Below are positions 1 through 64,000 of a DNA stretch of 64,000 nucleotides, piece by piece. The notes below the pieces were generated by a model. The model saw only the letters and a program-made list of their open reading frames with translations, did not search any database and had not been told where the DNA came from. The DNA is taken from contig NZ_SOAZ01000003.1 of assembly GCF_004364155.1 (NCBI RefSeq), forward strand, positions 62,001 through 126,000, read 5' to 3'. The stretch is from Fonticella tunisiensis (GTDB lineage Bacteria; Bacillota; Clostridia; Clostridiales; Caloramatoraceae). Position 1 is the first letter of the stretch. The number at the start of each line of letters is the position of its first letter. The position numbers and the translations under genes are program-made.

Positions 1-1767
1 AGTTTAAAAAAGACACGTAAGGACACTAAAGCAAAGCTTATAGATAAAAACGGAAATATTAAGATTATAAATGCAAGTGAAACTAAAAAGGGAGATATCG
101 TTCTTGTTGAGGCAGGAGATTTAATCCCAAACGATGGTGAGGTAATCGAGGGTCTTGCATCGGTTGATGAATCTGCAATTACAGGTGAGTCTGCACCTGT
201 TTTGAAGGAAGCAGGCGGGGATTTTAGCTCTGTTACAGGTGGAACAAAAGTTGTTAGCGACTGGTTAAAAATAAGGATAACGGCAACACCTGGAGAATCT
301 TTCCTTGATAAAATGATTAATCTTGTTGAAGGTGCTTCAAGACTGAAGACTCCTAATGAAATTGCCTTAACAATGATACTTGTTAGCTTAACTATGATAT
401 TTTTAATCGTTGTTGTAACCTTATATCCATTAGCAAAATACGTTGGGATTACTATACCTGTATCAACATTGATTGCCCTGCTTGTTTGCTTAATACCAAC
501 AACTATAGGTGGTCTATTATCTGCTATAGGGATTGCAGGCATGGATAGAGTTACAAGGTTTAACGTTATTGCTATGTCAGGTAAGGCTGTTGAGGCCTGT
601 GGTGACGTTAATACATTGATTCTTGATAAAACAGGCACAATAACATATGGAAATAGACTTGCAGCAGAGTTTATACCTGTTGGAAAGCATACAGAGAAAG
701 AAATCACAAGGTTTGCTCTGATATCTTCCCTAAAGGACGAAACACCTGAAGGAAGATCAACTATAGAACTTGCGAATAAGTTAGGTGTTCAGGTAAATGC
801 AGATGAATATAAAGATGCCGAATTTATTGAGTTTACAGCTCAATCAAGGATGAGTGGAGTAGATTTGAAAAACGGTACTAAGATTAGAAAAGGTGCTGCA
901 GACGCTATAAAAAAATTCGTAATGGATTTAGGCGGTAAGATTCCAGATGATCTTGACAAAGTTACAACAAAAATAGCAGGTATCGGTGGTACACCCCTTG
1001 CAGTGTCAGTCGATAAGGACATAATAGGTGTTATATATCTTAAGGATACTGTAAAACCTGGTCTTGTTGAGAGATTTGAAAGACTTAGAGAGATGGGAAT
1101 TAAAACTATTATGTGTACAGGTGATAACCCTCTTACTGCAGCAACAATAGCAAAGGAAGCAGGGGTTGATGAATTCATCGCAGAGGCAAAGCCTGAGGAT
1201 AAAATAGAGGCTATTAAAAGAGAGCAGGCAGAAGGAAAGCTTGTTGCCATGACTGGTGACGGTACAAATGATGCTCCTGCATTGGCACAGGCTGACGTAG
1301 GGCTTGCAATGAATAGCGGTACTACAGCTGCTAAGGAAGCTGCAAACATGATTGACCTTGACTCAGATCCAACAAAGATTCTTGAAGTCGTAGAAATTGG
1401 AAAGCAGCTTCTTATAACTAGAGGAGCCCTAACAACATTTAGTATAGCAAATGACGTTGCAAAATATTTTGCTATTATTCCTGCTATATTTTCAATTGCT
1501 ATTCCTCAAATGAATGTAATGAATATAATGAGACTTGCTACTCCACAAAGTGCAATACTATCAGCATTAATATTTAATGCAATAATAATTCCAGCATTAA
1601 TTCCAATTGCAATGAGAGGAGTAAAATATAGACCTATGAAGGCTGAAGCTCTTTTTACAAGAAATATTTTAATTTATGGATTAGGTGGAATGATTGTTCC
1701 TTTCATAGGCATTAAAGTAATAGATATGTTGATAAACCCTATTTTAAAAGTTCTAAACTTGGGGTAG
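1..1767 (+). CDS. kdpB: Potassium-transporting P-type ATPase subunit B, 5' end cut by the window
   Basis: Catalytic subunit of the high-affinity KdpFABC K+ pump in the cytoplasmic membrane. The frame is open from base 1, so the gene starts outside the window; the 588 visible codons are about 100 short of a usual KdpB. Seen: the TGES actuator motif near visible residue 61, the phosphorylation motif DKTGT with Asp at visible residue 209, the hinge motif GDGTNDAPA near residue 420, and several C-terminal membrane segments. The TTG at 202 is internal, not a start. kdpC follows after 12 bases, so kdpA should lie just upstream. Identity is secure. Confidence 0.97.
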
Positions 1768-1779
1768 GAGGTAGAAATA

Positions 1780-2415
1780 ATGAAAACTCTCATAAGGGCA
1801 ATACTTGTTAGTTTAGTTTTAATGGTCATATGCGGTCTTGCTTATCCCCTTGCAATGACAAGAATAAGCCAGGTAATCTTTCCAAGGAAAGCTAACGGAA
1901 GCATAGTAGAGTTTAACGGCACAAAAGTAGGGTTTGAGCTTATAGGACAGCAGTTTGGTGATCCAAGATTCTTTCATGGAAGGATTTCTTCTGTAAACTA
2001 TAATACCTATAAAAAAGAGGATATTATTCCTGATGCGAGCGGAAAAACAGCCTATGCAGGAGTATCATCAGGTTCAGCGAACCTTGCTCCTTCAAATAAG
2101 GCTCTTTATGAAAGGGTTCAAAAGGACATTGATGATTTTATAAAATCTCATCCTGGAGTTAAAAAGGAAGATATTCCAGCAGACCTTCTAACAAGCTCAG
2201 GTTCAGGGCTTGATCCTCACATAAGCCCTGCTGCAGCTAGAATACAGGTTACTTCTATATCAAAAGCTACTGGAATTCCGGTTTCAGATCTTGAAAAACT
2301 CATCGAAAAGCATACTGAAGGCAGGCAGTTTGGAATTTTTGGAGAGCCTAGAGTAAATGTATTAAAACTTAACTTGGAAATTGCTAATATACTTAAACAG
2401 AAAGGAAAGTTATGA
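1780..2415 (+). CDS. kdpC: Potassium-transporting ATPase subunit C
   Basis: Small membrane-anchored subunit of the Kdp pump, thought to stabilise the complex and assist ATP binding. The 211 residues show one N-terminal membrane segment (about 7-27), then a soluble domain with the family's [15 protein letters not shown]-type stretch and [13 protein letters not shown] block near residues 140-153. The length fits the family. An AGGAGGTAG ribosome site precedes the ATG. It is the last gene of the operon and is followed by a terminator. Confidence 0.97.
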
Positions 2416-2418
2416 TTT

Positions 2419-2447
2419 AAAAAGCTTCCCTGCATGGGAAGCTTTTT
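2419..2447 (+). terminator. Intrinsic terminator of the kdp operon
   Basis: Perfect 12-bp inverted repeat (arms 2419-2430 and 2436-2447, loop of 5) with A and T ends on both sides, directly after the kdpC stop. The T run on either strand would let it also serve the convergent gene at 2504. Confidence 0.9.
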
Positions 2448-2503
2448 ATAAAATCTATTAGATATATTTTACAAAACATTATCTGTTAAATATTAGGACA
2501 TTT

Positions 2504-3643
2504 TTATTGATTTGGTATGATATGAACTTCTATATCTCTAATTAATTTAAGTAACTTTGTAATAGTTGACCCTCTAAGAATTGTCTGCCATTTTGTCCTT
2601 GTACTATGACCAATTATTATTTGAGTAATATATTTTTCTGCAGCAAACCTTGCGAGTTCTTTTGGAATACTCTTCCCTGTTAAAGTTACAACTTCGGCCC
2701 CAAGCTGCTTTGCCAATCTAAAATGACTTTCAAGCATTTTCTTATCCTTTTCTGTCATCTTAGGTGCAAATATCTTTGTGCAATTAACATATACAACAGT
2801 CCAATCACATTTAAATCTTCTTGCTATTGTTGCACCTCTTCGAATTAATTTTTTAGAAGTTGGACTGGAGCTTATGCATACCATTACTCTTTCTATAACA
2901 TGCCAGTTTTCTTTAATTCCATGTTCCTTTCTATATTCCTCAAGCTCTTCATCAACTTCTTCTGCTGTTTTTCTTAGAGCTAATTCCCTCAAAGCATTAA
3001 GATTGCCTTTTCTAAAGAAGTTTTTCAAGGCTCTTCCAATATTTTCAGGTTTATATATGTATCCACCCTTCAGCCTATTGATGAGAGCATTCGGAGCAAT
3101 GTCTATAACCACAACTTCATCAGCGTTTTCAACTATTCTATCGGGGATTGTTTCCCTCACAGTAACTCCCGTTATTTGTCTTACGACATCATTATAACTT
3201 TCCAAATGCTGTATATTTAGTGTTGATATTACATTAATTCCATGGTTTAAAATCTCTTCAACATCCTCATATCTTTTTTTATTTTTGGAGCCTGGAACGT
3301 TAGTATGTGCAAGCTCATCTACTAAAACTGTTGTTGGCCTTCTTGCTATAATAGCCTCGGTATCCATTTCTTCCATGATAACTCCATTGTACTCTATCTT
3401 TTTTCTTGGGATAATTTCAAGCTCTCCAATTTGAGCTTCAGTTTCTTTTCTCTGATGAGACTCTAAATATCCAATAACAATATCCTCGCCTTTTTTAAGT
3501 CTATTATTAGCTTCGTTAAGCATTGAATATGTCTTACCTACACCTGGAGCATAGCCTAAATATATTTTCAAATGCCCTCTTTGTTCTTCTTTTAGTTTCT
3601 TTAACGCTTCTTTAGGAGTTATTCTCTTAAATTCTTCAACCAT
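2504..3643 (-). CDS. kdpD: Short KdpD: N-terminal KdpD domain plus USP domain, no histidine kinase
   Basis: KdpD is normally a sensor kinase of about 900 residues. This one has 379 and ends after the cytoplasmic input region. Seen: the KdpD N-terminal ATP-binding domain with a Walker A-like GYAPGVGKT at 30-38 and VDELAHTN near 108-115, then a universal-stress-type domain from about 250 to 375 with a GHSTRTKW nucleotide-binding stretch. There are no membrane segments, no HisKA/HATPase domain and no KdpE gene nearby. It converges on kdpC. Stand-alone short KdpDs are known in some clostridia and cyanobacteria. In other Firmicutes the KdpD USP domain binds c-di-AMP, so a K+/c-di-AMP sensing role here is inference. 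Confidence 0.9.
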   Translation of the reverse strand: MVEEFKRITPKEALKKLKEEQRGHLKIYLGYAPGVGKTYSMLNEANNRLKKGEDIVIGYLESHQRKETEAQIGELEIIPRKKIEYNGVIMEEMDTEAIIARRPTTVLVDELAHTNVPGSKNKKRYEDVEEILNHGINVISTLNIQHLESYNDVVRQITGVTVRETIPDRIVENADEVVVIDIAPNALINRLKGGYIYKPENIGRALKNFFRKGNLNALRELALRKTAEEVDEELEEYRKEHGIKENWHVIERVMVCISSSPTSKKLIRRGATIARRFKCDWTVVYVNCTKIFAPKMTEKDKKMLESHFRLAKQLGAEVVTLTGKSIPKELARFAAEKYITQIIIGHSTRTKWQTILRGSTITKLLKLIRDIEVHIIPNQ

Positions 3644-3726
3644 AATTATCAGTCCCTTTAATTTATAATGTTATTTCATGTATTCTTTTAATAATACAAC
3701 TTTAAATATTTTTATACTATAAAAGT

Positions 3727-3930
3727 GGCAGAAATAAAAAATATATAGAATGAACACTTTAACGAGCAGGTAGAAGAAGTTCTTAGTGAAAGGGTGCTGA
3801 AAAACCTTACAACTATTAGTTGTGTTTGAGCTTATGCAAGTTTAACGAATGTTGTTGACTTGTCAGCCACACCGAGCTTTAGAACTTCTTACACAGCGCA
3901 GCAGTGAATGGAATATATTTTTTATCGCAG
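3727..3930. repeat. Foldback intergenic repeat, copy 1
   Basis: About 204 bp that aligns along its whole length with 11645-11845. Both begin near GCAG and an ATAAAAAATATAT stretch, carry AAGTTCTT about 50 bases in and an inverted AGAACTTCTT near the other end, and finish with ATATTTTTTATCGCAG. The ends are inverted copies of each other, and an inner inverted pair (around 3805-3865) could form a long hairpin. No open frame spans it. It looks like a non-autonomous mobile repeat or a structured RNA. Confidence 0.75.
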
Positions 3931-4140
3931 CAGGTGTCTATAAATCCTTGAATTTTATATATAACTATTATTATATTATAAGCTTTTGAAAATATTATTA
4001 AAAGTGTATGAAGCTAAGGCTAGTAAATTTCCATTAAACTATATATGCACAACAGAAAAAAACGACTTATACTACATTAGTTTGAAAAAGAAAATTTAAA
4101 GCTAATACAAATTCCAATCATTAAACTACCTTTACAAATT

Positions 4141-4260
4141 CTTCTATATCATATATTGAATCCATAATGAATTATTTTTACAAAATACCGAACCATAGAA
4201 TTCTCTAAGTTCTTTTACTAAAGACATTGCAATTATACTATCACTTACGTTTGCAGGATT
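4141..4260 (-). pseudogene. Transposase fragment (DDE family)
   Basis: The minus strand reads NPANVSDSIIAMSLVKEL and then, in a shifted frame, the MDSIYDIEE-type stretch also found at 15007-15249 and 16015-16080. This resembles the part of DDE transposases around the second catalytic aspartate (…MDxxYD…). No start, no long frame. The rest of the 3644-4390 gap holds the foldback repeat (3727-3930), a small palindrome at 4270-4288 and AT-rich sequence. Confidence 0.6.
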
Positions 4261-4390
4261 AATTATTATACTCAACTTTCAGTTGAGTGAAAACTTTTTA
4301 CCTTATTACAGGGTATATATATATGAAAGTAGTCATTAATCACGGTTTTTGGCTAGAATATGCTTATAGCTTCGCTAAGGAGGTGTAGAT

Positions 4391-4933
4391 GTGGAAAAAA
4401 ACATATTATTAAAAATACAGCAGGGCGATAAAAACGCCTTTGCAAAACTTTATGATGAATATTCTGAATCTGCATTAAGGACCGCAATGGCAATTACTAA
4501 GGATAAGATGTATGCTGCAGATGCTGTTCAGGAAACCTTTATAAGAGTTTATAAAAATATAGGTGAGTTTGACATAAATAGAACATTTGAACCATGGTTT
4601 TATAGGATCCTGATCAATGAATGCAATAGAATATTAAGCAGAAATTCTAAAACAATTCCTATGGATGACTTTATCGAAAGTGGACTCCCTGGTTGTGATG
4701 AGGATAGGTATAGGTTTGAGGAATATGAAAGTCTATATAAGGCTATAGAGAAACTTGATGATATCAATAGAATCCCCATAGTGCTTAAATATCTTAAGGG
4801 TTTTAGTGAAGGTGAGATAGCACAAATTCTAGAAATAAATTTGAATACGGTAAAATCAAGACTCTTTAAGGGAAGACAAAAACTTAGAAGGTATATTGAA
4901 CTATTAGAAGGAGGTAGTGAACACCATGGATGA
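4391..4933 (+). CDS. ECF-type RNA polymerase sigma factor
   Basis: 180-residue sigma-70 family protein that directs RNA polymerase to a small regulon. Region 2 covers about residues 12-75 (FAKLYDEYSES…AVQETFIRVY) and region 4 about 120-172 (FSEGEIAQILEINLNTVKSRLFKGRQKL, a helix-turn-helix). It starts with GTG at 4391 behind a perfect AAGGAGGTG site. Its 3' end overlaps the start of the anti-sigma gene by 8 bases, the usual arrangement for translational coupling. The signal and target genes cannot be read from the sequence. Confidence 0.95.
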   Translation: MEKNILLKIQQGDKNAFAKLYDEYSESALRTAMAITKDKMYAADAVQETFIRVYKNIGEFDINRTFEPWFYRILINECNRILSRNSKTIPMDDFIESGLPGCDEDRYRFEEYESLYKAIEKLDDINRIPIVLKYLKGFSEGEIAQILEINLNTVKSRLFKGRQKLRRYIELLEGGSEHHG

Positions 4934-5655
4934 TATGAAGGATAAAAAAATTGAAGAAGTCCTGCTTAAGGGAACAGATGAGGCTGTCGAGCTTAAGGAT
5001 ATGGTTTGGAAGAACATAGAGAATAGGTTGAATCTAGAAGAAAGAAAGGTGATTCCTATAAAAAGAAGAAGCTTTTTAAAGTATGGAATCGTAGCCGCTG
5101 TCCTTGTTATTATACTACTTGCAAACACTCGATATGGAAGTGCTGCAGCTGATAAGATAAGAAAACTTTTTGTGCCTAACAAAACAATAGAACAAAACCT
5201 TGAGGGTACAGGGGAGAAAACCAAGGTTGACCTTGAAATAAGCCCAATGAAATATATTATATATTTAGACAAGGAAATGTATAAAATGGATAACATTGAT
5301 GGTAAGGATGTAATAACTCCTAAAAATGTAGCACAAAACCTTCCTGAGGTATCCATGACAATAGAGCAGGTGCTTGATTAAGAAGCCTGAAGATTTATCA
5401 GCTGAAATAGAAAAAGCTCTTAAAAAAGATTTTAAAATCGTAAATAATAGGGGAAAGGTTACAGAACCTACTAATGCAATACTCATTCAGGCCCAAGGAG
5501 GAAATAAATGGAATGATAAGGTGATTAAGTATTACCTCATAGACAATACAAAGGGAGGTACCTTTGTTATCAAGCAGCAGTACTTTGTGGAAGCAAGTGA
5601 AGGACATGGAGCAAGGTTTGATAATATTGTTAAGGAGTTTAAGATAGTGAATTAA
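4926..5655 (+). pseudogene. Membrane anti-sigma factor, split by a frameshift
   Basis: Partner of the upstream sigma factor. Starting at ATG 4926 (the GGAGGT at 4908-4914 is too close to the GTG at 4917), the first frame gives a basic cytoplasmic segment, one membrane helix at about residues 45-64 and the start of an outside domain, then stops at 5379-5381. The next frame (+1) continues without a gap in sense: VLD in the first frame runs into KKPEDLSAEIEKAL in the second, up to 5655. Dropping one T of GATTAAG near 5376-5380 joins both into a protein of about 242 residues of the DUF4367/RsgI-like type. It could be a real mutation, a sequencing error or, less likely, programmed shifting. Confidence 0.75.
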
Positions 5656-5762
5656 TAAATGGAAGCTCTGAGGGGGTTCTGCTGTTGCATCAAAGAGAAA
5701 CTTACAGATTGACAAGATAAGATTTAAAAAGTTAATAATGAAAAAGGCAGTTGATGTATAAG

Positions 5763-5798
5763 AAAGGCACTGTGCTAAACAAGTCACAGTGCCTTTTT
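5763..5798. terminator. Bidirectional terminator between convergent operons
   Basis: 12-bp perfect stem (5763-5774 with 5785-5796), loop of 10, T run on the plus strand and A run on the left side. It lies between the anti-sigma gene and the end of the minus-strand ABC operon. Confidence 0.85.
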
Positions 5799-5857
5799 CG
5801 TATCTACAAGTATTATGCAGCCTCCAATTGCAAGCGTACGTTCTTGACCATATCACA

Positions 5858-6679
5858 CTAGTGCGTCCCAAGTATTCCAAGGCTTCTGCACTTTTTCTCA
5901 ACCTTGATAAAAATAAAGCTTCCAACAAAGCATAATATAAACATTGCACATATAATTATTATAAGTTCCTGCCAAAGTGGAAATAATGGCACCTGATTTA
6001 TAAGAATTGCTCTGCTGCTGTCATATACATAGGTTAATGGAATGGCAAGTGCAACGAATAAAAATCCCTTGGACATAACCTTTACAGGAAAGAAACTGCC
6101 AGATAATGCTGAAAGCACTGAGTTTACAAGGTCTATTATGGGGTTCGCATCCTTTGCAACAAGCACAAGGGCTGCAACAGCCATTCCAATGCCTATCATG
6201 CCTATGATACCTGGAATTAAAAATCCTACTGCTTGAAAAAGGTCTGAAGACAATTTAAACCCAAAGGCAATACGGCATACGATAAAGGTTAATATTATCT
6301 CAAAGGTAGTTGCACAGAAATAGAACACCGTTTTACTAAGCAGCATAACTATTTTATTGACTGGAGCACACCAATTTGATTCAAGCACTCCCTGGCGCAT
6401 CTCCTCCTTGAGGGAAAAGCCAGTGGTCCAGAAAACTGTGCTCACATAGCTTGTTATCATATATCCTATTATGAGAAATCCCATATAATCCGAGTTTCCT
6501 GTATATCTTTCAAAACCAACAACGCTGCCTCCACTGCTGAAGCTCTTTCCCATAAAATAAAATGGCGTAAGCCAAATTATGGGGTCAAATAGAGTCATAA
6601 TGAAGTTTACAGGATATCTAAAGTAAATTTTCATGCTTATTGAAAATCTTGCTCTGAAAACATTCCATATTTTTTTCAT
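5858..6679 (-). CDS. ABC-2 type export permease (second of pair)
   Basis: 273-residue integral membrane protein with about six hydrophobic segments and the LEEMRQGVLESNWCAP stretch typical of ABC-2 permeases of the drug/polysaccharide export group. It lies 9 bases after the sister permease and shares its fold and the LESNW motif, so the two probably form a heterodimer with the ATPase at 7522. The substrate is unknown. Confidence 0.9.
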   Translation of the reverse strand: MKKIWNVFRARFSISMKIYFRYPVNFIMTLFDPIIWLTPFYFMGKSFSSGGSVVGFERYTGNSDYMGFLIIGYMITSYVSTVFWTTGFSLKEEMRQGVLESNWCAPVNKIVMLLSKTVFYFCATTFEIILTFIVCRIAFGFKLSSDLFQAVGFLIPGIIGMIGIGMAVAALVLVAKDANPIIDLVNSVLSALSGSFFPVKVMSKGFLFVALAIPLTYVYDSSRAILINQVPLFPLWQELIIIICAMFILCFVGSFIFIKVEKKCRSLGILGTH

Positions 6680-6688
6680 AAGGCCCCC

Positions 6689-7513
6689 CTAAAACCTCTC
6701 CAGAGAACCGGAGATTTTTACCTTCTTTTCTATTCTATCAAATACAATTCTCCCCAGAAAAAGCAACAATATCCCTTCCGCAAGGCACATGAATATGTCG
6801 CCAGAAGCGTTTTTAAGTGTTCCTCCCTTTACCATTACAGTCCTTGCAGCCTGAAGTCCAAAGGTAAAGGGAAGTGCCTTTGAAAGGATCTGCATCCAGC
6901 CAGGCATTATTGCTGTCGGGAAGGTTATCCCACAGAGTACCATCATGGTACCTCTTACAAGATTTACTACTGCATTTATTTCCTTAAGCCATAGAACAAC
7001 GCCTGAAAAAAGCATCCCCATCCCATAAACTGCCGGAACCGTAACAAGGAACATAAGCAGCCATAAAAATACATTTCCATCAAAGTGTATTCCATATATA
7101 AATCTATATTCAAGCATGGATACCACTGCTATAAAAAGACCTTGAAGGGCTGAAACCAGGCTGGCTCCTATGAGGAAATCAAAACGGTTAATAGGACAAA
7201 GCCAGTTCGACTCAAGGGTTCCAAGCATCTGTTCCTCCCTTAAATAGCTTCCAAAGCTCCACATCGTTATATTAACCCACATCCAGGCCATAATTCCTAC
7301 AACTATAAAACCTGCGTAATTCTCGGTGCCTGTGGCTGCTTTAAACAGCTCAAGTCCTGATTTATCCGGTCCTGCAAATCCATGGGCACTCAAAATATAT
7401 AATAATGGAAATATTAAGGGCCAGATCAACATTTGTATCACCCAGGTGGGATATCTCACCATCTTTATAAATTCCTTACGGGCAACAGCAGCAATAGTTC
7501 TTATTCTCCTCAT
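6689..7513 (-). CDS. ABC-2 type export permease (first of pair)
   Basis: 274 residues with about six membrane segments, and LREEQMLGTLESNWLCP in the cytoplasmic loop (compare LESNW in the next gene). It starts at ATG 7513 behind AGGTG, 8 bases after the ATPase stop, in the same operon. Together with the ATPase it resembles daunorubicin-resistance type exporters. Substrate not predictable. Confidence 0.9.
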   Translation of the reverse strand: MRRIRTIAAVARKEFIKMVRYPTWVIQMLIWPLIFPLLYILSAHGFAGPDKSGLELFKAATGTENYAGFIVVGIMAWMWVNITMWSFGSYLREEQMLGTLESNWLCPINRFDFLIGASLVSALQGLFIAVVSMLEYRFIYGIHFDGNVFLWLLMFLVTVPAVYGMGMLFSGVVLWLKEINAVVNLVRGTMMVLCGITFPTAIMPGWMQILSKALPFTFGLQAARTVMVKGGTLKNASGDIFMCLAEGILLLFLGRIVFDRIEKKVKISGSLERF

Positions 7514-7521
7514 AGCTTCAC

Positions 7522-8520
7522 CTACTCCCTAAGGCTTTTGCCTGTGAGATTTATAAACACATCTTCAAGGGATGGTTCTAATACGTTGATATTGAGTATT
7601 CTTGAATTATTCTCTGATATGATATCAATAAACCTTTGCATCAAAGCTTCTCCGTCTACATGATGTACTGTAAGGGTATATGACCTTTTATTAACATCGT
7701 AACTGCTTATAACATTCTTCACACCATTAAGTCCTTTTAACTCTTCAATCAGCTTTTCCCCAACACCTGTTAGCTCAATTTTCACAGACTTAACTTCATT
7801 GATGCTCTTCTTTAGGTTTTCAGGAGTATCCAGAGCGATTATCCTTCCCCCGTTTATAATGGCAATTCTGTCACTTAAAAAATCAGCTTCCTCCATGTAA
7901 TGAGTTGTTAAAAGTATAGTTCTTCCTTCCTTTTTTAGCTGGAGTATAATTTCCCTAAGATTAAGAGCCGATTGTGGATCGAGTCCAAGGGTTGGTTCAT
8001 CAAGAAGAACCACGGGAGCGTTTGGAATAAGTGCCTTTCCCAGGGCAACCTTCTGCTTCATTCCGGTAGAAAACTTCTCAACCAACTCATCAGCTTTTTC
8101 AATAAGCCCAAGCTTTTCTAAAATCTCTGTTGTACGCTTTTTAGCTTCCCTTCTATCACATCCGTAAAGTGCAGCAAAATATTCAAGATTCTCCCTTGCA
8201 GTCAGCTTCCAGTAGACGCTTCTATCCCCCGCAAGAACAGTTCCAATGCTTCCCAGAGCCTCCATAGGGTTTTTATCTACATCCATTCCCATGACCTTTA
8301 CACTACCTTCAGTGGGACGAAGAAGTCCCGTTATCATCTTAATGATCGTTGTTTTTCCAGCTCCATTAGGACCAAGGAGCCCAAATATCTCGCCTTTGTA
8401 TATGTTGAAGCTAACCCCATCAACAGCTTTAAACTCTTTTTTTTCTGTCCTTTTAAACAATTTCTTTTTATAGCTTGTAAAATATTTTTTTAAATTTAAA
8501 ACCTCAACAGCTGTTTCCAT
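7522..8520 (-). CDS. ABC exporter ATP-binding protein
   Basis: 332 residues. Walker A GPNGAGKTT near residue 53, signature FSTGMKQKVALGKAL (a variant of LSGGQ), Walker B VVLLDEPTLGLD, H-loop TTHYMEEAD, then a C-terminal extension of about 90 residues as in drug-export ATPases. It powers the two permeases downstream. 49 bases separate it from the bactofilin-like gene, so the YhbD-like regulator and bactofilin are probably co-transcribed with it. Confidence 0.95.
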   Translation of the reverse strand: METAVEVLNLKKYFTSYKKKLFKRTEKKEFKAVDGVSFNIYKGEIFGLLGPNGAGKTTIIKMITGLLRPTEGSVKVMGMDVDKNPMEALGSIGTVLAGDRSVYWKLTARENLEYFAALYGCDRREAKKRTTEILEKLGLIEKADELVEKFSTGMKQKVALGKALIPNAPVVLLDEPTLGLDPQSALNLREIILQLKKEGRTILLTTHYMEEADFLSDRIAIINGGRIIALDTPENLKKSINEVKSVKIELTGVGEKLIEELKGLNGVKNVISSYDVNKRSYTLTVHHVDGEALMQRFIDIISENNSRILNINVLEPSLEDVFINLTGKSLRE

Positions 8521-8569
8521 ATAACCATCACCATCCCTAAATAAAAATAAGCAATTTAACTCGCAGTGT

Positions 8570-9310
8570 TTATATTCTTCTCTGTTCCTTTACTCTTCCA
8601 TTTCCCTGTACCTTAAGATCGTTTTTGTATTCTACAAGCTCAATCTCGCAGTCCGAAGCAATTACAACATTGTTTCCTCTTACAATTTTTGCTGTTGTTG
8701 CTTCAAGATATATATCGTCTCCCTCTATCACTGTGCATTTTAAGCTGCTTCTAAAGTTAAATATATCGCTTATAAGCTTCTTGAGTGCAAAAAAACCAGA
8801 ATCTGCAACCTTTACCTCTATCCTCTCGCAGCCAATTTCAGAAACCCTGCAGAGTCCTCCTACTCTAATATCAACATTTCCTGCATTGAGAAGGCCACCA
8901 ATATCAAATCCTCCCCTTGCTGCGAAGTTTTCAGCTTCACAATCCCCCTTTATCTCTATTCCTCCTGATATTTCAACGTCCTCCACATAAAGGTTTCCCT
9001 TAATATTTGATCCTCCTGATATCTTTACCCTCTTAGCAATAACATCTCCTCCAACGTTTGAGGCACCACTGACCAATATTTCATCACTTATAAGGTTACC
9101 CCTTATATCCGATGCACCACTTATGCGTGCAAACTTGGCCTTAACGTTTCCTTTTATTTCTGATGCACCGCTAACCTTGAATTCATTACAATCAATATCT
9201 CCCTTAATTTCTCCTGCACCGCTTATCCTGACTTCGTTATAGCTTCCGCCGGATGCGCTGCCTGCACCCGATATTTTTAAATCCTGTCTTCCTTCAAATT
9301 CCATAATCAT
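8570..9310 (-). CDS. Bactofilin-like polymer-forming protein
   Basis: 246 residues. From about 8 to 150 it is a run of roughly 17-residue repeats of the type ISGASxIxGN, which fold as a right-handed beta-helix in bactofilins (polymer-forming cytoskeletal family). The C-terminal third (from about 155) departs from the repeat and may be a separate cap. The start codon overlaps the stop of the YhbD-like gene (ATGA). A YhbD-bactofilin pair is also found in Bacillus (yhbDEF). Function may be an envelope scaffold; the link to the exporter is inference. Confidence 0.85.
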   Translation of the reverse strand: MIMEFEGRQDLKISGAGSASGGSYNEVRISGAGEIKGDIDCNEFKVSGASEIKGNVKAKFARISGASDIRGNLISDEILVSGASNVGGDVIAKRVKISGGSNIKGNLYVEDVEISGGIEIKGDCEAENFAARGGFDIGGLLNAGNVDIRVGGLCRVSEIGCERIEVKVADSGFFALKKLISDIFNFRSSLKCTVIEGDDIYLEATTAKIVRGNNVVIASDCEIELVEYKNDLKVQGNGRVKEQRRI

Positions 9311-9936
9311 ATACCTCCCAGCTTAATTTTTATTTCTTCAATAAGTTTTGAAATATTGACTCTCTCTACAAGCTTTGATGTCTTCTCGATATATAGTTCA
9401 TTTGGAATACTTAAAAGAAAGCAAGTTGCAACCCCAAGCTTCCTAATGAAAACCATCTCACAATTCTTATCCTTGAAGTTTTTGTAGCCGTCCTCAAGAT
9501 TTTGAAGTATTATACTGCTTTCCTCAATGCTTACAGAACCTGTTTGAAGGAACTTTTCCAAAACTGCCACAGACAGAATTTTTTCGAAGGAAAAAACTTC
9601 TGTGTTCCCCCTTATATTCATATATATATCAAGGGCCATTGATGAAACAATTTTTCTTTTAACAAGATCCTCACCCTTTAAAAAAATATCTGCAGGCTTA
9701 GGTGAGAATATGTCTGCAAGGTCATCAAGGGATAAATCATCCTTCATATTCTTGATTTTGTCTATTCTCTCAAGGATTTTATCCTTTGGAAAAAAGGTCT
9801 CCTGTCCTGTGAAGGTGGATTTTCTAATGAACCATTCTTCTGGTATAAGATTTTTTCGTTTCCATCTATAGAGTTGCCCGTAGGATATACCCGTTAGCTC
9901 TAAAAGCTCTTTCTTAGATATAAGTTCCTCTTCCAT
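9307..9936 (-). CDS. YhbD-like (DUF4004) regulator with MerR-type helix-turn-helix
   Basis: 209 residues. N-terminal stretch ISKKELLELTGISYGQLYRW (about 5-24) followed by a wing with FFPKDKILERI is a MerR-like DNA-binding start. The remainder is helical, without a known ligand site. First gene of the yhbD-bactofilin-ABC operon, with a strong AAAGGAGGA site. It probably controls its own operon, but no operator stands out upstream. Confidence 0.8.
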   Translation of the reverse strand: MEEELISKKELLELTGISYGQLYRWKRKNLIPEEWFIRKSTFTGQETFFPKDKILERIDKIKNMKDDLSLDDLADIFSPKPADIFLKGEDLVKRKIVSSMALDIYMNIRGNTEVFSFEKILSVAVLEKFLQTGSVSIEESSIILQNLEDGYKNFKDKNCEMVFIRKLGVATCFLLSIPNELYIEKTSKLVERVNISKLIEEIKIKLGGI

Positions 9937-10024
9937 GGAAATATCCTCCTTTCATTTTCAGTATAACATAACACTGTTATATTGCAAATGCCATCACCAT
10001 TTTTTTGAAAATATTTAAAGAAAA

Positions 10025-10069
10025 GTGCCAGGCTCGTGACAAATGGAATCTTTGTCACGAGCCTGGCAC
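10025..10069 (-). terminator. 19-bp perfect palindrome at the pdxA2 stop, REP-like
   Basis: Arms 10025-10043 and 10051-10069 are perfect complements with a 7-base loop. On the minus strand it starts one base after the TAG stop and is followed by TTTTC TTT, so it can end the transcript. The GTGCCAGGCTCGTGAC core resembles the GTGCCAGGC/GTGACAGGC sequences at 60257-60300, 16081-16096 and 31547-31556. Confidence 0.85.
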
Positions 10070-11038
10070 CTAATTAAACATCTCCGCAGTTTTCATAGCT
10101 TCTATCATGCTCTTTTCATCTGCTATACCCTTTCCTGCAATATCAAATGCAGTTCCATGGTCGACGGAGGTTCTAATGATTGGAAGGCCAACGGTCATGT
10201 TTACTCCTGTATCAAAGCCGAGAAGCTTAACCGGGATATGACCCTGGTCGTGGTACATGACCACAACGATATCGTATTTACCTTTTACCGCCTTTAAAAA
10301 CACAGTATCAGGGGGAACAGGCCCCTCTGCATTAATTCCATTTTCCCTGGCCATTTCTATTGCAGGGGTTATTTCCTTTATTTCCTCATCTCCAAATATG
10401 CCGGATTCTCCTGCATGGGGATTAAGCCCTGCAACTGCAATCCTTGGCTCCTTTATGCCCATTTTCTTGAGGGTATCGTTTGCAAGGTTTATAACATCAA
10501 AAACTCTTTCCTTCTTTACCCTGTCACATGCGTTTCTAAGGGATGTATGGGTTGATACGTGTATAACCTTAAGTGGTCCTCCAAATAGCATCATTGAGTA
10601 TTTGCTTGTATTTGTAAGTTTTGCAAATATCTCTGTGTGTCCATCAAAGTTGTGCCCGCCTAGGTGAAGGGCTTCCTTGTTAAGGGGTGCAGTAACTACT
10701 GCCCTGATATCCCCCTCTAGGGCATCCTTTACAGCAGCTTCAACATATCTGAAGGCTGCATCACCGCATTTTGGTGAAACCTTTCCTATTTCAAAGTCCT
10801 CCATAGCAATATCTACAACGTCTATAACGTTTATTCTGCCGCCCTTGTAATCGCCGGCCCTTGAGATTTTATTTACGGGAAGCTCTATCCCAAGCAGGTT
10901 TCTGTAATATTCTATAACTTTAACACTCCCATAGATAACGTATTGGGCTTTAAAGCTGTGCTTTGAAGTTATTGCCTTCAGTGTAACCTCTGGTCCGACG
11001 CCTGCCGGATCTCCCATTGTAATTCCTATCAGATACAT
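10070..11038 (-). CDS. pdxA2: PdxA2-type 4-phospho-D-threonate/erythronate dehydrogenase
   Basis: 322-residue PdxA-family NAD-dependent dehydrogenase. Seen: GDPAGVGPEV near residue 10, TAPLNKEAL near 130 followed by the metal-binding GHNFDGHTE, NPHAGESGIFG, and YHDQGHIPVK with the last metal-ligand histidine. In vitamin B6 synthesis PdxA oxidises 4-phosphohydroxy-threonine. Here, beside a DUF1537-kinase remnant and a PrpR-like activator, the catabolic PdxA2 role (oxidising phosphorylated C4 acid sugars) fits better. No other pdx genes are near. Its ATG directly follows the TAA of the fused remnant. Because the kinase is broken, it may lack substrate. Confidence 0.85.
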   Translation of the reverse strand: MYLIGITMGDPAGVGPEVTLKAITSKHSFKAQYVIYGSVKVIEYYRNLLGIELPVNKISRAGDYKGGRINVIDVVDIAMEDFEIGKVSPKCGDAAFRYVEAAVKDALEGDIRAVVTAPLNKEALHLGGHNFDGHTEIFAKLTNTSKYSMMLFGGPLKVIHVSTHTSLRNACDRVKKERVFDVINLANDTLKKMGIKEPRIAVAGLNPHAGESGIFGDEEIKEITPAIEMARENGINAEGPVPPDTVFLKAVKGKYDIVVVMYHDQGHIPVKLLGFDTGVNMTVGLPIIRTSVDHGTAFDIAGKGIADEKSMIEAMKTAEMFN

Positions 11039-11574
11039 TTAGCATTTCTCCTTTAACCTTTTTATACAGTAATCTATTGAATCTTCCTTCCCAAAGGCTC
11101 CTGCCTTTGTTACAGCCTTAAGTCCGTCCCAATTTCCTCCCTTTAAGGACATCAGTGGTATTCCAGGCAGAAGTTCACTTAATATCTTTGATCCTCCCGA
11201 CCCCAGGTTTTTAATTACTCCAATTGCAGTATCTCCCCCCGTGAGAAACAATCCTGAAACCTTAACCTTCGATACTATTTCCATGTCTGCAAGCCTTGGA
11301 TCAGCTGCTGCAATAGCTGAAGGCGTTGCTACCGCGCTTCCATCTGTTGTACCGATTGCAGCACCAACTGCCTTCTTTACGCCAAAAAGTGAATAAGTAT
11401 AATATCCAGCAAGTCCTGTTAAAATAACCACCATAAATCCAAGGAGTAATCCAGGAGCTCCTGCCTTAATTATGGTTTTAAAGTCAAGAGCTGCTCCAAG
11501 GACTATCATTGTATAGAAGGGCCCATCGTTCGTGGTTAAGGCAACTCCTTTTGAATAGTTTTCATTATTTCCAT
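11039..11574 (-). pseudogene. Fused remnant: KdgT-like permease middle plus C terminus of a C4 acid-sugar kinase
   Basis: The open frame at 11039-11509 has two unrelated halves. Residues 1-75 match 2-keto-3-deoxygluconate permease (hydrophobic helices, GSAVATPSAIAAADP). Residues 80-156 match the C-terminal nucleotide-binding part of DUF1537 kinases (FLTGGDTAIGV, GGNWDGLKAVTKAGAFG). Upstream the frame continues as TTNDGPFYT, also permease-like, without a start. In another frame, ATG 11574 gives MEIMKTIQK, a typical permease N terminus that soon stops. At least two deletions therefore removed most of the permease and most of the kinase. A functional product is unlikely. Confidence 0.8.
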
Positions 11575-11598
11575 GTGTACTTCTTCTTAGTATATTTA

Positions 11599-11614
11599 TG
11601 CAAATACCATGCCA
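11599..11614 (-). promoter_or_regulatory. Sigma-54 (-24/-12) promoter
   Basis: The minus strand reads TGGCATGGTATTTGCA, matching the consensus TGGCACGRNNNTTGCW at every defined position but one. It lies about 25 bases ahead of the remnant start at 11574 and faces the pdxA2 operon. The sigma-54 activator at 11962-13854 lies immediately upstream, so this is its likely target. Confidence 0.85.
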
Positions 11615-11644
11615 AACCTAATGTAATACTTTGTGCTAGTTCAG

Positions 11645-11845
11645 GGGCAGAGGGTCGATAAAAAATATATGAAATTCACATAAAGCGATCAAATATAAGT
11701 TCTTGGCGAAGGGATGCAGAAAAATCCTAGAACTTTCGTGGCTTAAGCAAGGCGAGTTTAACGAAAGTTCTTGATTTTTCAAATCCCAAGCCTTAGAACT
11801 TCTTTGCTAAGCGTACTGGTGAATGAAATATATTTTTTATCGCAG
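11645..11845. repeat. Foldback intergenic repeat, copy 2
   Basis: About 201 bp related to copy 1 at 3727-3930. Perfect 15-bp terminal inverted repeats (11656-11670 and 11828-11842). An inner inverted pair (AAATCCTAGAACTTTCG near 11723, CGAAAGTTCTTGATTTTT near 11763) predicts a long hairpin. Outside the core, TTGTGCTAG on the left and CTAGCACAAC on the right (near 11630 and 11865) are also inverted, so the element may reach about 11628-11885. It sits between the sigma-54 promoter and the activator gene. Confidence 0.75.
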
Positions 11846-11943
11846 TGTTGATCTGTAAATTTATCTAGCACAACGAGTTAATTTAATGATTTTTCATTAA
11901 TTTTGGATTTCTCTCGTTGCATAATGCAACTTTCTGATGTTGC

Positions 11944-11982
11944 AAAAAGGACACTATTGTATTAGACAACAGTGTCCTTTTT
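11944..11982 (-). terminator. Terminator overlapping the end of the activator gene
   Basis: Arms 11944-11960 and 11966-11982 pair almost perfectly with a 5-base loop and end in a T run on the minus strand. The last codons and stop (11962-11964) of the activator lie inside the hairpin. Confidence 0.85.
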
Positions 11983-13854
11983 AAGCTTTCTCCAGATGGT
12001 GCTTCTATCTATTCCAAGTATTTTTGCAGCCTCGCTTATGTTTCCGCAGCACTTTTCTATTACCTTATTTATATAGTTTATCTCAAGCTCCCGAAGGCTT
12101 ATAAGTGGAACATCATCACAAAACTCTTTATTTATAGTTGTGTCTTCTTTTACATTAGAAACAGCTTCTACATCCTTTAGCTGTATTATATCCCCTTCGC
12201 AAAGAGCTACGGCCCTTTCCATAATGCCCTGAAGCTCTCTGATATTACCCCTGTAATTGTAGGATAATAAATAATCCTGAACTTCACTGCTTATGCCTGT
12301 TATATTTTTGCCATATCTAAGAGAATACTTATTTATAAAATGGTTTATAAGGGGAATAACGTCTTCCCGCCTAAACCTTAATGCCGGTATGTAAAGGGTT
12401 AGTATGTTAATTCTGTAATATAAGTCCTCCCTGAACTTATTTTCACTGACCATTTTGGCGATGTCCTTGTTAGTTGCAGCTATGATCCTTACATCTATGG
12501 GGATTACCTTATCATCCCCAATCCTCATAACCTCCTTCTGCTGAAGAACCCTCAAAAGCCTTGCCTGAAATTCCATTGAAAGCTCCCCTATTTCATCCAG
12601 AAATATACTTCCTTTGTGGGCAAGTTCAAAAAGCCCCGGTTTACCGCCTCTCTTTGCCCCCGTGAAGGCCCCCTCAACATATCCGAATAGCTCGCTTTCA
12701 AGAAGATTTGGCGGAAGTGCTGCACAGTTTACAGCGACAAAGGGTCCATTTCTCCTTGGACTTTCATTATGAATGCTCTGAGCAAATAGTTCCTTTCCTA
12801 CACCGGATTCCCCAAGGATTAAAACTGGAGAATCTATTTTGCTGTACTTTTTAGCCCTTTCAATGCACTCCTCCATCGCCCTGCTTACATGAACTATATT
12901 ATCAAAGTTATACTTTGCAACGAAACCCTTCTTAACCTGTTCACGCCTTATTTTATACTCCAAATCCTGTATCTGCGTAACATCCTGAAAGGTTGCAACG
13001 GCTCCGACTATCTTATCATCCACAACAATAGGAACTCTGTTTGTGACTATTTTACACCTGTTTATATCCTGCAGAACGCCTATTTCCTTGCTCCCAGATT
13101 CAATAACCTTGAGCATGCCGGTATTGGGAATAACCTCTCCTACCTTTCTTCCGACAACCTCCGATGCCCTCCTTTGAAATATCCATTCAGCTGCCGGATT
13201 AAAAGTGGTGATTATACCATGCTTGTCTACAGCAAGTATTCCATCGTTTATAAAATCCAAAATGGTTTTAAATTTTTCAGCCTTTGCCTTTTCAGTTTTA
13301 GTCACCTCAAGTATCCTCATTGCCTCCTGTACTGAGTCATATATAGACTCCTTTCCGGAGGTTATTAAATAACTTTCACAGCCATATGCCCTGGCACTTT
13401 TATATCCTATGGCATCTCCAATAAAAACTTTAATGCCTCTAGAAATCGCCTCTTCTATCACCAATGGGGCAGTTACTTCATTATCAAAAAGAAACATCTC
13501 AACATCGACGTTTAAAAGCTCAGCAACCGTATCGCATCCGTAGATGACATTTCTATATCCGGCAACCCCTATTTTCCCCGGGTATTTCATTAAATTTTTA
13601 AATCCCCTCAGTATGTCAAAGGAGCTCATCTTTATTTCAACTACCGGAACCTCCACGGCCCCCTTAATCATGGTGTAGGTTCCTCCCCTCGAAATTAAAA
13701 CCTGAGCTCCTTCCTTTACGGCCCTCTGTGCAGCCTTTACACCATCGCTCAAATCCCCTATGACAACATCAATATCAAAGCCGTTTTTCTTGATAACCTC
13801 CCTGGCCATATTCCCCAGATTTTCATAGGGAGCAATAAGCACAATTTCGCCCAT
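11962..13854 (-). CDS. PrpR-type sigma-54 activator (PrpR_N, PAS, AAA+, Fis HTH)
   Basis: 630-residue enhancer-binding protein. Domains in order: PrpR-like ligand-sensing N terminus (about 5-180), PAS domain (about 200-300, FINDGILAVDKHG), AAA+ domain (about 325-560) with Walker A GESGVGKE, the sigma-54 contact loop GAFTGAK and Walker B IFLDEIGE, and a C-terminal Fis-type helix-turn-helix (NISEAAKILGIDRSTIWRKL). It should bind upstream of the -24/-12 promoter at 11599-11614 and switch on the acid-sugar operon in response to a small ligand. It appears intact although its operon is damaged. Confidence 0.93.
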   Translation of the reverse strand: MGEIVLIAPYENLGNMAREVIKKNGFDIDVVIGDLSDGVKAAQRAVKEGAQVLISRGGTYTMIKGAVEVPVVEIKMSSFDILRGFKNLMKYPGKIGVAGYRNVIYGCDTVAELLNVDVEMFLFDNEVTAPLVIEEAISRGIKVFIGDAIGYKSARAYGCESYLITSGKESIYDSVQEAMRILEVTKTEKAKAEKFKTILDFINDGILAVDKHGIITTFNPAAEWIFQRRASEVVGRKVGEVIPNTGMLKVIESGSKEIGVLQDINRCKIVTNRVPIVVDDKIVGAVATFQDVTQIQDLEYKIRREQVKKGFVAKYNFDNIVHVSRAMEECIERAKKYSKIDSPVLILGESGVGKELFAQSIHNESPRRNGPFVAVNCAALPPNLLESELFGYVEGAFTGAKRGGKPGLFELAHKGSIFLDEIGELSMEFQARLLRVLQQKEVMRIGDDKVIPIDVRIIAATNKDIAKMVSENKFREDLYYRINILTLYIPALRFRREDVIPLINHFINKYSLRYGKNITGISSEVQDYLLSYNYRGNIRELQGIMERAVALCEGDIIQLKDVEAVSNVKEDTTINKEFCDDVPLISLRELEINYINKVIEKCCGNISEAAKILGIDRSTIWRKLKKDTVV

Positions 13855-13958
13855 ACATAATGCCTCCCGATATTTTCATCATTACGTCAAGATCCTGTAA
13901 AATCACATTTTAATCACATATTCTGCCTTTTATAAATTTTTCTTCTTTTTCGATAATA

Positions 13959-14155
13959 TCAAATATAACCTTGAAATACAATTTTAAGATATTTCCTTGC
14001 AGTCATTCCTGTAATTGAAGAAAACACTGTCACTAATACTGCAAAGATAAAAAAGACACTTCTCCCCTTAATGTTCAAATCATCTATAACATACTTTTGT
14101 ACTAAAAATAAACCTGCCAAGCTCATGAACAGATTGGTGGCGTCGAGAGTGCCTT
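13959..14155 (-). pseudogene. C-terminal scrap of a membrane protein
   Basis: The minus strand has an open frame of about 65 codons without a usable start: DATNLFMSLAGLFLVQKYV, a polar loop, then a hydrophobic VFFIFAVLVTVFSSITG helix and a basic end. It looks like the last two helices of a transporter or other membrane protein. The family is not recognised. The rest of the 13855-14199 gap holds nothing else I can name. Confidence 0.4.
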
Positions 14156-14199
14156 GTTAAAATACTCCTCCAATAATTTGATGCGATAGGTGAAGTCTA

Positions 14200-14754
14200 T
14201 CATTCATAATTCATAATCATGTCTATGTTATCTAATATAAACCTCTTTCCAATATCGTTGAAAACTACCATTTCATATTCGTTTCCGTTATAATTTCTTT
14301 TTTCGATTTCCATTCCATAATCTTTTGACTTCTCATTGATCACGGTTCGCATTTTTCCATGCTCATTTTTATGCTCACTTAATAAACCCATTTTCTTTAA
14401 CTGTTTGTTTAATTCAACACCAGTTAATTTCTTACTCCTGCTTAAATCAATTACACTATTGATACATCTTGCAATTTCATTTACTCCAATCTTACGTTCA
14501 GGAAATACGACCAATTTCTTTTCCTCATCCGTAATGATAAATTTACTCGGTTTGTTACCAGTTTTGTTAACCTTCCCCTCAATCACTTTGCTTAATACAT
14601 CCGATACATAAAAAAAGCACCGTATTATTCTTGGATCGTTTAAAAAGCTTTCGTCATTTATGGGTTTTCCATTTACAGGGTTAATACCATTTGCTATTTT
14701 TTGCAGAATTTCTTTTGCTTTTATCATTTTTTCTTTGTCATCCAGCAAGATCAT
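14200..14754 (-). CDS. Conserved-looking protein of unknown function
   Basis: About 184 residues, charged and without signal or membrane segment. Notable stretches: NPVNGKPINDESFLNDPRIIRCFFYVSDVL near 28-57, an INEIARCIN-like helical middle, and a C-terminal half rich in Lys and Glu with GMEIEKRNYNGNEYEMVVF. I do not recognise the family with confidence. Start is uncertain: GGAGGGA touches ATG 14754, and a TTG at 14748 has better spacing. It stands alone between decayed sequence, and AT-rich DNA (14764-15006) upstream shows only a small hairpin near 14922-14948. Confidence 0.65.
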   Translation of the reverse strand: MILLDDKEKMIKAKEILQKIANGINPVNGKPINDESFLNDPRIIRCFFYVSDVLSKVIEGKVNKTGNKPSKFIITDEEKKLVVFPERKIGVNEIARCINSVIDLSRSKKLTGVELNKQLKKMGLLSEHKNEHGKMRTVINEKSKDYGMEIEKRNYNGNEYEMVVFNDIGKRFILDNIDMIMNYE

Positions 14755-15006
14755 TCCCTCCAATAAAATAAACCTATAGATTTCACATAACTACCGCATA
14801 AACTTATACTGGTTATATCCTCCAATTATTTCTATATTATACAACATATTCTTAATTATTTTTAATATTATACCACATATTTGTATTGATGGTAATTGAG
14901 GAAATTGCACAATTCAAATTTATGCAAATCCTCGATCGTGCATAATTTTTTGTAATTTTAAGTGCACTTTAATAAGCTATCCAACTTACCTGTGGATAAC
15001 TAAAAA

Positions 15007-15249
15007 TTAATAAGTTTGTATTAAGCAGCTGAGGTAATCTTCATCCTTTCCCCAGTAGGTAAGTTCATAACCCATTGAACATACCGGATGAAGGTTTTCA
15101 TTCAATCCTTCAGGCGGAGCAAAACTACCTCTTTTATTGTAGGCTATAATTGCCTGACCCTCTGTATTATTTATGATATAGTTGTAATTATCTTCTATAT
15201 CATATATTGAATCCATAATAAAGTATTTTGGTGAAAATACTAAAATCAA
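15007..15249 (-). pseudogene. DDE transposase fragment
   Basis: 80 codons resembling the part of IS4/IS1182-like transposases from the second catalytic Asp onwards: FIMDSIYDIEDNYNYII, then AIIAYNKRGSFAPPEGLNE, a PVCSMGYELTYWG stretch and an abrupt end. Real transposases continue with a cysteine-rich loop and the catalytic Glu. Upstream (15250-15370, minus) are further degraded transposase-like words in other frames. Related scraps lie at 4141-4260 and 16015-16080. Confidence 0.65.
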
Positions 15250-15512
15250 GTTGAGCCAAAACCATTTGTAATTTTGTTTCTTTCTGAATTTTATAATTTC
15301 TTCAAAGGATAAAAAGCATTCTTGTCGAATATAGATAAATGGAATTCACATCTTTGTTGGATTATTTTGGTGCCATTTAATTTATTCAACATTTAGGATA
15401 AATTTCTTTTGTATTAAGAAAAAGTTAGTTATATCAAAGATTTATAAATATAAAATTTCCTCAATTCATATTTTAAGAATATTATGTTCTTTTTTATTTG
15501 TATAAAAAGCAA

Positions 15513-15938
15513 TTATTCCAAAGTTAGGTCTACTGCAAGTTCTTCAATTTCTAAAATATATTCATTCTTATCGTAGTGATTGTTCGCAACTTTAAATATA
15601 ATAGTATCACCTACTTTAAATTTTTTGACCATTTCGCCAAGTTCACCCAATTTAGGTATTTTATGTTTTTTATTTGGGTCGGCTATTCCTGAAACCGATA
15701 TACTATCTAATTTATATTTTATCTGATGATTTGCTTTGATTTCAGATATAAAATAACGCCTACTTGATATGGGAGAAACTTCCATTGTGGCAATGCCGTC
15801 TTTCTGATTTATACTTTCAATTTTTCCTATGTAGTAGCCTCTTTGTTTATGTATGTTGAATCTGCTAATAGCAATAATTAGATTACTTATTGCTAAAATA
15901 AGTATAAAATATTTCAAGAAAGCTTTTCTTTTTTTCAT
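15513..15938 (-). CDS. Small membrane-anchored or secreted protein, unknown function
   Basis: 141 residues. Basic start (KKRK), one hydrophobic segment at about 9-25, then a beta-rich soluble domain outside (GYYIGKIESINQKDGIATMEV, FKVGDTIIFKV), which looks like an OB- or SH3-like barrel. There is no lipobox cysteine. Good AAAGGAG site before ATG 15938. No recognisable relatives from sequence alone; stands alone. Confidence 0.7.
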   Translation of the reverse strand: MKKRKAFLKYFILILAISNLIIAISRFNIHKQRGYYIGKIESINQKDGIATMEVSPISSRRYFISEIKANHQIKYKLDSISVSGIADPNKKHKIPKLGELGEMVKKFKVGDTIIFKVANNHYDKNEYILEIEELAVDLTLE

Positions 15939-16014
15939 ATTTTTACTCCTTTCTTATACTATAAATATGTTTGAACATTGTTTTTTAACAGAGCCTTAAA
16001 TTAATTTGGTACGA

Positions 16015-16080
16015 AAATACTTTATTATGGATTCAATATATAATATAGAAGATAATTACAACTATATCATAAATAACTCA
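16015..16080 (+). pseudogene. Transposase scrap, third copy
   Basis: The plus strand encodes KYFIMDSIYNIEDNYNYIINN, nearly the same as the start of the fragment at 15007-15249 but on the other strand. It ends at AACTCA, where a REP-like CATGTGCCTGTCAC sequence begins. Confidence 0.6.
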
Positions 16081-16088
16081 TGTGCCTG

Positions 16089-16762
16089 TCACCTATAAGA
16101 TGCCCTTCTAAAAGCGTATGTTAGAGCTAGAAGAATAAATATAAAAACTAATCCATTTATTGAAAAAAGAACTATGTTATCTAGCTTCATGTACTTCAAA
16201 ACCAGTAATAAAATAACGGGTAAAGCGAATAGGCCTCCAAATGTCAATCTATCCCTCATAGTTACCACTGGTTTGCCCTTAAAGGCTGACTTTTTGACTC
16301 CATAGAATACCCACTTGATTACTATTACTCCTATACCCCACAAAAGCACATTATAAATCCTTATGCTGTATATAAGATTAATGCGCTTATTAATCAGCAT
16401 GCCATCAACTAAAACGCTTATACCAAAATCTATTGCCGTTAATAGCAATATTATCTGGAAGAATATGAACATTTTGCTGAAAAACATTCTTTTTCTAGTG
16501 TCGCTGTCTCCTGCAATTTCCCTTATCATCTCATCACAGAAGGCTTTGTAGTCACCCCCTATTATTTCATCTACACTCCTGCCCTTTTCTGTCCTTCAAG
16601 GAAGTTGCTGAGAATATCCTGTATTAAAAGCTCTGCGTCACTTTCTGGAAGCTCTGATGCTCTTATGTAGGATATAATTTCGTCGAATACCTTTAGATAT
16701 TCCTCTCTAAGAATACTCTTAAAATGATTTGTTTCTTTAACATACTTATTAATCTTACCCAT
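16089..16762 (-). pseudogene. DUF1048-type membrane protein, interrupted by a frameshift
   Basis: Partner of the PadR gene just upstream. From ATG 16762 the first frame ends with LEGQKRAGV and a stop at 16571-16573. In the shifted frame the protein continues as SVDEIIGGDYKAFCDEMIREI, the usual DUF1048 order (…EGQ-S-V-EVLG-D-FC…), then four membrane helices to 16089. One missing base near 16574-16578 explains both halves. If read separately, the second half could start at ATG 16529. Its stop codon TGA lies within a REP-like GTGACAGGC sequence, so the natural C terminus may also be lost. Confidence 0.7.
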
Positions 16763-16763
16763 T

Positions 16764-17087
16764 TTACTCATCCCCCATTATTTTATCCACAATATTTTTC
16801 ATTTCAGTCCACATATTTTCAAAGTCCTTAAGTTCGTCCTCTCCTGCCTTTGACAGGGTATAATATTTTCTCTTAGGTCCGAAGGGAGACTCCTTAAACT
16901 GGGAATTAAGATACCCTGCCTTTTCCAGCCTTATTAAAAGAGGATAAATACTTCCCTCACTAATATCAATAAGCCCAATATTTTTAAGTTTTTCAACTAT
17001 TTCATACCCATAGGTTTCATGATTTTCAATTATTTTCAATACACATCCCTCAAGTATACCCTTTAATAGTTGTGTCCTGTTAGCCAT
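16764..17087 (-). CDS. PadR-family transcriptional regulator
   Basis: 107 residues with the PadR winged helix: a GYEIVEKL recognition region, SEGSIYPLLIRLEKAGYL (helix and turn), and the wing KRKYYTLSKAGEDEL. ATG 17087 is preferred over the upstream TTG. The gene slightly overlaps the DUF1048 gene, the classic PadR-DUF1048 pair. A 17-bp inverted repeat covers the region just upstream (17093-17142), which suggests self-repression. Confidence 0.93.
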   Translation of the reverse strand: MANRTQLLKGILEGCVLKIIENHETYGYEIVEKLKNIGLIDISEGSIYPLLIRLEKAGYLNSQFKESPFGPKRKYYTLSKAGEDELKDFENMWTEMKNIVDKIMGDE

Positions 17088-17092
17088 ACCCT

Positions 17093-17142
17093 CACTACCT
17101 TGCAATACATATTACCTAACTATATTGTATTGCAAGGTAGTG
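17093..17142. promoter_or_regulatory. Long inverted repeat, candidate PadR operator
   Basis: Arms 17093-17109 and 17126-17142 are perfect 17-bp complements around a 16-base AT-rich spacer that could hold a -10 region. The inner TACAT…TGTA halves resemble PadR sites (ATGT-N-ACAT). It lies directly ahead of the padR start. Confidence 0.7.
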
Positions 17143-17320
17143 TTGATGTAAAGTGCTGCTTAATGAAAATAAGATAATTTTTTCATGTTTATGGAGGATC
17201 GCTAACAACCTATGGATAAATAATTAATCTCACCGCTAATTGCCTTAAAAAAACTTCTCCAAACAAGCATAAAGCATGAAATTTTCCTATGCTTGTAATG
17301 CATATAATATTTTTTCTTAG

Positions 17321-17401
17321 GTGGAAGTAGCAGAGTCTGCAAAAATTCTTATAGAAATGAACAGGGACATGATGGATAAGTTAGGGAGATTCAGGCTTTA
17401 G
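17321..17401 (+). pseudogene. C-terminal scrap of a methyl-accepting chemotaxis protein
   Basis: 26 codons reading VEVAESAKILIEMN then MMDKLGRFRL and a stop, a typical MCP tail (helix, then a -KF-like end). No upstream receptor. The remaining 17143-17490 interval contains only a small CAAGCATA hairpin (17264-17295) and AT-rich DNA. Confidence 0.5.
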
Positions 17402-17489
17402 TATTAACGAAAAGAATAGGTCCAAATCCCCATCCTTTTCTATTAATTCCTTAAAGTTCAGCACAGAAAGCCTTTGTTTTAAATCTTTA

Positions 17490-18078
17490 CTATGTTAATT
17501 TCACTAGCAATTTCTTTTCAAGCTTTAGTGTAACTATAAGGGAAGTATCCCCTTCTTCAAAGTCATTCCTGTCGCGGGTGCAAACTATTTTTCCATCCTT
17601 CATAATGAGTATCCTGTCTCACAAATCCTGAACCGAATCCAGAAGATGCGTACTTATAAGTATGGATACACCCTTTCCCTTGAGTTCGGATATTTATATT
17701 TTTAGTAATCTTTATGGTCTTTGGGCCAAGCCCTATCACAGGCTCATTTATAAGTATTATCTTAAGCTGAGTAATGAGGCAGCTGCATATACTCACCTTC
17801 TGCATCATCCACTTTGAAAGCTCACTGCCATACTTATCCTTCCTGTCCCAGAGTTTGCACATCGTTAAAAGCCTTTCAACCTCTTACTTATGACCCTTGA
17901 TACCATAGGCATGGGCCATAAATTCAAATGGGACTTCCTGCATCAATGATCTCTCAATCTATTATCTCCACAGACTTAAATTCCGATAGTTTCTACCGTA
18001 CTTCTCAACAGGCTTATACCACCAACATTTTTAACTCTTTTAACCCTTGATTTAGAATAGTTCTCTTGCATTAATATC
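17490..18078 (-). pseudogene. Decayed ABC transporter ATPase
   Basis: Several frames on the minus strand together spell an ABC ATPase: an N-terminal stretch (NYSKS…VKNVGGISLL), then after a deletion that removed the Walker A region FMAHAYGIKGHK, YGSELSKWMMQKVSICSC (degraded signature), IILINEPVIGLGPK (Walker B, with D changed to N), STHLLDSVQDL-stop-DRILIMKDGKIV, ending at 17490. It has multiple frameshifts and stops, and a good AAAGGAGG site remains near 18085. It is clearly dead. Confidence 0.8.
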
Positions 18079-18120
18079 TCTATCTTGGTTGGTACCTCCT
18101 TTAGGACATGCCCATTCTCT

Positions 18121-18177
18121 TATAATTCTCCAAGTTTAAAAATAAAATTACCTTAATTCATAACTTGGAGAATTATA
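18121..18177. repeat. 16-bp inverted repeat, possibly the end hairpin of an IS200/IS605 element
   Basis: Arms 18121-18136 and 18162-18177 are perfect complements with a 25-base AT-rich spacer. It lies 8 bases beyond the stop of the TnpB remnant, where IS605-type elements carry their right-end hairpin. It could alternatively be an operator of the dead ABC gene. Confidence 0.5.
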
Positions 18178-18184
18178 TAGGTTT

Positions 18185-18312
18185 CTACTTCCTTTTATTT
18201 TTAATTTTATAATTGGAAACATATATATTTAAGTCTTTTACCTCTGTATTTTGGTGCCCACAATTAGAACATAACTGACCTGAAGGGTAGAGAGTATCTA
18301 TTTTGTGTGCTG
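18185..18312 (-). pseudogene. TnpB C-terminal zinc-ribbon fragment (IS200/IS605 type)
   Basis: The minus strand encodes KIDTLYPSGQLCSNCGHQN followed by TEVKDL, the first half of the TnpB zinc ribbon (…YPSSQLCSxCGxKNxxVKDL…). The second CxxC and the HDRD end are missing: the frame runs into Lys/Asn-rich sequence and stops. No RuvC active-site region remains upstream. Confidence 0.65.
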
Positions 18313-18349
18313 TCCTACAATATCATTAATCGTCACCCTTAGGTGCTTA

Positions 18350-18988
18350 TTAATATCCATGCGTAACTTTTCCCTTCCTATAGGCATCCAAAATGAGTAC
18401 ATTATCAGATACAGTGTTTTCCTTAACTATATAATTTATAACCTCAGATATTGCCTTTCGTACCTTTTTATATTCTATTTCCCCCCAAGCCTTAAGAATT
18501 GGTATAAAGCGTGTATCCTTAGAATCTTTTATTTTTTGAAGTAGAAGAAGTATCATTCCTCTATTTCTATCCTTAAGTTCATTTACAAAGGAATAATCAT
18601 CGCTTTCAAATAGGTCCATAAGCTTGTTCAAAAGCTCCCCGGCATATGTTTCCCTTTCCATTTCCCATCCCATTTCCGAGAAAATGATCATCGGAAGTTT
18701 TCCGTAGTATTTTATTTCAAGGTAGCCCTCTGCTATCATCCAATCTATTCTTGCTGTTATGTCCTCAAGCTTTAATCTGCTATAAAAGCCGTATACAGAA
18801 CAGCTGTTCAATCCAAGTTCAAGAAGTTTTTTGTCCCTTGAACCCTTTAGGATTTTAGCAAGCATACTTCTGCCTGCATTTCCTATTATTTCGTCTGCAG
18901 CCCTAAGAATTGCCCTTATTTCTTCCTCATCAAGGCTTTTTATTCCCTTTGTATCAAGGGTATAGGATACTCTCTTTTTCCTTGCCAT
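18350..18988 (-). CDS. RQC-minor-1 type DNA-binding protein
   Basis: 212 residues. The middle contains a winged-helix RQC-like domain: SMLAKILKGSRDKKLLELGLNSC then VYGFYSRLKLEDITARIDWMI and a GYLEI wing (about 40-110), as in the C-terminal domain of RecQ but without any helicase. The C-terminal half is helical and may resemble HEAT-type repeats. Such stand-alone proteins are common in clostridia; their role in DNA repair or regulation is not settled. Stands alone, with ATG 18988 behind AAGGAG. Confidence 0.8.
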   Translation of the reverse strand: MARKKRVSYTLDTKGIKSLDEEEIRAILRAADEIIGNAGRSMLAKILKGSRDKKLLELGLNSCSVYGFYSRLKLEDITARIDWMIAEGYLEIKYYGKLPMIIFSEMGWEMERETYAGELLNKLMDLFESDDYSFVNELKDRNRGMILLLLQKIKDSKDTRFIPILKAWGEIEYKKVRKAISEVINYIVKENTVSDNVLILDAYRKGKVTHGY

Positions 18989-19220
18989 AATATAAGCTCC
19001 TTGTAGTAAAAATCAACTTTAAATTATTAATGTGGCAATATAATTTTATACTACATAAAAATAAGTTGCATATCAACCACATCCATTCCAATTTAAATAT
19101 TCATCTAATCCAAGTAGAATTGCAGTATAAGGCATCAGTTAATATAATATTTGCGAAACGGTGAAATTCTTTATAAAGTAATGAATAGATATCAATGCAG
19201 AAACAAGAAGATTTTGTCTA

Positions 19221-19294
19221 TAGGAAACGAAGGGACTCGAGCCTCAGGCCAGCAGTTTTGGAGACCGCTGATATACTAATCAAGCGACACCCCA
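19221..19294 (-). pseudogene. Degenerate tRNA-Trp-like sequence
   Basis: On the minus strand a convincing anticodon arm (GCGGT, loop CTCCAAA, ACTGC) shows anticodon CCA. A T-arm-like CTCGAGTCCC and a D-arm-like segment flank it at correct spacing. The acceptor stem pairs poorly (only about five pairs, two of them wobble) and G18G19 is not conserved. I take it as a decayed tRNA or the trace left by an element that used tRNA-Trp as attachment site. Confidence 0.5.
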
Positions 19295-19417
19295 AAGGCT
19301 ATAAATTCAACATAATAATTAACATAAAATATTCCAAGTAGATTTAATGAATTTTCTTCTACTTGGAACGTTACAAAACCTCAAGAAACAAAAGGAAATT
19401 TACCGAAAAAACATCTC

Positions 19418-19693
19418 TTATTGATTATTTAATCTCGAAATAGCTTCATCAAAAAGTTGCTGAATAATTTCTCTAAATTTTTCTTTGCTTATCATTAATT
19501 TAACATAAGCCGGTAATTTTTCATATTGTGAAACTACCCATTCGAATTTTTCTTTTCCTTCTGTTATAGCAAGTTCTTCAGCCTTCTTTTCAACATAGAA
19601 CATGAATTCAAGAGCCAGTTTTTTAGCATATTCTTTGTTGAAAAAATAATATGCAATAATGATGATCAACAGTGCTGCTATTCCTAAATACAT
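19418..19693 (-). CDS. Small phage-holin-like (LLH type) membrane protein
   Basis: 91 residues: one N-terminal membrane helix (about 3-18), then a charged helical tail with KLPAYVKLMISKEKFREIIQ and QLFDEAISRL, the layout of LLH-type phage holins. No other phage gene is intact, so it may be a leftover of a prophage; the tRNA-like scrap beside it fits that idea. Ribosome site GGGAGGG. Function not certain. Confidence 0.6.
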   Translation of the reverse strand: MYLGIAALLIIIIAYYFFNKEYAKKLALEFMFYVEKKAEELAITEGKEKFEWVVSQYEKLPAYVKLMISKEKFREIIQQLFDEAISRLNNQ

Positions 19694-19920
19694 AATAAAT
19701 TATCCCTCCCTCAATATTAATATATGTATTATGAATGTTTAAAGACACACAAACCTAAGTAACAACTAAGTACAATTAATACCACCTCAATAAAATAGCA
19801 ATAGAATTGGGATGACATTTATGCCTTGAAAGGCAAAGGAAAAGACCTATAATGAATATTTCATGTCATGAGCAGAAGTATTAGCGAGATTGATCTTTTT
19901 GAGGATGACGAGGATTAAAT

Positions 19921-19958
19921 AAAAAGCGCGGCAAGCGTGATTAGACTGCTTGCTGCGC
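19921..19958 (-). terminator. Terminator of the shikimate-type operon
   Basis: 11-bp GC-rich stem (19926-19936 with 19948-19958, one wobble pair) followed on the minus strand by TTTTTATTT. It lies 44 bases past the first MFS gene. Nearby, the plus strand at 19868-19918 could encode a 16-residue acidic peptide, but nothing supports it. Confidence 0.9.
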
Positions 19959-20001
19959 AATGATTTTATAAATTTATTTACTTATTTTGTTGATAAACAA
20001 C

Positions 20002-21213
20002 CTACCCTTTAATCACATATCTCTCTTTCACAACAACTCTATCATATCTTAACTTCACAAAAACAGCTGCTGAAATAGCAATTACATATACGATCACCAT
20101 AAAATAGAATACATATAAAATACCATAATATCTTAAAATAAGACCTGTTAAAGCTGGAATTACTGCTGCTGCTACACCGCTGGCGGTAGAAACTAAGGCT
20201 ATTGTCGCACCTTTATTTTTCCAGAAAAGCTCACCCATTGTTGTTTGAGCCATTTGCAGCACTCCTGCTGACGATAATCCTATTAAAGAAAAACCTATTG
20301 TTGTAACTGCTGTTGTCTTAAAAACTAATACTAATATAAGTAAAGTTAGTCCTATTATTGGATAAGCCACTGTAACTGATACAGGCTTTATTGTTTTCTG
20401 TAAAAGTATTGCTAATATTAAAACAGAAACAATAGCCCCTATGCTATAATAAGTTATAAATTTTAAGGAGCTTACTTGACTCATACCTAAAACCTTTTTT
20501 GCAAAAGTAGGTATCCATATTGTAAATGCTGTGTAAATAGCATTAGAAGTAAAACCAATTATTATTAGCGCTATACCTTCTTTTTTAAATACAGGTTCTT
20601 CTGCAAACTTTTTCTCTAATTTTACTCTATTATCTGTACTATTGGGTTCATTTACTTTTGGGAACTTTCTGCTAAATATGAATAACCCATTTAAAAATAC
20701 TAATAAAGCTATTACAAAGAACGTATTTCCATAAAACATATTTCTCCCTATAAAAAATGCTATGATAAATGGCAAAACTGCCCCTCCAGTGGCTACAAAA
20801 GCCTTTATTAAAACATTTGCTGTTCCTGGAGTCTTTGGGAAACATTCCATTAAAGAAGGATAGCTCGCAGCATCCATAAAAGCATGAGATATACCTGCAA
20901 ATGCTGAAAATATCATAGCTAATTCATAGCTTGTTGAAAGAGGTACGCCTAGTAAAAAAACTACCATTAAAATTGGAGCTAAACATAAAAACTTCTTTCT
21001 GCCAAATTTATCTGATAGCCTTCCAGCAGCATATAATGTTGCCGAACGTACCAGGGCTTCCGTAGAAATTAGAAAGCTTATTCCTGCGGCATCAGTGTTA
21101 AACTGCTTTGTTAAAAATGCCATATTAGATGAAAGTAAAATTAGGATCATACCTAACATACAATAACTTATATATATCCCTAATGCCGTTGTAAAATACT
21201 CATTTTTAAACAT
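20002..21213 (-). CDS. MFS transporter, probable quinate/shikimate carrier
   Basis: 403 residues with 12 predicted membrane helices and the MFS motif GRLSDKFGRKKF between helices 2 and 3. Last gene of the cluster with AroD, AroE and a flavin reductase. It shares order and motifs with the second carrier at 22078, from which it probably arose by duplication. Substrate assigned only from neighbours. GGGAGGAAG precedes ATG 21213. Confidence 0.85.
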   Translation of the reverse strand: MFKNEYFTTALGIYISYCMLGMILILLSSNMAFLTKQFNTDAAGISFLISTEALVRSATLYAAGRLSDKFGRKKFLCLAPILMVVFLLGVPLSTSYELAMIFSAFAGISHAFMDAASYPSLMECFPKTPGTANVLIKAFVATGGAVLPFIIAFFIGRNMFYGNTFFVIALLVFLNGLFIFSRKFPKVNEPNSTDNRVKLEKKFAEEPVFKKEGIALIIIGFTSNAIYTAFTIWIPTFAKKVLGMSQVSSLKFITYYSIGAIVSVLILAILLQKTIKPVSVTVAYPIIGLTLLILVLVFKTTAVTTIGFSLIGLSSAGVLQMAQTTMGELFWKNKGATIALVSTASGVAAAVIPALTGLILRYYGILYVFYFMVIVYVIAISAAVFVKLRYDRVVVKERYVIKG

Positions 21214-21287
21214 GGCTTCCTCCCATTATTATCATACATTGTGTTGCAAAAGAGACCACTAATAGATTATTATATTAGCGGTATAAA

Positions 21288-22058
21288 TTACTTTTTCAGG
21301 TTGTTATGAAGTAATTCAATGATCTTACGTAAATCTACCACAGGAATTTGTCCTGGTGCAGAAACCTTTTTAGCTGCACCAAATGTTAACGCAGAACCAA
21401 AGAGCTCACCGGAGAGTCTGCTTATAACACCTTTTCCAGCCATAGACATTGTGATTATAGGACCATCAACATATTGTTCTCTTGTAATACGTGTGGCATC
21501 TAACAGTGTGATTACATCTGCAGTGCAAGTAGGCATCACTGCAATTTTAGGGATATCTCCTCCTAATTCGGCAGCTCTTCGCAAGCGTGATATAATTTCT
21601 TCTTTTGCTGGTGTTTTATGAAAATCATGATTAGATATAATAACTGCTACACCATTTGCATGGGCTGCTTCAATTAACTCCTTTACATCCTTCTCATCGT
21701 TGAATAGTTCAACATCAATAACATCAATAAGCTTTGTTGCAGCTATAGCTTTATTTAATTCAACATAATATGAAGTACTTACTTCCTTCTGTCCACCTTC
21801 TTTAGCACTGCGGAAGGTAAAAATTATAGGCTGAGTAGTTAGAACTTTTCTAATCTCCTGTAATGCTTCTTTAACCTTATCGATGTCAGTAACATTTTCG
21901 TAAAAATCTACGCGCCATTCTACAACATCTAAATCAAGACCTTTTAAATAATTAGCCTCTTCAATAAGCTGAGAAATAGTCTCCCCTACCATTGGCACGC
22001 AAATTTTAGGCATACCTTCACCAATAACAACATCTCTAATCTTAACTACTTTAGTCAT
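21288..22058 (-). CDS. aroD: Type I 3-dehydroquinate dehydratase
   Basis: About 256 residues, class I (Schiff-base) enzyme interconverting 3-dehydroquinate and 3-dehydroshikimate. Catalytic pair visible: His in SNHDFHKTP (near 142) and Lys in DIPKIAVMP (near 169), with EWRVDFYENV near the N terminus. ATG 22058 has a well-placed AAAGGGG; the ATG at 22085 would overlap the preceding gene. In this setting of carriers plus AroE it probably works in the degradative or reductive direction. Confidence 0.95.
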   Translation of the reverse strand: MTKVVKIRDVVIGEGMPKICVPMVGETISQLIEEANYLKGLDLDVVEWRVDFYENVTDIDKVKEALQEIRKVLTTQPIIFTFRSAKEGGQKEVSTSYYVELNKAIAATKLIDVIDVELFNDEKDVKELIEAAHANGVAVIISNHDFHKTPAKEEIISRLRRAAELGGDIPKIAVMPTCTADVITLLDATRITREQYVDGPIITMSMAGKGVISRLSGELFGSALTFGAAKKVSAPGQIPVVDLRKIIELLHNNLKK

Positions 22059-22077
22059 TTCTATCCCCTTTCTAAAT

Positions 22078-23295
22078 CTAAGCATTTATTGGCTTAGCTT
22101 CTACATTCATAACCTTTCTATAGCGTACATTAACAATTAATCCTAATAGAACACCTATAGCTGCTATAATGATATCAAGCAAAATTATGTTGCTAATACT
22201 TGTTTTAGATATAATACCAGTCATTACTGGGATGGTAAAGGTTGCCAAACTCGATGCAGTATAAACAATACCAGTAATTTTACCTTTATTTGAAGGAAAC
22301 AGTTCGGCCATTGTTGTTAACGCTAACTGCAGTACTCCTCCAGCTGCTGTAAATCCAATTAAGAATGCACTTATAATGCAAACAGTAGGAGTTGGTACTA
22401 GCCATAGAAGTAAAAGAGACATTAATGAAAAAAGTGGATAGATAAATACAAAAACTACAGGCTTCACCAAGCTTTTTACCAGGTATGATGTAATAAATAC
22501 AGATAAAAGAGAACCAATACTATAATAGCTTATTAAAGTTAAGGAAGCGCTTTTCGACATCTTGGCTACCTCAGTACCATAGGTTGGAAGCCAAACAGAT
22601 ATAAGATAAAATGTTGCTGTTGCAGTATATCCAATTATAATAAGAGCTAACCCTTCAACCCAAAACTTAGGGTTACTTCTAAAGCGATTATTTGAATTTT
22701 CATCCAAACTGGAAGCCTTTTCTTCTTTTTTAGCCTGATCAGCAAAGGGTAATTTGATAAGGAATATTGCATTAATTACAAAGATTGCTATACAAAATAT
22801 AAATGAATATCCAAAATACAAGTTGTTATTAATTAAAAATCCAATAAGCAGTGGTAAAACAAACTGGCCACCTGATACAAATGCTTTTATTATAACATTT
22901 GCAGTACCTGCAGCTTCCGGAAATGCTTCCATTAAAGCTGGATAAGTTCCTGCATCCAGTATTGAGTTTGCCATACCTGCAAGTAGTGCAAATACAAATG
23001 CTACTGAAACACTTTTACTAAACAAAATTCCTACAAAGAAAACTGAGTATACAGCCATTCCTGCAAAAACAAAAGGCTTACGACCAAGCTTGTCAGATAA
23101 TACACCGGAAACGAATAAAACTAGTAAACGTCCTATTCCAAGTGCGGAAATAACATAGGCTACTCCAGCCTTGTCTGTTCCAAACTGTTTCATTAAGAAT
23201 TGCATGTTTTGTGCTAGAATAATAGCACCCATGCCGTGTACAAAATAGTTGACATATAACGAAATCGCTGTTGGCATATATTTATTTTTTTTCAA
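22078..23295 (-). CDS. MFS transporter, second quinate/shikimate-type carrier
   Basis: 405 residues, 12 helices, SGVLSDKLGRKPF loop, and the same QMAQTTMAELF-like late motif as the carrier at 20002. The likely start is TTG 23295, because GGAGGG sits 7 bases before it and 25 bases before the next ATG. A perfect hairpin lies just upstream (23314-23344). Confidence 0.85.
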   Translation of the reverse strand: MKKNKYMPTAISLYVNYFVHGMGAIILAQNMQFLMKQFGTDKAGVAYVISALGIGRLLVLFVSGVLSDKLGRKPFVFAGMAVYSVFFVGILFSKSVSVAFVFALLAGMANSILDAGTYPALMEAFPEAAGTANVIIKAFVSGGQFVLPLLIGFLINNNLYFGYSFIFCIAIFVINAIFLIKLPFADQAKKEEKASSLDENSNNRFRSNPKFWVEGLALIIIGYTATATFYLISVWLPTYGTEVAKMSKSASLTLISYYSIGSLLSVFITSYLVKSLVKPVVFVFIYPLFSLMSLLLLWLVPTPTVCIISAFLIGFTAAGGVLQLALTTMAELFPSNKGKITGIVYTASSLATFTIPVMTGIISKTSISNIILLDIIIAAIGVLLGLIVNVRYRKVMNVEAKPINA

Positions 23296-23313
23296 GATTA
23301 ATCCCTCCTATCT

Positions 23314-23344
23314 CTTAGGAAAGAAGTTATACTTCTTTCCTAAG
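23314..23344. repeat. 13-bp inverted repeat in the aroE-MFS gap
   Basis: Arms 23314-23326 and 23332-23344 are perfect complements, loop 5. No T run follows, so it may be an mRNA-stabilising or processing hairpin or an operator. A weaker hairpin at 23412-23437 overlaps the aroE stop. Confidence 0.6.
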
Positions 23345-23424
23345 TCTTAAATTTATTCGTGTTATGTTTAAAATTTCACAAATTAGGGTATAAAAAATTT
23401 ATGAATTTGTTAAGATTCTCTTGA

Positions 23425-24288
23425 TTAAAAGAGAATCTCTTTAACATAATCAACTGGCATTTCCTGTCCTGTCCAAAGTTCAAAAGCCTTAGCTCCCTGC
23501 CATAACATCATACCTAAACCATTAATAATCTTGCAGCCTTGTTTTTCAGCCATTTCAAGAAGTTTTGTCTTTTTAGGAATATAAACAACATCTGATACTA
23601 CCAGGTCAGGTCTTAGCATGGAAGGGTCAGGTATATTGCATAAATCCTCTAAAGGTTTCATACCTACAGAAGTTGCATCTGTTAAAATTACACTATCTGC
23701 AATTTCAGCACGCAATCTTTCTGTATCAGCTAAATCAAACAATTGTGCCCTGCATCCTGTTTTTTCATTTATATCTCTAACTGTTTTTTCAGCACGCTTA
23801 TAGAAATCGTCTTTACGGTTAAAAATAGAAATTTCCTTTACTCCATCCAAAGCTGCTTGAATACAAATGGCTGTTGCAGCTCCACCTGCTCCAATAAGAG
23901 TCATTTTCTTTCCTATAATATCAACGCCTTCTTCTTTAAGTGAACGCATATATCCTACTCCATCAGTAATATGACCTGTTAAAACTCCGTTGTCGTTAAC
24001 CACTGTATTAACGGCACCTGCTAATTCTGCCGCTGGTGATAGTTTATCCAGGTACTTATGAATTACAGTTTTGTTTGGCATTGATACATTGAATCCACGA
24101 AGATTTAATGCTCTAAAGCCCTTTACAACATCTTCCAATTGTTCAATGCCACAGTCAAAGGCAAGATATACATAATCCAATCCTAGTTTTGCAAAAGCTT
24201 CATTGTGCATTGTTGGTGATAAAGAATGAGAAATTGGTGTTGCAATTAAACCAATTAATTGTGTTTTTCCAGTGATGCGTTCAGCCAT
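23425..24288 (-). CDS. aroE: Shikimate dehydrogenase
   Basis: 287 residues, reversible reduction of 3-dehydroshikimate to shikimate (or of dehydroquinate to quinate in YdiB-type relatives). Substrate site ISHSLSPTMHNEAF near 16-29, catalytic Lys in NVSMPNKTV near 72, Rossmann GAGGAATAI near 133, and AVNTVVND and DGVGY blocks. Because of its neighbours a catabolic isozyme is likely; the cofactor preference (NAD or NADP) cannot be settled from sequence. Confidence 0.93.
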   Translation of the reverse strand: MAERITGKTQLIGLIATPISHSLSPTMHNEAFAKLGLDYVYLAFDCGIEQLEDVVKGFRALNLRGFNVSMPNKTVIHKYLDKLSPAAELAGAVNTVVNDNGVLTGHITDGVGYMRSLKEEGVDIIGKKMTLIGAGGAATAICIQAALDGVKEISIFNRKDDFYKRAEKTVRDINEKTGCRAQLFDLADTERLRAEIADSVILTDATSVGMKPLEDLCNIPDPSMLRPDLVVSDVVYIPKKTKLLEMAEKQGCKIINGLGMMLWQGAKAFELWTGQEMPVDYVKEILF

Positions 24289-24350
24289 TTTAAATCCTTC
24301 CTTTCATTTACTTATTGTAATAAATAAGCATATTTTTAATATTTTATATT

Positions 24351-24390
24351 CTTGCTATTCTGCTATAATTTAGCATAGCAGAATAGCAAG
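24351..24390. promoter_or_regulatory. Perfect 15-bp inverted repeat between the reductase gene and aroE
   Basis: Arms 24351-24365 and 24376-24390, loop 10 containing TAATTTAGCA. It lacks a T run on the minus strand. Because it sits in a gap of about 118 bases inside the cluster, it may be a processing hairpin or an internal operator. Confidence 0.6.
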
Positions 24391-24406
24391 TTATAGTAAT
24401 CATTAT

Positions 24407-26404
24407 TTACATTGCACCTATCTTTTCCAGTGTCAGAAGGATATCTCTACCTTCCCCCATGCCATCTATTATTTTTCTAGTTCTGGCACTGTCTCCAATG
24501 TTAATTACCTCAACAGCTTCATCTTTAAAATATTCCTGCAGCTCCTCTAATCCAGAATTTTCCGGCCTCATACCAAGGCACACAAATCCGTAATCAAAGT
24601 ATAGGTTTTGTTCCTTATCATCTTTCTTTACCTTGAAATGGTCTGAGGCTACTTCAACAAGTGTTGTTTCTGTAAGAACATCTACGTTGTTTTCTTTAAT
24701 TATATTCATCATAGAGAGTTTAGTTATAACGTCTAAATCTCTTCCAAGCATGGGAAGCATTTCAACTATTGAAACCTTTGCTTTTCTTTCAGCAAAAAAC
24801 TCTACAACATCCAGTCCCACAGCTCCCCCACCTATGACTACAATTTTTTTGCCTTCAAGATTTTTAAACTTAAACTTATCAATATTATTTAGAAGTCCGA
24901 ATATTGAATATAACTTTTCTCCTTCTTTATCGATGCGTTCCAATAAACCTTTGATAGGAGGAAGCAGCGGTTTAGAACCGGTAGCATTTACTATAACATC
25001 GGGTTTAAGATTTTTTATAGCTTTGACATCAGCTTTTGTACCAGTATAAATAATTAAATTCTTTAACTTTTCAGCCCTCTTCACCAGATAATCAGGCAAG
25101 TAGGAAATTCTATTTTTATCCGGCAGCTTTGAAATTTCTTTTGCTAGTCCGCCAAGATATGGCTTTTGTTCAAAAAGAAATGTTGTACAGCCTACCTCTG
25201 CAGCGGTACAGGCTGCCTCAAGTCCAGCAGTTCCCCCACCGATAACTACTACATTAGTTGGCTTATTCACCTTTTTATTTTTATAAGCATCTTCATTTAT
25301 TGTATCTGGATTCACAGTACATCTTATAGGCCTGTTTAAACCTATTCTATGACCTGCACAGCCTATATTACAGGAAATACACTTTCTTATCATATCCTCT
25401 TGATTGTTTTTAACCTTTGAAACCCAGTTGGGATCTGCTATTAAACCACGTCCTATTCCTATTAGATCAGCTTGTCCTTCAGCTAAAATTTTTTCAGCTA
25501 TTTCTGGATTTCTAATGTTTCCTGTTGTTATCGTTGGTTTATTAAACTTATCTCTTACAGCTTTAGACATATATGAACGCCAACCATCCGGGAGGTTCAT
25601 ATTGTCTATTTGATATTGAAGGGAATCGTTTAGACCTGCAGAAACATCGAATATATCAACTTCATCATTTAAGTATTCTAAAATCTTTAATGTATCTTCT
25701 AAAGTATTGCCACCCTCTAAAAGCTCATCTGCACTGATTCTAAGCAGGATTGGAAACGTAGGTCCTACTGCAGCTCTTACGCTGTCAATTACCATTCTTG
25801 CAAATCTAGCCCTATTTTCCAAACTTCCACCAAATTCATCGCTGCGTTTGTTATAAATAGGTGATAAGAATTGACAAATCAAATATGAATGGCCAGCATG
25901 TATTTCAACTGCATCAAAGCCTGCTGTTTGTACTCTTTTTGCTGCCTTGCCGTACTTTTCTACTATGTCCAATATCTCTTTTTTTTCCAGAGGCCTTGGG
26001 ATTGCTCCACCAGTTTTAGAAGGAATATTTGAAGCTGAAACTGGCTGACAACCTATCCTTTCAGGAACTGCAGAAGCACCGGAGTGATTAATTTGCATTG
26101 CAACACAAGCGCCATATTTATGCAATCTTTCAGTTAGCCTATACAAAGCTGGTATAAAACTATCATGATCAATTCTAAGTTGCGTTGTACCATTTGATCC
26201 TAAAGGAAAATCAACTGCTGCATTTTCTACTATTATTAATCCTGTTCCTCCTTTAGCTCTTTGTTCATAATATTTAATGTGATCATTATTAATTTCACCA
26301 TTTTGTCCAGCATAATTTGTACCCATTGGCGGCATTATTATTCGGTTTTTTATTGTCATGTTTTTAACTTTAAATGGGCTAAAAATATTAGGATATTTTG
26401 TCAT
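24407..26404 (-). CDS. Old-yellow-enzyme type FMN/Fe-S/FAD reductase (2,4-dienoyl-CoA reductase family)
   Basis: About 665 residues. FMN-binding TIM barrel (about 8-335) with PPMGTNYAG and HAGHSYL, a 4Fe-4S cysteine set CISCNIGC…C near 340-365, then an NAD/FAD part with two Rossmann motifs (VVVIGGGTAGLEAA near 380, KIVVIGGGAVGLDV near 510). Family members reduce or oxidise C=C bonds of enoyl-CoAs, bile acids or cyclic acids. First gene of the shikimate-type cluster, so a ring-reducing step on (dehydro)shikimate is the natural guess, but this is inference. Start ATG 26404 follows GGAGGTAGGG. Confidence 0.9.
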   Translation of the reverse strand: MTKYPNIFSPFKVKNMTIKNRIIMPPMGTNYAGQNGEINNDHIKYYEQRAKGGTGLIIVENAAVDFPLGSNGTTQLRIDHDSFIPALYRLTERLHKYGACVAMQINHSGASAVPERIGCQPVSASNIPSKTGGAIPRPLEKKEILDIVEKYGKAAKRVQTAGFDAVEIHAGHSYLICQFLSPIYNKRSDEFGGSLENRARFARMVIDSVRAAVGPTFPILLRISADELLEGGNTLEDTLKILEYLNDEVDIFDVSAGLNDSLQYQIDNMNLPDGWRSYMSKAVRDKFNKPTITTGNIRNPEIAEKILAEGQADLIGIGRGLIADPNWVSKVKNNQEDMIRKCISCNIGCAGHRIGLNRPIRCTVNPDTINEDAYKNKKVNKPTNVVVIGGGTAGLEAACTAAEVGCTTFLFEQKPYLGGLAKEISKLPDKNRISYLPDYLVKRAEKLKNLIIYTGTKADVKAIKNLKPDVIVNATGSKPLLPPIKGLLERIDKEGEKLYSIFGLLNNIDKFKFKNLEGKKIVVIGGGAVGLDVVEFFAERKAKVSIVEMLPMLGRDLDVITKLSMMNIIKENNVDVLTETTLVEVASDHFKVKKDDKEQNLYFDYGFVCLGMRPENSGLEELQEYFKDEAVEVINIGDSARTRKIIDGMGEGRDILLTLEKIGAM

Positions 26405-26540
26405 TTCCCTACCTCCATATTTAAATGTAGCATATGCTAAATTCACTTAACTCTTTGAGTTTATAGCTATAAAACTCATCTTAATCAACTTTCTCAACCT
26501 GTTTAATATATTTAAATCGCAAACATACAACCATTTAATA

Positions 26541-26558
26541 GTGTTAAATGCTTAACAC
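26541..26558. promoter_or_regulatory. Candidate LysR operator
   Basis: Perfect inverted repeat GTGTTAA-ATGC-TTAACAC in the 275-bp space between the divergent reductase gene and lysR-type gene. It fits the T-N11-A form of LysR-type sites. It probably controls both directions. Confidence 0.7.
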
Positions 26559-26679
26559 ACTTTTATTGTAATATGGATACTACCATAAATCTAATCAAAC
26601 TTTATAGCTTTATTTATAGAAATTTTTTATATATTTTGATATAATAACTTGTATCCAGTATGGAAAGGATTGAGCCCCA

Positions 26680-27591
26680 ATGAACTTAAAACATCTGGAG
26701 TATTTTCGAGTATTAGCCAAGCTAGAGCACTACACATTGGCAGCTGAAAAGTTATCTATTACTCAGCCAACTCTAACATATGCTATTTCAGAATTAGAAA
26801 AGGATTTAGGAACTTATCTTTTTGAAAAGCAGGGAAGGAATGTACGTTTAACCAAATATGGCCGCTTTTTTCTTAATTATGTGGATACTGCGCTAAGTGA
26901 ACTTGAAAAAGGCGAGAAGGAATTGAGAAAACTAGTAAGCCCCTCTCATGGTACCATTGATTTGGCTTTCATTTATACATTAGGTCCTCATTTTGTACCT
27001 AAAATGATTGAGAATTTTTTCAGTAACGAAGCCAATAAAAATATATCCTTTAACTTCAGTCAAGGAAACACTAAAAATATTATTCAAGGACTTAAAGCAG
27101 AAAAATTCGATTTGGCATTTTGCTCTCTTGCAAAGAATGAACCGGCTATTGATTTTATACCATTGGCCAGGCAAGAACTGGTGCTCATTGTCTCAAGCAA
27201 CCATCCACTTGCAGCTTATGACAGCATCGATTTAAGAGATACAGCGCCTTTTCCTTTTGTATACTATAATAAAGAGAGTGGTATTCGCCCTCTTATCGAT
27301 AGCTTATTTGCCAAAGTTAATATTACACCAAAAATTAGATGTGAAGTAGAGGAAGATAGTGCCGTTGCCGGTTTAGTTTCCATTGATTATGGCATTGCTG
27401 TTGTACCAAATATATGGATACTGAAGCATTTTAATGTGAAGATTTTACCAATAATTAACCCACCTCATAAGCGATTTATTTATCTTGCTTATTTGAAAAA
27501 TAAGTATTTGAGCCCTACAGTACATCGGTTCAAAGATTTCGCAGTGAATTACTGCAAAAATCATTTTTTTATTGAAGATAATTCACTATAA
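26680..27591 (+). CDS. LysR-type regulator of the shikimate-type cluster
   Basis: 303 residues. N-terminal helix-turn-helix (LNLKHLEYFRVLAKLEHYTLAAEKL region, then SITQPTLTYAISELEKDLG) and a periplasmic-binding-like effector domain from about 90. Divergent to the cluster, so it is the probable activator, responding to shikimate, quinate or a derivative. AAAGGA lies before ATG 26680. Confidence 0.92.
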   Translation: MNLKHLEYFRVLAKLEHYTLAAEKLSITQPTLTYAISELEKDLGTYLFEKQGRNVRLTKYGRFFLNYVDTALSELEKGEKELRKLVSPSHGTIDLAFIYTLGPHFVPKMIENFFSNEANKNISFNFSQGNTKNIIQGLKAEKFDLAFCSLAKNEPAIDFIPLARQELVLIVSSNHPLAAYDSIDLRDTAPFPFVYYNKESGIRPLIDSLFAKVNITPKIRCEVEEDSAVAGLVSIDYGIAVVPNIWILKHFNVKILPIINPPHKRFIYLAYLKNKYLSPTVHRFKDFAVNYCKNHFFIEDNSL

Positions 27592-27618
27592 TAATTAATT
27601 TTAATCGAGAAGTAATTA

Positions 27619-27698
27619 ATGGGGACGGTTAATTTACTGTATCGTTTATAATTTAACTTGTCCAAATTACTGTAAATAATAATAATTAATAACCGTCC
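27619..27698. repeat. REP-like palindromic sequence
   Basis: Begins with GGGGACGGTTAATTTACTGT and ends with the inverted ACTGTAA…TTAATAACCGTCC, so it folds into a long hairpin. Variants of the core occur at 27778 (GGGACGATTAATG), 31251 (GGGACGATTAATGGCAA) and 30990 (GGACGGTTAA). This class of repeat accompanies RAYT transposases in Firmicutes, and a RAYT remnant lies 170 bases away. Confidence 0.7.
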
Positions 27699-27867
27699 TT
27701 ACATCTCTTAGTAAGTATTTTGTCAATTAATTTTCTGAATCTGAAACAAAACAGTTATATTCCATTATCTATTTCCCTTGGGACGATTAATGACAATCAG
27801 CTCCGTCTCTCACAGGGATATCCTGTCATCATTCCTATTATATTTTTTTAAAAAAGTTCATCTATGC

Positions 27868-28226
27868 CTAAGATATATAACTCTTCATAAATTCTTTTAT
27901 AATCCCTCTATGCTCTTCCTTCTCGCCAATAAGTGCAAAGCCCCTGCTGCTTAGTTTCGACATCCTTGATTGCGTTATGTTCCCCAGGGTTTTTGATATA
28001 TCTGTACATCTAAAGTTACATAAACTCCTCATAAGCACAACTAAAAGTGCCTTTGCTTTCATAACTCTCCTTGAGTTTTTCATTCTTATGTCTACTTTAG
28101 ACACTTTAAATTTCTCAGCTATAAACTCAATTATCCTATCCGATGAAACATATCTAACGAGTATCGTCCTTCCGCTTCTATATTCTGTTCCTTCATTTTG
28201 AAATTCAAATTCCTCTTTGAACTTCT
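27868..28226 (-). pseudogene. C-terminal fragment of a REP-associated tyrosine transposase (RAYT)
   Basis: The minus strand encodes RIIEFIAEKFKVSKVDI, then SRRVMKAKALLVVLMRSL and CTDISKTLGNITQSRMSKL, the DnaA-like C-terminal helix-turn-helix end of Firmicute RAYTs. The N-terminal catalytic part (HUH motif and Tyr) is absent; the frame breaks upstream near 28290. The 28227-28595 stretch beyond it is non-coding and should hold the promoter of the secreted-protein gene. Confidence 0.65.
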
Positions 28227-28595
28227 TAGTGTTGCATTTAATATTGCAATTTAAGACTAAATTTAAAGTTGTTCTTTCGATTGACTAATTTCTTCTTTAT
28301 TTGCAGTTATAACAGCTTAAGTAGCCTCGATGTTCCATCAGTAGAAATCTAGGGGGAAAGTTTAAACTGCGTTAACCATACCCGATTCCATAACCTACCA
28401 ATGTGTGAATTTTGTTGTGAAATTTAATGTAATTCTTGTTGCCAATATCTAATTCAAAGTTATATATTTAATGCAAAGATTTTAAAAGATTTAATGTGAA
28501 ATTATTTACAATATATCAAAAATATGGTAATATAATGATGAGTATTGTGCACTATTACTTAAATATATTCTAATTCTTTTGAGAGGTGGTATTAA

Positions 28596-28985
28596 GTGAA
28601 AATAATTGGATTAATTAAAAGAATAGGAGTAGCTTCACTTCTAGTGCTGTTCCTAGTAAGTATACCTGCTTATGCACAAACAAGCCGTGTTGAATTCAAG
28701 AGAGGTTCAGTTCTTATGTGGACAAAAGACATAATTGAATGGACTTACAACGGAAGTACTATTTCATCTAGCTATGCATATCAACAAAAAGGATATATCT
28801 TTCCAAATATAGCTAGAGTAAACGGTATTTTTAGAATCTCAACTACGTCAACAATGCATAGATACAGAGGGGACAAAACTATAGGTGCAGGAATAGTAAC
28901 TCCATGGGGAGACGTGACTGTTTATGAAACTGACTATTCAGACTACTATCGAGTATATGGTTCAGGCTCTTATCTTTGGGAATAA
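28596..28985 (+). CDS. Small secreted protein next to an ABC transporter
   Basis: 129 residues. Clear signal peptide: basic KRIG, hydrophobic core VASLLVLFLVSIPA, cleavage after AYA (about residue 27). The mature part of about 102 residues is rich in Tyr, Ser, Thr and Trp, probably all beta, without cysteine, and ends in SGSYLWE. I do not recognise a family. The gene order, a secreted small protein followed by an ABC ATPase, a permease and a tiny membrane peptide, recalls bacteriocin/immunity cassettes (such as the lactococcin 972 type), but sequence similarity is not evident. A GAGAGGTGG ribosome site precedes it. Confidence 0.75.
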   Translation: MKIIGLIKRIGVASLLVLFLVSIPAYAQTSRVEFKRGSVLMWTKDIIEWTYNGSTISSSYAYQQKGYIFPNIARVNGIFRISTTSTMHRYRGDKTIGAGIVTPWGDVTVYETDYSDYYRVYGSGSYLWE

Positions 28986-29220
28986 GATTTTGAATACTTA
29001 TTATTAAGGGATTAATGGGAAGGCGTGGTATAAATGCCTTCTCATGTTTTATGAAATACTATAAGATTTCCTGTTTGCTTAATAAATTTAACATTATTTT
29101 GAAAAAGTGTTGAATAAGTGAAACTATTATTTTATTATAAATCTAAACGACCAAGTAAATTACTATAATGAATTGCTTTTTAATATAATATTTTAGTACT
29201 TGAAAGGAAAAGATAGCTTT

Positions 29221-29886
29221 ATGATAACTATAACAAATTTAAGTAAAAATTATGGCAAAAACAAGGTGCTTCAGGATGTAAATATAAATATTCCAGAGAA
29301 TAAAATCTCTTTCCTTATGGGGGAGAATGGTGCAGGAAAAACTACATTTATCAAATGTTTGGTTCAGCTTGAAAATTACAAAGGACAAATTTTGTTTGAT
29401 GAAAAGGAATTCCAAGATGTTAGGGATGAAGTTTTAGCAATCTATGACGATGCTCCTTTATATACTAATCTTTCAGGAATTGAGAATCTTGATTTAATGA
29501 ACTTCAGAAAATTAAAGAAAAAAGAATGTTATAACATTGCACTAAAATATTTGAGTGGGGATATATTAAAACGAAAGGTAAGTACATATTCTTATGGCCA
29601 GAGAAAAAAGCTTTTTATTGCTCTTGTTGAGATATGTTCGCCTAAATATTTAATAATGGATGAAATCTCAAATGGTTTAGATTATGAGTCTATGAAAGGG
29701 TTAAAGAAAAGCCTCAAAGAATGGTCAAAAAATATGACTATAATACTAACAGGACATCAATTTGACTTTTATAATAATTTGATTGATGAACTTTATATTG
29801 TTAAAGATTCCCAAATAACATATTTTGAAAATTTGGATTTAAATAAGGAAAATCTGGGGGATATATATGATGAAAATATTATTTAA
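29221..29886 (+). CDS. ABC transporter ATPase of the secreted-protein cassette
   Basis: About 222 residues. Walker A GENGAGKTTF near 36, signature TYSYGQRKKLF (variant), Walker B YLIMDEISNGLD, H-loop GHQFDFY. Compact, as in bacteriocin-immunity or export ATPases of the ABC-2 group. ATG 29221 is preferred to the TTG at 29200. It overlaps the permease gene by about 20 bases, so the two are translated together. Confidence 0.9.
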   Translation: MITITNLSKNYGKNKVLQDVNINIPENKISFLMGENGAGKTTFIKCLVQLENYKGQILFDEKEFQDVRDEVLAIYDDAPLYTNLSGIENLDLMNFRKLKKKECYNIALKYLSGDILKRKVSTYSYGQRKKLFIALVEICSPKYLIMDEISNGLDYESMKGLKKSLKEWSKNMTIILTGHQFDFYNNLIDELYIVKDSQITYFENLDLNKENLGDIYDENII

Positions 29887-30823
29887 TGTTATAAATGAAA
29901 TAAAATATCAATTTTATTCAAAAATCCTAATTGTTATTACAGCTTTTATTACTCTAATAATGGTTTTTAATATATATTCAAATATGAATAATATGAAAAA
30001 TTCATATGCTCAATATCAGCGCAGTAAGGATTTTTATATTCAAAGCGGACAAGATGTAAAAGCAGCCTTGTCAAGTGAAGCTAAGGTTGAAGAAACTGAA
30101 AATCCTAATGGAACTACTGTAGTTCAAGTTGATAATGTTTTAAAGTACGACTACGATAATGTATCTAGAATGATTTCTGTAAATAATCCCAAGTATTTAA
30201 TTTGGCAGATATTAGAATTCTCCACTTTTCTAATATTTCCCTTTATATTTGGTATATATGGTGTTTTAATTGCAAACTATGATTTGAAGTTTAAAACGAT
30301 AAAGGTTAAGGCAGTTAGAGAAGAATGGTATAAAGTAACATTAGCTAAAATACTTTCAATGATTTTAGGTATCCTTATAACTTTAATTATAAGTTATTCT
30401 ATATGTATCTTTGCTGGCAGCTTAATGTATAAGAATGCTATAAAAAATATACCTATTTCAGAGTTCAATATGACTATTTTTTCAAATTCTAAAAATATTT
30501 TCAGTGCAGCTACATTAAGCGGTTTTCTTGCTTTATTATTCGCTTTAATAGGATTCACCCTTACAACAATATTTAAGAGCAGTGTAATTCCAATAATAAT
30601 AATTGTTGTTTATAACATGTTTATTCCGTCTTTAGGTAAGTATGACTTAAAAAATATTATTAGCGTTATAGGACATAAATATTATTCTTTTAAAGGTACA
30701 TTCAAGTTGCTTAAGCCAATTGAAGTTTCCGTAGGAGCTTCTGTATTTTACATTATATTTATTACATTTGGATTCGTGGCAACATCTTTAATTTTAGCCA
30801 AAAAGCAAAGTAAATTTATATAA
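29867..30823 (+). CDS. ABC-2-like permease of the secreted-protein cassette
   Basis: 318 residues: one N-terminal membrane helix, a soluble outside loop of about 100 residues (about 40-140), then five more helices. The pattern fits ABC-2 permeases of the immunity/NosY-like group. No substrate can be read. It is followed after 17 bases by a tiny membrane-peptide gene. Confidence 0.85.
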   Translation: MMKILFNVINEIKYQFYSKILIVITAFITLIMVFNIYSNMNNMKNSYAQYQRSKDFYIQSGQDVKAALSSEAKVEETENPNGTTVVQVDNVLKYDYDNVSRMISVNNPKYLIWQILEFSTFLIFPFIFGIYGVLIANYDLKFKTIKVKAVREEWYKVTLAKILSMILGILITLIISYSICIFAGSLMYKNAIKNIPISEFNMTIFSNSKNIFSAATLSGFLALLFALIGFTLTTIFKSSVIPIIIIVVYNMFIPSLGKYDLKNIISVIGHKYYSFKGTFKLLKPIEVSVGASVFYIIFITFGFVATSLILAKKQSKFI

Positions 30824-30840
30824 AAGGAGATACCAAACGA

Positions 30841-30984
30841 ATGAAAAAATTAATTATAAGCATTATAATCATTTTATTAATAATTATAGGGGTAATTATT
30901 ATTTTAGGAGTTTTAGGCAATTTAGGATTTAATAATAGAAGTATTGGATTCTTAAGTGAAGAAGTGATTATAGGGACTAGGTAG
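30841..30984 (+). CDS. 47-residue membrane peptide
   Basis: ATG 30841 is preceded by AAAGGAGAT at a sensible distance. The frame gives one long hydrophobic helix (about residues 4-26, nearly all Ile and Leu) and a short polar tail NNRSIGFLSEEV…GTR. It follows the permease in the same orientation. Could be an immunity or regulatory peptide, or the stub of a longer gene cut by the REP-like GGACGGTTAA immediately downstream. Confidence 0.55.
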   Translation: MKKLIISIIIILLIIIGVIIILGVLGNLGFNNRSIGFLSEEVIIGTR

Positions 30985-31076
30985 GGACTATGGACGGTTA
31001 AGTACAAAAGTCACTCAAACTATAATGCGTGACTCATGAGAATATGAACTTCAAAATATGCAACATTTGAAACAAT

Positions 31077-31113
31077 AAAAGTCGGTCAGGCAAACAAGGT
31101 CTGATCGACTTTT
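31077..31113 (+). terminator. Terminator of the secreted-protein cassette
   Basis: 13-bp stem (31077-31089 with 31101-31113, one G-T pair) with a T run. The 30985-31556 gap holds this hairpin, REP-like GGGACGATTAATGG at 31251, the partial foldback repeat at 31340-31425 and a second terminator. Confidence 0.8.
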
Positions 31114-31339
31114 CACTATCTCACCGTAATTTCCTGCACATCCAAAGTACTAAAAACATTATTTTTAACCACGTTAAGATAATAATGACTAAAGATAAGT
31201 GATATAAAGGTTATACCGGAGTTGTTTTTATACTTTGTTTTGAGAACCATTGGGACGATTAATGGCAAATCATTCTCTTTTTCCCTGAACTCTACTTTGG
31301 CTTGTCAGCTACCCTCTCGCTACGAACCTCTAGTTGCTC

Positions 31340-31425
31340 GCTAAAATAGTTCTTTTCATATATTTTTTTATCACAGCTTATTAAAAAATGAACTAGCAAA
31401 ACAAGTTAATTTAATAAAAAAGATG
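31340..31425. repeat. Foldback repeat, partial third copy
   Basis: Matches only the right end of copy 2: CATATATTTTTTTATCACAG corresponds to ATATATTTTTTATCGCAG, and ACTAGCAAAACAAGTTAATTTAAT corresponds to CTAGCACAACGAGTTAATTT beyond the copy 2 core. The left part is lost or too diverged to see. Confidence 0.45.
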
Positions 31426-31466
31426 CCTTGAAATAACTATTTATTAAGTAATTTAAAGGCATCTTT
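31426..31466 (-). terminator. Probable terminator of the KAS-III/MCP operon
   Basis: AAAGATGCCTT (31429-31439) pairs with AAGGCATCTTT (31456-31466) over a 16-base loop. On the minus strand the stem is followed by a T-rich run. It lies about 90 bases past the MCP stop. Confidence 0.7.
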
Positions 31467-31556
31467 AAGGGATCGTTAACTTGCTGTTAAGTTTTCATTC
31501 TTAATGGTACAATTTATTGCATTGTTGTCTATCCCTAAAAATGATATAGCTGGCAC

Positions 31557-33092
31557 CTATTTCTTTATAAGCTCGTTCATCTCTACTGCAATGCTCCTTA
31601 AATGTTCTGCACTTGCTGCTATCTCTTCACTCATTGCGGCATTTTGATTAAGGGATTCATTCAAAACTTTAAATTTATTCATGGCACTTTCTGTAATGGC
31701 AGCTATATTTGAATTGAATGATACAGCATTTTGCGTTTCTGACAGAAGAGTAGACATAAGTCCATTTATTTCTTTTATGTTTGCTCCAGATAACTTCAGC
31801 TCTTCAATCATTTTGTTTATACTTTCAGCCGTATTCCTTAGAATAGTATTACCTGATGTTATTTTTCCATTATTCTCTGTCATAAGTTCCTCTACCATGT
31901 TGGTTCTTGCCTTAAATTCGCCTACAATTTTACCAACATCATTTAAAGATTTTCTGCTGTTCTCTGCAAGCTTTCTAATTTCTTCGGCAACTACTGCAAA
32001 TCCTTTACCCATTTCACCTGCCCTTGCAGCCTCAATGGAAGCATTCAAAGCAAGTAGATTTGTCTGATCAGCTATGCTGCTTATTATTGATAGAATATCG
32101 TCCATTTCTCTTGACTTTTCCTCAAGAATCTTTGTAGCCTCAAATGTAGTTTCAATGCTTAACTTTATATCCTCAATAATGTCTAGGACGTCCTTCAATG
32201 ATTTTTCATTTTCGTTCGATACACTTATTAAGGTCTCTGAAGCCTCCTGAGTTTTTGCTATTTTTGCAGAAACAGTTTTATTGATATTAAGAAGCTTTTG
32301 AAGTATTTCCCTGTTCAAATTGGACTTATCAAGCATTTCATTACTATCTTCATTCAAATCTTCACTTGTACTTGCTATCTCCTGTATTGAGTTGTTTCCC
32401 TCCTCGGCGATATCCGATAAAGTTTCGCTGGCACTTAAAAGCGTCTGGGCAAAGTGCGACACCCTGTTAAACAATTTTAGAATGTTTTCATTGCTTTCCT
32501 TAAGTTCTTCCTCATTTTTCTCAATATCTTTTAAAAGCCTTGATGCAAACAGTGTAAAAATAAATATACCAAAGGATATTAAGCTTATGTCAATAATTCT
32601 TATTATTAATTCACGAACAAACACCTGATTCTCAGGCATAAGCAAAGGGTTAATGGCAAAGGCTGCTACCTGGCATCCAATGCTTATAATTATAGAAATT
32701 GTAATCATCCTTACATCCAGGAATAATGCCCCCAATATTATAAAATAAAAAACGCTTATCCATAGCTCCTTTGATGGAACCATAAAAACTAGGTAAGCAT
32801 AGTTTGTATATGAAATTATTAGGATTATACACTTTAAAAGTGGGAATCTCTTTTTCCAAGATTCAGCATTCTTCACTGTTATCTTATACATTGTCATGAA
32901 TATCGCCAATTCAACTGCAACTAATCCTGCTAATATGATTAGCTTTCTCCATGATATTTCATAGTACAATCCTAAAAGCTTCATCCCAATAAATAATACA
33001 CCTGCTAAAAAAGCGCTTATGGAATAAATGGTTAAAACAAACTTAAGTGTTTTCCTTTGATAACTTTCTATTGTACTTACTCTCTTTTCCAC
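31557..33092 (-). CDS. Methyl-accepting chemotaxis protein with a polytopic membrane sensor
   Basis: 511 residues. Instead of an outside ligand domain it has about six membrane helices in residues 15-190, then a coiled-coil signalling domain from about 200 to the end with the conserved hairpin tip [20 protein letters not shown] near 345-365 and [10 protein letters not shown]. It relays signals to CheA/CheW. It starts with GTG 33092 behind AGGTGA, 35 bases after the KAS-III-like gene, so both probably lie under the c-di-GMP riboswitch. The stop TAG is immediately followed by a REP-like GTGCCAGC. Confidence 0.92.
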
Positions 33093-33127
33093 ATTTAATC
33101 ACCTGATCCCCATTGAAATTATTCGAA

Positions 33128-34132
33128 TCACCACTTATATAATAAAGCTGCCATTGTATATCCTCCGGCAACGGAGCAGAATACTATTAGATCATCCCTG
33201 TCGAACTTTTCTCTTTTTAATCTGTCATCCAGTGCCATAATTGGACTTGCACAGCCTGTATATCCATATTTATTTCCCACAAAGGTAGTTTGCAAGAATG
33301 AAGCTCCTAGTTTTTCCAGCGTTAATTGAACGTCGGCCTTTGAAAACTGAGACATAAAATAATGGGTAACATCCTTTGTAGTATACCCATACTCCCCAAG
33401 CAAACTTGTAATAAGTTTTGCCCATTCATCAGAAAGAAAACTAAAATCAAATGGGTTCCATTCCATTTTCCTGTCGTATGAACTGATGCTTTCATCTGTG
33501 ATCTTTGAAAGCCCACAGGCTGGAAATCTTATTGTTTTATTGTATGTATCATCAGTAAACATCCTTGAACCTATAATTCCTCTTTCTTCTTCCTCTTCTC
33601 GTACCTCCAATATGACGGCTGCTGCACCGTCTGATATACATGAGTAAACAACAAGGTCATTTTCCCTTGCAAATGGGCTTATATTTATAGCTCCTACAAC
33701 CATTATTCTGCGATATTTCTTATCGGTTTTCAGATATCTTGCAGCTATATCCATTGCCGTAATCATTCCTATGCAGTCATTATTTATATCAAATACATTT
33801 GCTGCATTTTCAGCTCCTATTTCATTTTTTATAATTAGTGCACAACACGGAGTTAAATATTCTGGTGTGTCCGATGCCGATATAATTGCATCAATATCCC
33901 TTGCAGTAATTCCTGCATTTATCAGAGCCCTTTGAGCTGCCTCAACGCTCATCGTTATGCTGTTTTCATGTTCTTCAGCGAGGGTCCTTGTTTCCCTGCC
34001 CAGCTTGTTCATTAAACCAATGGCATGCTCCTTCATTCCATAGGCCTCAAAGTGATTAGCATAATATTCATTGTTTACTATCCTTTTCGGATGGTAACTT
34101 CCTACTCCTATAATACAAACATTTCTAAACAT
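33128..34132 (-). CDS. KAS-III (FabH)-like protein lacking the catalytic His and Asn
   Basis: About 334 residues with the thiolase fold of 3-oxoacyl-ACP synthase III. Cys120 (DINNDCIGM) stands at the nucleophile position. The second active-site block, usually PHQAN, reads MSQFS (His replaced by Ser261), and the third, usually YGNTS, reads YGYTG (Asn replaced by Tyr291). Chain-extending Claisen chemistry is therefore doubtful; acyl transfer to another acceptor is possible. ATG 34132 fits the GGAGGAG site better than the two ATGs before it. The gene follows a c-di-GMP riboswitch and precedes a chemoreceptor. Confidence 0.85.
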   Translation of the reverse strand: MFRNVCIIGVGSYHPKRIVNNEYYANHFEAYGMKEHAIGLMNKLGRETRTLAEEHENSITMSVEAAQRALINAGITARDIDAIISASDTPEYLTPCCALIIKNEIGAENAANVFDINNDCIGMITAMDIAARYLKTDKKYRRIMVVGAINISPFARENDLVVYSCISDGAAAVILEVREEEEERGIIGSRMFTDDTYNKTIRFPACGLSKITDESISSYDRKMEWNPFDFSFLSDEWAKLITSLLGEYGYTTKDVTHYFMSQFSKADVQLTLEKLGASFLQTTFVGNKYGYTGCASPIMALDDRLKREKFDRDDLIVFCSVAGGYTMAALLYKW

Positions 34133-34261
34133 ACGCATCTCCTCCATAAATGATAATTTTTAAGTCGGTCTAATTATTATGCTTTTTCTTGAGGATAATG
34201 CCCTTAGACAAAAATTGATAGCCCCAGAATGTACTATCCACCATAAAATCTAGCAGCATTA

Positions 34262-34342
34262 TACCTAGCAGCCTGGCTATCTTAGAAAACTCTCCTTAGA
34301 CCCATGGCTTTGCGTCCTTACCTTTCGATAAGTTTGCCCTTA
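34262..34342 (-). promoter_or_regulatory. c-di-GMP-I (GEMM-I) riboswitch
   Basis: The minus strand shows the GEMM-I aptamer: AGGGCAAAC, a hairpin TTATC-GAAA-GGTAA with its GNRA tetraloop, the invariant GGACGCAAAGCC, then a TCTAAGG receptor and GATAGCCAGGCTGC at the 3' side. GATAGCC within the aptamer can pair with GGCTATC about 55 bases downstream (near 34216-34222), which itself can form a short hairpin followed by TTTTT. Ligand binding would then favour termination (an off-switch); that polarity is inference. Output gene: the KAS-III-like gene at 34132, and probably the MCP. The rest of the 34133-34670 gap has the expression platform and a terminator. Confidence 0.93.
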
Positions 34343-34615
34343 TTAAGTATAAAGTTGTAATATTAAAATAGTAAATCATCACATATAGAATTTTCGACTG
34401 ATTACTACATATCTTTACATATTTTGTTGGCGGATAAACTGGAAAACAAGATTAATTCCAGGTTAAAGCTCTGATTTATCTAGCTTTCTCATATGTGTTA
34501 AGATTATTTAATCAACATCCTTCATTCTATAGCCTTAACCTTTATTTATGATGCACCTGAAATGTGATATATTGATGTAACTGGGATCTAAATATAACCT
34601 TAGTAGAATAGAAAA

Positions 34616-34641
34616 GATGCCTATCGTAAGCGATTGGCATC
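34616..34641 (-). terminator. Terminator of the PH-domain gene
   Basis: GATGCC-TATCG-TAAG-CGATT-GGCATC stem (34616-34641), followed on the minus strand by TTTTCTATT. Confidence 0.85.
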
Positions 34642-34670
34642 CTGCATGGTTAAATCGTATTTAATAGTTT

Positions 34671-35051
34671 CTACCCAAACATAAACTCAGTTATAGTATG
34701 ATAAACCTTGAACAATAAACTATCCATTTTTTTATCCTTGAAAAATTTAAGTTCAATGTTCAGTCCACCGGAAAGTGTTAATTTTATTTCTGAATCCAGG
34801 TCAAATGTCCCTGCAGTTTCAATTGCATAGGTAACGATGCTTTTATAGGGTATGGAATAGTACTCAACTTTTTTGCCTGTTAAACCTTGTTTGTCTGCTA
34901 TTAGCATACGTTTATCCGTAAAAACCGCAACATCTCTGATTGTTTTTACTGAAAACTGAATTTTTTCCGATGGATGAACCAACCTTTGTAGTTCCTCGGT
35001 TACAGGCACTTCATTGTAGAAGTTAAAGATTTTGTTTACAGCCTCAGCCAT
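34671..35051 (-). CDS. Bacterial PH-domain protein (YvbH/DUF1696-like)
   Basis: 126 residues, nearly all one bacterial pleckstrin-homology-like barrel: VHPSEKIQFSVKTIRDVAVFT, then the characteristic FTDKRMLIADKQGL and YYSIPYKSIVTYAIET strands. Cytoplasmic. Proteins of this type assemble in rings, but the biochemical role is unknown. ATG 35051 follows GGGAGGT. Monocistronic. Confidence 0.85.
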   Translation of the reverse strand: MAEAVNKIFNFYNEVPVTEELQRLVHPSEKIQFSVKTIRDVAVFTDKRMLIADKQGLTGKKVEYYSIPYKSIVTYAIETAGTFDLDSEIKLTLSGGLNIELKFFKDKKMDSLLFKVYHTITEFMFG

Positions 35052-35262
35052 AACAATACCTCCCAATTGTATTATTTACTATTTTATCCTATTTTATAAT
35101 ATTTATCTATATTACCTTCAATTGGTACTATCTTAATAGTTGATTTTTAACAGGCTTTTTTAATTAATTCTCTGTCACCTAAACTATAACGCCAAGCCCC
35201 GGGACCTTTTGTGAATCCCGTCGTACTTTTTTAGAATTCATTATAGATATCACTGTGTTTTT

Positions 35263-35430
35263 CTATCTGCTTTCTTGAAGCAACTGAAACAATTCCCCAT
35301 AGAGTTTGTAAAAATCCCTTTAGGTTTTAAACATATCTTCGTGTTCAACGGTTATTTTTACATTATTTAGTAATATAGGCCTAAATTGGGCAGGAAACGA
35401 CTCCTTTAATTGTATTAATAATTACGATAT
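35263..35430 (-). pseudogene. Remnant of an unrecognised gene
   Basis: The minus strand has a coding-like run LLIQLKESFPAQF…VKITVEHEDMFKT, an in-frame TAA, then RDFYKLYGELFQLLQESR and a stop at 35263. The even codon use across the stop suggests a broken gene. No start, family unknown. The rest of the 35052-35567 gap shows nothing clear. Confidence 0.35.
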
Positions 35431-35567
35431 GTTAAAATTATCAATATCAGAACTTTTATTTAGAACCATTTTTAAACTTTCAAACACGTTAAAGGTAGAA
35501 AAGTATAAAAGAATGGTCTTCCCATCTTTTATATTTATATTAACTTGCCAGGGTAGGTGGGGACAAT

Positions 35568-37262
35568 ATGACAGGTTTACAGTATAATAGACAACAGAAA
35601 ATACGCGAAATAATATCAATTGTCAAATTAGCTTCCTTACTTCTAAGCGCAATAATTGTTTTTACACTCATTTCCAATGACGACAATGATGTTGTTTTTA
35701 GCAATACCGAATATTTTAGTGTTTTTTCCTTATCGCTGACATTTATTATATTAATACTTATATTTAGTATATGGTCATTTTCTTCTAAAAGAAATTACAT
35801 AACGAAACAGGATAAAATAAAACGCTGTATAGAAGATTCCATTTATATTTTAATATTTTCAGTGGTAATTATTATATCCGGAGGCTACACAAGCCAGTAT
35901 AAATTCTTATTTCTATTTATTATTATAACCTCAACCATACAGTCCGGTATTAAATGGGGAGCAGTTTTAGCAACTATATCATCCTTAATAATATTAGCAA
36001 TTGACCTTAGCTTCATTTCTAAAACCCTGGTAAACAAATATTTTGAGAATGACTTAATTTTGGTAGGAGTTTTCATACTCACTGCATGGCCATTAGGATA
36101 TTATGTGAAGATCGAAAGAGAATACGGCGAAAATCTATCACACTTGGTTAATATTGATGGGTTGACAGAAGTTTACAACCACAGATTCTTCCATGCCTCA
36201 CTAAAAAAAGAAATTGAAATATCCAAGAAATCAGGACGTCCAGTTTCAATAATTTTATTGGACATTAACCATTTTAACTATTACAACGAACTTAATGGTT
36301 GTCACTGTGGCGATCAGCTCTTAAAGGAAATAGCCCTTTTATTAAAGAAAAATATAAGGCAGCAAGACATTCTTACAAGATATAAAGGAGATGAATTCGC
36401 CATTATACTTCCAAATACAAATGAAGAAGGTGCTGCTGAATTATCTGAGAAAATTAGATTTGATATTGAAAATTGGAAGTTTAAAGGTAAAGAAAATCAA
36501 CCTGAGGGAAAGATTACAGTTTCGATTGGTACATCGACATTTCCTCAACATGGAAAAACTCATCTGGAATTAATAGAAAGTGCAGATGATGCGTTAAATG
36601 GAGTTAAATTATTTGATAAGAACAGGCTGGATAGTTGCTGCTCTATTCTGGATAAATTGAAAAAAGATATTGAAAAAGCTAATATCGATATAATAACCAC
36701 TGCTAAAACAATTCTAAGCATTATTGATTCTAAGGATAAATATACCTATGAACATACTGAAAGAATAGTTATGTATTCAGAGTTATTGGGAGAAAAACTT
36801 GGACTAACAGATGAGGATAAAAAAGTATTAAAATATGGAGCTTACTTACATGATATTGGAAAGATAAGCATTTCAAAGGGGATTTTAATTAAAAAAACGC
36901 CCTTGACAAATGCAGAATGGGAAATATTTAAGCATCATCCGATAAGCGGAGTAGAAATAATTAAAAATGTTGAATCACTTAAAGATGTAATTCCACTAAT
37001 AAGGCACCATCATGAAAGATATGACGGTACCGGATATCCAAATGGCCTTAAGGCGAACGAAATACCATATCTTGCAAGAATACTTGCTGTTGTAGACAGT
37101 TTCGATGCAATGACCTCCAACAGGCCATATAATAGTAAGCTGACTTGCTATGATGCAATTTTAGAATTAAAAAGATGCAGTGGAACTCAGTTTGACCCGA
37201 TTATTGTTCGGGCATTTATAGAGATAATTGAAGAGAATAAGGATAAATTTGATGCTATATAA
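35568..37262 (+). CDS. Membrane GGDEF plus HD-GYP c-di-GMP protein
   Basis: 564 residues. About six membrane helices (15-175); a GGDEF domain (about 190-350) with the signature altered to KGDEF at 273-277 and an RxxD inhibitory site (RQQD) nine residues before it; then an HD-GYP phosphodiesterase domain (about 365-560) with HDIGKI near 428, HHERYDGTGYP near 480-490. HD-GYP residues look complete, so c-di-GMP hydrolysis is likely; cyclase activity with KGDEF is uncertain. It lies 1.2 kb from the c-di-GMP riboswitch, on the opposite strand. Confidence 0.93.
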   Translation: MTGLQYNRQQKIREIISIVKLASLLLSAIIVFTLISNDDNDVVFSNTEYFSVFSLSLTFIILILIFSIWSFSSKRNYITKQDKIKRCIEDSIYILIFSVVIIISGGYTSQYKFLFLFIIITSTIQSGIKWGAVLATISSLIILAIDLSFISKTLVNKYFENDLILVGVFILTAWPLGYYVKIEREYGENLSHLVNIDGLTEVYNHRFFHASLKKEIEISKKSGRPVSIILLDINHFNYYNELNGCHCGDQLLKEIALLLKKNIRQQDILTRYKGDEFAIILPNTNEEGAAELSEKIRFDIENWKFKGKENQPEGKITVSIGTSTFPQHGKTHLELIESADDALNGVKLFDKNRLDSCCSILDKLKKDIEKANIDIITTAKTILSIIDSKDKYTYEHTERIVMYSELLGEKLGLTDEDKKVLKYGAYLHDIGKISISKGILIKKTPLTNAEWEIFKHHPISGVEIIKNVESLKDVIPLIRHHHERYDGTGYPNGLKANEIPYLARILAVVDSFDAMTSNRPYNSKLTCYDAILELKRCSGTQFDPIIVRAFIEIIEENKDKFDAI

Positions 37263-37266
37263 AATG

Positions 37267-37298
37267 AAGGCGGTTCATTATTAAGAATGAGCCGCCTT
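37267..37298 (+). terminator. Hairpin after the GGDEF/HD-GYP gene
   Basis: 13-bp stem (37267-37279 with 37286-37298, one G-T pair), loop 6, five bases after the stop codon. The T run is short. Confidence 0.65.
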
Positions 37299-37400
37299 GC
37301 CTTATCATTATCATCTTTAAAAAGTCCACTTTGCCAATGCTTCTACTCATAATATAAAAATTGTATAATATGATTTTCCTCTGACCTTCCTGGCATTAAA

Positions 37401-37452
37401 ATAACCTCAATCCAATTTTCTACTTTCATTATTAACACTGGATTGAGGTTAT
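37401..37452 (-). terminator. Terminator of the TetR-ABC operon
   Basis: 14-bp perfect stem (37401-37414 with 37439-37452), 24-base loop, TTTTAATG on the minus strand beyond it. It lies 27 bases past the permease stop. Confidence 0.75.
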
Positions 37453-37478
37453 ATTCATCGTTGTTAACCGCCTCTTTT

Positions 37479-39722
37479 TTACTCTCTTGAAGCCTTTAAA
37501 GCTTCAGCCATTGAAATTCTGTTTATCTTCCTCCTGCTTAAAAACTTGGACAACTCGTAGGTAAGATAAATTACCACAAATCCAATAAAGACGTAGCCGT
37601 ATTCGATGGTTACGGGAAAGGCAAAATTCATGCTTTTTGTTACTGACTTAAACATTGCCCTCAATGACACAAGAAGCAGAGGCACTCCTAAAATGTATCC
37701 AATCAAAACTATAAATGAAGAACTGTTTAATATAAGGGAATACACTTCCTTCCTTCTGTACCCAAGAATCTTCAAAAGGGATATGCTTTCCCTGTTTTCT
37801 TCTATAATCAGCGAAGTCACAACATATATGACTATAAGCCCTATTATAAAGGATATAAAGGCCATGATACCTATTGATGACTTAAGGGGCTGCATCGTAG
37901 AATCTAATGCCTTTTTGAAGTCATCAATTGTCGTTATGCTTAGTAAACTGCTTTCAGATATGTTTAATTTATCACTGCTCCATAGTCCAATGTAGCTGTC
38001 AGATGGATATTTCAGCATATCATTAAACTCTACAAGGGGCATATAGATGTACTCACCTGTATATGTCTCAGCAATGTAATCGACGGTAATGCTGTATTCT
38101 TTTGAATCAAGCTTGTTGACAACCTTTATTGTATCATGAGGTTTTACGCCGAGCTTATCTGCCAGAGGTTTTGTGATAATAACCTTATCAGTGCTTAGCC
38201 AGTTTCCTTGTTTATCTTTAAGCAAAATATATTTTGAGTTCGGACTTATTCCATAAACATAAAATCCTGTTTTACTGTCCGACTTCAATGTAAAGGGTGA
38301 TATTGAGAAAACTTCACCATTTGAAGGCGCTCCATGCTGTAGAGAGTTAAAAATGTACTGGTATTGATACTTATAGGTATCCTCATAGGCATCCTTCATC
38401 AAAAAGTCCATAGAACTTTTTGATGCAAAACCTAAGAGCAAAAGCATGGTTGCAAAAACAACTCCAAGTAAAAGGAATACACTTCTTGGTATACTTCTAA
38501 GCTGCTCCCTCACTTTAAACTTGGTTGAAAACTTAAGCCTGTCCAGCTTTAGCTTCCTTTCGATGAAGCTAACCTTACCCTTTTCCTTTCCACCCTTCAT
38601 TAACTCAACGGGGGAATATTTCAGTGCCCTGTTTACAACAAAGTATCCAGAAATTCCAAGGAAGAATATGGGCAGCAGTAAACTAATTACAACATACTTT
38701 AGGTCAAAGCTTACATAGTCTACTGGTATATTAAAATACATTACCATAAAGTTAAGCATGGGCCTTAAGGTGAAAGCCCCTAATATTGTCCCTATTATTC
38801 CACCTGCCAGTGCTATGGATAAGGGATATGTTAGATAATGCTTCACAATCTCTCTTTTTTTGTAGCCAAGTGCGTATAGGGTTCCAATTAGTATAAATTC
38901 CCTTTTTAGCATTCTCCACATTACTATCCCTGTTAATATACAGGTGAGAAGCAGTATAAATACAGGCATATAGGTACTTATTTGATTGATACCATCAATT
39001 TTTAAGGTTACATATGTTACCCTTGGGTTTTCATCAATATTTGTCCATTTTAGTATAATTATATTTTCACTTTTCAAATAATCTTTAAATTGTGCTATTC
39101 TATTATCTACATCCTTTTTATCTCCATTGAATTTTAGAGTATAGAAGCTGCTTCCTTTATTGATTTCATTAAAATCATCCTTGCTTATTACCGCTATTCC
39201 AAATCTGTTTGGGTCGTTTAATATATCGCTTTCTGATTTTATTGGATATATATAGTTTGGCAGAGACATGAAGCCAGCTATTTTTAAATCTTTGCCATAT
39301 ATATTTATGCTGTCTCCTATTTTCAGTTTATTTGCCTTTGCAAAGGCAGGGTCGATTAGGATATCACTGCCAATTAGCTTATTCCCTTCAATTATTGCAG
39401 GTATATTAACCTTTGTATTTTCGCTGAATATCCTGAGGGTTTTATCCTCAGAAACTAAATAATCAATGGACCTTGTTTCTTCTATTATCATGTTGAACCT
39501 TGATTCTAAATCCTCAATGTTATCAAGCTTCTTATCAGCTATAAAGCTTGCATCTTCCTGTACATAATTTTTTTCAAAGGAAGAAGTCAGATTAACCATG
39601 TTAGTTGTTAGCTGATTAAACATGGTATAAAGAAGACAGCTTATTATAATGAGCATTAGGGATCCCAGGTATTGAGACTTGCTTTCCATCATGGTTCTTT
39701 TTATTTTTTTATTAATTACCAT
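37479..39722 (-). CDS. FtsX/MacB-like ABC permease
   Basis: About 747 residues: N-terminal helix, large outside domain (about 45-245), three helices, a linker, a second N-like helix and outside domain, and three C-terminal helices, the doubled FtsX-type layout of peptide- or lipoprotein-handling permeases. ATG 39722 overlaps the ATPase stop (TAATG), though a GTG at 39728 is possible. Works with the ATPase at 39722-40420. Likely role in efflux or envelope-stress resistance; substrate unknown. Confidence 0.9.
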   Translation of the reverse strand: MVINKKIKRTMMESKSQYLGSLMLIIISCLLYTMFNQLTTNMVNLTSSFEKNYVQEDASFIADKKLDNIEDLESRFNMIIEETRSIDYLVSEDKTLRIFSENTKVNIPAIIEGNKLIGSDILIDPAFAKANKLKIGDSINIYGKDLKIAGFMSLPNYIYPIKSESDILNDPNRFGIAVISKDDFNEINKGSSFYTLKFNGDKKDVDNRIAQFKDYLKSENIIILKWTNIDENPRVTYVTLKIDGINQISTYMPVFILLLTCILTGIVMWRMLKREFILIGTLYALGYKKREIVKHYLTYPLSIALAGGIIGTILGAFTLRPMLNFMVMYFNIPVDYVSFDLKYVVISLLLPIFFLGISGYFVVNRALKYSPVELMKGGKEKGKVSFIERKLKLDRLKFSTKFKVREQLRSIPRSVFLLLGVVFATMLLLLGFASKSSMDFLMKDAYEDTYKYQYQYIFNSLQHGAPSNGEVFSISPFTLKSDSKTGFYVYGISPNSKYILLKDKQGNWLSTDKVIITKPLADKLGVKPHDTIKVVNKLDSKEYSITVDYIAETYTGEYIYMPLVEFNDMLKYPSDSYIGLWSSDKLNISESSLLSITTIDDFKKALDSTMQPLKSSIGIMAFISFIIGLIVIYVVTSLIIEENRESISLLKILGYRRKEVYSLILNSSSFIVLIGYILGVPLLLVSLRAMFKSVTKSMNFAFPVTIEYGYVFIGFVVIYLTYELSKFLSRRKINRISMAEALKASRE

Positions 39723-40420
39723 TACCACTCAATCCTTTCTGCATGGATAATCCTTTCATTTATTATTTCCTCTACAATTTCTCCACTTCTCATCCTGTAA
39801 ACCCTGTTAGCCATGGCGCTTATAGCCGTATTATGGGTTATCATAAGTATGGTTGTGCCAAAATCCCTATTGATCTGCTGCAAAAGCTTTAATATTTCTC
39901 TGGATGTTGAAAAATCCAGAGCTCCTGTTGGCTCGTCGCACAATAGGAGTTTCGGGTTTTTAACCACTGCCCTTGCAATTGAAACTCTCTGCTGCTCTCC
40001 TCCGCTTAACTCCCTTGGGAATCTATATTTTTTATCCAGCATTCCTACAGCCTTTAACACTTCATCTGTATCCAATGGAGACCTGCTGATGTTTGAAACC
40101 ACTTCAATATTCTCACCTACAGTTAAGTTTGGTATTAAATTATAAAACTGAAATATGAAGCCTATATTTTCCCTTCTATAATCTGTAAGCTGATCATCTG
40201 TGAGATTAGTAACTTCAATGTCATCCACCGTTACTTTTCCAGAGTCGCAGCGGTCTATTCCACCTATTATATTAAGTAAAGTTGATTTACCCGATCCTGA
40301 AGGCCCAAGAATCACTCCAATCTCGCCCTTACCAAGGCTCATTTTGACGCCCTTTAAAACATCCGTTTTCACATCTCCAGTCCTATAGCTCTTTTTCAAA
40401 TTTTCTACTTTTATAAACAT
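39722..40420 (-). CDS. LolD/MacB-like ABC ATPase
   Basis: 232 residues. Walker A GPSGSGKSTLL near 40, LSGGEQQRVSIARA signature, Walker B LLLCDEPTGALD, H-loop MITHNT. Typical of ATPases paired with FtsX-type permeases. Its ATG directly follows the TetR stop (TAAATG), so the three genes form one operon. Confidence 0.95.
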   Translation of the reverse strand: MFIKVENLKKSYRTGDVKTDVLKGVKMSLGKGEIGVILGPSGSGKSTLLNIIGGIDRCDSGKVTVDDIEVTNLTDDQLTDYRRENIGFIFQFYNLIPNLTVGENIEVVSNISRSPLDTDEVLKAVGMLDKKYRFPRELSGGEQQRVSIARAVVKNPKLLLCDEPTGALDFSTSREILKLLQQINRDFGTTILMITHNTAISAMANRVYRMRSGEIVEEIINERIIHAERIEW

Positions 40421-41065
40421 TTATTTTGCCCCCATTCCATTTTTTAATAATTCAATCATGGCTTTAATTTCCTTTTCCATCATTTCAAAATCTTCATCTA
40501 CTATATCCTCACCTGCTATTCTCGCTTTCTTCATGAGGTATTCCTTAAATTTAAACGATACTCCTGTAAGAAAAAGAGAAAGCAGCTTATCATCTATGTC
40601 CTTTCGAATAGAACCATTGCTTTTGCCATCCTGAATCAGTTTAAGTATATATTCATCTGAAAATTTCATCATGCAGGCCATAGATTCATCAGTAAATCTG
40701 CTGTATTTACCAAGAAATACATCCTGAATGAAAATAACAACTTCCCTTTCATCCCTTAGCTGAACCCAAATATCCTTGCTATTCTGATAAAAGTAATCGA
40801 AAATATTGACATCCTTATTTGTCATGGTGATGTATTTATTATATTTTTTCACAAGAAGCTCCATGGACCACTGCACTGAATATAGAAAAAGCTCCTTTTT
40901 GTTCTCAAAGTACTGATACATGCTGCCCTTCGCAACTCCGGCACTTTTTGCAATGTTGCCTACGTTTCCCTTTTCAAAACCGTTTTTCGAAAATTCACTG
41001 ATTGCAGCCCTCATTATCTTCTCCCGTTTGTCCTCACTGAGATTAAAAAATGTATCCTTTGGCAC
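40421..41065 (-). CDS. TetR-family repressor of the ABC operon
   Basis: About 214 residues. TetR helix-turn-helix at about 14-60 (IMRAAISEFSKNGF, VGNIAKSAGVAKGSMYQYF) and a helical ligand-binding part. GTG 41065 has AAGGAG at 7 bases; the longer reading lacks a ribosome site. It lies first in the operon and probably represses it through the palindrome at 41130-41149. Confidence 0.9.
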   Translation of the reverse strand: MPKDTFFNLSEDKREKIMRAAISEFSKNGFEKGNVGNIAKSAGVAKGSMYQYFENKKELFLYSVQWSMELLVKKYNKYITMTNKDVNIFDYFYQNSKDIWVQLRDEREVVIFIQDVFLGKYSRFTDESMACMMKFSDEYILKLIQDGKSNGSIRKDIDDKLLSLFLTGVSFKFKEYLMKKARIAGEDIVDEDFEMMEKEIKAMIELLKNGMGAK

Positions 41066-41129
41066 TTTATCACTCCTTTTTCCTTCGTTTAATAAGCATA
41101 ATCTATATAGCGACATTTTGAATCGAAAT

Positions 41130-41149
41130 ATATGACTTATTGGTCATAT
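41130..41149. promoter_or_regulatory. Candidate TetR operator
   Basis: ATATGAC and GTCATAT (41130-41136, 41143-41149) form an inverted repeat around 6 bases, 65 bases ahead of the repressor start. A further half site CAGTCATAT lies at 41157-41165. The rest of the 41066-41530 gap is AT-rich without a recognised feature. Confidence 0.6.
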
Positions 41150-41530
41150 GACCTTACAGTCATATTATAGAGCTAAAATTTTTCTAAATCAATATGATAT
41201 TAAAAAATATATGATTTGCATAATTTAAAATATGATAAGCATTATAGAGAGATGATATCTGAAGTAATTTTTATAAATCAGGTTAATATAACTGCAGCCT
41301 TATGGTTTAAGCCATAAATCAATGAAATAATTTTGTTTAACAGTGTTTAATTTCTGCAGCAGTGGATTTATATAGTTTTTCAATTATAAAATCAAAAAAA
41401 GAAGTAAAAACCTATGCAATCCTTCAAATTATGAATAAGATAACTTTACTTTTAAACTTGAAGAATTATAATATTATCAATAGATATTAATTATTAATTG
41501 CTATTTATCCCATATGAAGGAGGTATAAGA

Positions 41531-42790
41531 ATGAAATTTTTGAAGAAACAGTTTAGTGGACAACATAAACCCAGATTTATGGCTCTCGATTTCATAAAGT
41601 ATATAGGCCCCGGACTTCTAGTAACTGTTGGATTTATAGATCCCGGCAACTGGGCTTCAAACGTTGCTGCAGGTTCTAATTACGGATACTCGCTGCTTTG
41701 GATGGTAACTCTGGCTACCATTATGCTAATAGTCCTTCAGCACAATGCTGCCCACCTTGGAATAGCTACTGGTTACTGCCTGTCTGAAGCTTCAACCAAG
41801 TTCGTAAGACCCTGGATAAGCAAAATTGCGCTATCATCATCCGTTATGGCAGCAATATCCACTGCTCTTGCGGAACTTCTTGGCGGGGCAATTGCACTCA
41901 ACATGTTGTTTGGCATCCCTATAAAATTAGGCAGTATACTGGTATTAATCATAGTTTTATGGATGCTCTTAACTAACTCCTACAGAAGACTGGAGAGATG
42001 GATTATTGGATTTGTATCTTTAATAGGTATTTCCTTCATCTTTGAGTTAAGCCTCGTTCATATAAACTGGCATAAGGCAGCTGCCGGATGGGTTACTCCT
42101 TCCTTCCCTCCTGGCTCTATGCCTGTTATAATGAGCGTTCTTGGAGCCGTTGTAATGCCCCATAATCTATTTCTACACTCTGAGGTTATCCAAAGCAGGC
42201 AGTGGAACCTTAAGGATGAATCTATTATGACAAAACAGCTGAGATATGAGTTCCTGGATACCCTTTTTTCAATGATAACGGGATGGGCAATAAATAGTGC
42301 AATGATATTAATAGCATCCGCAACCTTTTTCACCCAGAACATCAGCGTAACTGAGCTTTCTCAGGCTCAACAGATGCTTAGACCAATGCTTGGAAATACT
42401 GCTTCGGTAGTTTTTGCCCTTGCACTTTTGTTCTCTGGAATTTCCTCATCCGTTACAGCAGGTATGGCTGGAGGAAGCATTTTCTCGGGATTTTTCATGG
42501 AACCGTACGATATTCATGATTCCCATACCAAAACCGGAGTGGGCATAACCCTAATAACTGCTGCTTTAATCATATTCTTTATAAAAAACCCCTTTAATGG
42601 TCTGGTATACTCTCAGATGTTTTTGAGCATTCAACTTCCAATAACAATATTCCTTCAAATATATTTAACATCATCTAAAACTGTTATGGGCAAGTTTGCA
42701 AACAACAACCTTCAAAAGCTTTATCTCTGGATAATCGGATTGATCGTAACAACGCTTAACATAATGCTTCTGATAAGCTATTTAAGGTAA
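41531..42790 (+). CDS. NRAMP-family divalent metal transporter
   Basis: 419 residues, about 11 helices. The two metal-binding motifs are intact: DPGN in helix 1 (FIDPGNWAS) and MPH in helix 6 (AVVMPHNLFLHS), so Mn2+/Fe2+ import driven by protons is expected. Start ATG 41531 follows GAAGGAGG. Stands alone. I found no clear Mn or Fe regulator site upstream. Confidence 0.93.
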   Translation: MKFLKKQFSGQHKPRFMALDFIKYIGPGLLVTVGFIDPGNWASNVAAGSNYGYSLLWMVTLATIMLIVLQHNAAHLGIATGYCLSEASTKFVRPWISKIALSSSVMAAISTALAELLGGAIALNMLFGIPIKLGSILVLIIVLWMLLTNSYRRLERWIIGFVSLIGISFIFELSLVHINWHKAAAGWVTPSFPPGSMPVIMSVLGAVVMPHNLFLHSEVIQSRQWNLKDESIMTKQLRYEFLDTLFSMITGWAINSAMILIASATFFTQNISVTELSQAQQMLRPMLGNTASVVFALALLFSGISSSVTAGMAGGSIFSGFFMEPYDIHDSHTKTGVGITLITAALIIFFIKNPFNGLVYSQMFLSIQLPITIFLQIYLTSSKTVMGKFANNNLQKLYLWIIGLIVTTLNIMLLISYLR

Positions 42791-42813
42791 TTAAGCATTG
42801 ACTCCATCGAATT

Positions 42814-43056
42814 TTATAGCCCAATATCACTCCCCCTCCCCTTTATGTAGTCTACATATCCATTAAAGACCGGTATATCAGCCTCTGCCCAGTCTAGATT
42901 TGACAAACTACCTGGTTCGCCCCAAATTACCTTGTTATGCTCCCTGCATATCTCTATTCTATCATTCCTTATAGAATATACAATCGAATACCTCCATTCA
43001 AATAGCCATGGTTGCAGAAGATGTGATTTGAATATATAGCCATGGATATATAAAAG
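42814..43056 (-). pseudogene. C-terminal remnant of an unknown protein
   Basis: About 80 open codons on the minus strand without a start: HGYIFKSHLLQPWLFEW, then REHNKVIWGEPGSLSNLDWA and DIPVFNGYVDYIKGRG to a stop at 42814. The composition and continuity look like real protein. Family not recognised. The 5' side is cut by a stop at 43057-43059. Confidence 0.4.
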
Positions 43057-43070
43057 TTACTCCCTGGATA

Positions 43071-43100
43071 TTGACATTGAACAATAAAATAATTTATAAT
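43071..43100 (+). promoter_or_regulatory. Sigma-A promoter of the PTS gene
   Basis: TTGACA at 43071-43076 and TATAAT at 43095-43100, 18 bases apart: both boxes match consensus perfectly. Confidence 0.85.
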
Positions 43101-43140
43101 TAGGATAAAATTGATTATAAATATAAGTTGCAACGAGGCA

Positions 43141-43180
43141 AGAGCGAAAGGATTACAATTCCTTTCTGCTCTTTTTATTT
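43141..43180 (+). terminator. Leader terminator (attenuator) ahead of the PTS gene
   Basis: AGAGC-GAAAGGA pairs with TCCTTTC-T-GCTCT, followed by TTTTTATTTT, 60 bases ahead of the PTS start and downstream of the promoter. In related PTS leaders such a terminator is opened by a BglG/GlcT-type antiterminator. The GAGGCAAGAGC just before it could be part of an antiterminator stem, but no complete RAT consensus and no antiterminator gene are visible. Confidence 0.75.
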
Positions 43181-43240
43181 TAAAACTGTTAATTAGCCTA
43201 ATCCAATCAAATTAAAAATATATTTTTAGGAGGGAATCAT

Positions 43241-44626
43241 ATGAATAACAAATTTCTAGCCGGCTTACAAAAGCTTGGTAAAGCACTCATGACTCCAGTT
43301 GCCGTTCTTCCGGCAGCAGCACTTTTACTAAGACTTGGAGCAGAGGACGTATTAAACATCAAATGGATGAATGCAGCGGGTGATGCTGTGTTTGGAAACC
43401 TTGCTCTTATTTTTGCCATTGGTATCGCCATCGGTCTTGCAGAGGAAAATAACGGTGTGGCAGGACTCGCAGCTGCAGTTGGATACTTTGTTCTTACAAA
43501 GGTTGCAGCTACCTTTAATGAAAAAATTAATATGGGTGTTCTCGCAGGAATTATCGTAGGTGTTTTAGCAGGATATTTATACAACAAATATAAGGCTATT
43601 AAGGTTCCAGATTTCTTAGGATTCTTTGGTGGAAAGAGATTTGTACCAATTGTTACATCCTTCTATACACTAATCATTGGTGTATTGGCAGGATATGTAT
43701 GGCCACTTATTCAAAATGCAATAAGCTCCTTTGGAAATGCAATTGCAAATTCCGGGGCAATAGGCGCTGGAATATTTGGCTTCCTAAACAGACTATTAAT
43801 ACCCTTTGGACTTCACCATGTTCTTAACTCCTTTGTTTGGTTCCAATTCGGTGAGTTTACAAATGCATCGGGTAAAGTTGTAACCGGAGACCTTACAAGG
43901 TTCTTTGCCAAGGATCCAACTGCAGGAACCTTTATGACAGGATTCTTCCCAATTATGATGTTTGCACTCCCAGCGGCATGTTTTGCCATGATATCAGCTG
44001 CAAAGAAAGAAAATAGAAAAGCAGTTACCGGTATGCTTCTTGGAGTTGCCCTAACATCTTTCCTAACAGGAATAACTGAACCAATAGAATTCCTATTCAT
44101 GTTTATTGCTCCGGCTCTTTATTTTATACATGCTGTTCTTACCGGTTTATCACTGGCATTAACAACAGCCCTTGGCATAAGATTAGGTTTTGGATTTTCG
44201 GCTGGTCTCATAGACTATATATTAAGCTTTGGAATAGCAAGCAAACCTTTACTTGCCATTGTAATAGGTTTAATATTTGCTATATTCTACTACATCATAT
44301 TCCTTTATGTTATCAAGAAATATAACCTGCCAACTCCAGGAAGAATAAATGAGGAATCCGCTGTGCTTTCAAACCTTGGAAACAACAAACTCAAGGAAAA
44401 GGGGTCAGAAATACTTAAGGCCCTTGGTGGAAAGGAAAACATAAGTGTAATTGACGCATGTGTAACAAGAATAAGAGTTACTGTAAAGGATAGTTCATTG
44501 GTTAACGAAGCAAGACTTAAGGAACTTGGAGCAACTGGAGTTCTAAGGATGGGTTCAAACAACTTCCAGGTAGTCGTAGGTACAATTGCCGATCCACTTG
44601 TAACACATATTAAGACCATAATGTAA
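43241..44626 (+). CDS. PTS EIICB permease, glucose/N-acetylglucosamine type
   Basis: 461 residues: EIIC sugar channel (about 1-370, ten or so helices, with FLTGITEPIEFLFMF near 280) and a C-terminal EIIB domain with the phosphorylated Cys at 407 (IDACVTRIRV). EIIA is missing and must come from elsewhere. It imports and phosphorylates a sugar. The neighbouring 6-phospho-beta-glucosidase may act on imported beta-glucosides, but sugar specificity within the superfamily is not certain. Strong AGGAGGG site. Confidence 0.93.
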   Translation: MNNKFLAGLQKLGKALMTPVAVLPAAALLLRLGAEDVLNIKWMNAAGDAVFGNLALIFAIGIAIGLAEENNGVAGLAAAVGYFVLTKVAATFNEKINMGVLAGIIVGVLAGYLYNKYKAIKVPDFLGFFGGKRFVPIVTSFYTLIIGVLAGYVWPLIQNAISSFGNAIANSGAIGAGIFGFLNRLLIPFGLHHVLNSFVWFQFGEFTNASGKVVTGDLTRFFAKDPTAGTFMTGFFPIMMFALPAACFAMISAAKKENRKAVTGMLLGVALTSFLTGITEPIEFLFMFIAPALYFIHAVLTGLSLALTTALGIRLGFGFSAGLIDYILSFGIASKPLLAIVIGLIFAIFYYIIFLYVIKKYNLPTPGRINEESAVLSNLGNNKLKEKGSEILKALGGKENISVIDACVTRIRVTVKDSSLVNEARLKELGATGVLRMGSNNFQVVVGTIADPLVTHIKTIM

Positions 44627-44668
44627 ATTTTATAAGCTTATATACAGGAGTCGAAAGACTCCTGTCAG

Positions 44669-44703
44669 GCTGTTGACATACATATTTTGTCAACAGCTTT
44701 TTT
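44669..44703 (+). terminator. Terminator of the PTS gene
   Basis: 10-bp stem GCTGTTGACA/TGTCAACAGC (44669-44678, 44688-44697) with six T. A second hairpin (CAGGAGTC-GAAA-GACTCCTG, 44645-44664) precedes it. Confidence 0.92.
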
Positions 44704-44873
44704 GCGTAACAAAAAGGATTTTTTTATCTTTGCAGAACTTGCCTGTGCCCTTGGTTCCTACATAAGCTCTTCTCACTCAGCCTGATGTACTGCTTTAAAA
44801 GTCCAGCCCTGTATGTAGTGCACCTCACAATACAAATATGACTTAATGAGATATCTACTGACCACTCAACAAC

Positions 44874-44893
44874 AAACTGTACCGGTACAGTTT
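44874..44893. promoter_or_regulatory. Perfect 20-bp palindrome, operator candidate for the glucosidase gene
   Basis: AAACTGTACCGGTACAGTTT, 138 bases before the start of the GH1 gene. The form fits a dimeric GntR- or LacI-type repressor. No such regulator gene is in the window. The rest of the 44704-45030 gap is non-coding. Confidence 0.65.
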
Positions 44894-45015
44894 CTCTAAT
44901 TTTCGATTGTAGCATGCATTATATAATAATATACTTACTTTTATAATATAATAATTATCGTAAAAATTTCGAAAGGCCTTTGAAGATTTATAGAAATTCA
45001 CAGAAAAATATATAG

Positions 45016-46470
<1,455 letters not shown>

Positions 46471-46510
46471 AAAACAAGGTGTGTTCCTGTAAGGAGCACA
46501 CCTTGTTTTT
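46471..46510. terminator. Bidirectional terminator between the GH1 and CYTH genes
   Basis: AAAACAAGGTGTG-TTCC stem with GGAG-CACACCTTGTTTT, followed by T on the plus strand and A-rich on the other side, in the gap between convergent genes. Confidence 0.9.
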
Positions 46511-46519
46511 ACTTCCATG

Positions 46520-47002
46520 TCAACTATCCCTTCCATTAACCTTCATCCACAGGGACTGATTATTATACTCCTTTGTCCCCGTAAGTTCCCTTCCAAACCA
46601 GTCAGGCGGCACAAAACCCTCAGCTTCCTCATAGGATTTAAACTCAACTTCTACAGTTTTCAGCTCAAAACCTATATTTTTAAAAATATCAACTTCAGCA
46701 TATAGGCCATTCCCAAGTTCAATAACAAGCCTATCCTTTATGACAGGTACGGATTTATTGTTTAGCTGATGGTAGGTATTTTCAGTAATTTCGATTTCTA
46801 TCTCTTCCCTGCCCTGCTTATTATTAAGCCTGTTTTTGTAGGTCATATAGAACTTGCTTTTATCTTCCCATTCAACCCTTCTAATCCTTACTTCCTCCTT
46901 TCCAGTTGCAAGATAGCTTTGATATATGGTTTTCCTCTCCTGGATTTTAAGGTTATCGGGTATGAAACTTAAAAGGAACTTTCTTTCTATTTCCACAGCC
47001 AT
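46520..47002 (-). CDS. CYTH-domain protein
   Basis: 160 residues, opening with the hallmark EIERKFLL (4-11), then alternating Glu/Lys/Arg strands (VRIRRVEW, REEIEIEI, YAEVDIF, KTVEVEF) that line the tunnel barrel of triphosphate-binding CYTH enzymes (class IV adenylate cyclase, tripolyphosphatase or thiamine-triphosphatase like). Most bacterial members are inorganic triphosphatases. Stands alone. Confidence 0.9.
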   Translation of the reverse strand: MAVEIERKFLLSFIPDNLKIQERKTIYQSYLATGKEEVRIRRVEWEDKSKFYMTYKNRLNNKQGREEIEIEITENTYHQLNNKSVPVIKDRLVIELGNGLYAEVDIFKNIGFELKTVEVEFKSYEEAEGFVPPDWFGRELTGTKEYNNQSLWMKVNGRDS

Positions 47003-47208
47003 TTAATCACCTCGGTAAATTTTAAATATGCATATCTCTATTCTATCATCTCTTAAGTTTTTTGTGGACAGCAACAAGCCTTTATGCTGACTGATTTTCT
47101 GGCTGACATGTTTATTAAAATTTCCCCAAGCACTGCTCTTATAACACGGAATATACAACCGTATCACTTCCGTTTTGCAATCCCCGGCATAAAATTATCA
47201 TTTGATTC

Positions 47209-47237
47209 TTGACAACAAAAAAATAGTATGATATCTT
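47209..47237 (+). promoter_or_regulatory. Promoter of the pyr operon
   Basis: TTGACA at 47209-47214 and TATCTT at 47232-47237, 17 bases apart. Transcripts would start near 47245, just ahead of the first PyrR-binding loop. Confidence 0.75.
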
Positions 47238-47249
47238 TAATAAAAATCA

Positions 47250-47285
47250 ACCTTTAAATTTGGTCCAGTGAGGCCAGGAAGGCAT
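47250..47285 (+). promoter_or_regulatory. PyrR-binding loop 1 and antiterminator segment
   Basis: GGTCCAGTGAGGCC (47262-47275) matches the PyrR recognition loop (…UCCAGNGAGGYU…) on a stem formed by CCTTTAAATTTGG and CCAGGAAGG. GGAAGGCAT at 47277-47285 is also identical to the 3' arm of the downstream terminator, so without PyrR it can pair with ATGCCTTCC (47360-47368) and prevent termination; UMP-bound PyrR would lock it in the loop and stop transcription. Confidence 0.9.
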
Positions 47286-47359
47286 AAATTCAGATGATAA
47301 TTTTTTAGTATACGCATAATTTTTATACCTTTTAAAGTATATTATAGAAAAGTATACAT

Positions 47360-47388
47360 ATGCCTTCCATAAAAGGAAGGCATTTTTA
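47360..47388 (+). terminator. PyrR-controlled leader terminator
   Basis: 9-bp stem ATGCCTTCC/GGAAGGCAT (47360-47368, 47375-47383) and a run of T. It mutually excludes the antiterminator pairing with 47277-47285. Confidence 0.92.
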
Positions 47389-47392
47389 TTAT

Positions 47393-47425
47393 CCTTTAAA
47401 TCTAGTCCAGTGAGGCTAAAAAGGA
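47393..47425 (+). promoter_or_regulatory. PyrR-binding loop 2 overlapping the pyrB ribosome site
   Basis: CTAGTCCAGTGAGGCTA (47402-47418) is a second PyrR loop. Its stem pairs CCTTT (47393-47397) with AAAGG, which is part of the AAGGAGGAG ribosome site of pyrB at 47420-47428. PyrR bound here should hide the ribosome site, a translational brake in addition to attenuation. Confidence 0.8.
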
Positions 47426-47435
47426 GGAGAAAATT

Positions 47436-48374
47436 ATGTTAAAAGGAAGACACCTAATCGATCCCATGGATTTTTCCGTTCAAGAATTAGAAGAAATTTT
47501 CAAATTAGCCGAGCAAATCATATCCAATCCAAAAGATTTTTCTCATCTCTGTGACGGAAAAATTTTAGCCACTCTTTTTTATGAACCCAGCACAAGAACC
47601 AGGTTGAGTTTTGAATCAGCAATGTTAAAACTTGGTGGAAAGGTACTTGGCTTTTACGAGCCCAATTCAAGCTCAGTCGCAAAGGGTGAAAGCGTAGCAG
47701 ACACGATAAGAACCATCTCATGCTATGCTGATATTGCCGTTATCAGACATCCAAAGGAAGGAGCTCCTAAAGTTGCCTCCATGTATTCAGATATTCCAGT
47801 AATCAATGCAGGAGATGGAGGGCATCAGCATCCCACACAAACATTAACGGATCTTTTAACCATAAGAATCCTAAAAGGACGTCTGTTTAATCTTACCATT
47901 GGGATATGTGGCGATTTAAAATTTGGAAGAACTGTACATTCCCTTCTAAAAGCCATGTCAAGGTATGAAAACAACAAATTCATCCTAATTTCTCCCGAAG
48001 AATTAAAAATTCCTGATTATATAAAGAAAGAAGTTTTACGTAAGGGAAACATCGATTTTATCGAAAATGAAAAATTGGAGGAAGTCATAGACTCCCTTGA
48101 TATCCTCTATATGACCAGGGTACAAAGAGAAAGGTTTTTCAATGAAGAGGATTATATCCGCCTGAAAGACAGTTATATATTGGATGCAGAAAAAATGAAG
48201 AAAGCACCCAAAGACATGATTGTTCTCCACCCTCTTCCCAGAGTGAACGAAATTGCCTATGAAGTAGACTCCGATCCCAGGGCCTGTTATTTCAAGCAAG
48301 CAAAATACGGAATGTTTGTAAGAATGGCACTCATATTAAAATTATTGGGGGTGGATGAACATGTTAACGATTAA
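47436..48374 (+). CDS. pyrB: Aspartate carbamoyltransferase catalytic subunit
   Basis: 312 residues. Carbamoyl-phosphate site [15 protein letters not shown] near 47-61 (STRT motif), [16 protein letters not shown] near 128-143, HPLPRVNEI near 266. First committed step of pyrimidine synthesis. It overlaps pyrI, the regulatory chain, so a PyrB6PyrI6-type allosteric enzyme is expected. Confidence 0.98.
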
Positions 48375-48792
48375 CAGTATAAAAAAAGGAATTGTTATAG
48401 ATCACATTAAAGCAGGAACAGGAATTAAAATATTTAACTATCTGGCGCTGAATAAAGCAGATTTTTCTGTGGCCCTCATTATTAATGCTTCAAGTTCAAA
48501 GATGGGTAAAAAAGATATGATTAAAATAGAAAATGCAATCGATGTGGATATTACAGCACTGGGGCTTATAGATCCTAATATTACAATTAACATCATAAAG
48601 GATGAAAATATAGTAGAAAAGATTTATCCCAAACTACCGGAAAAAGTTGAGGACATTATAACATGTAAAAATCCAAGGTGCATAACTTCCATGGAAAACT
48701 ACATCCCCCATGAATTCTATCTGGTTGATGAGTCAAAGGGGGAATATAGATGCAGGTATTGTGATGAAATCTATAGACTTACAGAAATATAA
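48361..48792 (+). CDS. pyrI: Aspartate carbamoyltransferase regulatory subunit
   Basis: 143 residues. N-terminal allosteric nucleotide domain ([12 protein letters not shown]) and C-terminal zinc domain with four Cys (CKNPRC … CRYC). ATG 48361 has the better distance to the GGGGGTGG site than ATG 48355. Translation is coupled to pyrB. Confidence 0.96.
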
Positions 48793-48820
48793 AAAGATAA
48801 TTGAGCCTGGAGGTGCAGCA

Positions 48821-50035
48821 ATGGAACTTTTAATAAAGGGAGCAAGGATTGTGGACGCATCCCAGGACTTCCCCGGGGACGTCTACATTAAAGATGGGTT
48901 TATTGAGGAGATCGGAAAAAATTTAAATAAAGATTGTAAAACCCTGCATGCCAGAGGACTTATGCTTTTACCTTCCTTCATAGACCTGCATAGTCATTTT
49001 AGAGATCCAGGCTTAACACATAAAGAAGACCTGTTAACCGGAAGTTTAGCAGCCATAAAGGGAGGATATACAGCAGTAAACCTGATGGCAAATACAAAGC
49101 CTGTTTGTGACAACATGGATATTGTAAATTATGTGCTAAAAAAAGCTGGAAAAGTTGGCATCGTAGATGTACATCAAACAGTTTCCATTACAAGAGAATT
49201 GGGCGGTAAAGATACAAACCACATTGATGAACTTGAGCCTTCTGTAAAATTTATCTCAGATGATGGTAAAGGAGTTTTAAACAGCAAAGTAATGATTGAG
49301 GCAATGATGAAGGCAAAGAAAAAAGGAATTAGAATTATTACCCATGCAGAAAATGAAGAACTTACTGAAGTAGATACTCGTCTCGCAGAAAACACAATGA
49401 CCTGGAGAGATATTTCTCTGGCAAAATTTACAGGATGTCCCCTTCATGTTGCCCATGTAAGCACAAAGGAAGCTATGGAATATATAGTGGAAGCAAAGAA
49501 AAGTGGATATGACATTACCTGCGAAGTAACACCACATCATATTGCACTTACAGAAGACGTGGAATATAGGGTCAATCCTCCTCTTCGTAAAAAAGAAGAT
49601 ATAGAGTTTTTAATTAGATGCATTCAAGAAGGTTGGGTAGACGCCATAGGTACGGATCATGCTCCCCATACTTTAGAGGATAAACAAAATGGAGTCCCTG
49701 GAATATCCGGAATAGAAACTGCCTTTTCGGTATGCTACAGCAAACTCGTAAAGAAAGGATATATTACACTTAACAAGCTGTCGGAAATCATGTCAAAAAA
49801 CCCGGCAAGAATCATGGGATTAAATAAGGGAGAAATCAAAATAGGATATGACGGTGACCTAACCTTAATAGATATTCAAAGGAAAGTTAATGTTTCCTCT
49901 GAAGAATTCGCTTCCAAAGGGAAAAACACCCCCTTTGAAGGTATGAAGCTATATGGAGTTATAGTAATGACAATTAAATCCGGAAAAGTGGTATATAAGA
50001 ATTCATCCTATGTATCTCAGGGATTGGAGGGCTAA
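48821..50035 (+). CDS. pyrC: Dihydroorotase (class I)
   Basis: 404 residues, cyclises carbamoyl aspartate to dihydroorotate. Metal ligands HSHFRDPG near 58-65, further His in THAENEE, HVAHVST, and the GTDHAPH block near 300. ATG 48821 follows GGAGGTG; longer readings overlap pyrI without a ribosome site. Confidence 0.97.
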   Translation: MELLIKGARIVDASQDFPGDVYIKDGFIEEIGKNLNKDCKTLHARGLMLLPSFIDLHSHFRDPGLTHKEDLLTGSLAAIKGGYTAVNLMANTKPVCDNMDIVNYVLKKAGKVGIVDVHQTVSITRELGGKDTNHIDELEPSVKFISDDGKGVLNSKVMIEAMMKAKKKGIRIITHAENEELTEVDTRLAENTMTWRDISLAKFTGCPLHVAHVSTKEAMEYIVEAKKSGYDITCEVTPHHIALTEDVEYRVNPPLRKKEDIEFLIRCIQEGWVDAIGTDHAPHTLEDKQNGVPGISGIETAFSVCYSKLVKKGYITLNKLSEIMSKNPARIMGLNKGEIKIGYDGDLTLIDIQRKVNVSSEEFASKGKNTPFEGMKLYGVIVMTIKSGKVVYKNSSYVSQGLEG

Positions 50036-50037
50036 TC

Positions 50038-50904
50038 ATGATTGCAGATATACTTTATCATGAAGTAGAGAAAAAGGGCCCAATCTGCGTAGGGCTTGAT
50101 ACAGACGTTAGTTACATTCCTAAAAATTTTATGGAAAAGTTCAATACCATAGAGGAATCTATCTTCCGCTTTAATCAAAAAATCATAGATGCAACTTCTG
50201 ATATAGCCGCCTGCTTTAAAGTACAAATCGCCTATTATGAAGCCTGTGGCTTAAATGGACTCATGGCATATAAAAAGACCCTGGAATATCTGAGAAGCCT
50301 TAAACTAATCACCATTGCAGATATCAAAAGAGGAGATATAGCAAAGACGGCTGAAATGTATGCAAAAGCACATTTTGAAGGAGACTTTGAAAGCGATTAT
50401 ATCACCGTAAACCCCTACATGGGACTTGATAGTCTTACTCCCTATTTAAAATATGTAAAAGAAAATCAAAAGGGCTTATTTGCTCTCATTCGAACTTCAA
50501 ATCCCGGGGCTGAGGATATCCAGTACATTGAGGATAGAAAGGGAATAAGAGTCTATCAACATGTTGGTGAAAAACTCCAAAAACTAGGTTTAGATTTTAT
50601 GGGAAGCTGCGGTTATAGCTCAATTGGAGGGGTTGTGGGCTGTACTCATATAGAAGAAGGATTGGATCTTAGAAAAAAACTCAATCACACTTTCTTTCTC
50701 ATCCCCGGATATGGTGCTCAGGGGGGAGGAGCAAAAGAAGCAGCCGTATATCTAAGAAATGGAAATGGAGGCGTTGTAAACTCCTCAAGGGCGGTACTCC
50801 TTGCATACAAAAAAGTTGAGGGTGGAGAGAATGAATTCGATATATGTGCAAGGAATGAAGTGATAAAAATGAGGGAGGAAATCCAGAATGAACTTTCAAT
50901 ATAG
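50038..50904 (+). CDS. pyrF: Orotidine 5'-phosphate decarboxylase, type 2
   Basis: 288 residues, the last step to UMP. Catalytic DIKRGDIAKTA near 97-107, GLDTDVSYIP at the N terminus (substrate Asp), IPGYGAQGGG for the phosphate. The long type-2 form is usual in clostridia and actinobacteria. Starts 2 bases after the pyrC stop. Confidence 0.96.
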   Translation: MIADILYHEVEKKGPICVGLDTDVSYIPKNFMEKFNTIEESIFRFNQKIIDATSDIAACFKVQIAYYEACGLNGLMAYKKTLEYLRSLKLITIADIKRGDIAKTAEMYAKAHFEGDFESDYITVNPYMGLDSLTPYLKYVKENQKGLFALIRTSNPGAEDIQYIEDRKGIRVYQHVGEKLQKLGLDFMGSCGYSSIGGVVGCTHIEEGLDLRKKLNHTFFLIPGYGAQGGGAKEAAVYLRNGNGGVVNSSRAVLLAYKKVEGGENEFDICARNEVIKMREEIQNELSI

Positions 50905-51628
50905 AGTTGAAATCGTAGATGAAAACATGGAAATTTCTAAAGGAATATATAAACTCTCTCTAAGTGGAAAATTCAAAGGAGTCCCAGGACAATTTTATAT
51001 GTTAAAAACCTATGGACTAAACCCTCTGCTTCCCAGGCCCATCAGCATACATGATATACATGAAAATAAAATATCCTTTCTGTATTCTGTAGTTGGGGAA
51101 GGCACAAAGTTTCTAAGCCAGTTAAGGAAGGGAGAACAATTACAAATCCTGGGGCCTTTAGGAAAGGGATTTAACGTTGAAAATATAAAGGGTAAAGCCG
51201 CCATTATATCCGGAGGCATAGGAATTGCACCGATGCTTTACCTCTCTAAAAATCTCAAGGTTTCCACCCTTCATCTATATGCCGGTTTTCGTGATGAAGT
51301 ATACGGTATCGATGACATGAAGAAGTATACAGATAAAATTTATTTGACTACAGAAAACGGAAATACAGGAGTGAAAGGATACATTACCGAAATTTTTAAC
51401 CCTTCATCCTATGATATAGTGTTATGCTGTGGCCCGGAAAAAATGATGATGAAAACAGTTAAATTATGTAAAGAATATAATGTTCCAATTTTTGTATCTA
51501 TGGAAAAACATATGGCCTGCGGCATAGGCGCCTGCCTTGTCTGCACCTGCAAAACAAAAAATGGAAACCGAAGGACCTGTAAGGACGGACCGGTATTTTT
51601 AGGGGAGGATGTGATATGGGATGCTTAA
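50888..51628 (+). CDS. pyrK: Dihydroorotate dehydrogenase electron-transfer subunit
   Basis: 246 residues, FAD- and 2Fe-2S-containing partner that hands electrons from dihydroorotate to NAD+. FAD motif LPRPISIHD near 43, NAD part [10 protein letters not shown] near 106, cluster cysteines [11 protein letters not shown] … C near 213-230. Overlaps pyrF and pyrD. Confidence 0.96.
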
Positions 51629-52517
51629 TGTAAACATAGCAGGAGTGAATTTTAAAAACCCAATAATCGCTGCTTCCGGAACCTTTGGATTTGGACAGGA
51701 GTATTCCTCACTATATAATGTATCAAAATTAGGAGCTATCACAACAAAAGGGCTAACCCTGCACCCCAGGGAAGGAAATAATGGACTTAGGATTTACGAG
51801 ACCCCAGGTGGAATGTTAAACAGTGTAGGCCTTCAGAATCCCGGAGTAATAAGATTTATTGATGAGGAACTCCCCAGAATGAAAAGATTGGGAACAAAAA
51901 TCATTGCAAATTTTGGGGGATGTACCATAGATGAATATATCAAGGGCATAGAACTTTTAAACCAGACGGACGTTGACATGATAGAACTCAACATCTCCTG
52001 CCCTAATGTGAAATATGGTGGAATGGCATTTGGAGTTAAATCCAGCATCGCCTATCAAGTAGTACGGGAGGCAAAAAGCTGCTGCAAAAAACCTCTTATG
52101 GTAAAGCTGTCTCCCAATGCGGAGGATATTGTGGATATGGCCTTTAGATGCTGTGAAGGAGGTGCAGATGCCCTCTCTTTAGTGAATACCTTTAAGGCAA
52201 TGGAAATCGATATTCATAAAAGAAAGCCCGTATTTGAAAATATTTATGCCGGATTGTCTGGCCCTGCCATAAAGCCTGTCGCTCTAAGAATGGTTTACGA
52301 TGTTTCAAAGGCCGTGAATATTCCAGTTGTGGGAATGGGTGGTATTACTTCAGCAAAGGATGCCATTCAATTTATTATGGCGGGGGCCCATGCTGTACAG
52401 ATTGGAACTGCAAACTTTATAAAACCGGACATATGTCTTGATATTCTTTCAGGGATACAGGAGTTTATGGAAAAAGAGGGTATTAAAGATATCAGTGAAA
52501 TCCGTGGAATTGCATAA
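51621..52517 (+). CDS. pyrD: Dihydroorotate dehydrogenase B catalytic subunit
   Basis: 298 residues, FMN TIM barrel. Family block [11 protein letters not shown] near 122-132 with the catalytic Cys, [20 protein letters not shown] and GTANF near the phosphate site. Requires PyrK. Confidence 0.97.
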
Positions 52518-52564
52518 GCTCAGTATTAATAATATATACCGAAAAAGTTCAAGGAGGGGATACC

Positions 52565-53122
52565 GTGGTAATTGACTTATTAAAGGAATCAGGGGCACTT
52601 CTGGAGGGACATTTTCTCCTCTCTTCAGGACGCCACAGCAGCAAATATTTTCAGTGTGCAAAGCTTCTACAATATCCGGATAAAGCAGAAAAAGTCTTAA
52701 ATGTTGTGGTAGAACAAATAAAAGAATTAGACTTCGACATAGTAGTAGGTCCTGCAATGGGAGGAATAATCGTTGCATATGAAATAGGAAGACAGCTTGG
52801 AAAGCCGGCTCTCTTTACTGAAAGAGCAGATGGAAAAATGACCCTTAGAAGAGGATTTGAAATCAAAAAAGGCCAGAAAGTATTAATTACAGAGGATGTT
52901 GTAACTACTGGAAAGTCCTCCCTGGAAACTGCAGAAGTAATCAAATCGCTCGGTGGAGAGGTCATAGGGATTGCCTGCATAGTAGATAGAGAAAACAGCA
53001 ATATTGACTACCCAATCTACAGCGCAATAAAAATGAAAACAGAAAGTTTTGAGGAGGGATCATGCCCCCTTTGTAACCAGGGGCTTCCTTATATAAAACC
53101 TGGAAGTAGAAATATTAAATAA
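52565..53122 (+). CDS. pyrE: Orotate phosphoribosyltransferase
   Basis: 185 residues. PRPP-binding signature [13 protein letters not shown] near 109-121, [11 protein letters not shown], and a basic [11 protein letters not shown] flexible loop. It ends with a C-terminal [15 protein letters not shown] stretch, with a Cys pair found in the long clostridial form. Starts with GTG 52565 behind AAGGAGGGG. Confidence 0.96.
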
Positions 53123-53143
53123 AGCTATAATATAAAAATGATA

Positions 53144-53178
53144 AAACCTTTAACTTAGTCCAGTGAGGCTAATAAGGG
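53144..53178 (+). promoter_or_regulatory. PyrR-binding loop 3, before carA
   Basis: TTAGTCCAGTGAGGCTAA (53155-53172) on a stem CCTT/AAGG. Downstream, CCTCA (about 53202) can pair with TGAGG (53223-53227), which holds the carA ribosome site, so an internal PyrR brake on carAB is plausible. No strong T-run terminator is seen between pyrE and carA. Confidence 0.8.
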
Positions 53179-53235
53179 AATGCTTAAGCTGCAGCCCTCT
53201 GCCTCAAATAAAATTTAGAAAATGAGGTGGATATA

Positions 53236-54297
53236 ATGCAAGGGATTTTATACTTGGAAGATGGTACAATTTATGCAGGTAAAGGTTTTGGAAAAACAGG
53301 CACATCCGTTGGTGAACTGGTATTTAATACTTCTATGACAGGCTATGAGCAAATCCTTACCGATCCTTCCTACGCCTGTCAAGTCATCACAATGACTTAT
53401 CCACTAATAGGAAATTATGGAATCAATAAGCTGGAACAAGAATCTAACAGGGTCCACGCAAAGGGATTTGTTGTAAAATCTATCTCTCAACACCCTTCAA
53501 ACTATATGAAGGAAGAAACCCTGGATGAATTTCTAAAGCGAATGAATGTAGTTGGAGTATATGATGTAGACACAAGGAGTATCACAAAAAAGATCCGAAA
53601 AGAAGGAACTGTTAAATGCGTAATTTCCAACGAAAACTTATCTATTGCACAGCTTGAAACATATATAAAAACAGTCCCTCTTAAAGAGGATCTTATACAG
53701 GATGTAAGTACCGTCAAAATTATTCATATTCCAGGAACAGGTCCAAAAGTTGCCGTCATCGATTTTGGCTCAAAGGCAAATATCATTCGAAATTTAAAAG
53801 AGTTTGACTGTGACATTACTATTTTTCCATATAACTCAACCTATGATGAGATCATGGCTGTTCATCCCGATGGGGTCCTCCTAAGCAATGGGCCGGGAGA
53901 CCCAAAGAGTATGTCGCCATATCTTCCCCATATCAGAAAAATCATTAAAAAACTTCCTACCTTTGGAATATGCCTGGGGCATCAGGTTCTAGCCCTGGCC
54001 TTGGGTGGAGACACCTACAAGATGAAATATGGTCACCGTGGAGGAAATCACGGAGTCTATGATATGGAAAGAGAAAAAGCCTATATAACCTCTCAAAATC
54101 ATGGGTATAGCGTAAACCCTGAGAGCATAAAGGACAAGGGAATGATTGTAACCCATGTCAACTTAAACGATGGAACAGTAGAGGGAATGAGGCACAGGGA
54201 ACTTCCTGTATTCTCAGTACAATTTCACCCTGAAGGAGCACCGGGACCTGAAGATACAGCTTATCTATTTGAAAAATTCCTGAGCTCCATGAATTAA
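53236..54297 (+). CDS. carA: Carbamoyl phosphate synthase small subunit
   Basis: 353 residues (pyrAA). N-terminal domain, then a class I glutamine amidotransferase domain: GICLGHQVLALALGG with the catalytic Cys, and HPEGAPGPED with the catalytic His. It feeds ammonia to CarB. ATG 53236 follows GAGGTGG. Confidence 0.97.
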   Translation: MQGILYLEDGTIYAGKGFGKTGTSVGELVFNTSMTGYEQILTDPSYACQVITMTYPLIGNYGINKLEQESNRVHAKGFVVKSISQHPSNYMKEETLDEFLKRMNVVGVYDVDTRSITKKIRKEGTVKCVISNENLSIAQLETYIKTVPLKEDLIQDVSTVKIIHIPGTGPKVAVIDFGSKANIIRNLKEFDCDITIFPYNSTYDEIMAVHPDGVLLSNGPGDPKSMSPYLPHIRKIIKKLPTFGICLGHQVLALALGGDTYKMKYGHRGGNHGVYDMEREKAYITSQNHGYSVNPESIKDKGMIVTHVNLNDGTVEGMRHRELPVFSVQFHPEGAPGPEDTAYLFEKFLSSMN

Positions 54298-54358
54298 CTG
54301 CCGCACCTATTATTTCTAAAGTATCTATCAAACTACAAAGGCTTAGGGAGGAATGTAT

Positions 54359-57300
54359 ATGCCAGTGGATAAAACATTAAAAAAAGTTATGATTATCGGT
54401 TCCGGTCCTATTATTATTGGGCAGGCTGCTGAGTTCGACTATTCAGGAACCCAGGCCTGCAAAGCTATAAGGGAAGAAGGCATTGAAACTGTACTCGTAA
54501 ACAGCAATCCCGCTACCATTATGACGGATATGAATATGGCAGACAAAGTATATATAGAACCTCTAAATATAAAGATCCTCGAAAAAATCATTGAAAGAGA
54601 AAAACCAGATGGTATTTTGGCCGGATTTGGTGGACAAACTGCATTGAACCTCGCCATGGATCTTAAAACTTCAGGAATTTTGGAAAAAAATAACGTAAGG
54701 CTTTTAGGTATACATGAATCTGCAATACACATGGCAGAGGATCGTGAAGCCTTTAAAAAGCTCATGCTTCAAATTGGTGAACCGGTTCCTAAGAGCATTA
54801 TCGCAACAACTCTTGAAGAGTGCAAGACCTTCGTTAAAGAAGCAGGATTCCCGGTAATTATCCGTCCAGCCTATACCCTCGGAGGAACAGGTGGTGGAAT
54901 CGCTAAAAACGAAGAGGAGCTCATAGACCTATGTAAAAAGGGAATATCCAGCAGTCCTATTGGACAAATTCTGCTGGAACAAAGTGTAGCAGGCTGGAAG
55001 GAAATCGAGTACGAGGTTATGAGGGATAAAAAGGATAACTGCATCGTCATCTGCAATATGGAAAACATAGATCCTGTAGGAATCCATACGGGAGACAGCA
55101 TCGTAGCAGCTCCTTCCCAGACTTTAAGGGATAAGGAATATCAAATGCTTAGGAAAGCAGCCATAAAGATAATCCGAAGCCTTAAAATTGAGGGAGGATG
55201 CAATATTCAGTTCGCACTGGATCCAAAGAGCGAAAAATATGTAGTTATAGAAGTAAATCCCAGAGTCAGCCGTTCAAGCGCACTAGCTTCCAAAGCTGCA
55301 GGATACCCCATAGCAAAAATTGCAGCAAAAATTGCAATTGGCTACTGCCTGGACGAATTAAAAAATGATGTCACAAAAAGTACCAGCGCCTGTTTTGAAC
55401 CTGCCCTGGATTATGTAGTAGTAAAAATTCCAAAATGGCCCTTTGATAAATTTCAAAATGGAAAAAGGTCCCTAGGAACACAGATGAAAGCCACCGGTGA
55501 AGTCATGGCCATTGACCGAACCTTTGAAAGCGCTCTTTTAAAAGCAATAACTTCATTAGAAGGGAAAATTTTCGGACTAAGACTTGAAAAGCTCTCCACC
55601 CTCACAAAGGAAGAACTCCTAAATAAAATAGATAAGCATGATGATGAAAGGATTTTTGCCATTGCAGAAGCCTTGAGAAAGGGAATAAGCATAGAAAAAC
55701 TCCATGAAATCACTAAAATTGATAACTGGTTCCTGCACGGCATACAAAGGATCATCCATATGGAAAGAAGACTTCAGGAGGAAGAACTAAACGCACCCCT
55801 TCTAAAGGAGGCAAAGAAGCTGGGATTTACAGATAGAGAAATTCTTTTCCTCACAGGAATTGATAAGAAACAATTGAATAAGATAAAAAAAGAATACAAC
55901 ATTTATCCTGTATATAAAATTGTAGATACCTGTGGAGGAGAGTTTGATGCAAAAACCCCTTACTACTACTCCTGTTATGAAGAAGAGAACGAAAATAATA
56001 TCTCTTCGGGGAAAAAGATAGTCGTTATTGGTTCCGGTCCTATTCGCATAGGCCAGGGAATTGAATTCGACTATTGCTCCGTTCATGGAATCTGGGCCAT
56101 CAAAAAAGCCGGTTATGAGTCCATAATCATTAACAATAATCCTGAAACCGTAAGCACTGACTTTGATACTTCCGATAAGCTGTATTTTGAATCCCTTAAT
56201 ATTGAAAACGTTATGAACGTCATAGAGCAGGAAAAGCCCGAGGGAGTCATAGTACAATACGGCGGACAGACGGCTATTAACCTGGCAAAGGAGTTAGAGG
56301 AAAATGGAGTAAGACTTCTTGGTACATCCTTTCACTCTATAGATTTAGCCGAGGATAGGGATAAATTTAGAAGTTTCCTGGAAGCCCTGGGAATCAAAAC
56401 TCCAGCAGGAATGGCAGTAAAAAATATTGAGGAAGGCATCTATGCTGCGGATAAATTAGGCTTTCCAGTAGTAGTAAGACCTTCATACGTCATTGGCGGC
56501 CGTGCTATGGAAGTGGTATATGACAGAGAAAAGTTAATTCAATATATGAAAGAAGCGATAAATTATTCCAGTGAACATCCCATCTTAATAGACCAGTACA
56601 TAAAAGGTAAGGAAATAGAAGTGGATGCCATATCAGACGGAGATGATGTTCTAATTCCGGGTATTATGGAACACATCGAGAGAAGTGGCATCCATTCTGG
56701 AGACAGCATCACCGTTTATCCAGCTCGAAGCCTAAAGCAGGAAACTGTTAATGAGCTGGTTGAAGCGACACGCAAAATAGCAAGGGGCTTAAATATAAAA
56801 GGACTTATAAACATCCAGTTTGTATATAATGGAAAAGATCTCTATATTATTGAAGTAAATCCCAGGGCTTCCAGAACTGTACCTGTTTTAAGCAAGGTTA
56901 CAGGAGTTCCCATAATACAGATTGCCACTCAGGTAATACTTGGCGATAGGCTCTGCGAAATCCTTCCAAATACGGGGCTAATAGAAAATAAAGATTTATA
57001 TGCTGTAAAAGTTCCTGTATTCTCCCATGAAAAGCTTCAGGAAGTTGATGTTTACCTGGGGCCTGAAATGAAATCCACCGGTGAGGTTTTGGGAATCGAT
57101 AAGGAGTATGATAAAGCACTCTACAAGGGATTTATTGCTGCAGGCTTTAATATCCCAACCTCTGGAAATATATATGTTTCCTTAAAAGAAGTGGACAGAA
57201 AGGAAGGTCTTAAAGTTATAAAAGACTATATAGGCAAGGGCTTTAAAATCTACTGTTCAGAGGGTACATGGAAATTTTTAAAGGATAACAACATTCCCAG

Positions 57301-57547
57301 TGAAGCCCTATCCTTCCAGCATGCCATGGAAGCCATAGAAAAAGGAAAAATCCAGGCAGTTCTTAATATCCCTACGAAGGGAAATGATACGGAAAGAAAA
57401 GGATTTAAAATCAGAAGAAAGGCATTGGAGTATAGAATTCCCCTCTTTACCTGTCTGGATACAGTCCGTCAATTTTTGAAAGCTATTATCGTAAAACAAA
57501 GGCAGGAAGAAATTCATGTGCTGTCCCTAAAGGAATATTATTTATAA
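54359..57547 (+). CDS. carB: Carbamoyl phosphate synthase large subunit
   Basis: 1062 residues (pyrAB). Two homologous ATP-grasp halves, each opening with GSGPI(I/R)IGQ (near 13 and 555), RPAYTLGGTGGG and RPSYVIGGRAMEV nucleotide loops, EVNPRVSRSS and EVNPRASRTV, and a C-terminal MGS-like regulatory domain from about 930. ATG 54359 is better spaced from GGGAGG than ATG 54353. Last gene of the pyr operon. Confidence 0.97.
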   Translation: MPVDKTLKKVMIIGSGPIIIGQAAEFDYSGTQACKAIREEGIETVLVNSNPATIMTDMNMADKVYIEPLNIKILEKIIEREKPDGILAGFGGQTALNLAMDLKTSGILEKNNVRLLGIHESAIHMAEDREAFKKLMLQIGEPVPKSIIATTLEECKTFVKEAGFPVIIRPAYTLGGTGGGIAKNEEELIDLCKKGISSSPIGQILLEQSVAGWKEIEYEVMRDKKDNCIVICNMENIDPVGIHTGDSIVAAPSQTLRDKEYQMLRKAAIKIIRSLKIEGGCNIQFALDPKSEKYVVIEVNPRVSRSSALASKAAGYPIAKIAAKIAIGYCLDELKNDVTKSTSACFEPALDYVVVKIPKWPFDKFQNGKRSLGTQMKATGEVMAIDRTFESALLKAITSLEGKIFGLRLEKLSTLTKEELLNKIDKHDDERIFAIAEALRKGISIEKLHEITKIDNWFLHGIQRIIHMERRLQEEELNAPLLKEAKKLGFTDREILFLTGIDKKQLNKIKKEYNIYPVYKIVDTCGGEFDAKTPYYYSCYEEENENNISSGKKIVVIGSGPIRIGQGIEFDYCSVHGIWAIKKAGYESIIINNNPETVSTDFDTSDKLYFESLNIENVMNVIEQEKPEGVIVQYGGQTAINLAKELEENGVRLLGTSFHSIDLAEDRDKFRSFLEALGIKTPAGMAVKNIEEGIYAADKLGFPVVVRPSYVIGGRAMEVVYDREKLIQYMKEAINYSSEHPILIDQYIKGKEIEVDAISDGDDVLIPGIMEHIERSGIHSGDSITVYPARSLKQETVNELVEATRKIARGLNIKGLINIQFVYNGKDLYIIEVNPRASRTVPVLSKVTGVPIIQIATQVILGDRLCEILPNTGLIENKDLYAVKVPVFSHEKLQEVDVYLGPEMKSTGEVLGIDKEYDKALYKGFIAAGFNIPTSGNIYVSLKEVDRKEGLKVIKDYIGKGFKIYCSEGTWKFLKDNNIPSEALSFQHAMEAIEKGKIQAVLNIPTKGNDTERKGFKIRRKALEYRIPLFTCLDTVRQFLKAIIVKQRQEEIHVLSLKEYYL

Positions 57548-57601
57548 GTAAAGATATTGTCGCTGCTACGCTTCGAAAAGAAGTTCTATGGCACCGGATT
57601 C

Positions 57602-57659
57602 GCAGAGCCTAAGAAGGTTCGCTCTCCCTCAAACACCGCGAACCCTTCTAAGGCTCTGC
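57602..57659. terminator. Long hairpin downstream of carB
   Basis: GCAGAGCCT-A-AGAAGG-TTCGC pairs with GCGAA-CCCTTCT-AAGGCTCTGC over a 15-base loop. The stem is about 20 bp with small bulges. It has a weak T tail (CTTCATCCTTTAAAAA). It may end the pyr operon, or be a separate foldback sequence. Confidence 0.6.
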
Positions 57660-57738
57660 TTCATCCTTTAAAAATGTAAAATTATATGTTAAAATTTCAA
57701 TAAATGTAATTCTAATATTTGGGAATGGGGTTGAGTAA

Positions 57739-58137
57739 ATGAATTTTATTAAAGAACTGGGATTTATTATAGTTATTTACATAGTATTTAGTTTGTTAGA
57801 AAAAAAATATGCACTGCGTGCAAGGTATGAATTTTATAAAGGCTTTAGAAATATCGTTATATTTAGTACAATATTTTCCTTTATCGCTTTCATACTTATA
57901 GAAATTTTTAAAAATAACTATTTAAATTCCATAGGCATAAACACGGAAATAATTCAAATTATATTATTTATACCAATTTCCTTGTATTTATGGATTAAAA
58001 ATGAAAATCAAACAGAAGATTCAGTACAGGAAAAAACAAAGTATAAAGATGTTGAAATAGATTTCTGCTATTTTTGTGGAAGCGAATTGGATGATAGTAA
58101 CATATGTCCAAACTGCGGCAAAGAATTAGACAGATAG
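57739..58137 (+). CDS. Membrane protein with C-terminal zinc ribbon
   Basis: 132 residues: three hydrophobic helices (about 7-22, 37-60, 70-88), a polar linker, and a zinc ribbon CYFCGSELDDSNICPNCGKEL at 112-132 (two CxxC pairs). Such short zinc-ribbon proteins are frequent in clostridia, with no assigned function. The last 63 bases of zinc-ribbon DNA recur almost exactly at 62388-62450. Confidence 0.7.
   Translation: MNFIKELGFIIVIYIVFSLLEKKYALRARYEFYKGFRNIVIFSTIFSFIAFILIEIFKNNYLNSIGINTEIIQIILFIPISLYLWIKNENQTEDSVQEKTKYKDVEIDFCYFCGSELDDSNICPNCGKELDR
58066..58128. repeat. 63-bp zinc-ribbon segment, copy A
   Basis: Identical at 61 of 63 positions to 62388-62450, same strand. Here it is the true 3' coding end of the zinc-ribbon membrane protein. 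Confidence 0.9.
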
Positions 58138-58275
58138 TGTACTTGTAACCTTAATAAAAGACATATAAATCAAGGGATTTTTAAAGAGGCTGGTATCTAA
58201 CCAGCCCCTTATTGTTTCCATATGGTTTAACCAACAAGTTGATCTCTGTAACTACCTTCAAATTTATCTCAAATA

Positions 58276-59373
58276 TCATGCTTCCCTGCTTTTTATCATA
58301 AAATCCAGCAGTTTGCTAATTGCCCTGTCAAGGTTTATATTATCCGGAGTTTTCAGCCACCTATCAGAAATCACAACATGCCTGCAGCTGCTGGATTTAC
58401 TTTTCAGGTAGGAATAAATTATTTGGGCCTCGTCAATATCCTCTCTTCCAACTTCTATTGAGTTATTTTTGGCTTTATTATTAAAGTAGTATATAATATT
58501 AGTTTTTAATGTAGCTTTTAATTCTTCAATATCCCCTGGCACATACCTTTCGCTGAAAAGCACCTTGTTTCCCTTAATAAGGAAAAGCTTAAAGCTGTCG
58601 TCCCTTAAATCCTCAACAACAGCTATGTTTTTGTTCTCCTCCGTATATTCAACAACCCTGGCCTTATTGATTAGATATTTTACCGCACTTATATAGTCCC
58701 TATACCTGGCAGCCCTTTCAAAATCAAAGCTCTCCGCGGCACTGTTCATGTTATATTTCATTTCCTCAAGTATATTTTCATCGCTCCCCTTTAGGAGCCC
58801 TACTATTCTATCAACTATTGCAAGGTACTCTTCATTTGGAGAATCCTCCAAACACATGCCGATACACAGCCCCAGGGAATAATTAAGGCAGGCCGAACCC
58901 CTTCTTGAGTTGTTGCTGCACAGTATTTTGCAGCATTCCTTAATACCTTGAAGCCCTCTTTCCACTGTGTTCCTGTTGGTGTATGGCCCAAAATGCAGGC
59001 TTTCATCATCCCTGTTGGCTTCGCTGGTGATTTCAATTTCAGGATATTTTTCCTTGATTCCTACCCTTATATAAACATAGGATTTAGGGCTTTTCATCAG
59101 CTTGTTGTATATAGGCTTCATTTCCTTTATCAGTTTACATTCCAGCATAAAGGCTTCAAACTCGGTATCAGTAAGTTTATAGTCAAAATCCTTTAAGTTT
59201 TGTACTAGCTTTACAACCTTTGGTGGCTGGGACCTTGAGCTTTGAAAATATGATGAAACTCTGCTCTTTAGGTTTTTGGATTTTCCTACGTATATCACGC
59301 TGCCCAGGGAATCCTTCATAAGATATACCCCCGGACAGGATGGGAGTCTTTTGATTTTTTCCTTTAAGTCCAC
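58276..59373 (-). CDS. UvrC N-terminal homologue (Cho-like GIY-YIG nuclease)
   Basis: 365 residues, against about 600 for UvrC. GIY-YIG nuclease (GVYLMKDSLGSVIYVGKSKNL at 15-35), a four-Cys region (CCKILC … C … C near 145-170) as in the iron-sulphur site of UvrC, a UVR motif (AAESFDFERAARYRDYI near 205-221) and an extra domain. The RNase-H-like 5' nuclease and HhH domains are absent. Probably incises only on one side of a lesion, like E. coli Cho. GTG 59373 follows GGAGGAG. Confidence 0.85.
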   Translation of the reverse strand: MDLKEKIKRLPSCPGVYLMKDSLGSVIYVGKSKNLKSRVSSYFQSSRSQPPKVVKLVQNLKDFDYKLTDTEFEAFMLECKLIKEMKPIYNKLMKSPKSYVYIRVGIKEKYPEIEITSEANRDDESLHFGPYTNRNTVERGLQGIKECCKILCSNNSRRGSACLNYSLGLCIGMCLEDSPNEEYLAIVDRIVGLLKGSDENILEEMKYNMNSAAESFDFERAARYRDYISAVKYLINKARVVEYTEENKNIAVVEDLRDDSFKLFLIKGNKVLFSERYVPGDIEELKATLKTNIIYYFNNKAKNNSIEVGREDIDEAQIIYSYLKSKSSSCRHVVISDRWLKTPDNINLDRAISKLLDFMIKSREA

Positions 59374-59377
59374 GCTA

Positions 59378-59536
59378 TCTCCTCCAAAATATGTTGAGCC
59401 TCATCCCTATAGATTCTCATAACATACTCCGGCTCATCCTCACCATCTATCTATATTCTATATTGTTTTAAGGAATTTAAAACCTGCCCTTTCATAGGTT
59501 TTTATTGCAGCTATATTCTTCGGTTCATGCCCAATG
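59378..59536 (-). pseudogene. C-terminal remnant of a GNAT acetyltransferase
   Basis: The minus strand spells GHEPKNIAAIKTYERAGFKFL, the acetyl-CoA-proximal end of GNAT enzymes, then after a frameshift DGEDEPEYVMRIYRDEAQ, stopping within the start of the UvrC-like gene. N-terminal part absent. Confidence 0.65.
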
Positions 59537-59686
59537 ATTCAGCTTATGCCACTCCCCTTTCCCATAGGCCTGGTCTTTAATGTAATTGCTCATACTACAT
59601 TTTACTCTAAATTTCTACTTTTTTTGCAACTCAGAACTCCATCCTGAATATTATACCATAGGAAGCTAATGCAAAGAGGTGATATT

Positions 59687-59977
59687 ATGATCTGTGGTCA
59701 TACCCATTATTATGAAGGAATAACCTCCTGTGAGCATGGGCACGTCCATGGCTTTGCTGGATTTACAAGTTATGCCCCTGATACTCCAGGGCATGTACAC
59801 TATATCCGAGGTGTAACAACCTATAATAACGGACATGTTCATGAATATTGTTTTTATACCTGCCCTGCTGTCCCACTGCCAGGAGGGGGCCATACCCATC
59901 TTATAAAGGGGAAAACAGCATATGCCGCAGGCCATATCCATCGAATGAAGGTTTACTCAAGCGATGAAATCATGTAG
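59687..59977 (+). CDS. YmaF-like His-rich repeat protein
   Basis: 96 residues made of repeating HxH units (GHTHYYEG, GHVHGFAG, GHVHYIRG, GHVHEY, GHTHLIKG, GHIHRM) spaced by about 20. This is the YmaF family of Bacillus and Clostridium; the paired His suggest metal binding. Function not known. ATG 59687 has an AAAGAGGTG site. Confidence 0.85.
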   Translation: MICGHTHYYEGITSCEHGHVHGFAGFTSYAPDTPGHVHYIRGVTTYNNGHVHEYCFYTCPAVPLPGGGHTHLIKGKTAYAAGHIHRMKVYSSDEIM

Positions 59978-60049
59978 ATAAGTACGAAACAAGAGGCTGT
60001 TGAATAGCTTAGGATCTCTGCAACTTCCGCTATACATTGATCTGACTAA

Positions 60050-60073
60050 GGAGCGGGCGTTGAAACCCGCTCC
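60050..60073 (+). terminator. Hairpin after the YmaF-like gene
   Basis: GGAGCGGG/CCCGCTCC stem with an 8-base loop; short T tail. Confidence 0.7.
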
Positions 60074-60152
60074 CTGAGTTTTCCGCCACAAACTTTAAAT
60101 AAAATAGCAGCCTTTATCAGGCTACCTAAATTTTTTTTATGCAAATATATTC

Positions 60153-60250
60153 TTAACTGCATCCGGTTGTACCACATGCCATTGCTTCTAAAGGTATCAT
60201 ACCAAAACCTTCATACCATGATGTAAACAAACAAATATCTGAATCTGTGT
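60153..60250 (-). pseudogene. Glycosyltransferase (GT4-like) scrap
   Basis: The minus strand reads DSDICLFTSWYEGFGMIP then LEAMACGT and soon stops. This is the hallmark nucleotide-sugar motif of family 4 glycosyltransferases (E-x7-E within YEGFG…EAMA). It abuts a REP-like sequence on its 5' side. Confidence 0.65.
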
Positions 60251-60256
60251 AAACTC

Positions 60257-60300
60257 AAGTGCCAGGCACTTAAATAACTCATAACTCATGAGCCTGTCAC
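60257..60300. repeat. REP-like sequence
   Basis: AAGTGCC-A-GGCACTT palindrome (60257-60271) followed by ATAACTCATGAGCCTGTCAC. Related to 10025-10069 and to 16074-16096 (AACTCATGTGCCTGTCAC). It supplies the stop codon of the truncated IstA. Confidence 0.65.
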
Positions 60301-61424
60301 TTTAGCCCGTAAAGCCTATTATGCCTGACAATTTCTCTATAGCTTTCATCAAGAGGAATTACATGATTTGCAGTTATCTTTACAACAACACGGCTGTAGG
60401 CATACTTAGGTGACACAGAGTATTCGTGAAGGCCATTGTTAAGGTGAATCCGACCATACCCGTTTGCCTTTACTGTAAGGTATTTACTAGTGTCAAATGA
60501 GACTGAAGGTAAATCGAGGAGAGCTGCTTTATCTTCTGCATAGAGTTCTTCTATTGTGGCATTCTTTCGATAATGCTCTCTTTGCGAGTCTTCATCGCAC
60601 CTTTTTAAAATCTGTTCATTAAACTCTTTGAGACTATGAAATTCAGGCACTGGCACGAGCATATTGCTTCTATGGTACCCAACTTTTCGTTCAACATTGC
60701 CCTTCTCATGGCCTGCTTCTACATTACAGAAGGCCGATTCAAACCTGTAATGTTCCATAAACCTCACGAAATCATCAGTTAAGTTTCTACCACCATCTTT
60801 CAATACTTTAGTTACTATTGTTCTTGTATTATCAAACCATATTCTTTGAGGCACTCCACCAATGTATTCAAAAATTGCAGTCAGACCCTCAAAGAGGCAT
60901 TCCTGGTTTTCACCCTTAAAGAGTTGGAAAAAGCCTTTATTGCTATACGGAAACGATAGGTTTAAATATTTTCCACTGAATAGCTTTCCATTTTCATAAA
61001 ACTCTGCATCGCCAAAGTCTGCCTGGGCTTCGCCCGGAATGTGCTCAAGGGGAATATACCCACATTTCTCCTTGCCGAAAATCTCTTTTCTCTTTTCAGC
61101 AACGTACCCTGCTACTGTACGATAGGAGACATCGAAGTCTTCTGGATATTTCTCAATCAGCCTGTCATAAATACGCTTTGCAGTATGCCTTTGCTTTCGC
61201 TTTGCCATTTTGTCAGCATTAAGCCACTCATCAATTGTAGCTTTGTAGGGATCAAGGCTCGGATAACTGCACCCATGTGAAATCGTTGGTTTTTCTTTGT
61301 TCCAATCATCCTTTTCAAGCCGTGCCCTCACAGTCTTTCTGTCAAAACCAGTTTCTCTTGAAATTTGAGAAATATTTTTTCCTTCCACGAAGAACATTCC
61401 TCTGGTATTATGTTCTTGAGTCAT
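60297..61424 (-). pseudogene. istA: IS21-family transposase IstA, C terminus lost
   Basis: About 375 residues. N-terminal helix-turn-helix (ISQISRETGFDRKTVRARL), RNase-H-like core with catalytic Asp in AQADFGDAEF, Asp in RIWFDNTRT and Glu in GHEKGNVERKVGY. The frame ends at NRLYGLK where the REP-like GTGACAGGC supplies the stop, so the normal tail is missing, and the helper gene istB that should follow is absent. Start ATG 61424 behind GGGGAG. A non-autonomous remnant. Confidence 0.85.
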
Positions 61425-61434
61425 TGTTAGCACT

Positions 61435-61575
61435 CCCCATTCCTCCCTTGTAATGAGATTGGTCTCTCTATTACAAGGATAAATTTATGGTGTGGTGCCT
61501 GCAATGGCTTTTTGCAATTCTGGGGAATTCTTGTTTGCAAAAGTGGGGAATTTTATTTGCAACTCTGTCCATTTC
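61435..61575. mobile_element. Left end of the IS21-like element
   Basis: Three spaced direct repeats TTTGCAA (near 61511, 61533, 61555), two of them followed by a GGGGAATT word, and a CTTGTAAT/ATTACAAG hairpin (61447-61482), typical of multiple transposase sites at IS21 ends. The element's other end is not visible. Confidence 0.6.
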
Positions 61576-61592
61576 TATTATGCAATAAACAT

Positions 61593-62075
61593 ATGGAAGA
61601 CAACAAATTGCTATGGACTGATTGTATAGATAATCAGGGTTATTATATAATTTATGATTTAAATACCTCAGAGATTAAAAAATATAAATCTGAATTTAGA
61701 TATCCAGGTTATGCTAGGCTGAGCAATAATAAAATATACTCCATTAATTTCCATGATTTCTCAAGCTGGAGGACAAATGAATTGGGAGTATACGATTTAT
61801 CAACGGGAAAATACACCAGGATAAAATCCGAGCATATTAATGGATTCAATGTTTATAAGGATACTGTGTGTGTTAAGAGTAATGAAGATCTGCTTGAAAT
61901 ATATAAGAATGAGAATGGTGAAATTCATCAAGTTAAAAACTTAACAGAAATTTCTCGAATCGATTCAATTTCATTTTCTCATAAGGGAGATCTTATTGTT
62001 GGAAGAGATGCTCTAACACCAGATTCCAATGCAGAGATATATTTGTTGGATATTAAGTATATTATTAAAGATTAA
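61593..62075 (+). pseudogene. Truncated beta-propeller-like protein beside the IS21 end
   Basis: About 160 codons, with words such as YYIIYDLNTSEIKKY, ELGVYDLSTGKYTRI and AEIYLLDIKYI spaced about 40-60 residues, as in TolB/WD40-like blades. No signal peptide: the N-terminal part was probably removed by the IS21 insertion 20 bases upstream. A start at ATG 61593 lacks a ribosome site. The whole-gene product is not identifiable. Confidence 0.55.
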
Positions 62076-62235
62076 TGCTTCTGGTTTAATCTCGGGAGCA
62101 TCCATAGTTTTGTGTAAATCACATCTATGGATGCTTCCCCTAAAGATACTTGCCAATGTTTTTCCTTAATCTTAATAATCTGTCCTTCAGTTAGCCCAGT
62201 GGCCTTGATTAAGGTAGTCGCTATTTCATACTTTT
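62072..62235 (-). pseudogene. C-terminal scrap, possibly of an Rpn/PD-(D/E)XK transposase-like nuclease
   Basis: Minus-strand frame YEIATTLIKATGLTEGQIIKIKEKHW resembles the GMSIEKIIEITGLSKEEI tail of Rpn-family proteins, followed by about 30 codons to a stop at 62072. The frame also covers a 15-bp stem hairpin (62094-62138). Weak assignment. Confidence 0.35.
62094..62138. terminator. Hairpin between convergent remnants
   Basis: GGGAGCATCCATAG pairs with CTATGGATGCTTCCC (one bulged base) over a 16-base loop. No long T run. Confidence 0.5.
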
Positions 62236-62279
62236 ACACACAAAAGTAAAGTGCAGTGGTCAAGCATTTTTGTAACACT

Positions 62280-62387
62280 TTAACCTAATACTTTTGATTT
62301 TCTATATCTCGCTTCAAATGGTGTAAGTCCTCCATTATATGTGTGAGGTCTTAGATGGTTATACCAAACATAAGCAAAGTCGTTTAT
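62280..62387 (-). pseudogene. C terminus of an IS3-like transposase (integrase core)
   Basis: Minus-strand frame DFAYVWYNHLRPHTYNGGL then TPFEARYRKSKVLG and stop. WYN-x-RPH-x-GG-TP is the signature end of IS3/IS2-type rve transposases. It is cut exactly where the duplicated zinc-ribbon segment begins (62388). Confidence 0.8.
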
Positions 62388-62450
62388 TGCTATTTTTGTG
62401 AAAGCGAATTGGATGATAGTAACATATGTCCAAACTGCGGCAAAGGATTA
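62388..62450. repeat. 63-bp zinc-ribbon segment, copy B
   Basis: Second copy of 58066-58128 (two mismatches), lying between the IS3 scrap and the HDOD gene. In antisense it forms the last 20 or so codons of the HDOD gene. Confidence 0.9.
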
Positions 62451-63322
62451 CAATTCTCAAGAGGCTGCCACCCAAGTTGTTTGCTTACCTCATCGACTTT
62501 CTGTGGAAGAACTTCACTTATACTTTCAATATCCTGCATTGAAATGCCTAAAACTTCCATAGCCTTTTTATCAAAAACATAGTTAGTATTCATACACAAT
62601 AATCTTTCATAGTACAATGTACTAATAGAATCAGCTACATTCATAATAATTACATCTTCTAAATAACCATCAGCCATTAATGGAGTATGATGATGTTCTA
62701 TAATAGCCTTAACATCATTAGGTAAATTCCATTTTTCACATAACAAAGCCCCTGCATGTGTATGTGTATATCCTTGCATAATTAATCTCTCGGCCACGAT
62801 CTGATGAATACCTTTATATTGCATTTTTACTACTTCATCGATAACATCCGGTAAACATACATCTATAACCATCACCCCGATATCATGGATTAAACCATAT
62901 GCGAAATATCTATAATTATCCTGCTTTCCTAATTTTTCTGCTAATATATTAGCTGCAATCGAAGTGCCTAAACAATGTTTCCAGTATTTATCTCTGCTTA
63001 ATTTCGTTGGTTTCCCCAGGTTATCTGGAAATAGAGACTTAATCAGATAAGCTATTATCAGTTTCTCTACGGTCATCATGCCCAAGTAAATAATTGCATC
63101 CGATAATGACTCCACTCTTCTTGCTAATTTAAAATAGCCAGAATTTATATTGACCAGCAGAGTCTCTTTTAAATTACCACACTTAGATATTTTTTCTGCA
63201 AGTTCTTCTATATTGAGGGATTCAGAGTCATTGAGCATAACCATTATTTCATTTATCTCTCGGTTCACTACTGGTAAATCCTTAGATTCCTCTATGCGCT
63301 TAATTATCTCCGTATAATTCAT
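62390..63322 (-). CDS. HDOD-domain signalling protein with a replaced C terminus
   Basis: About 310 residues. HDOD domain (HD-related output domain) at about 15-215: LPVVNREINEIMVMLND, ISKCGNLKETLLVNINS, YFAYGLIHDIGVMV (a partial HD site), IEHHHTPL. HDOD proteins act in chemotaxis, motility or c-di-GMP-linked signalling, mostly without catalysis. The last residues ENCNPLPQFGHMLLSSN are read from the antisense of the duplicated zinc-ribbon DNA, so the native end is lost. ATG 63322 follows AGGAGGAC. Confidence 0.85.
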   Translation of the reverse strand: MNYTEIIKRIEESKDLPVVNREINEIMVMLNDSESLNIEELAEKISKCGNLKETLLVNINSGYFKLARRVESLSDAIIYLGMMTVEKLIIAYLIKSLFPDNLGKPTKLSRDKYWKHCLGTSIAANILAEKLGKQDNYRYFAYGLIHDIGVMVIDVCLPDVIDEVVKMQYKGIHQIVAERLIMQGYTHTHAGALLCEKWNLPNDVKAIIEHHHTPLMADGYLEDVIIMNVADSISTLYYERLLCMNTNYVFDKKAMEVLGISMQDIESISEVLPQKVDEVSKQLGWQPLENCNPLPQFGHMLLSSNSLSQK

Positions 63323-63450
63323 AACTGTCCTCCTATTCAATCTGGCTCCATTTAATATCTAGCTAAGTTTTCGTTAAATTAAGATGAAACTTTACTATTA
63401 CGCCCTTTGCCAAATCATACCCATCTTATCCTCAATATTTGTCCATGAGC

Positions 63451-64000
63451 CTATTTTGTAAAGACATAATAAAAGCAATCCGGTTTCCAATCGAACCAGG
63501 TTATAAATTTCCGTTCTATAGCCTTATCCTTTAAATGCAAATCTTCATTTATTATGGTTGTATATGGAGGGGATAATTTTTTCTCCTTAGAAATTATACT
63601 AAAATATTCATAGAAGGTATCCAGGGCTTCTACACTTGTTTCAAAGCATTCAAAACTTATCTCGCCCTTAATTGAATACATTCCTTTGAATCCGTTTATC
63701 GAAATAAACTGCTTGTTCCTATTCATTTTATCGATTAAATCCTTTGTAACCTTTTCAAATTTAAATGACAGAGGAATAAGTCCCTGACGTTTTCTAATAT
63801 AATCAAGTTTATTAAAATCATCAAAACTTATATAAAAATTTTCCACTGTAAAATCCTCTTTCTTCATTCTTGGAGCATAATTTTCATCCTTTGATAAAAT
63901 TATATTTGAGTATTTCATTTCAAATCCAAGCTTGGTATTTATACTTATGCTTTCAACATTTGTAGCATGGGTAGCAAAGGCAATTTGATTTATTCTTCCT
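63451..64000 (-). CDS. GNAT-like protein, N terminus outside the window
   Basis: The minus-strand frame is open to base 64000. Before the internal ATG 63918 it reads INQIAFATHATNVESIS then INTKLGFEMKYSNIILSK, the end of a GNAT acetyltransferase fold (N-x-S-x-x-x-N-x-K-LGF), so the ATG is not the start. About 155 further residues follow (FYISFDDFNKLDYIRKR…), a second domain I do not recognise, ending FYYVFTK. Probably a GNAT enzyme with an extra domain. Only 183 codons are visible. Confidence 0.75.
   Translation of the reverse strand, partial: GRINQIAFATHATNVESISINTKLGFEMKYSNIILSKDENYAPRMKKEDFTVENFYISFDDFNKLDYIRKRQGLIPLSFKFEKVTKDLIDKMNRNKQFISINGFKGMYSIKGEISFECFETSVEALDTFYEYFSIISKEKKLSPPYTTIINEDLHLKDKAIERKFITWFDWKPDCFYYVFTK

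What the first reader, a model, noticed from the sequence alone, without database searches (positions are those of the whole stretch)
28596..30984. Unrecognised secreted protein with its own ABC transporter and a 47-residue membrane peptide
A signal-peptide protein with a Tyr/Ser/Trp-rich, cysteine-free mature part is followed by an ABC ATPase, an ABC-2 permease (overlapping) and a tiny, well-led membrane peptide, ending in a terminator. This gene order resembles bacteriocin/immunity cassettes, yet the secreted protein matches no family I know.
Basis: partly seen in the sequence, partly recalled or inferred. Interest (0 to 1): 0.65.

Follow-up and report, generated by a model that had tools for sequence, protein, structure and literature searches.

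The report
Unnamed secreted bacteriocin-like protein with ABC
A three-gene cassette, a small secreted cationic protein followed by the two genes of an ABC transporter, recurs in unrelated Gram-positive bacteria and on small Lactococcus plasmids, which makes it a likely new, unnamed family of protein antibiotic with its own self-protection pump, not yet tested.

Summary
Window 28596-28985 encodes a Sec-type secreted protein (102-aa mature part, no Cys, pI 8.9), followed by an ABC ATPase (29221-29886) and an overlapping ABC-2 permease (29867-30823). The secreted protein matches no Pfam, NCBIfam or PDB entry and no PHROG convincingly. Its relatives, also unnamed, are on dairy Lactococcus plasmids, in 12 of 44 Bacillus-type genomes and in one Paenibacillaceae-like genome. 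All 15 intact copies, in at least five unrelated settings, are followed directly by homologues of the same ATPase and permease. One 6-kb Lactococcus plasmid carries little besides replication, mobilisation and this cassette. On two other plasmids the secreted gene is broken or replaced while the ABC pair stays intact, as expected of a toxin with kept immunity. A hairpin separates the secreted gene from the ABC genes. Best reading: a new sequence family of Sec-secreted bacteriocin with ABC self-immunity, organised like lactococcin 972 but without detectable sequence relation to it. No activity has been shown, and strong purifying selection leaves room for a non-toxic role. The 47-aa membrane peptide is an open frame with a ribosome site, but no relative has it, so it is not part of the core.

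The parts
28596..28985 (+). Secreted protein, 129 aa; signal peptide about residues 1-27, mature cationic Cys-free part 28-129 (core motif W[ST]K...Y.G...S..Q..G..FPN....G ... TPWG[DN])
29015..29045 (+). Terminator-like hairpin between secreted gene and ATPase gene (12 pairs, 7-nt loop, GTTTTATG tail); a hairpin lies at this place in all 14 cassettes checked, though the sequences differ
29221..29886 (+). ABC ATPase, 221 aa; 38-48% identical to the ATPases of homologous cassettes; best curated model is TIGR03740 (lantibiotic protection), well below its cut-off
29867..30823 (+). ABC-2 type permease, 318 aa, overlaps the ATPase gene by 20 nt; extracytoplasmic loop of about 75 aa after the first membrane span (read from sequence)
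30841..30984 (+). 47-aa hydrophobic peptide ORF with ribosome site; accessory at most, absent from all other cassettes examined
31077..31113 (+). Hairpin followed by a short T run, likely terminator of the unit

Best explanation
The cassette is a mobile bacteriocin/self-immunity unit of an undescribed sequence family. The first gene's product is exported by the general Sec pathway, its signal (and, in Bacillus and Paenibacillaceae, a further pro-region) is removed, and a roughly 100-residue, cationic, aromatic-rich, Cys-free protein is released that harms related Gram-positive cells at the envelope. The ATPase and permease form an ABC-2 transporter of the producer that removes the protein from its own membrane or wall precursors, giving immunity. 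The hairpin after the secreted gene lets it be transcribed more strongly than the immunity genes. Shown here: gene content, order, homology, linkage, plasmid location, loss of the first gene with the ABC pair kept, hairpins, purifying selection. Inferred: Sec export and cleavage, antibacterial action, target, immunity role of the transporter, role of the hairpin.
For: All 15 intact homologues are directly followed by the same ATPase and permease families in at least five unrelated settings: the window, a Lactococcus plasmid, two different Bacillus chromosomal sites, and a Paenibacillaceae-like site. The three proteins of the window and of plasmid pLLUC7005E match at 39%, 39% and 25% identity. 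That 6,078-bp plasmid carries little but replication, mobilisation and this cassette, comparable to the 11-kb lactococcin 972 plasmid (PMC4055356). On pLLF72C the secreted gene has lost its signal region, and on pUCCL630E it is gone next to an IS6-type remnant, while ATPase and permease remain intact. Distribution is patchy: only the window's own genome among 391 of its class, and 12 of 80 genomes of the Bacillus-type family, all in one genus. The window cassette has atypically low GC. The best curated match of the ATPase is the lantibiotic-protection model. All members lack Cys and are cationic, pI 8.9-10.3. Hairpins occur between the secreted and ABC genes. dN/dS is well below 1 in all three genes, so the unit is kept functional.
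Against: No activity data exist for any member. The secreted core is under very strong purifying selection within Bacillus (dN/dS about 0.02-0.13), not the diversification often seen in bacteriocins. In two Bacillus clades the cassette sits at recurring chromosomal sites, as a physiological operon might. No homology to any bacteriocin was detected. The lantibiotic-protection match is far below the curated cut-off (122 against 310 bits).
Confidence: 0.7

Rival explanations
1. The secreted protein is not a toxin but an extracellular partner of an ABC resistance module, for example a decoy or sensor that binds an antimicrobial made by others while the transporter removes it.
For: ABC-2 pairs of this kind often give resistance to foreign peptides (general knowledge); the ATPase's best model is a lantibiotic-protection one; strong conservation of the secreted core fits a fixed ligand.
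Against: The ABC pair is kept without an intact secreted gene on two plasmids, so the secreted part seems dispensable for what the pair does; no regulator or sensor kinase belongs to the cassette.
Confidence: 0.13
2. The cassette has a physiological envelope role: a secreted wall or matrix protein whose assembly or turnover uses the ABC transporter.
For: Recurring chromosomal sites in two Bacillus clades and low dN/dS.
Against: Patchy distribution (12 of 44 genomes of the genus; only the window's own genome among 391 of its class), presence on small mobilisable plasmids, atypical GC in the window.
Confidence: 0.12
3. The ABC pair is the exporter of the secreted protein rather than its immunity system.
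For: Constant linkage and order (15 of 15).
Against: Every intact secreted protein has its own Sec-type signal peptide, and the ATPase and permease lack the peptidase domain or fused permease-ATPase build of dedicated bacteriocin exporters.
Confidence: 0.05

Closest known systems
Lactococcin 972 and the lactococcin 972 family (PF09683; streptococcin B locus scbABC)
   Same: Sec-type secreted, Cys-free, unmodified small protein followed by two genes for a putative ABC immunity transporter; found on a small Lactococcus plasmid (PMC4055356, PMC11796350).
   Different: No sequence relation: no PF09683 hit in 14 members, profile comparison of mature parts no better than shuffled columns. The permease is a 318-aa ABC-2 type protein that matches no NCBIfam model of a bacteriocin-associated membrane protein.
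Lantibiotic self-protection ABC transporters (LanFEG type, TIGR03740 for the ATPase)
   Same: ATPase of the same broad type (best NCBIfam hit, 122 bits), proposed self-protection role.
   Different: Far below the curated cut-off (309.75); one permease instead of two; no lantibiotic precursor, modification enzymes or Cys in the secreted protein.

Membership tests
Lactococcin 972 family (PF09683) | Sequence match to the family model in the mature part | tested here: not met
   No PF09683 hit in any of 14 members; hhalign of mature cores scores 9.5 against 7.0-13.4 for shuffled columns
Lactococcin 972 family (PF09683) | Sec-type signal peptide, no modification genes | tested here: met
   and gene neighbourhoods; signal judged from sequence
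Lactococcin 972 family (PF09683) | Antibacterial action through lipid II and septum formation | not testable with these tools
   needs purified protein
Lantibiotic protection ABC transporter (TIGR03740) | Score above the curated cut-off | tested here: not met
   122.4 bits against 309.75
Bacteriocin/immunity cassette (functional kind) | Secreted-protein gene genetically linked to a dedicated transporter in independent settings | tested here: met
   15 of 15 intact homologues
Bacteriocin/immunity cassette (functional kind) | Inhibits relatives; transporter protects the producer | not testable with these tools
   no bench data

The most novel reading that the evidence does not exclude
A new family of Sec-secreted protein antibiotics with its own fold and target, shared by the window's organism, Bacillus, Paenibacillaceae and Lactococcus plasmids, with a matching new type of two-gene ABC immunity.
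Probability: 0.45. Interest if true: 0.68.

Novelty: new variant of a known kind. Interest (0 to 1): 0.52.

Why it matters
Model-based annotation has nothing that names this protein: no Pfam or NCBIfam model hits it. If it is an antibacterial protein, common Bacillus and dairy Lactococcus carry an unrecognised antibiotic together with a ready immunity marker, and 12 of 44 sampled species of one Bacillus-type genus have the cassette, so it can be tested at once in laboratory strains.

Tried and rejected
The single genome-contig hit (Flavobacterium) lies inside a transglutaminase-type protein and is chance. Viral contigs gave nothing, and phages gave only a chance hit. The weak hits at E 0.004-0.01 are fragments of other frames. 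Relation to lactococcin 972 was tested by family model and profile comparison and rejected. The fragment standing in place of the secreted gene on pUCCL630E resembles only a long Enterococcus protein, so it is not taken as another cassette toxin. Weak permease hits in four other genomes belong to a different ABC pair next to a GDSL-lipase-like gene. Promoter-like sites occur at chance level. Paper searches found no description of this family; the library is partial.

Full report
Observation. The four frames described are present at the stated coordinates. The secreted gene (28596-28985) starts with GTG after a good ribosome site and encodes a signal peptide ending AYA|QTS and a 102-residue mature part with no Cys, pI 8.9, Tyr 10.8%, Ser 10.8%. 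The ATPase most likely starts at 29221. The permease start overlaps it by 20 nt. The 47-aa frame has an AAGGAG site and is followed by a strong hairpin with a short T run. The cassette is on the + strand, has genes on the - strand downstream of it, and has 27.8% GC, about the lowest 1% of 2.4-kb stretches of the window.

Families. The secreted protein has no hit at E 1 in Pfam or NCBIfam, none at E 10 among PDB sequences, and only a weak match in its signal peptide in PHROGs. The ATPase is an ordinary ABC domain whose best curated match is the lantibiotic-protection model TIGR03740 at 122 bits, far below its cut-off. The permease is only weakly like ABC2_membrane_2.

Relatives. A protein search of plasmids found two dairy Lactococcus plasmids (E 3e-15). 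pLLUC7005E (6,078 bp) carries a replication gene, mobilisation genes, one further hypothetical gene, the secreted gene, the ATPase and the permease, the last three in the same order as in the window. Pairwise identities to the window are 39%, 39% and 25%. Profile searches of whole genomes then found one genome in a phylum sample (E 4.5e-19), 12 of 80 genomes of that genome's family, all in one genus of 44 sampled, and one genome of another family in a sample of 399 of that class. Only the window's own genome had a real match among 391 genomes of its class.

Linkage. In all 15 intact loci (window, Lactococcus, 12 Bacillus-type, one Paenibacillaceae-like) the secreted gene is followed directly by a homologous ATPase and permease. 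The surroundings differ: a plasmid, two kinds of Bacillus site, between a panD-like gene and a chemotaxis gene, and the window's own site. On pLLF72C the secreted frame has lost its signal peptide and start, and on pUCCL630E it is replaced next to an IS6-type transposase remnant, while ATPase and permease remain intact. A further genome keeps the permease (E 8e-72) with only the end of the ATPase. Loss of the first gene with retention of the pair is what one expects if the pair protects against the first gene's product.

Core protein. Over 14 members the conserved part is about 101 residues with invariant W, Y, Q, FP and TPWG motifs. All are cationic and Cys-free. Bacillus and Paenibacillaceae members carry an extra pro-region between signal and core. 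dN/dS between Bacillus species is 0.02-0.13 in the core and below 0.2 for the ATPase and permease, so all three genes are kept functional; the core is unusually conserved for a bacteriocin, which is the main point against the toxin reading.

Hairpin. Between the secreted gene and the ATPase gene lies a hairpin in each of the 14 loci examined, with different sequences in different lineages. In six of the seven folded regions the gap folds more stably than shuffled sequence (z -2.5 to -5.4; the seventh z -1.4). In the window it looks like a terminator; in Bacillus it lacks a good T run. The simplest meaning, an inference, is that the first gene is expressed more strongly than the transporter.

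The 47-aa peptide. It has no database match and no convincing second copy in its own genome, and no other cassette examined has such a gene after the permease. It is therefore not part of the conserved unit.

Comparison with known systems. The nearest by design is lactococcin 972: Sec-type, unmodified, with structural gene plus two putative ABC immunity genes on an 11-kb Lactococcus plasmid (PMC4055356; streptococcin B, PMC11796350). Sequence membership was tested and failed: no model hit in any member and a profile comparison no better than shuffled controls. The claim made is therefore 'works like', not 'is', a lactococcin 972 system. A common fold is not excluded, because no reliable model could be made.

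Verdict. A real, conserved, horizontally spread cassette of an unnamed secreted protein and a dedicated ABC-2 transporter, most likely a bacteriocin with immunity (0.7). Activity, target and fold remain to be shown.

Noticed in passing
L019 (pUCCL630E) 4660-5350: Fragment of a different secreted protein and an IS6-type transposase remnant stand where the secreted gene of the cassette should be; similar transposase sequence may have driven the exchange.
   Followed up: partly
L052 (genome G587) 3105-6496: Permease of the cassette family with only the C-terminal piece of the ATPase, flanked by two pieces of a metallopeptidase-like gene that look like a duplication around the insertion.
   Followed up: no
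window 27868-28104 (-): 78-aa frame upstream of the cassette that may be the end of a DNA-binding protein, perhaps a transposase remnant; no Pfam match.
   Followed up: partly
L020, L033-L043, gap between secreted and ATPase genes: Bacillus hairpins have a loop of about 20 nt with a shared ACTATTT..AAAT stretch in both clades, unlike plain terminators; may be a regulatory site.
   Followed up: no
L053-L056: A different conserved ABC pair next to a GDSL-lipase-like gene in four genomes of the phylum, weakly related to this permease.
   Followed up: no

Follow-up and report, generated by a model that had tools for sequence, protein, structure and literature searches.

A KAS-III-like subfamily with Ser and Tyr in place of the catalytic His and Asn of FabH, its pairing with chemoreceptors and its recurrent c-di-GMP-I riboswitch

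What can a relative of β-ketoacyl-ACP synthase III (KAS-III) do once the catalytic His and Asn are replaced and only the nucleophilic Cys is kept? The gene that raises this question lies in a stretch of 64,000 nucleotides from Fonticella tunisiensis (contig NZ_SOAZ01000003.1, positions 62,001 to 126,000), which is referred to here as the window. The KAS-III-like gene occupies positions 33128..34132 on the minus strand and encodes a protein of 334 aa. The minus strand is the sole open one in this interval, with an ATG at 34132 and the sequence GGAGGAG just 5' of it. A gene on the plus strand at the same place is ruled out by its many stops.

A preliminary description, made from the letters of the sequence, had proposed a KAS-III fold for this protein, and both domain searches and structure prediction agree. 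The two Pfam halves of the family, ACP_syn_III (PF08545, 53.3 bits, cut-off 24) and ACP_syn_III_C (PF08541, 57.3 bits, cut-off 26.6), are above their cut-offs. The AlphaFold2 model, built with 16 sequences, has a pLDDT of 84.8 and a pTM of 0.87; the loops at residues 90-94, 202-210, and 222-228 are of low confidence (pLDDT <50). When the PDB was searched with this model, the 50 best entries were all KAS-III relatives, and the top fold match was Aquifex FabH (Z 40.2, rmsd 2.1, 306 residues aligned). The best NCBIfam matches are the fabH models, yet the score is far under the cut-off (135.3 vs 292.1 bits). The cut-off of PRK09352 is not reached (146 vs 249 bits). HMG-CoA synthase is ruled out, as the NCBIfam HMGCS models score 58.4, 35.9, and 27.2 bits against cut-offs of 244, 353, and 360 bits.

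Alignments with PDB sequences place Cys120 (codon at 33773..33775, minus strand) on the FabH nucleophile, within a whole D119-C120-I-G block. At the position of the catalytic His, where FabH has PHQAN, the protein reads M260-S-Q-F-S264, and the aligned residue is Ser261 (33350..33352, minus strand). At the position of the catalytic Asn, YGNTS of FabH corresponds to Y289-G-Y-T-G293, and the aligned residue is Tyr291 (33260..33262, minus strand). The changes that had been read by eye, PHQAN to MSQFS and YGNTS to YGYTG beside a kept DC(I)G, thus fall on the FabH His and Asn positions.

The conservation of these residues was analyzed in an alignment of 34 members of the subfamily and 11 canonical FabH proteins from 11 genomes. 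The 34 members were chosen mostly by similarity to the window protein, with the exception of L069, which was found via its receptor partner. L017, which is frame-broken, and duplicates (L033, which equals L015, and rows with identical last 300 residues) are not among them. The canonical FabH proteins are those checked for His and Asn out of 25 further KAS-III matches. Cys120 is invariant in all 34 relatives. Ser is conserved at the His position and Tyr at the Asn position in 34/34 relatives, while canonical FabH has H and N at these positions in 11/11. This conservation extends down to 26% identity, which is the level of the L069 protein; that protein, recovered by the receptor N-terminus search alone, still has Ser and Tyr. 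Another His and Asn in the active site, which the preliminary description had given as grounds for refutation, were not seen by conservation. There is no invariant His column anywhere in the protein among the 34 members, the nearest being H14 (32/34) and H27 (33/34), so that none can be named as a clear replacement for the lost His. These two residues, together with R46, M123, and P297, are further marks of the subfamily. Glu91 is invariant where FabH has Asp. Around Cys120 lie conserved residues with acidic or amide side chains, among them the invariant N117.

The roles of the three FabH residues are described in a study of PqsBC (PMC4807248): Cys112 of FabH is acylated first, His244 and Asn274 serve the decarboxylation of malonyl-ACP, and in the related PqsC the catalytic His is dispensable for formation of the acyl-enzyme. 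The window protein, which keeps Cys and lacks His and Asn, should therefore reach the acyl-enzyme without going on to the FabH condensation. Judged from its sequence, the loss of FabH-type decarboxylating condensation is well supported. It had been suggested that such a protein may transfer an acyl group, or may only bind, instead of condensing with malonyl-ACP. The KAS-III fold, the invariant Cys, and the replacement of both decarboxylation residues throughout the subfamily bear out the loss of malonyl condensation; transfer and binding remain as separate readings and are weighed below.

Relatives in other genomes rule out a lone oddity of the genome of the window. The genome scan returned 15 related loci, mostly from Clostridium, with 40-74% identity. 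The gene is rare; a search of the class at E 1e-60 found it in 11 of 391 genomes, and a phylum-level search at a strict threshold found a match in 5 of 398 genomes. A canonical fabH with both His and Asn is separately present in the genome of the window, beside plsX and other fatty-acid genes, indicating that the KAS-III-like copy does not serve as the housekeeping enzyme. Of 16 genomes searched, 14 carry the subfamily, and every one of these 14 has one or more additional KAS-III matches. Subfamily members are 26-31% identical to the FabH copies encoded alongside them in a genome, as far as these copies are listed with a locus. In the tree, the subfamily and canonical FabH form two groups with 100/100 branch support (the midpoint root is for drawing only). 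The dN/dS ratio is 0.05-0.14 in close pairs (5 computable pairs of 7 tried), a sign of purifying selection. L008 comes from a Lutibacter sp. B2 record titled Bacteroidota. Its KAS-receptor pair is 65% identical to those of Clostridium and is placed among them in the tree, which may reflect mislabelling, contamination, or transfer.

Directly downstream of the KAS-III-like gene, a chemoreceptor of 511 aa is encoded at 31557..33092 on the minus strand. It starts 35 bases past the KAS stop. Its signalling domain is of the MCP type (PF00015, 119.8 bits, cut-off 34.6). The hydrophobic N-terminus has short loops and lacks a large extracellular domain; five hydropathy segments were counted in it at the threshold used, and six in most relatives. 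A same-strand receptor of ~510 aa lies directly downstream of the KAS gene in 16/16 loci of this receptor type (16/34 overall), namely the window, L003-L014, L032, L034, and L069. The outer flanks mostly differ among these 16 loci. Close kin are included (L003/L004, L005/L006, L007/L009, and L012-L014), and the 16 loci thus correspond to fewer independent lineages. A second type of receptor is arranged head to head with the KAS gene at all seven KAS copies in four Ruminiclostridium-type genomes. It is 22-23% identical to the receptor of the window and likewise has a membrane N-terminus and an MCP domain. At L015, L035, and L036, which are of this Ruminiclostridium type, the KAS gene and its head-to-head chemoreceptor are duplicated in tandem.

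The pairing is also visible from the side of the receptor. When the receptor N-terminus was used as the query, a KAS gene adjoined the match in 4/4 genomes at E 1e-28 or better, and no KAS gene was adjacent to the weaker matches (26-27% identity) in 2/2. MCP domains occur at only six places in the genome of the window, in which CheW-type domains are present. The pairing of this KAS subfamily with chemoreceptors is well supported.

Receptors are not the only partners. Among the 34 members, 16 have the receptor downstream, 7 have the head-to-head receptor, 9 adjoin a gene for a small protein, and 2 (L040 and L052) have neither receptor nor small partner. The small protein is 113-133 aa long, with an open frame of 170 aa in L049. 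Its genes are at L048 5679-6017, L050 5726-6067, L051 7451-7798, L038 6141-6500, L039 7576-7971, L041 6092-6433, L042 7845-8243, L016 9182-9559, and L049 5349-5903; a further one adjoins the KAS gene of L017 (3998-4393), which lies outside the 34. It is a real family, since leave-one-out searches recovered 8/8 members with E values of 1e-25 to 1e-42. There is no credible match to it in Pfam, in NCBIfam, or among PDB sequences, and no match was found in the genome of the window itself. Without an alignment, AlphaFold2 gave a poor model of it (pLDDT 54). From the order of predicted strands and helices by eye, a SpoIIAA/STAS-like protein was considered; it was rejected, as there was no credible database match and PF11964 had no match in the carrier genomes G041 and G058. 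At three Paenibacillus-type loci (L049, L050, and L051), a TPP-dependent relative of acetolactate synthase and a CMD-family protein are followed by the small protein and the KAS gene. The assignment of the TPP-dependent enzyme and the CMD protein is based on Pfam for L050 and L051 and on likeness by eye for L049.

Upstream of the KAS-III-like gene of the window, a c-di-GMP-I (GEMM-I) riboswitch aptamer was found at 34263..34347 on the minus strand. It scores 69.6 bits with RF03167 (gathering score 59, E 2.1e-14) and 81 bits with RF01051 (gathering score 35), and it is 130 bases from the KAS start codon. No other RF01051 match was found in the 3.1-Mb genome, and likewise the only c-di-GMP-I match found in genome G352 is the one before its KAS-receptor pair; these genome-wide RF01051 searches scored 150 candidates per genome, and the genome of the window (G000) had 175 candidates. 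Elsewhere in G000, there is a c-di-GMP-II match below the cut-off (51.8 vs 53.5 bits). Among the 16 loci with a KAS-receptor operon, 11 have the riboswitch upstream of it (the window, L003-L007, L009, L012-L014, and L069). None was found in L008, L010, and L011, even at E 1, and none in L032 and L034 at the gathering score. No Rfam c-di-GMP-I match was found at the seven head-to-head copies. Two of the three Paenibacillus-type TPP operons are headed by a c-di-GMP-I riboswitch (L049 3077-3173 and L050 3223-3316); the third, L051, has none even at E 1.

The leader between aptamer and start codon (34133..34262, minus strand) contains a candidate weak terminator stem at 34217-34238, followed by a U-run at 34210-34214, as seen by sequence, folding, and duplex scan. 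In the folding and the duplex scan, the 3' arm of this candidate terminator can alternatively pair with GATAGCC of the aptamer. Hairpins with U-runs 3' of the aptamer are present in 9/9 relatives folded, and the candidate terminator of the window is weaker than theirs and hence tentative. The 3' strand of the aptamer can pair with the terminator region in several relatives; the competing duplex is weak in L012-L014 (-5.0 to -9.4 kcal/mol). Such pairing in some relatives suggests that the riboswitch may be OFF at high c-di-GMP. Terminator-like hairpins after an aptamer above the Rfam gathering score are also what is seen in the c-di-GMP-I riboswitches of Clostridium. Divergent from the operon and ~1.4 kb upstream of it, a GGDEF and HD protein with a hydrophobic N-terminus, of a type for c-di-GMP turnover, is encoded at 35568-37262 on the plus strand. 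It is conceivable that this protein supplies or removes the riboswitch ligand locally. A bacterial PH-domain protein (PF08000) is encoded between the GGDEF/HD gene and the riboswitch, at 34671-35066 on the minus strand.

A KAS-III relative without two catalytic residues, in an operon with a chemoreceptor behind a riboswitch, probably takes part in cell signalling and not in fatty-acid synthesis. The best explanation, which is held tentatively, is that the subfamily is a distinct and conserved group of non-condensing proteins acting as Cys-acylated acyltransferases, which make the ligand for the paired chemoreceptor under the control of c-di-GMP. An acyl group from acyl-CoA or acyl-ACP would be loaded onto Cys120, as the intact Cys block and the fold suggest. 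The exchange of His and Asn for Ser and Tyr would prevent the decarboxylation of malonyl-ACP, given the known roles of the exchanged residues. The acyl group might instead be handed to another acceptor, which would yield a small ligand that is acylated and probably soluble in membranes. This ligand would be sensed by the receptor through its membrane part, and the MCP domain would signal to CheA/CheW, which fits the CheW-type domains of the genome. The transcription of both genes would be set by c-di-GMP on the leader RNA, where the riboswitch is recognized by homology and its direction is only suggested. Several observations speak against this acyltransferase model. The receptor is replaced by a small soluble partner in 9/34 members and both are missing in 2/34, 5/16 receptor operons are without a detectable riboswitch, and the gene is as rare in the class as given above. 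Known KSIII acyltransferases use a Cys-His-Asp triad (PMC9573744).

In a different reading, the protein is a pseudoenzyme that senses acyl groups. It would bind acyl-CoA or acyl-ACP, or be stably acylated at Cys120, and its state would be read by contact with the cytoplasmic part of the receptor or with the small partner, without any product. This is possible, though doubtful. The residues for deacylation and condensation are both gone while Cys and fold are kept, and the partner is either a signal transducer (23/34) or the 113-133-aa protein (9/34); a readout between proteins would suit either setting. The transfer by CerJ and ChlB3 depends on His, and a transferase free of His would thus be unusual; this dependence and the small soluble partners tilt the balance toward the sensor reading. 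The operon with the TPP-dependent enzyme tilts it back toward the making of a product, as the Paenibacillus-type arrangement with its CMD protein looks biosynthetic, and the strict conservation of Ser, Tyr, Cys, and Glu91 in the active site suggests chemistry over mere binding.

Chemistry of another kind is improbable. An unusual condensing enzyme would join the acyl group to a non-malonyl nucleophile that carries its own activating group, leading to a ketone-like signal. PqsC, which is without the Asn, works in this way on 2-aminobenzoylacetate and makes a quorum signal (PMC4807248), and the acidic or amide residues around Cys120 with invariant N117, as well as invariant E91 in place of the FabH D, would suit such a reaction. 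However, PqsC keeps His269 while the KAS-like subfamily is without the His as well, and no precursor-making enzyme adjoins the gene in the receptor-type operons. The possibility that the protein is still a FabH able to condense, in which Ser, Tyr, or different side chains take the part of His and Asn, is very small despite the common fold and Pfam domains; the residues, the score under the NCBIfam cut-off, and the separate branch of the tree speak against it, as does the further KAS-III match in all 14 genomes with the subfamily among the 16 searched. A dead copy drifting after duplication has practically no probability. The loss of two catalytic residues would be expected of it, but the substitutions are conserved in 34/34, the operon and leader are conserved, and the low dN/dS, together with this conservation, rules out a drifting pseudogene.

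Several known systems can be compared. The protein has the KAS-III fold, size, nucleophilic Cys block, and both Pfam domains in common with FabH; it differs in Ser/Tyr for His/Asn, in its place outside the fatty-acid operon, and in its pairing with a receptor. PqsB and PqsC, which belong to the pathway of the P. aeruginosa quinolone signal, are also related to KAS-III and have altered triads (PMC4807248). PqsC keeps Cys and His and PqsB lacks all three residues, whereas the KAS-like protein keeps only Cys. PqsBC is a heterodimer of two KAS subunits, whereas each receptor operon contains a single KAS gene. CerJ and ChlB3 are KSIII acyltransferases with a Cys-His-Asp triad, and mutation of the His of CerJ abolishes transfer (PMC9573744); they perform acyl transfer on a KAS-III fold instead of condensation, as is proposed for the KAS-like protein. 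They belong to antibiotic clusters and not to receptor operons. Against their Cys-His-Asp, the KAS-like subfamily has no invariant His column, although H14 and H27 are nearly invariant. Altered KAS-III triads are thus already known in PqsB, PqsC, CerJ, and ChlB3, and a subfamily-wide Cys-Ser-Tyr was not met in the literature examined.

For the pairing, the CqsA/CqsS-type pairs of Vibrio offer a comparison of working principle only: here too, the gene of a candidate acyl-handling enzyme adjoins that of a membrane-sensing receptor (16/16 and 7/7 loci). CqsA is an acyl-handling, PLP-dependent enzyme, and its gene adjoins the gene for a receptor with a membrane-embedded sensing part. A quorum receptor of V. 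harveyi is described as 6TM (PMC4821796), and CqsS as a histidine kinase (PMC3310172). The partner here is instead an MCP with the signalling domain only, and the enzyme is a KAS-III relative. In the open-licence full-text literature, neither a KAS-III/chemoreceptor pair nor a KAS-III/receptor operon as a target of the c-di-GMP-I riboswitch was found. The terms '3-oxoacyl', 'ketoacyl', and 'methyl-accepting' are absent from the C. difficile regulon paper (PMC6200980).

Annotation pipelines would label this protein as β-ketoacyl-ACP synthase III; from its residues, its function is almost certainly not that. With its Cys retained and its His and Asn exchanged throughout for Ser and Tyr, the subfamily provides a natural test of the role of each residue. 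The chemoreceptor pairing and the recurrent c-di-GMP riboswitch tie acyl metabolism to motility signalling in Clostridia. A farther-reaching and rather unlikely proposal is a communication module, in which the KAS-III relative free of His and Asn would make a diffusible acyl-derived signal and the adjacent receptor would detect it, so that cells would swim in relation to a lipid-like cue of their own making, and would do so only with the permission of c-di-GMP; the Paenibacillus-type operons, with the same subfamily, a TPP enzyme, and a c-di-GMP riboswitch, would be a second version. If a product exists, it would represent a class of signals made and sensed by neighbouring genes.
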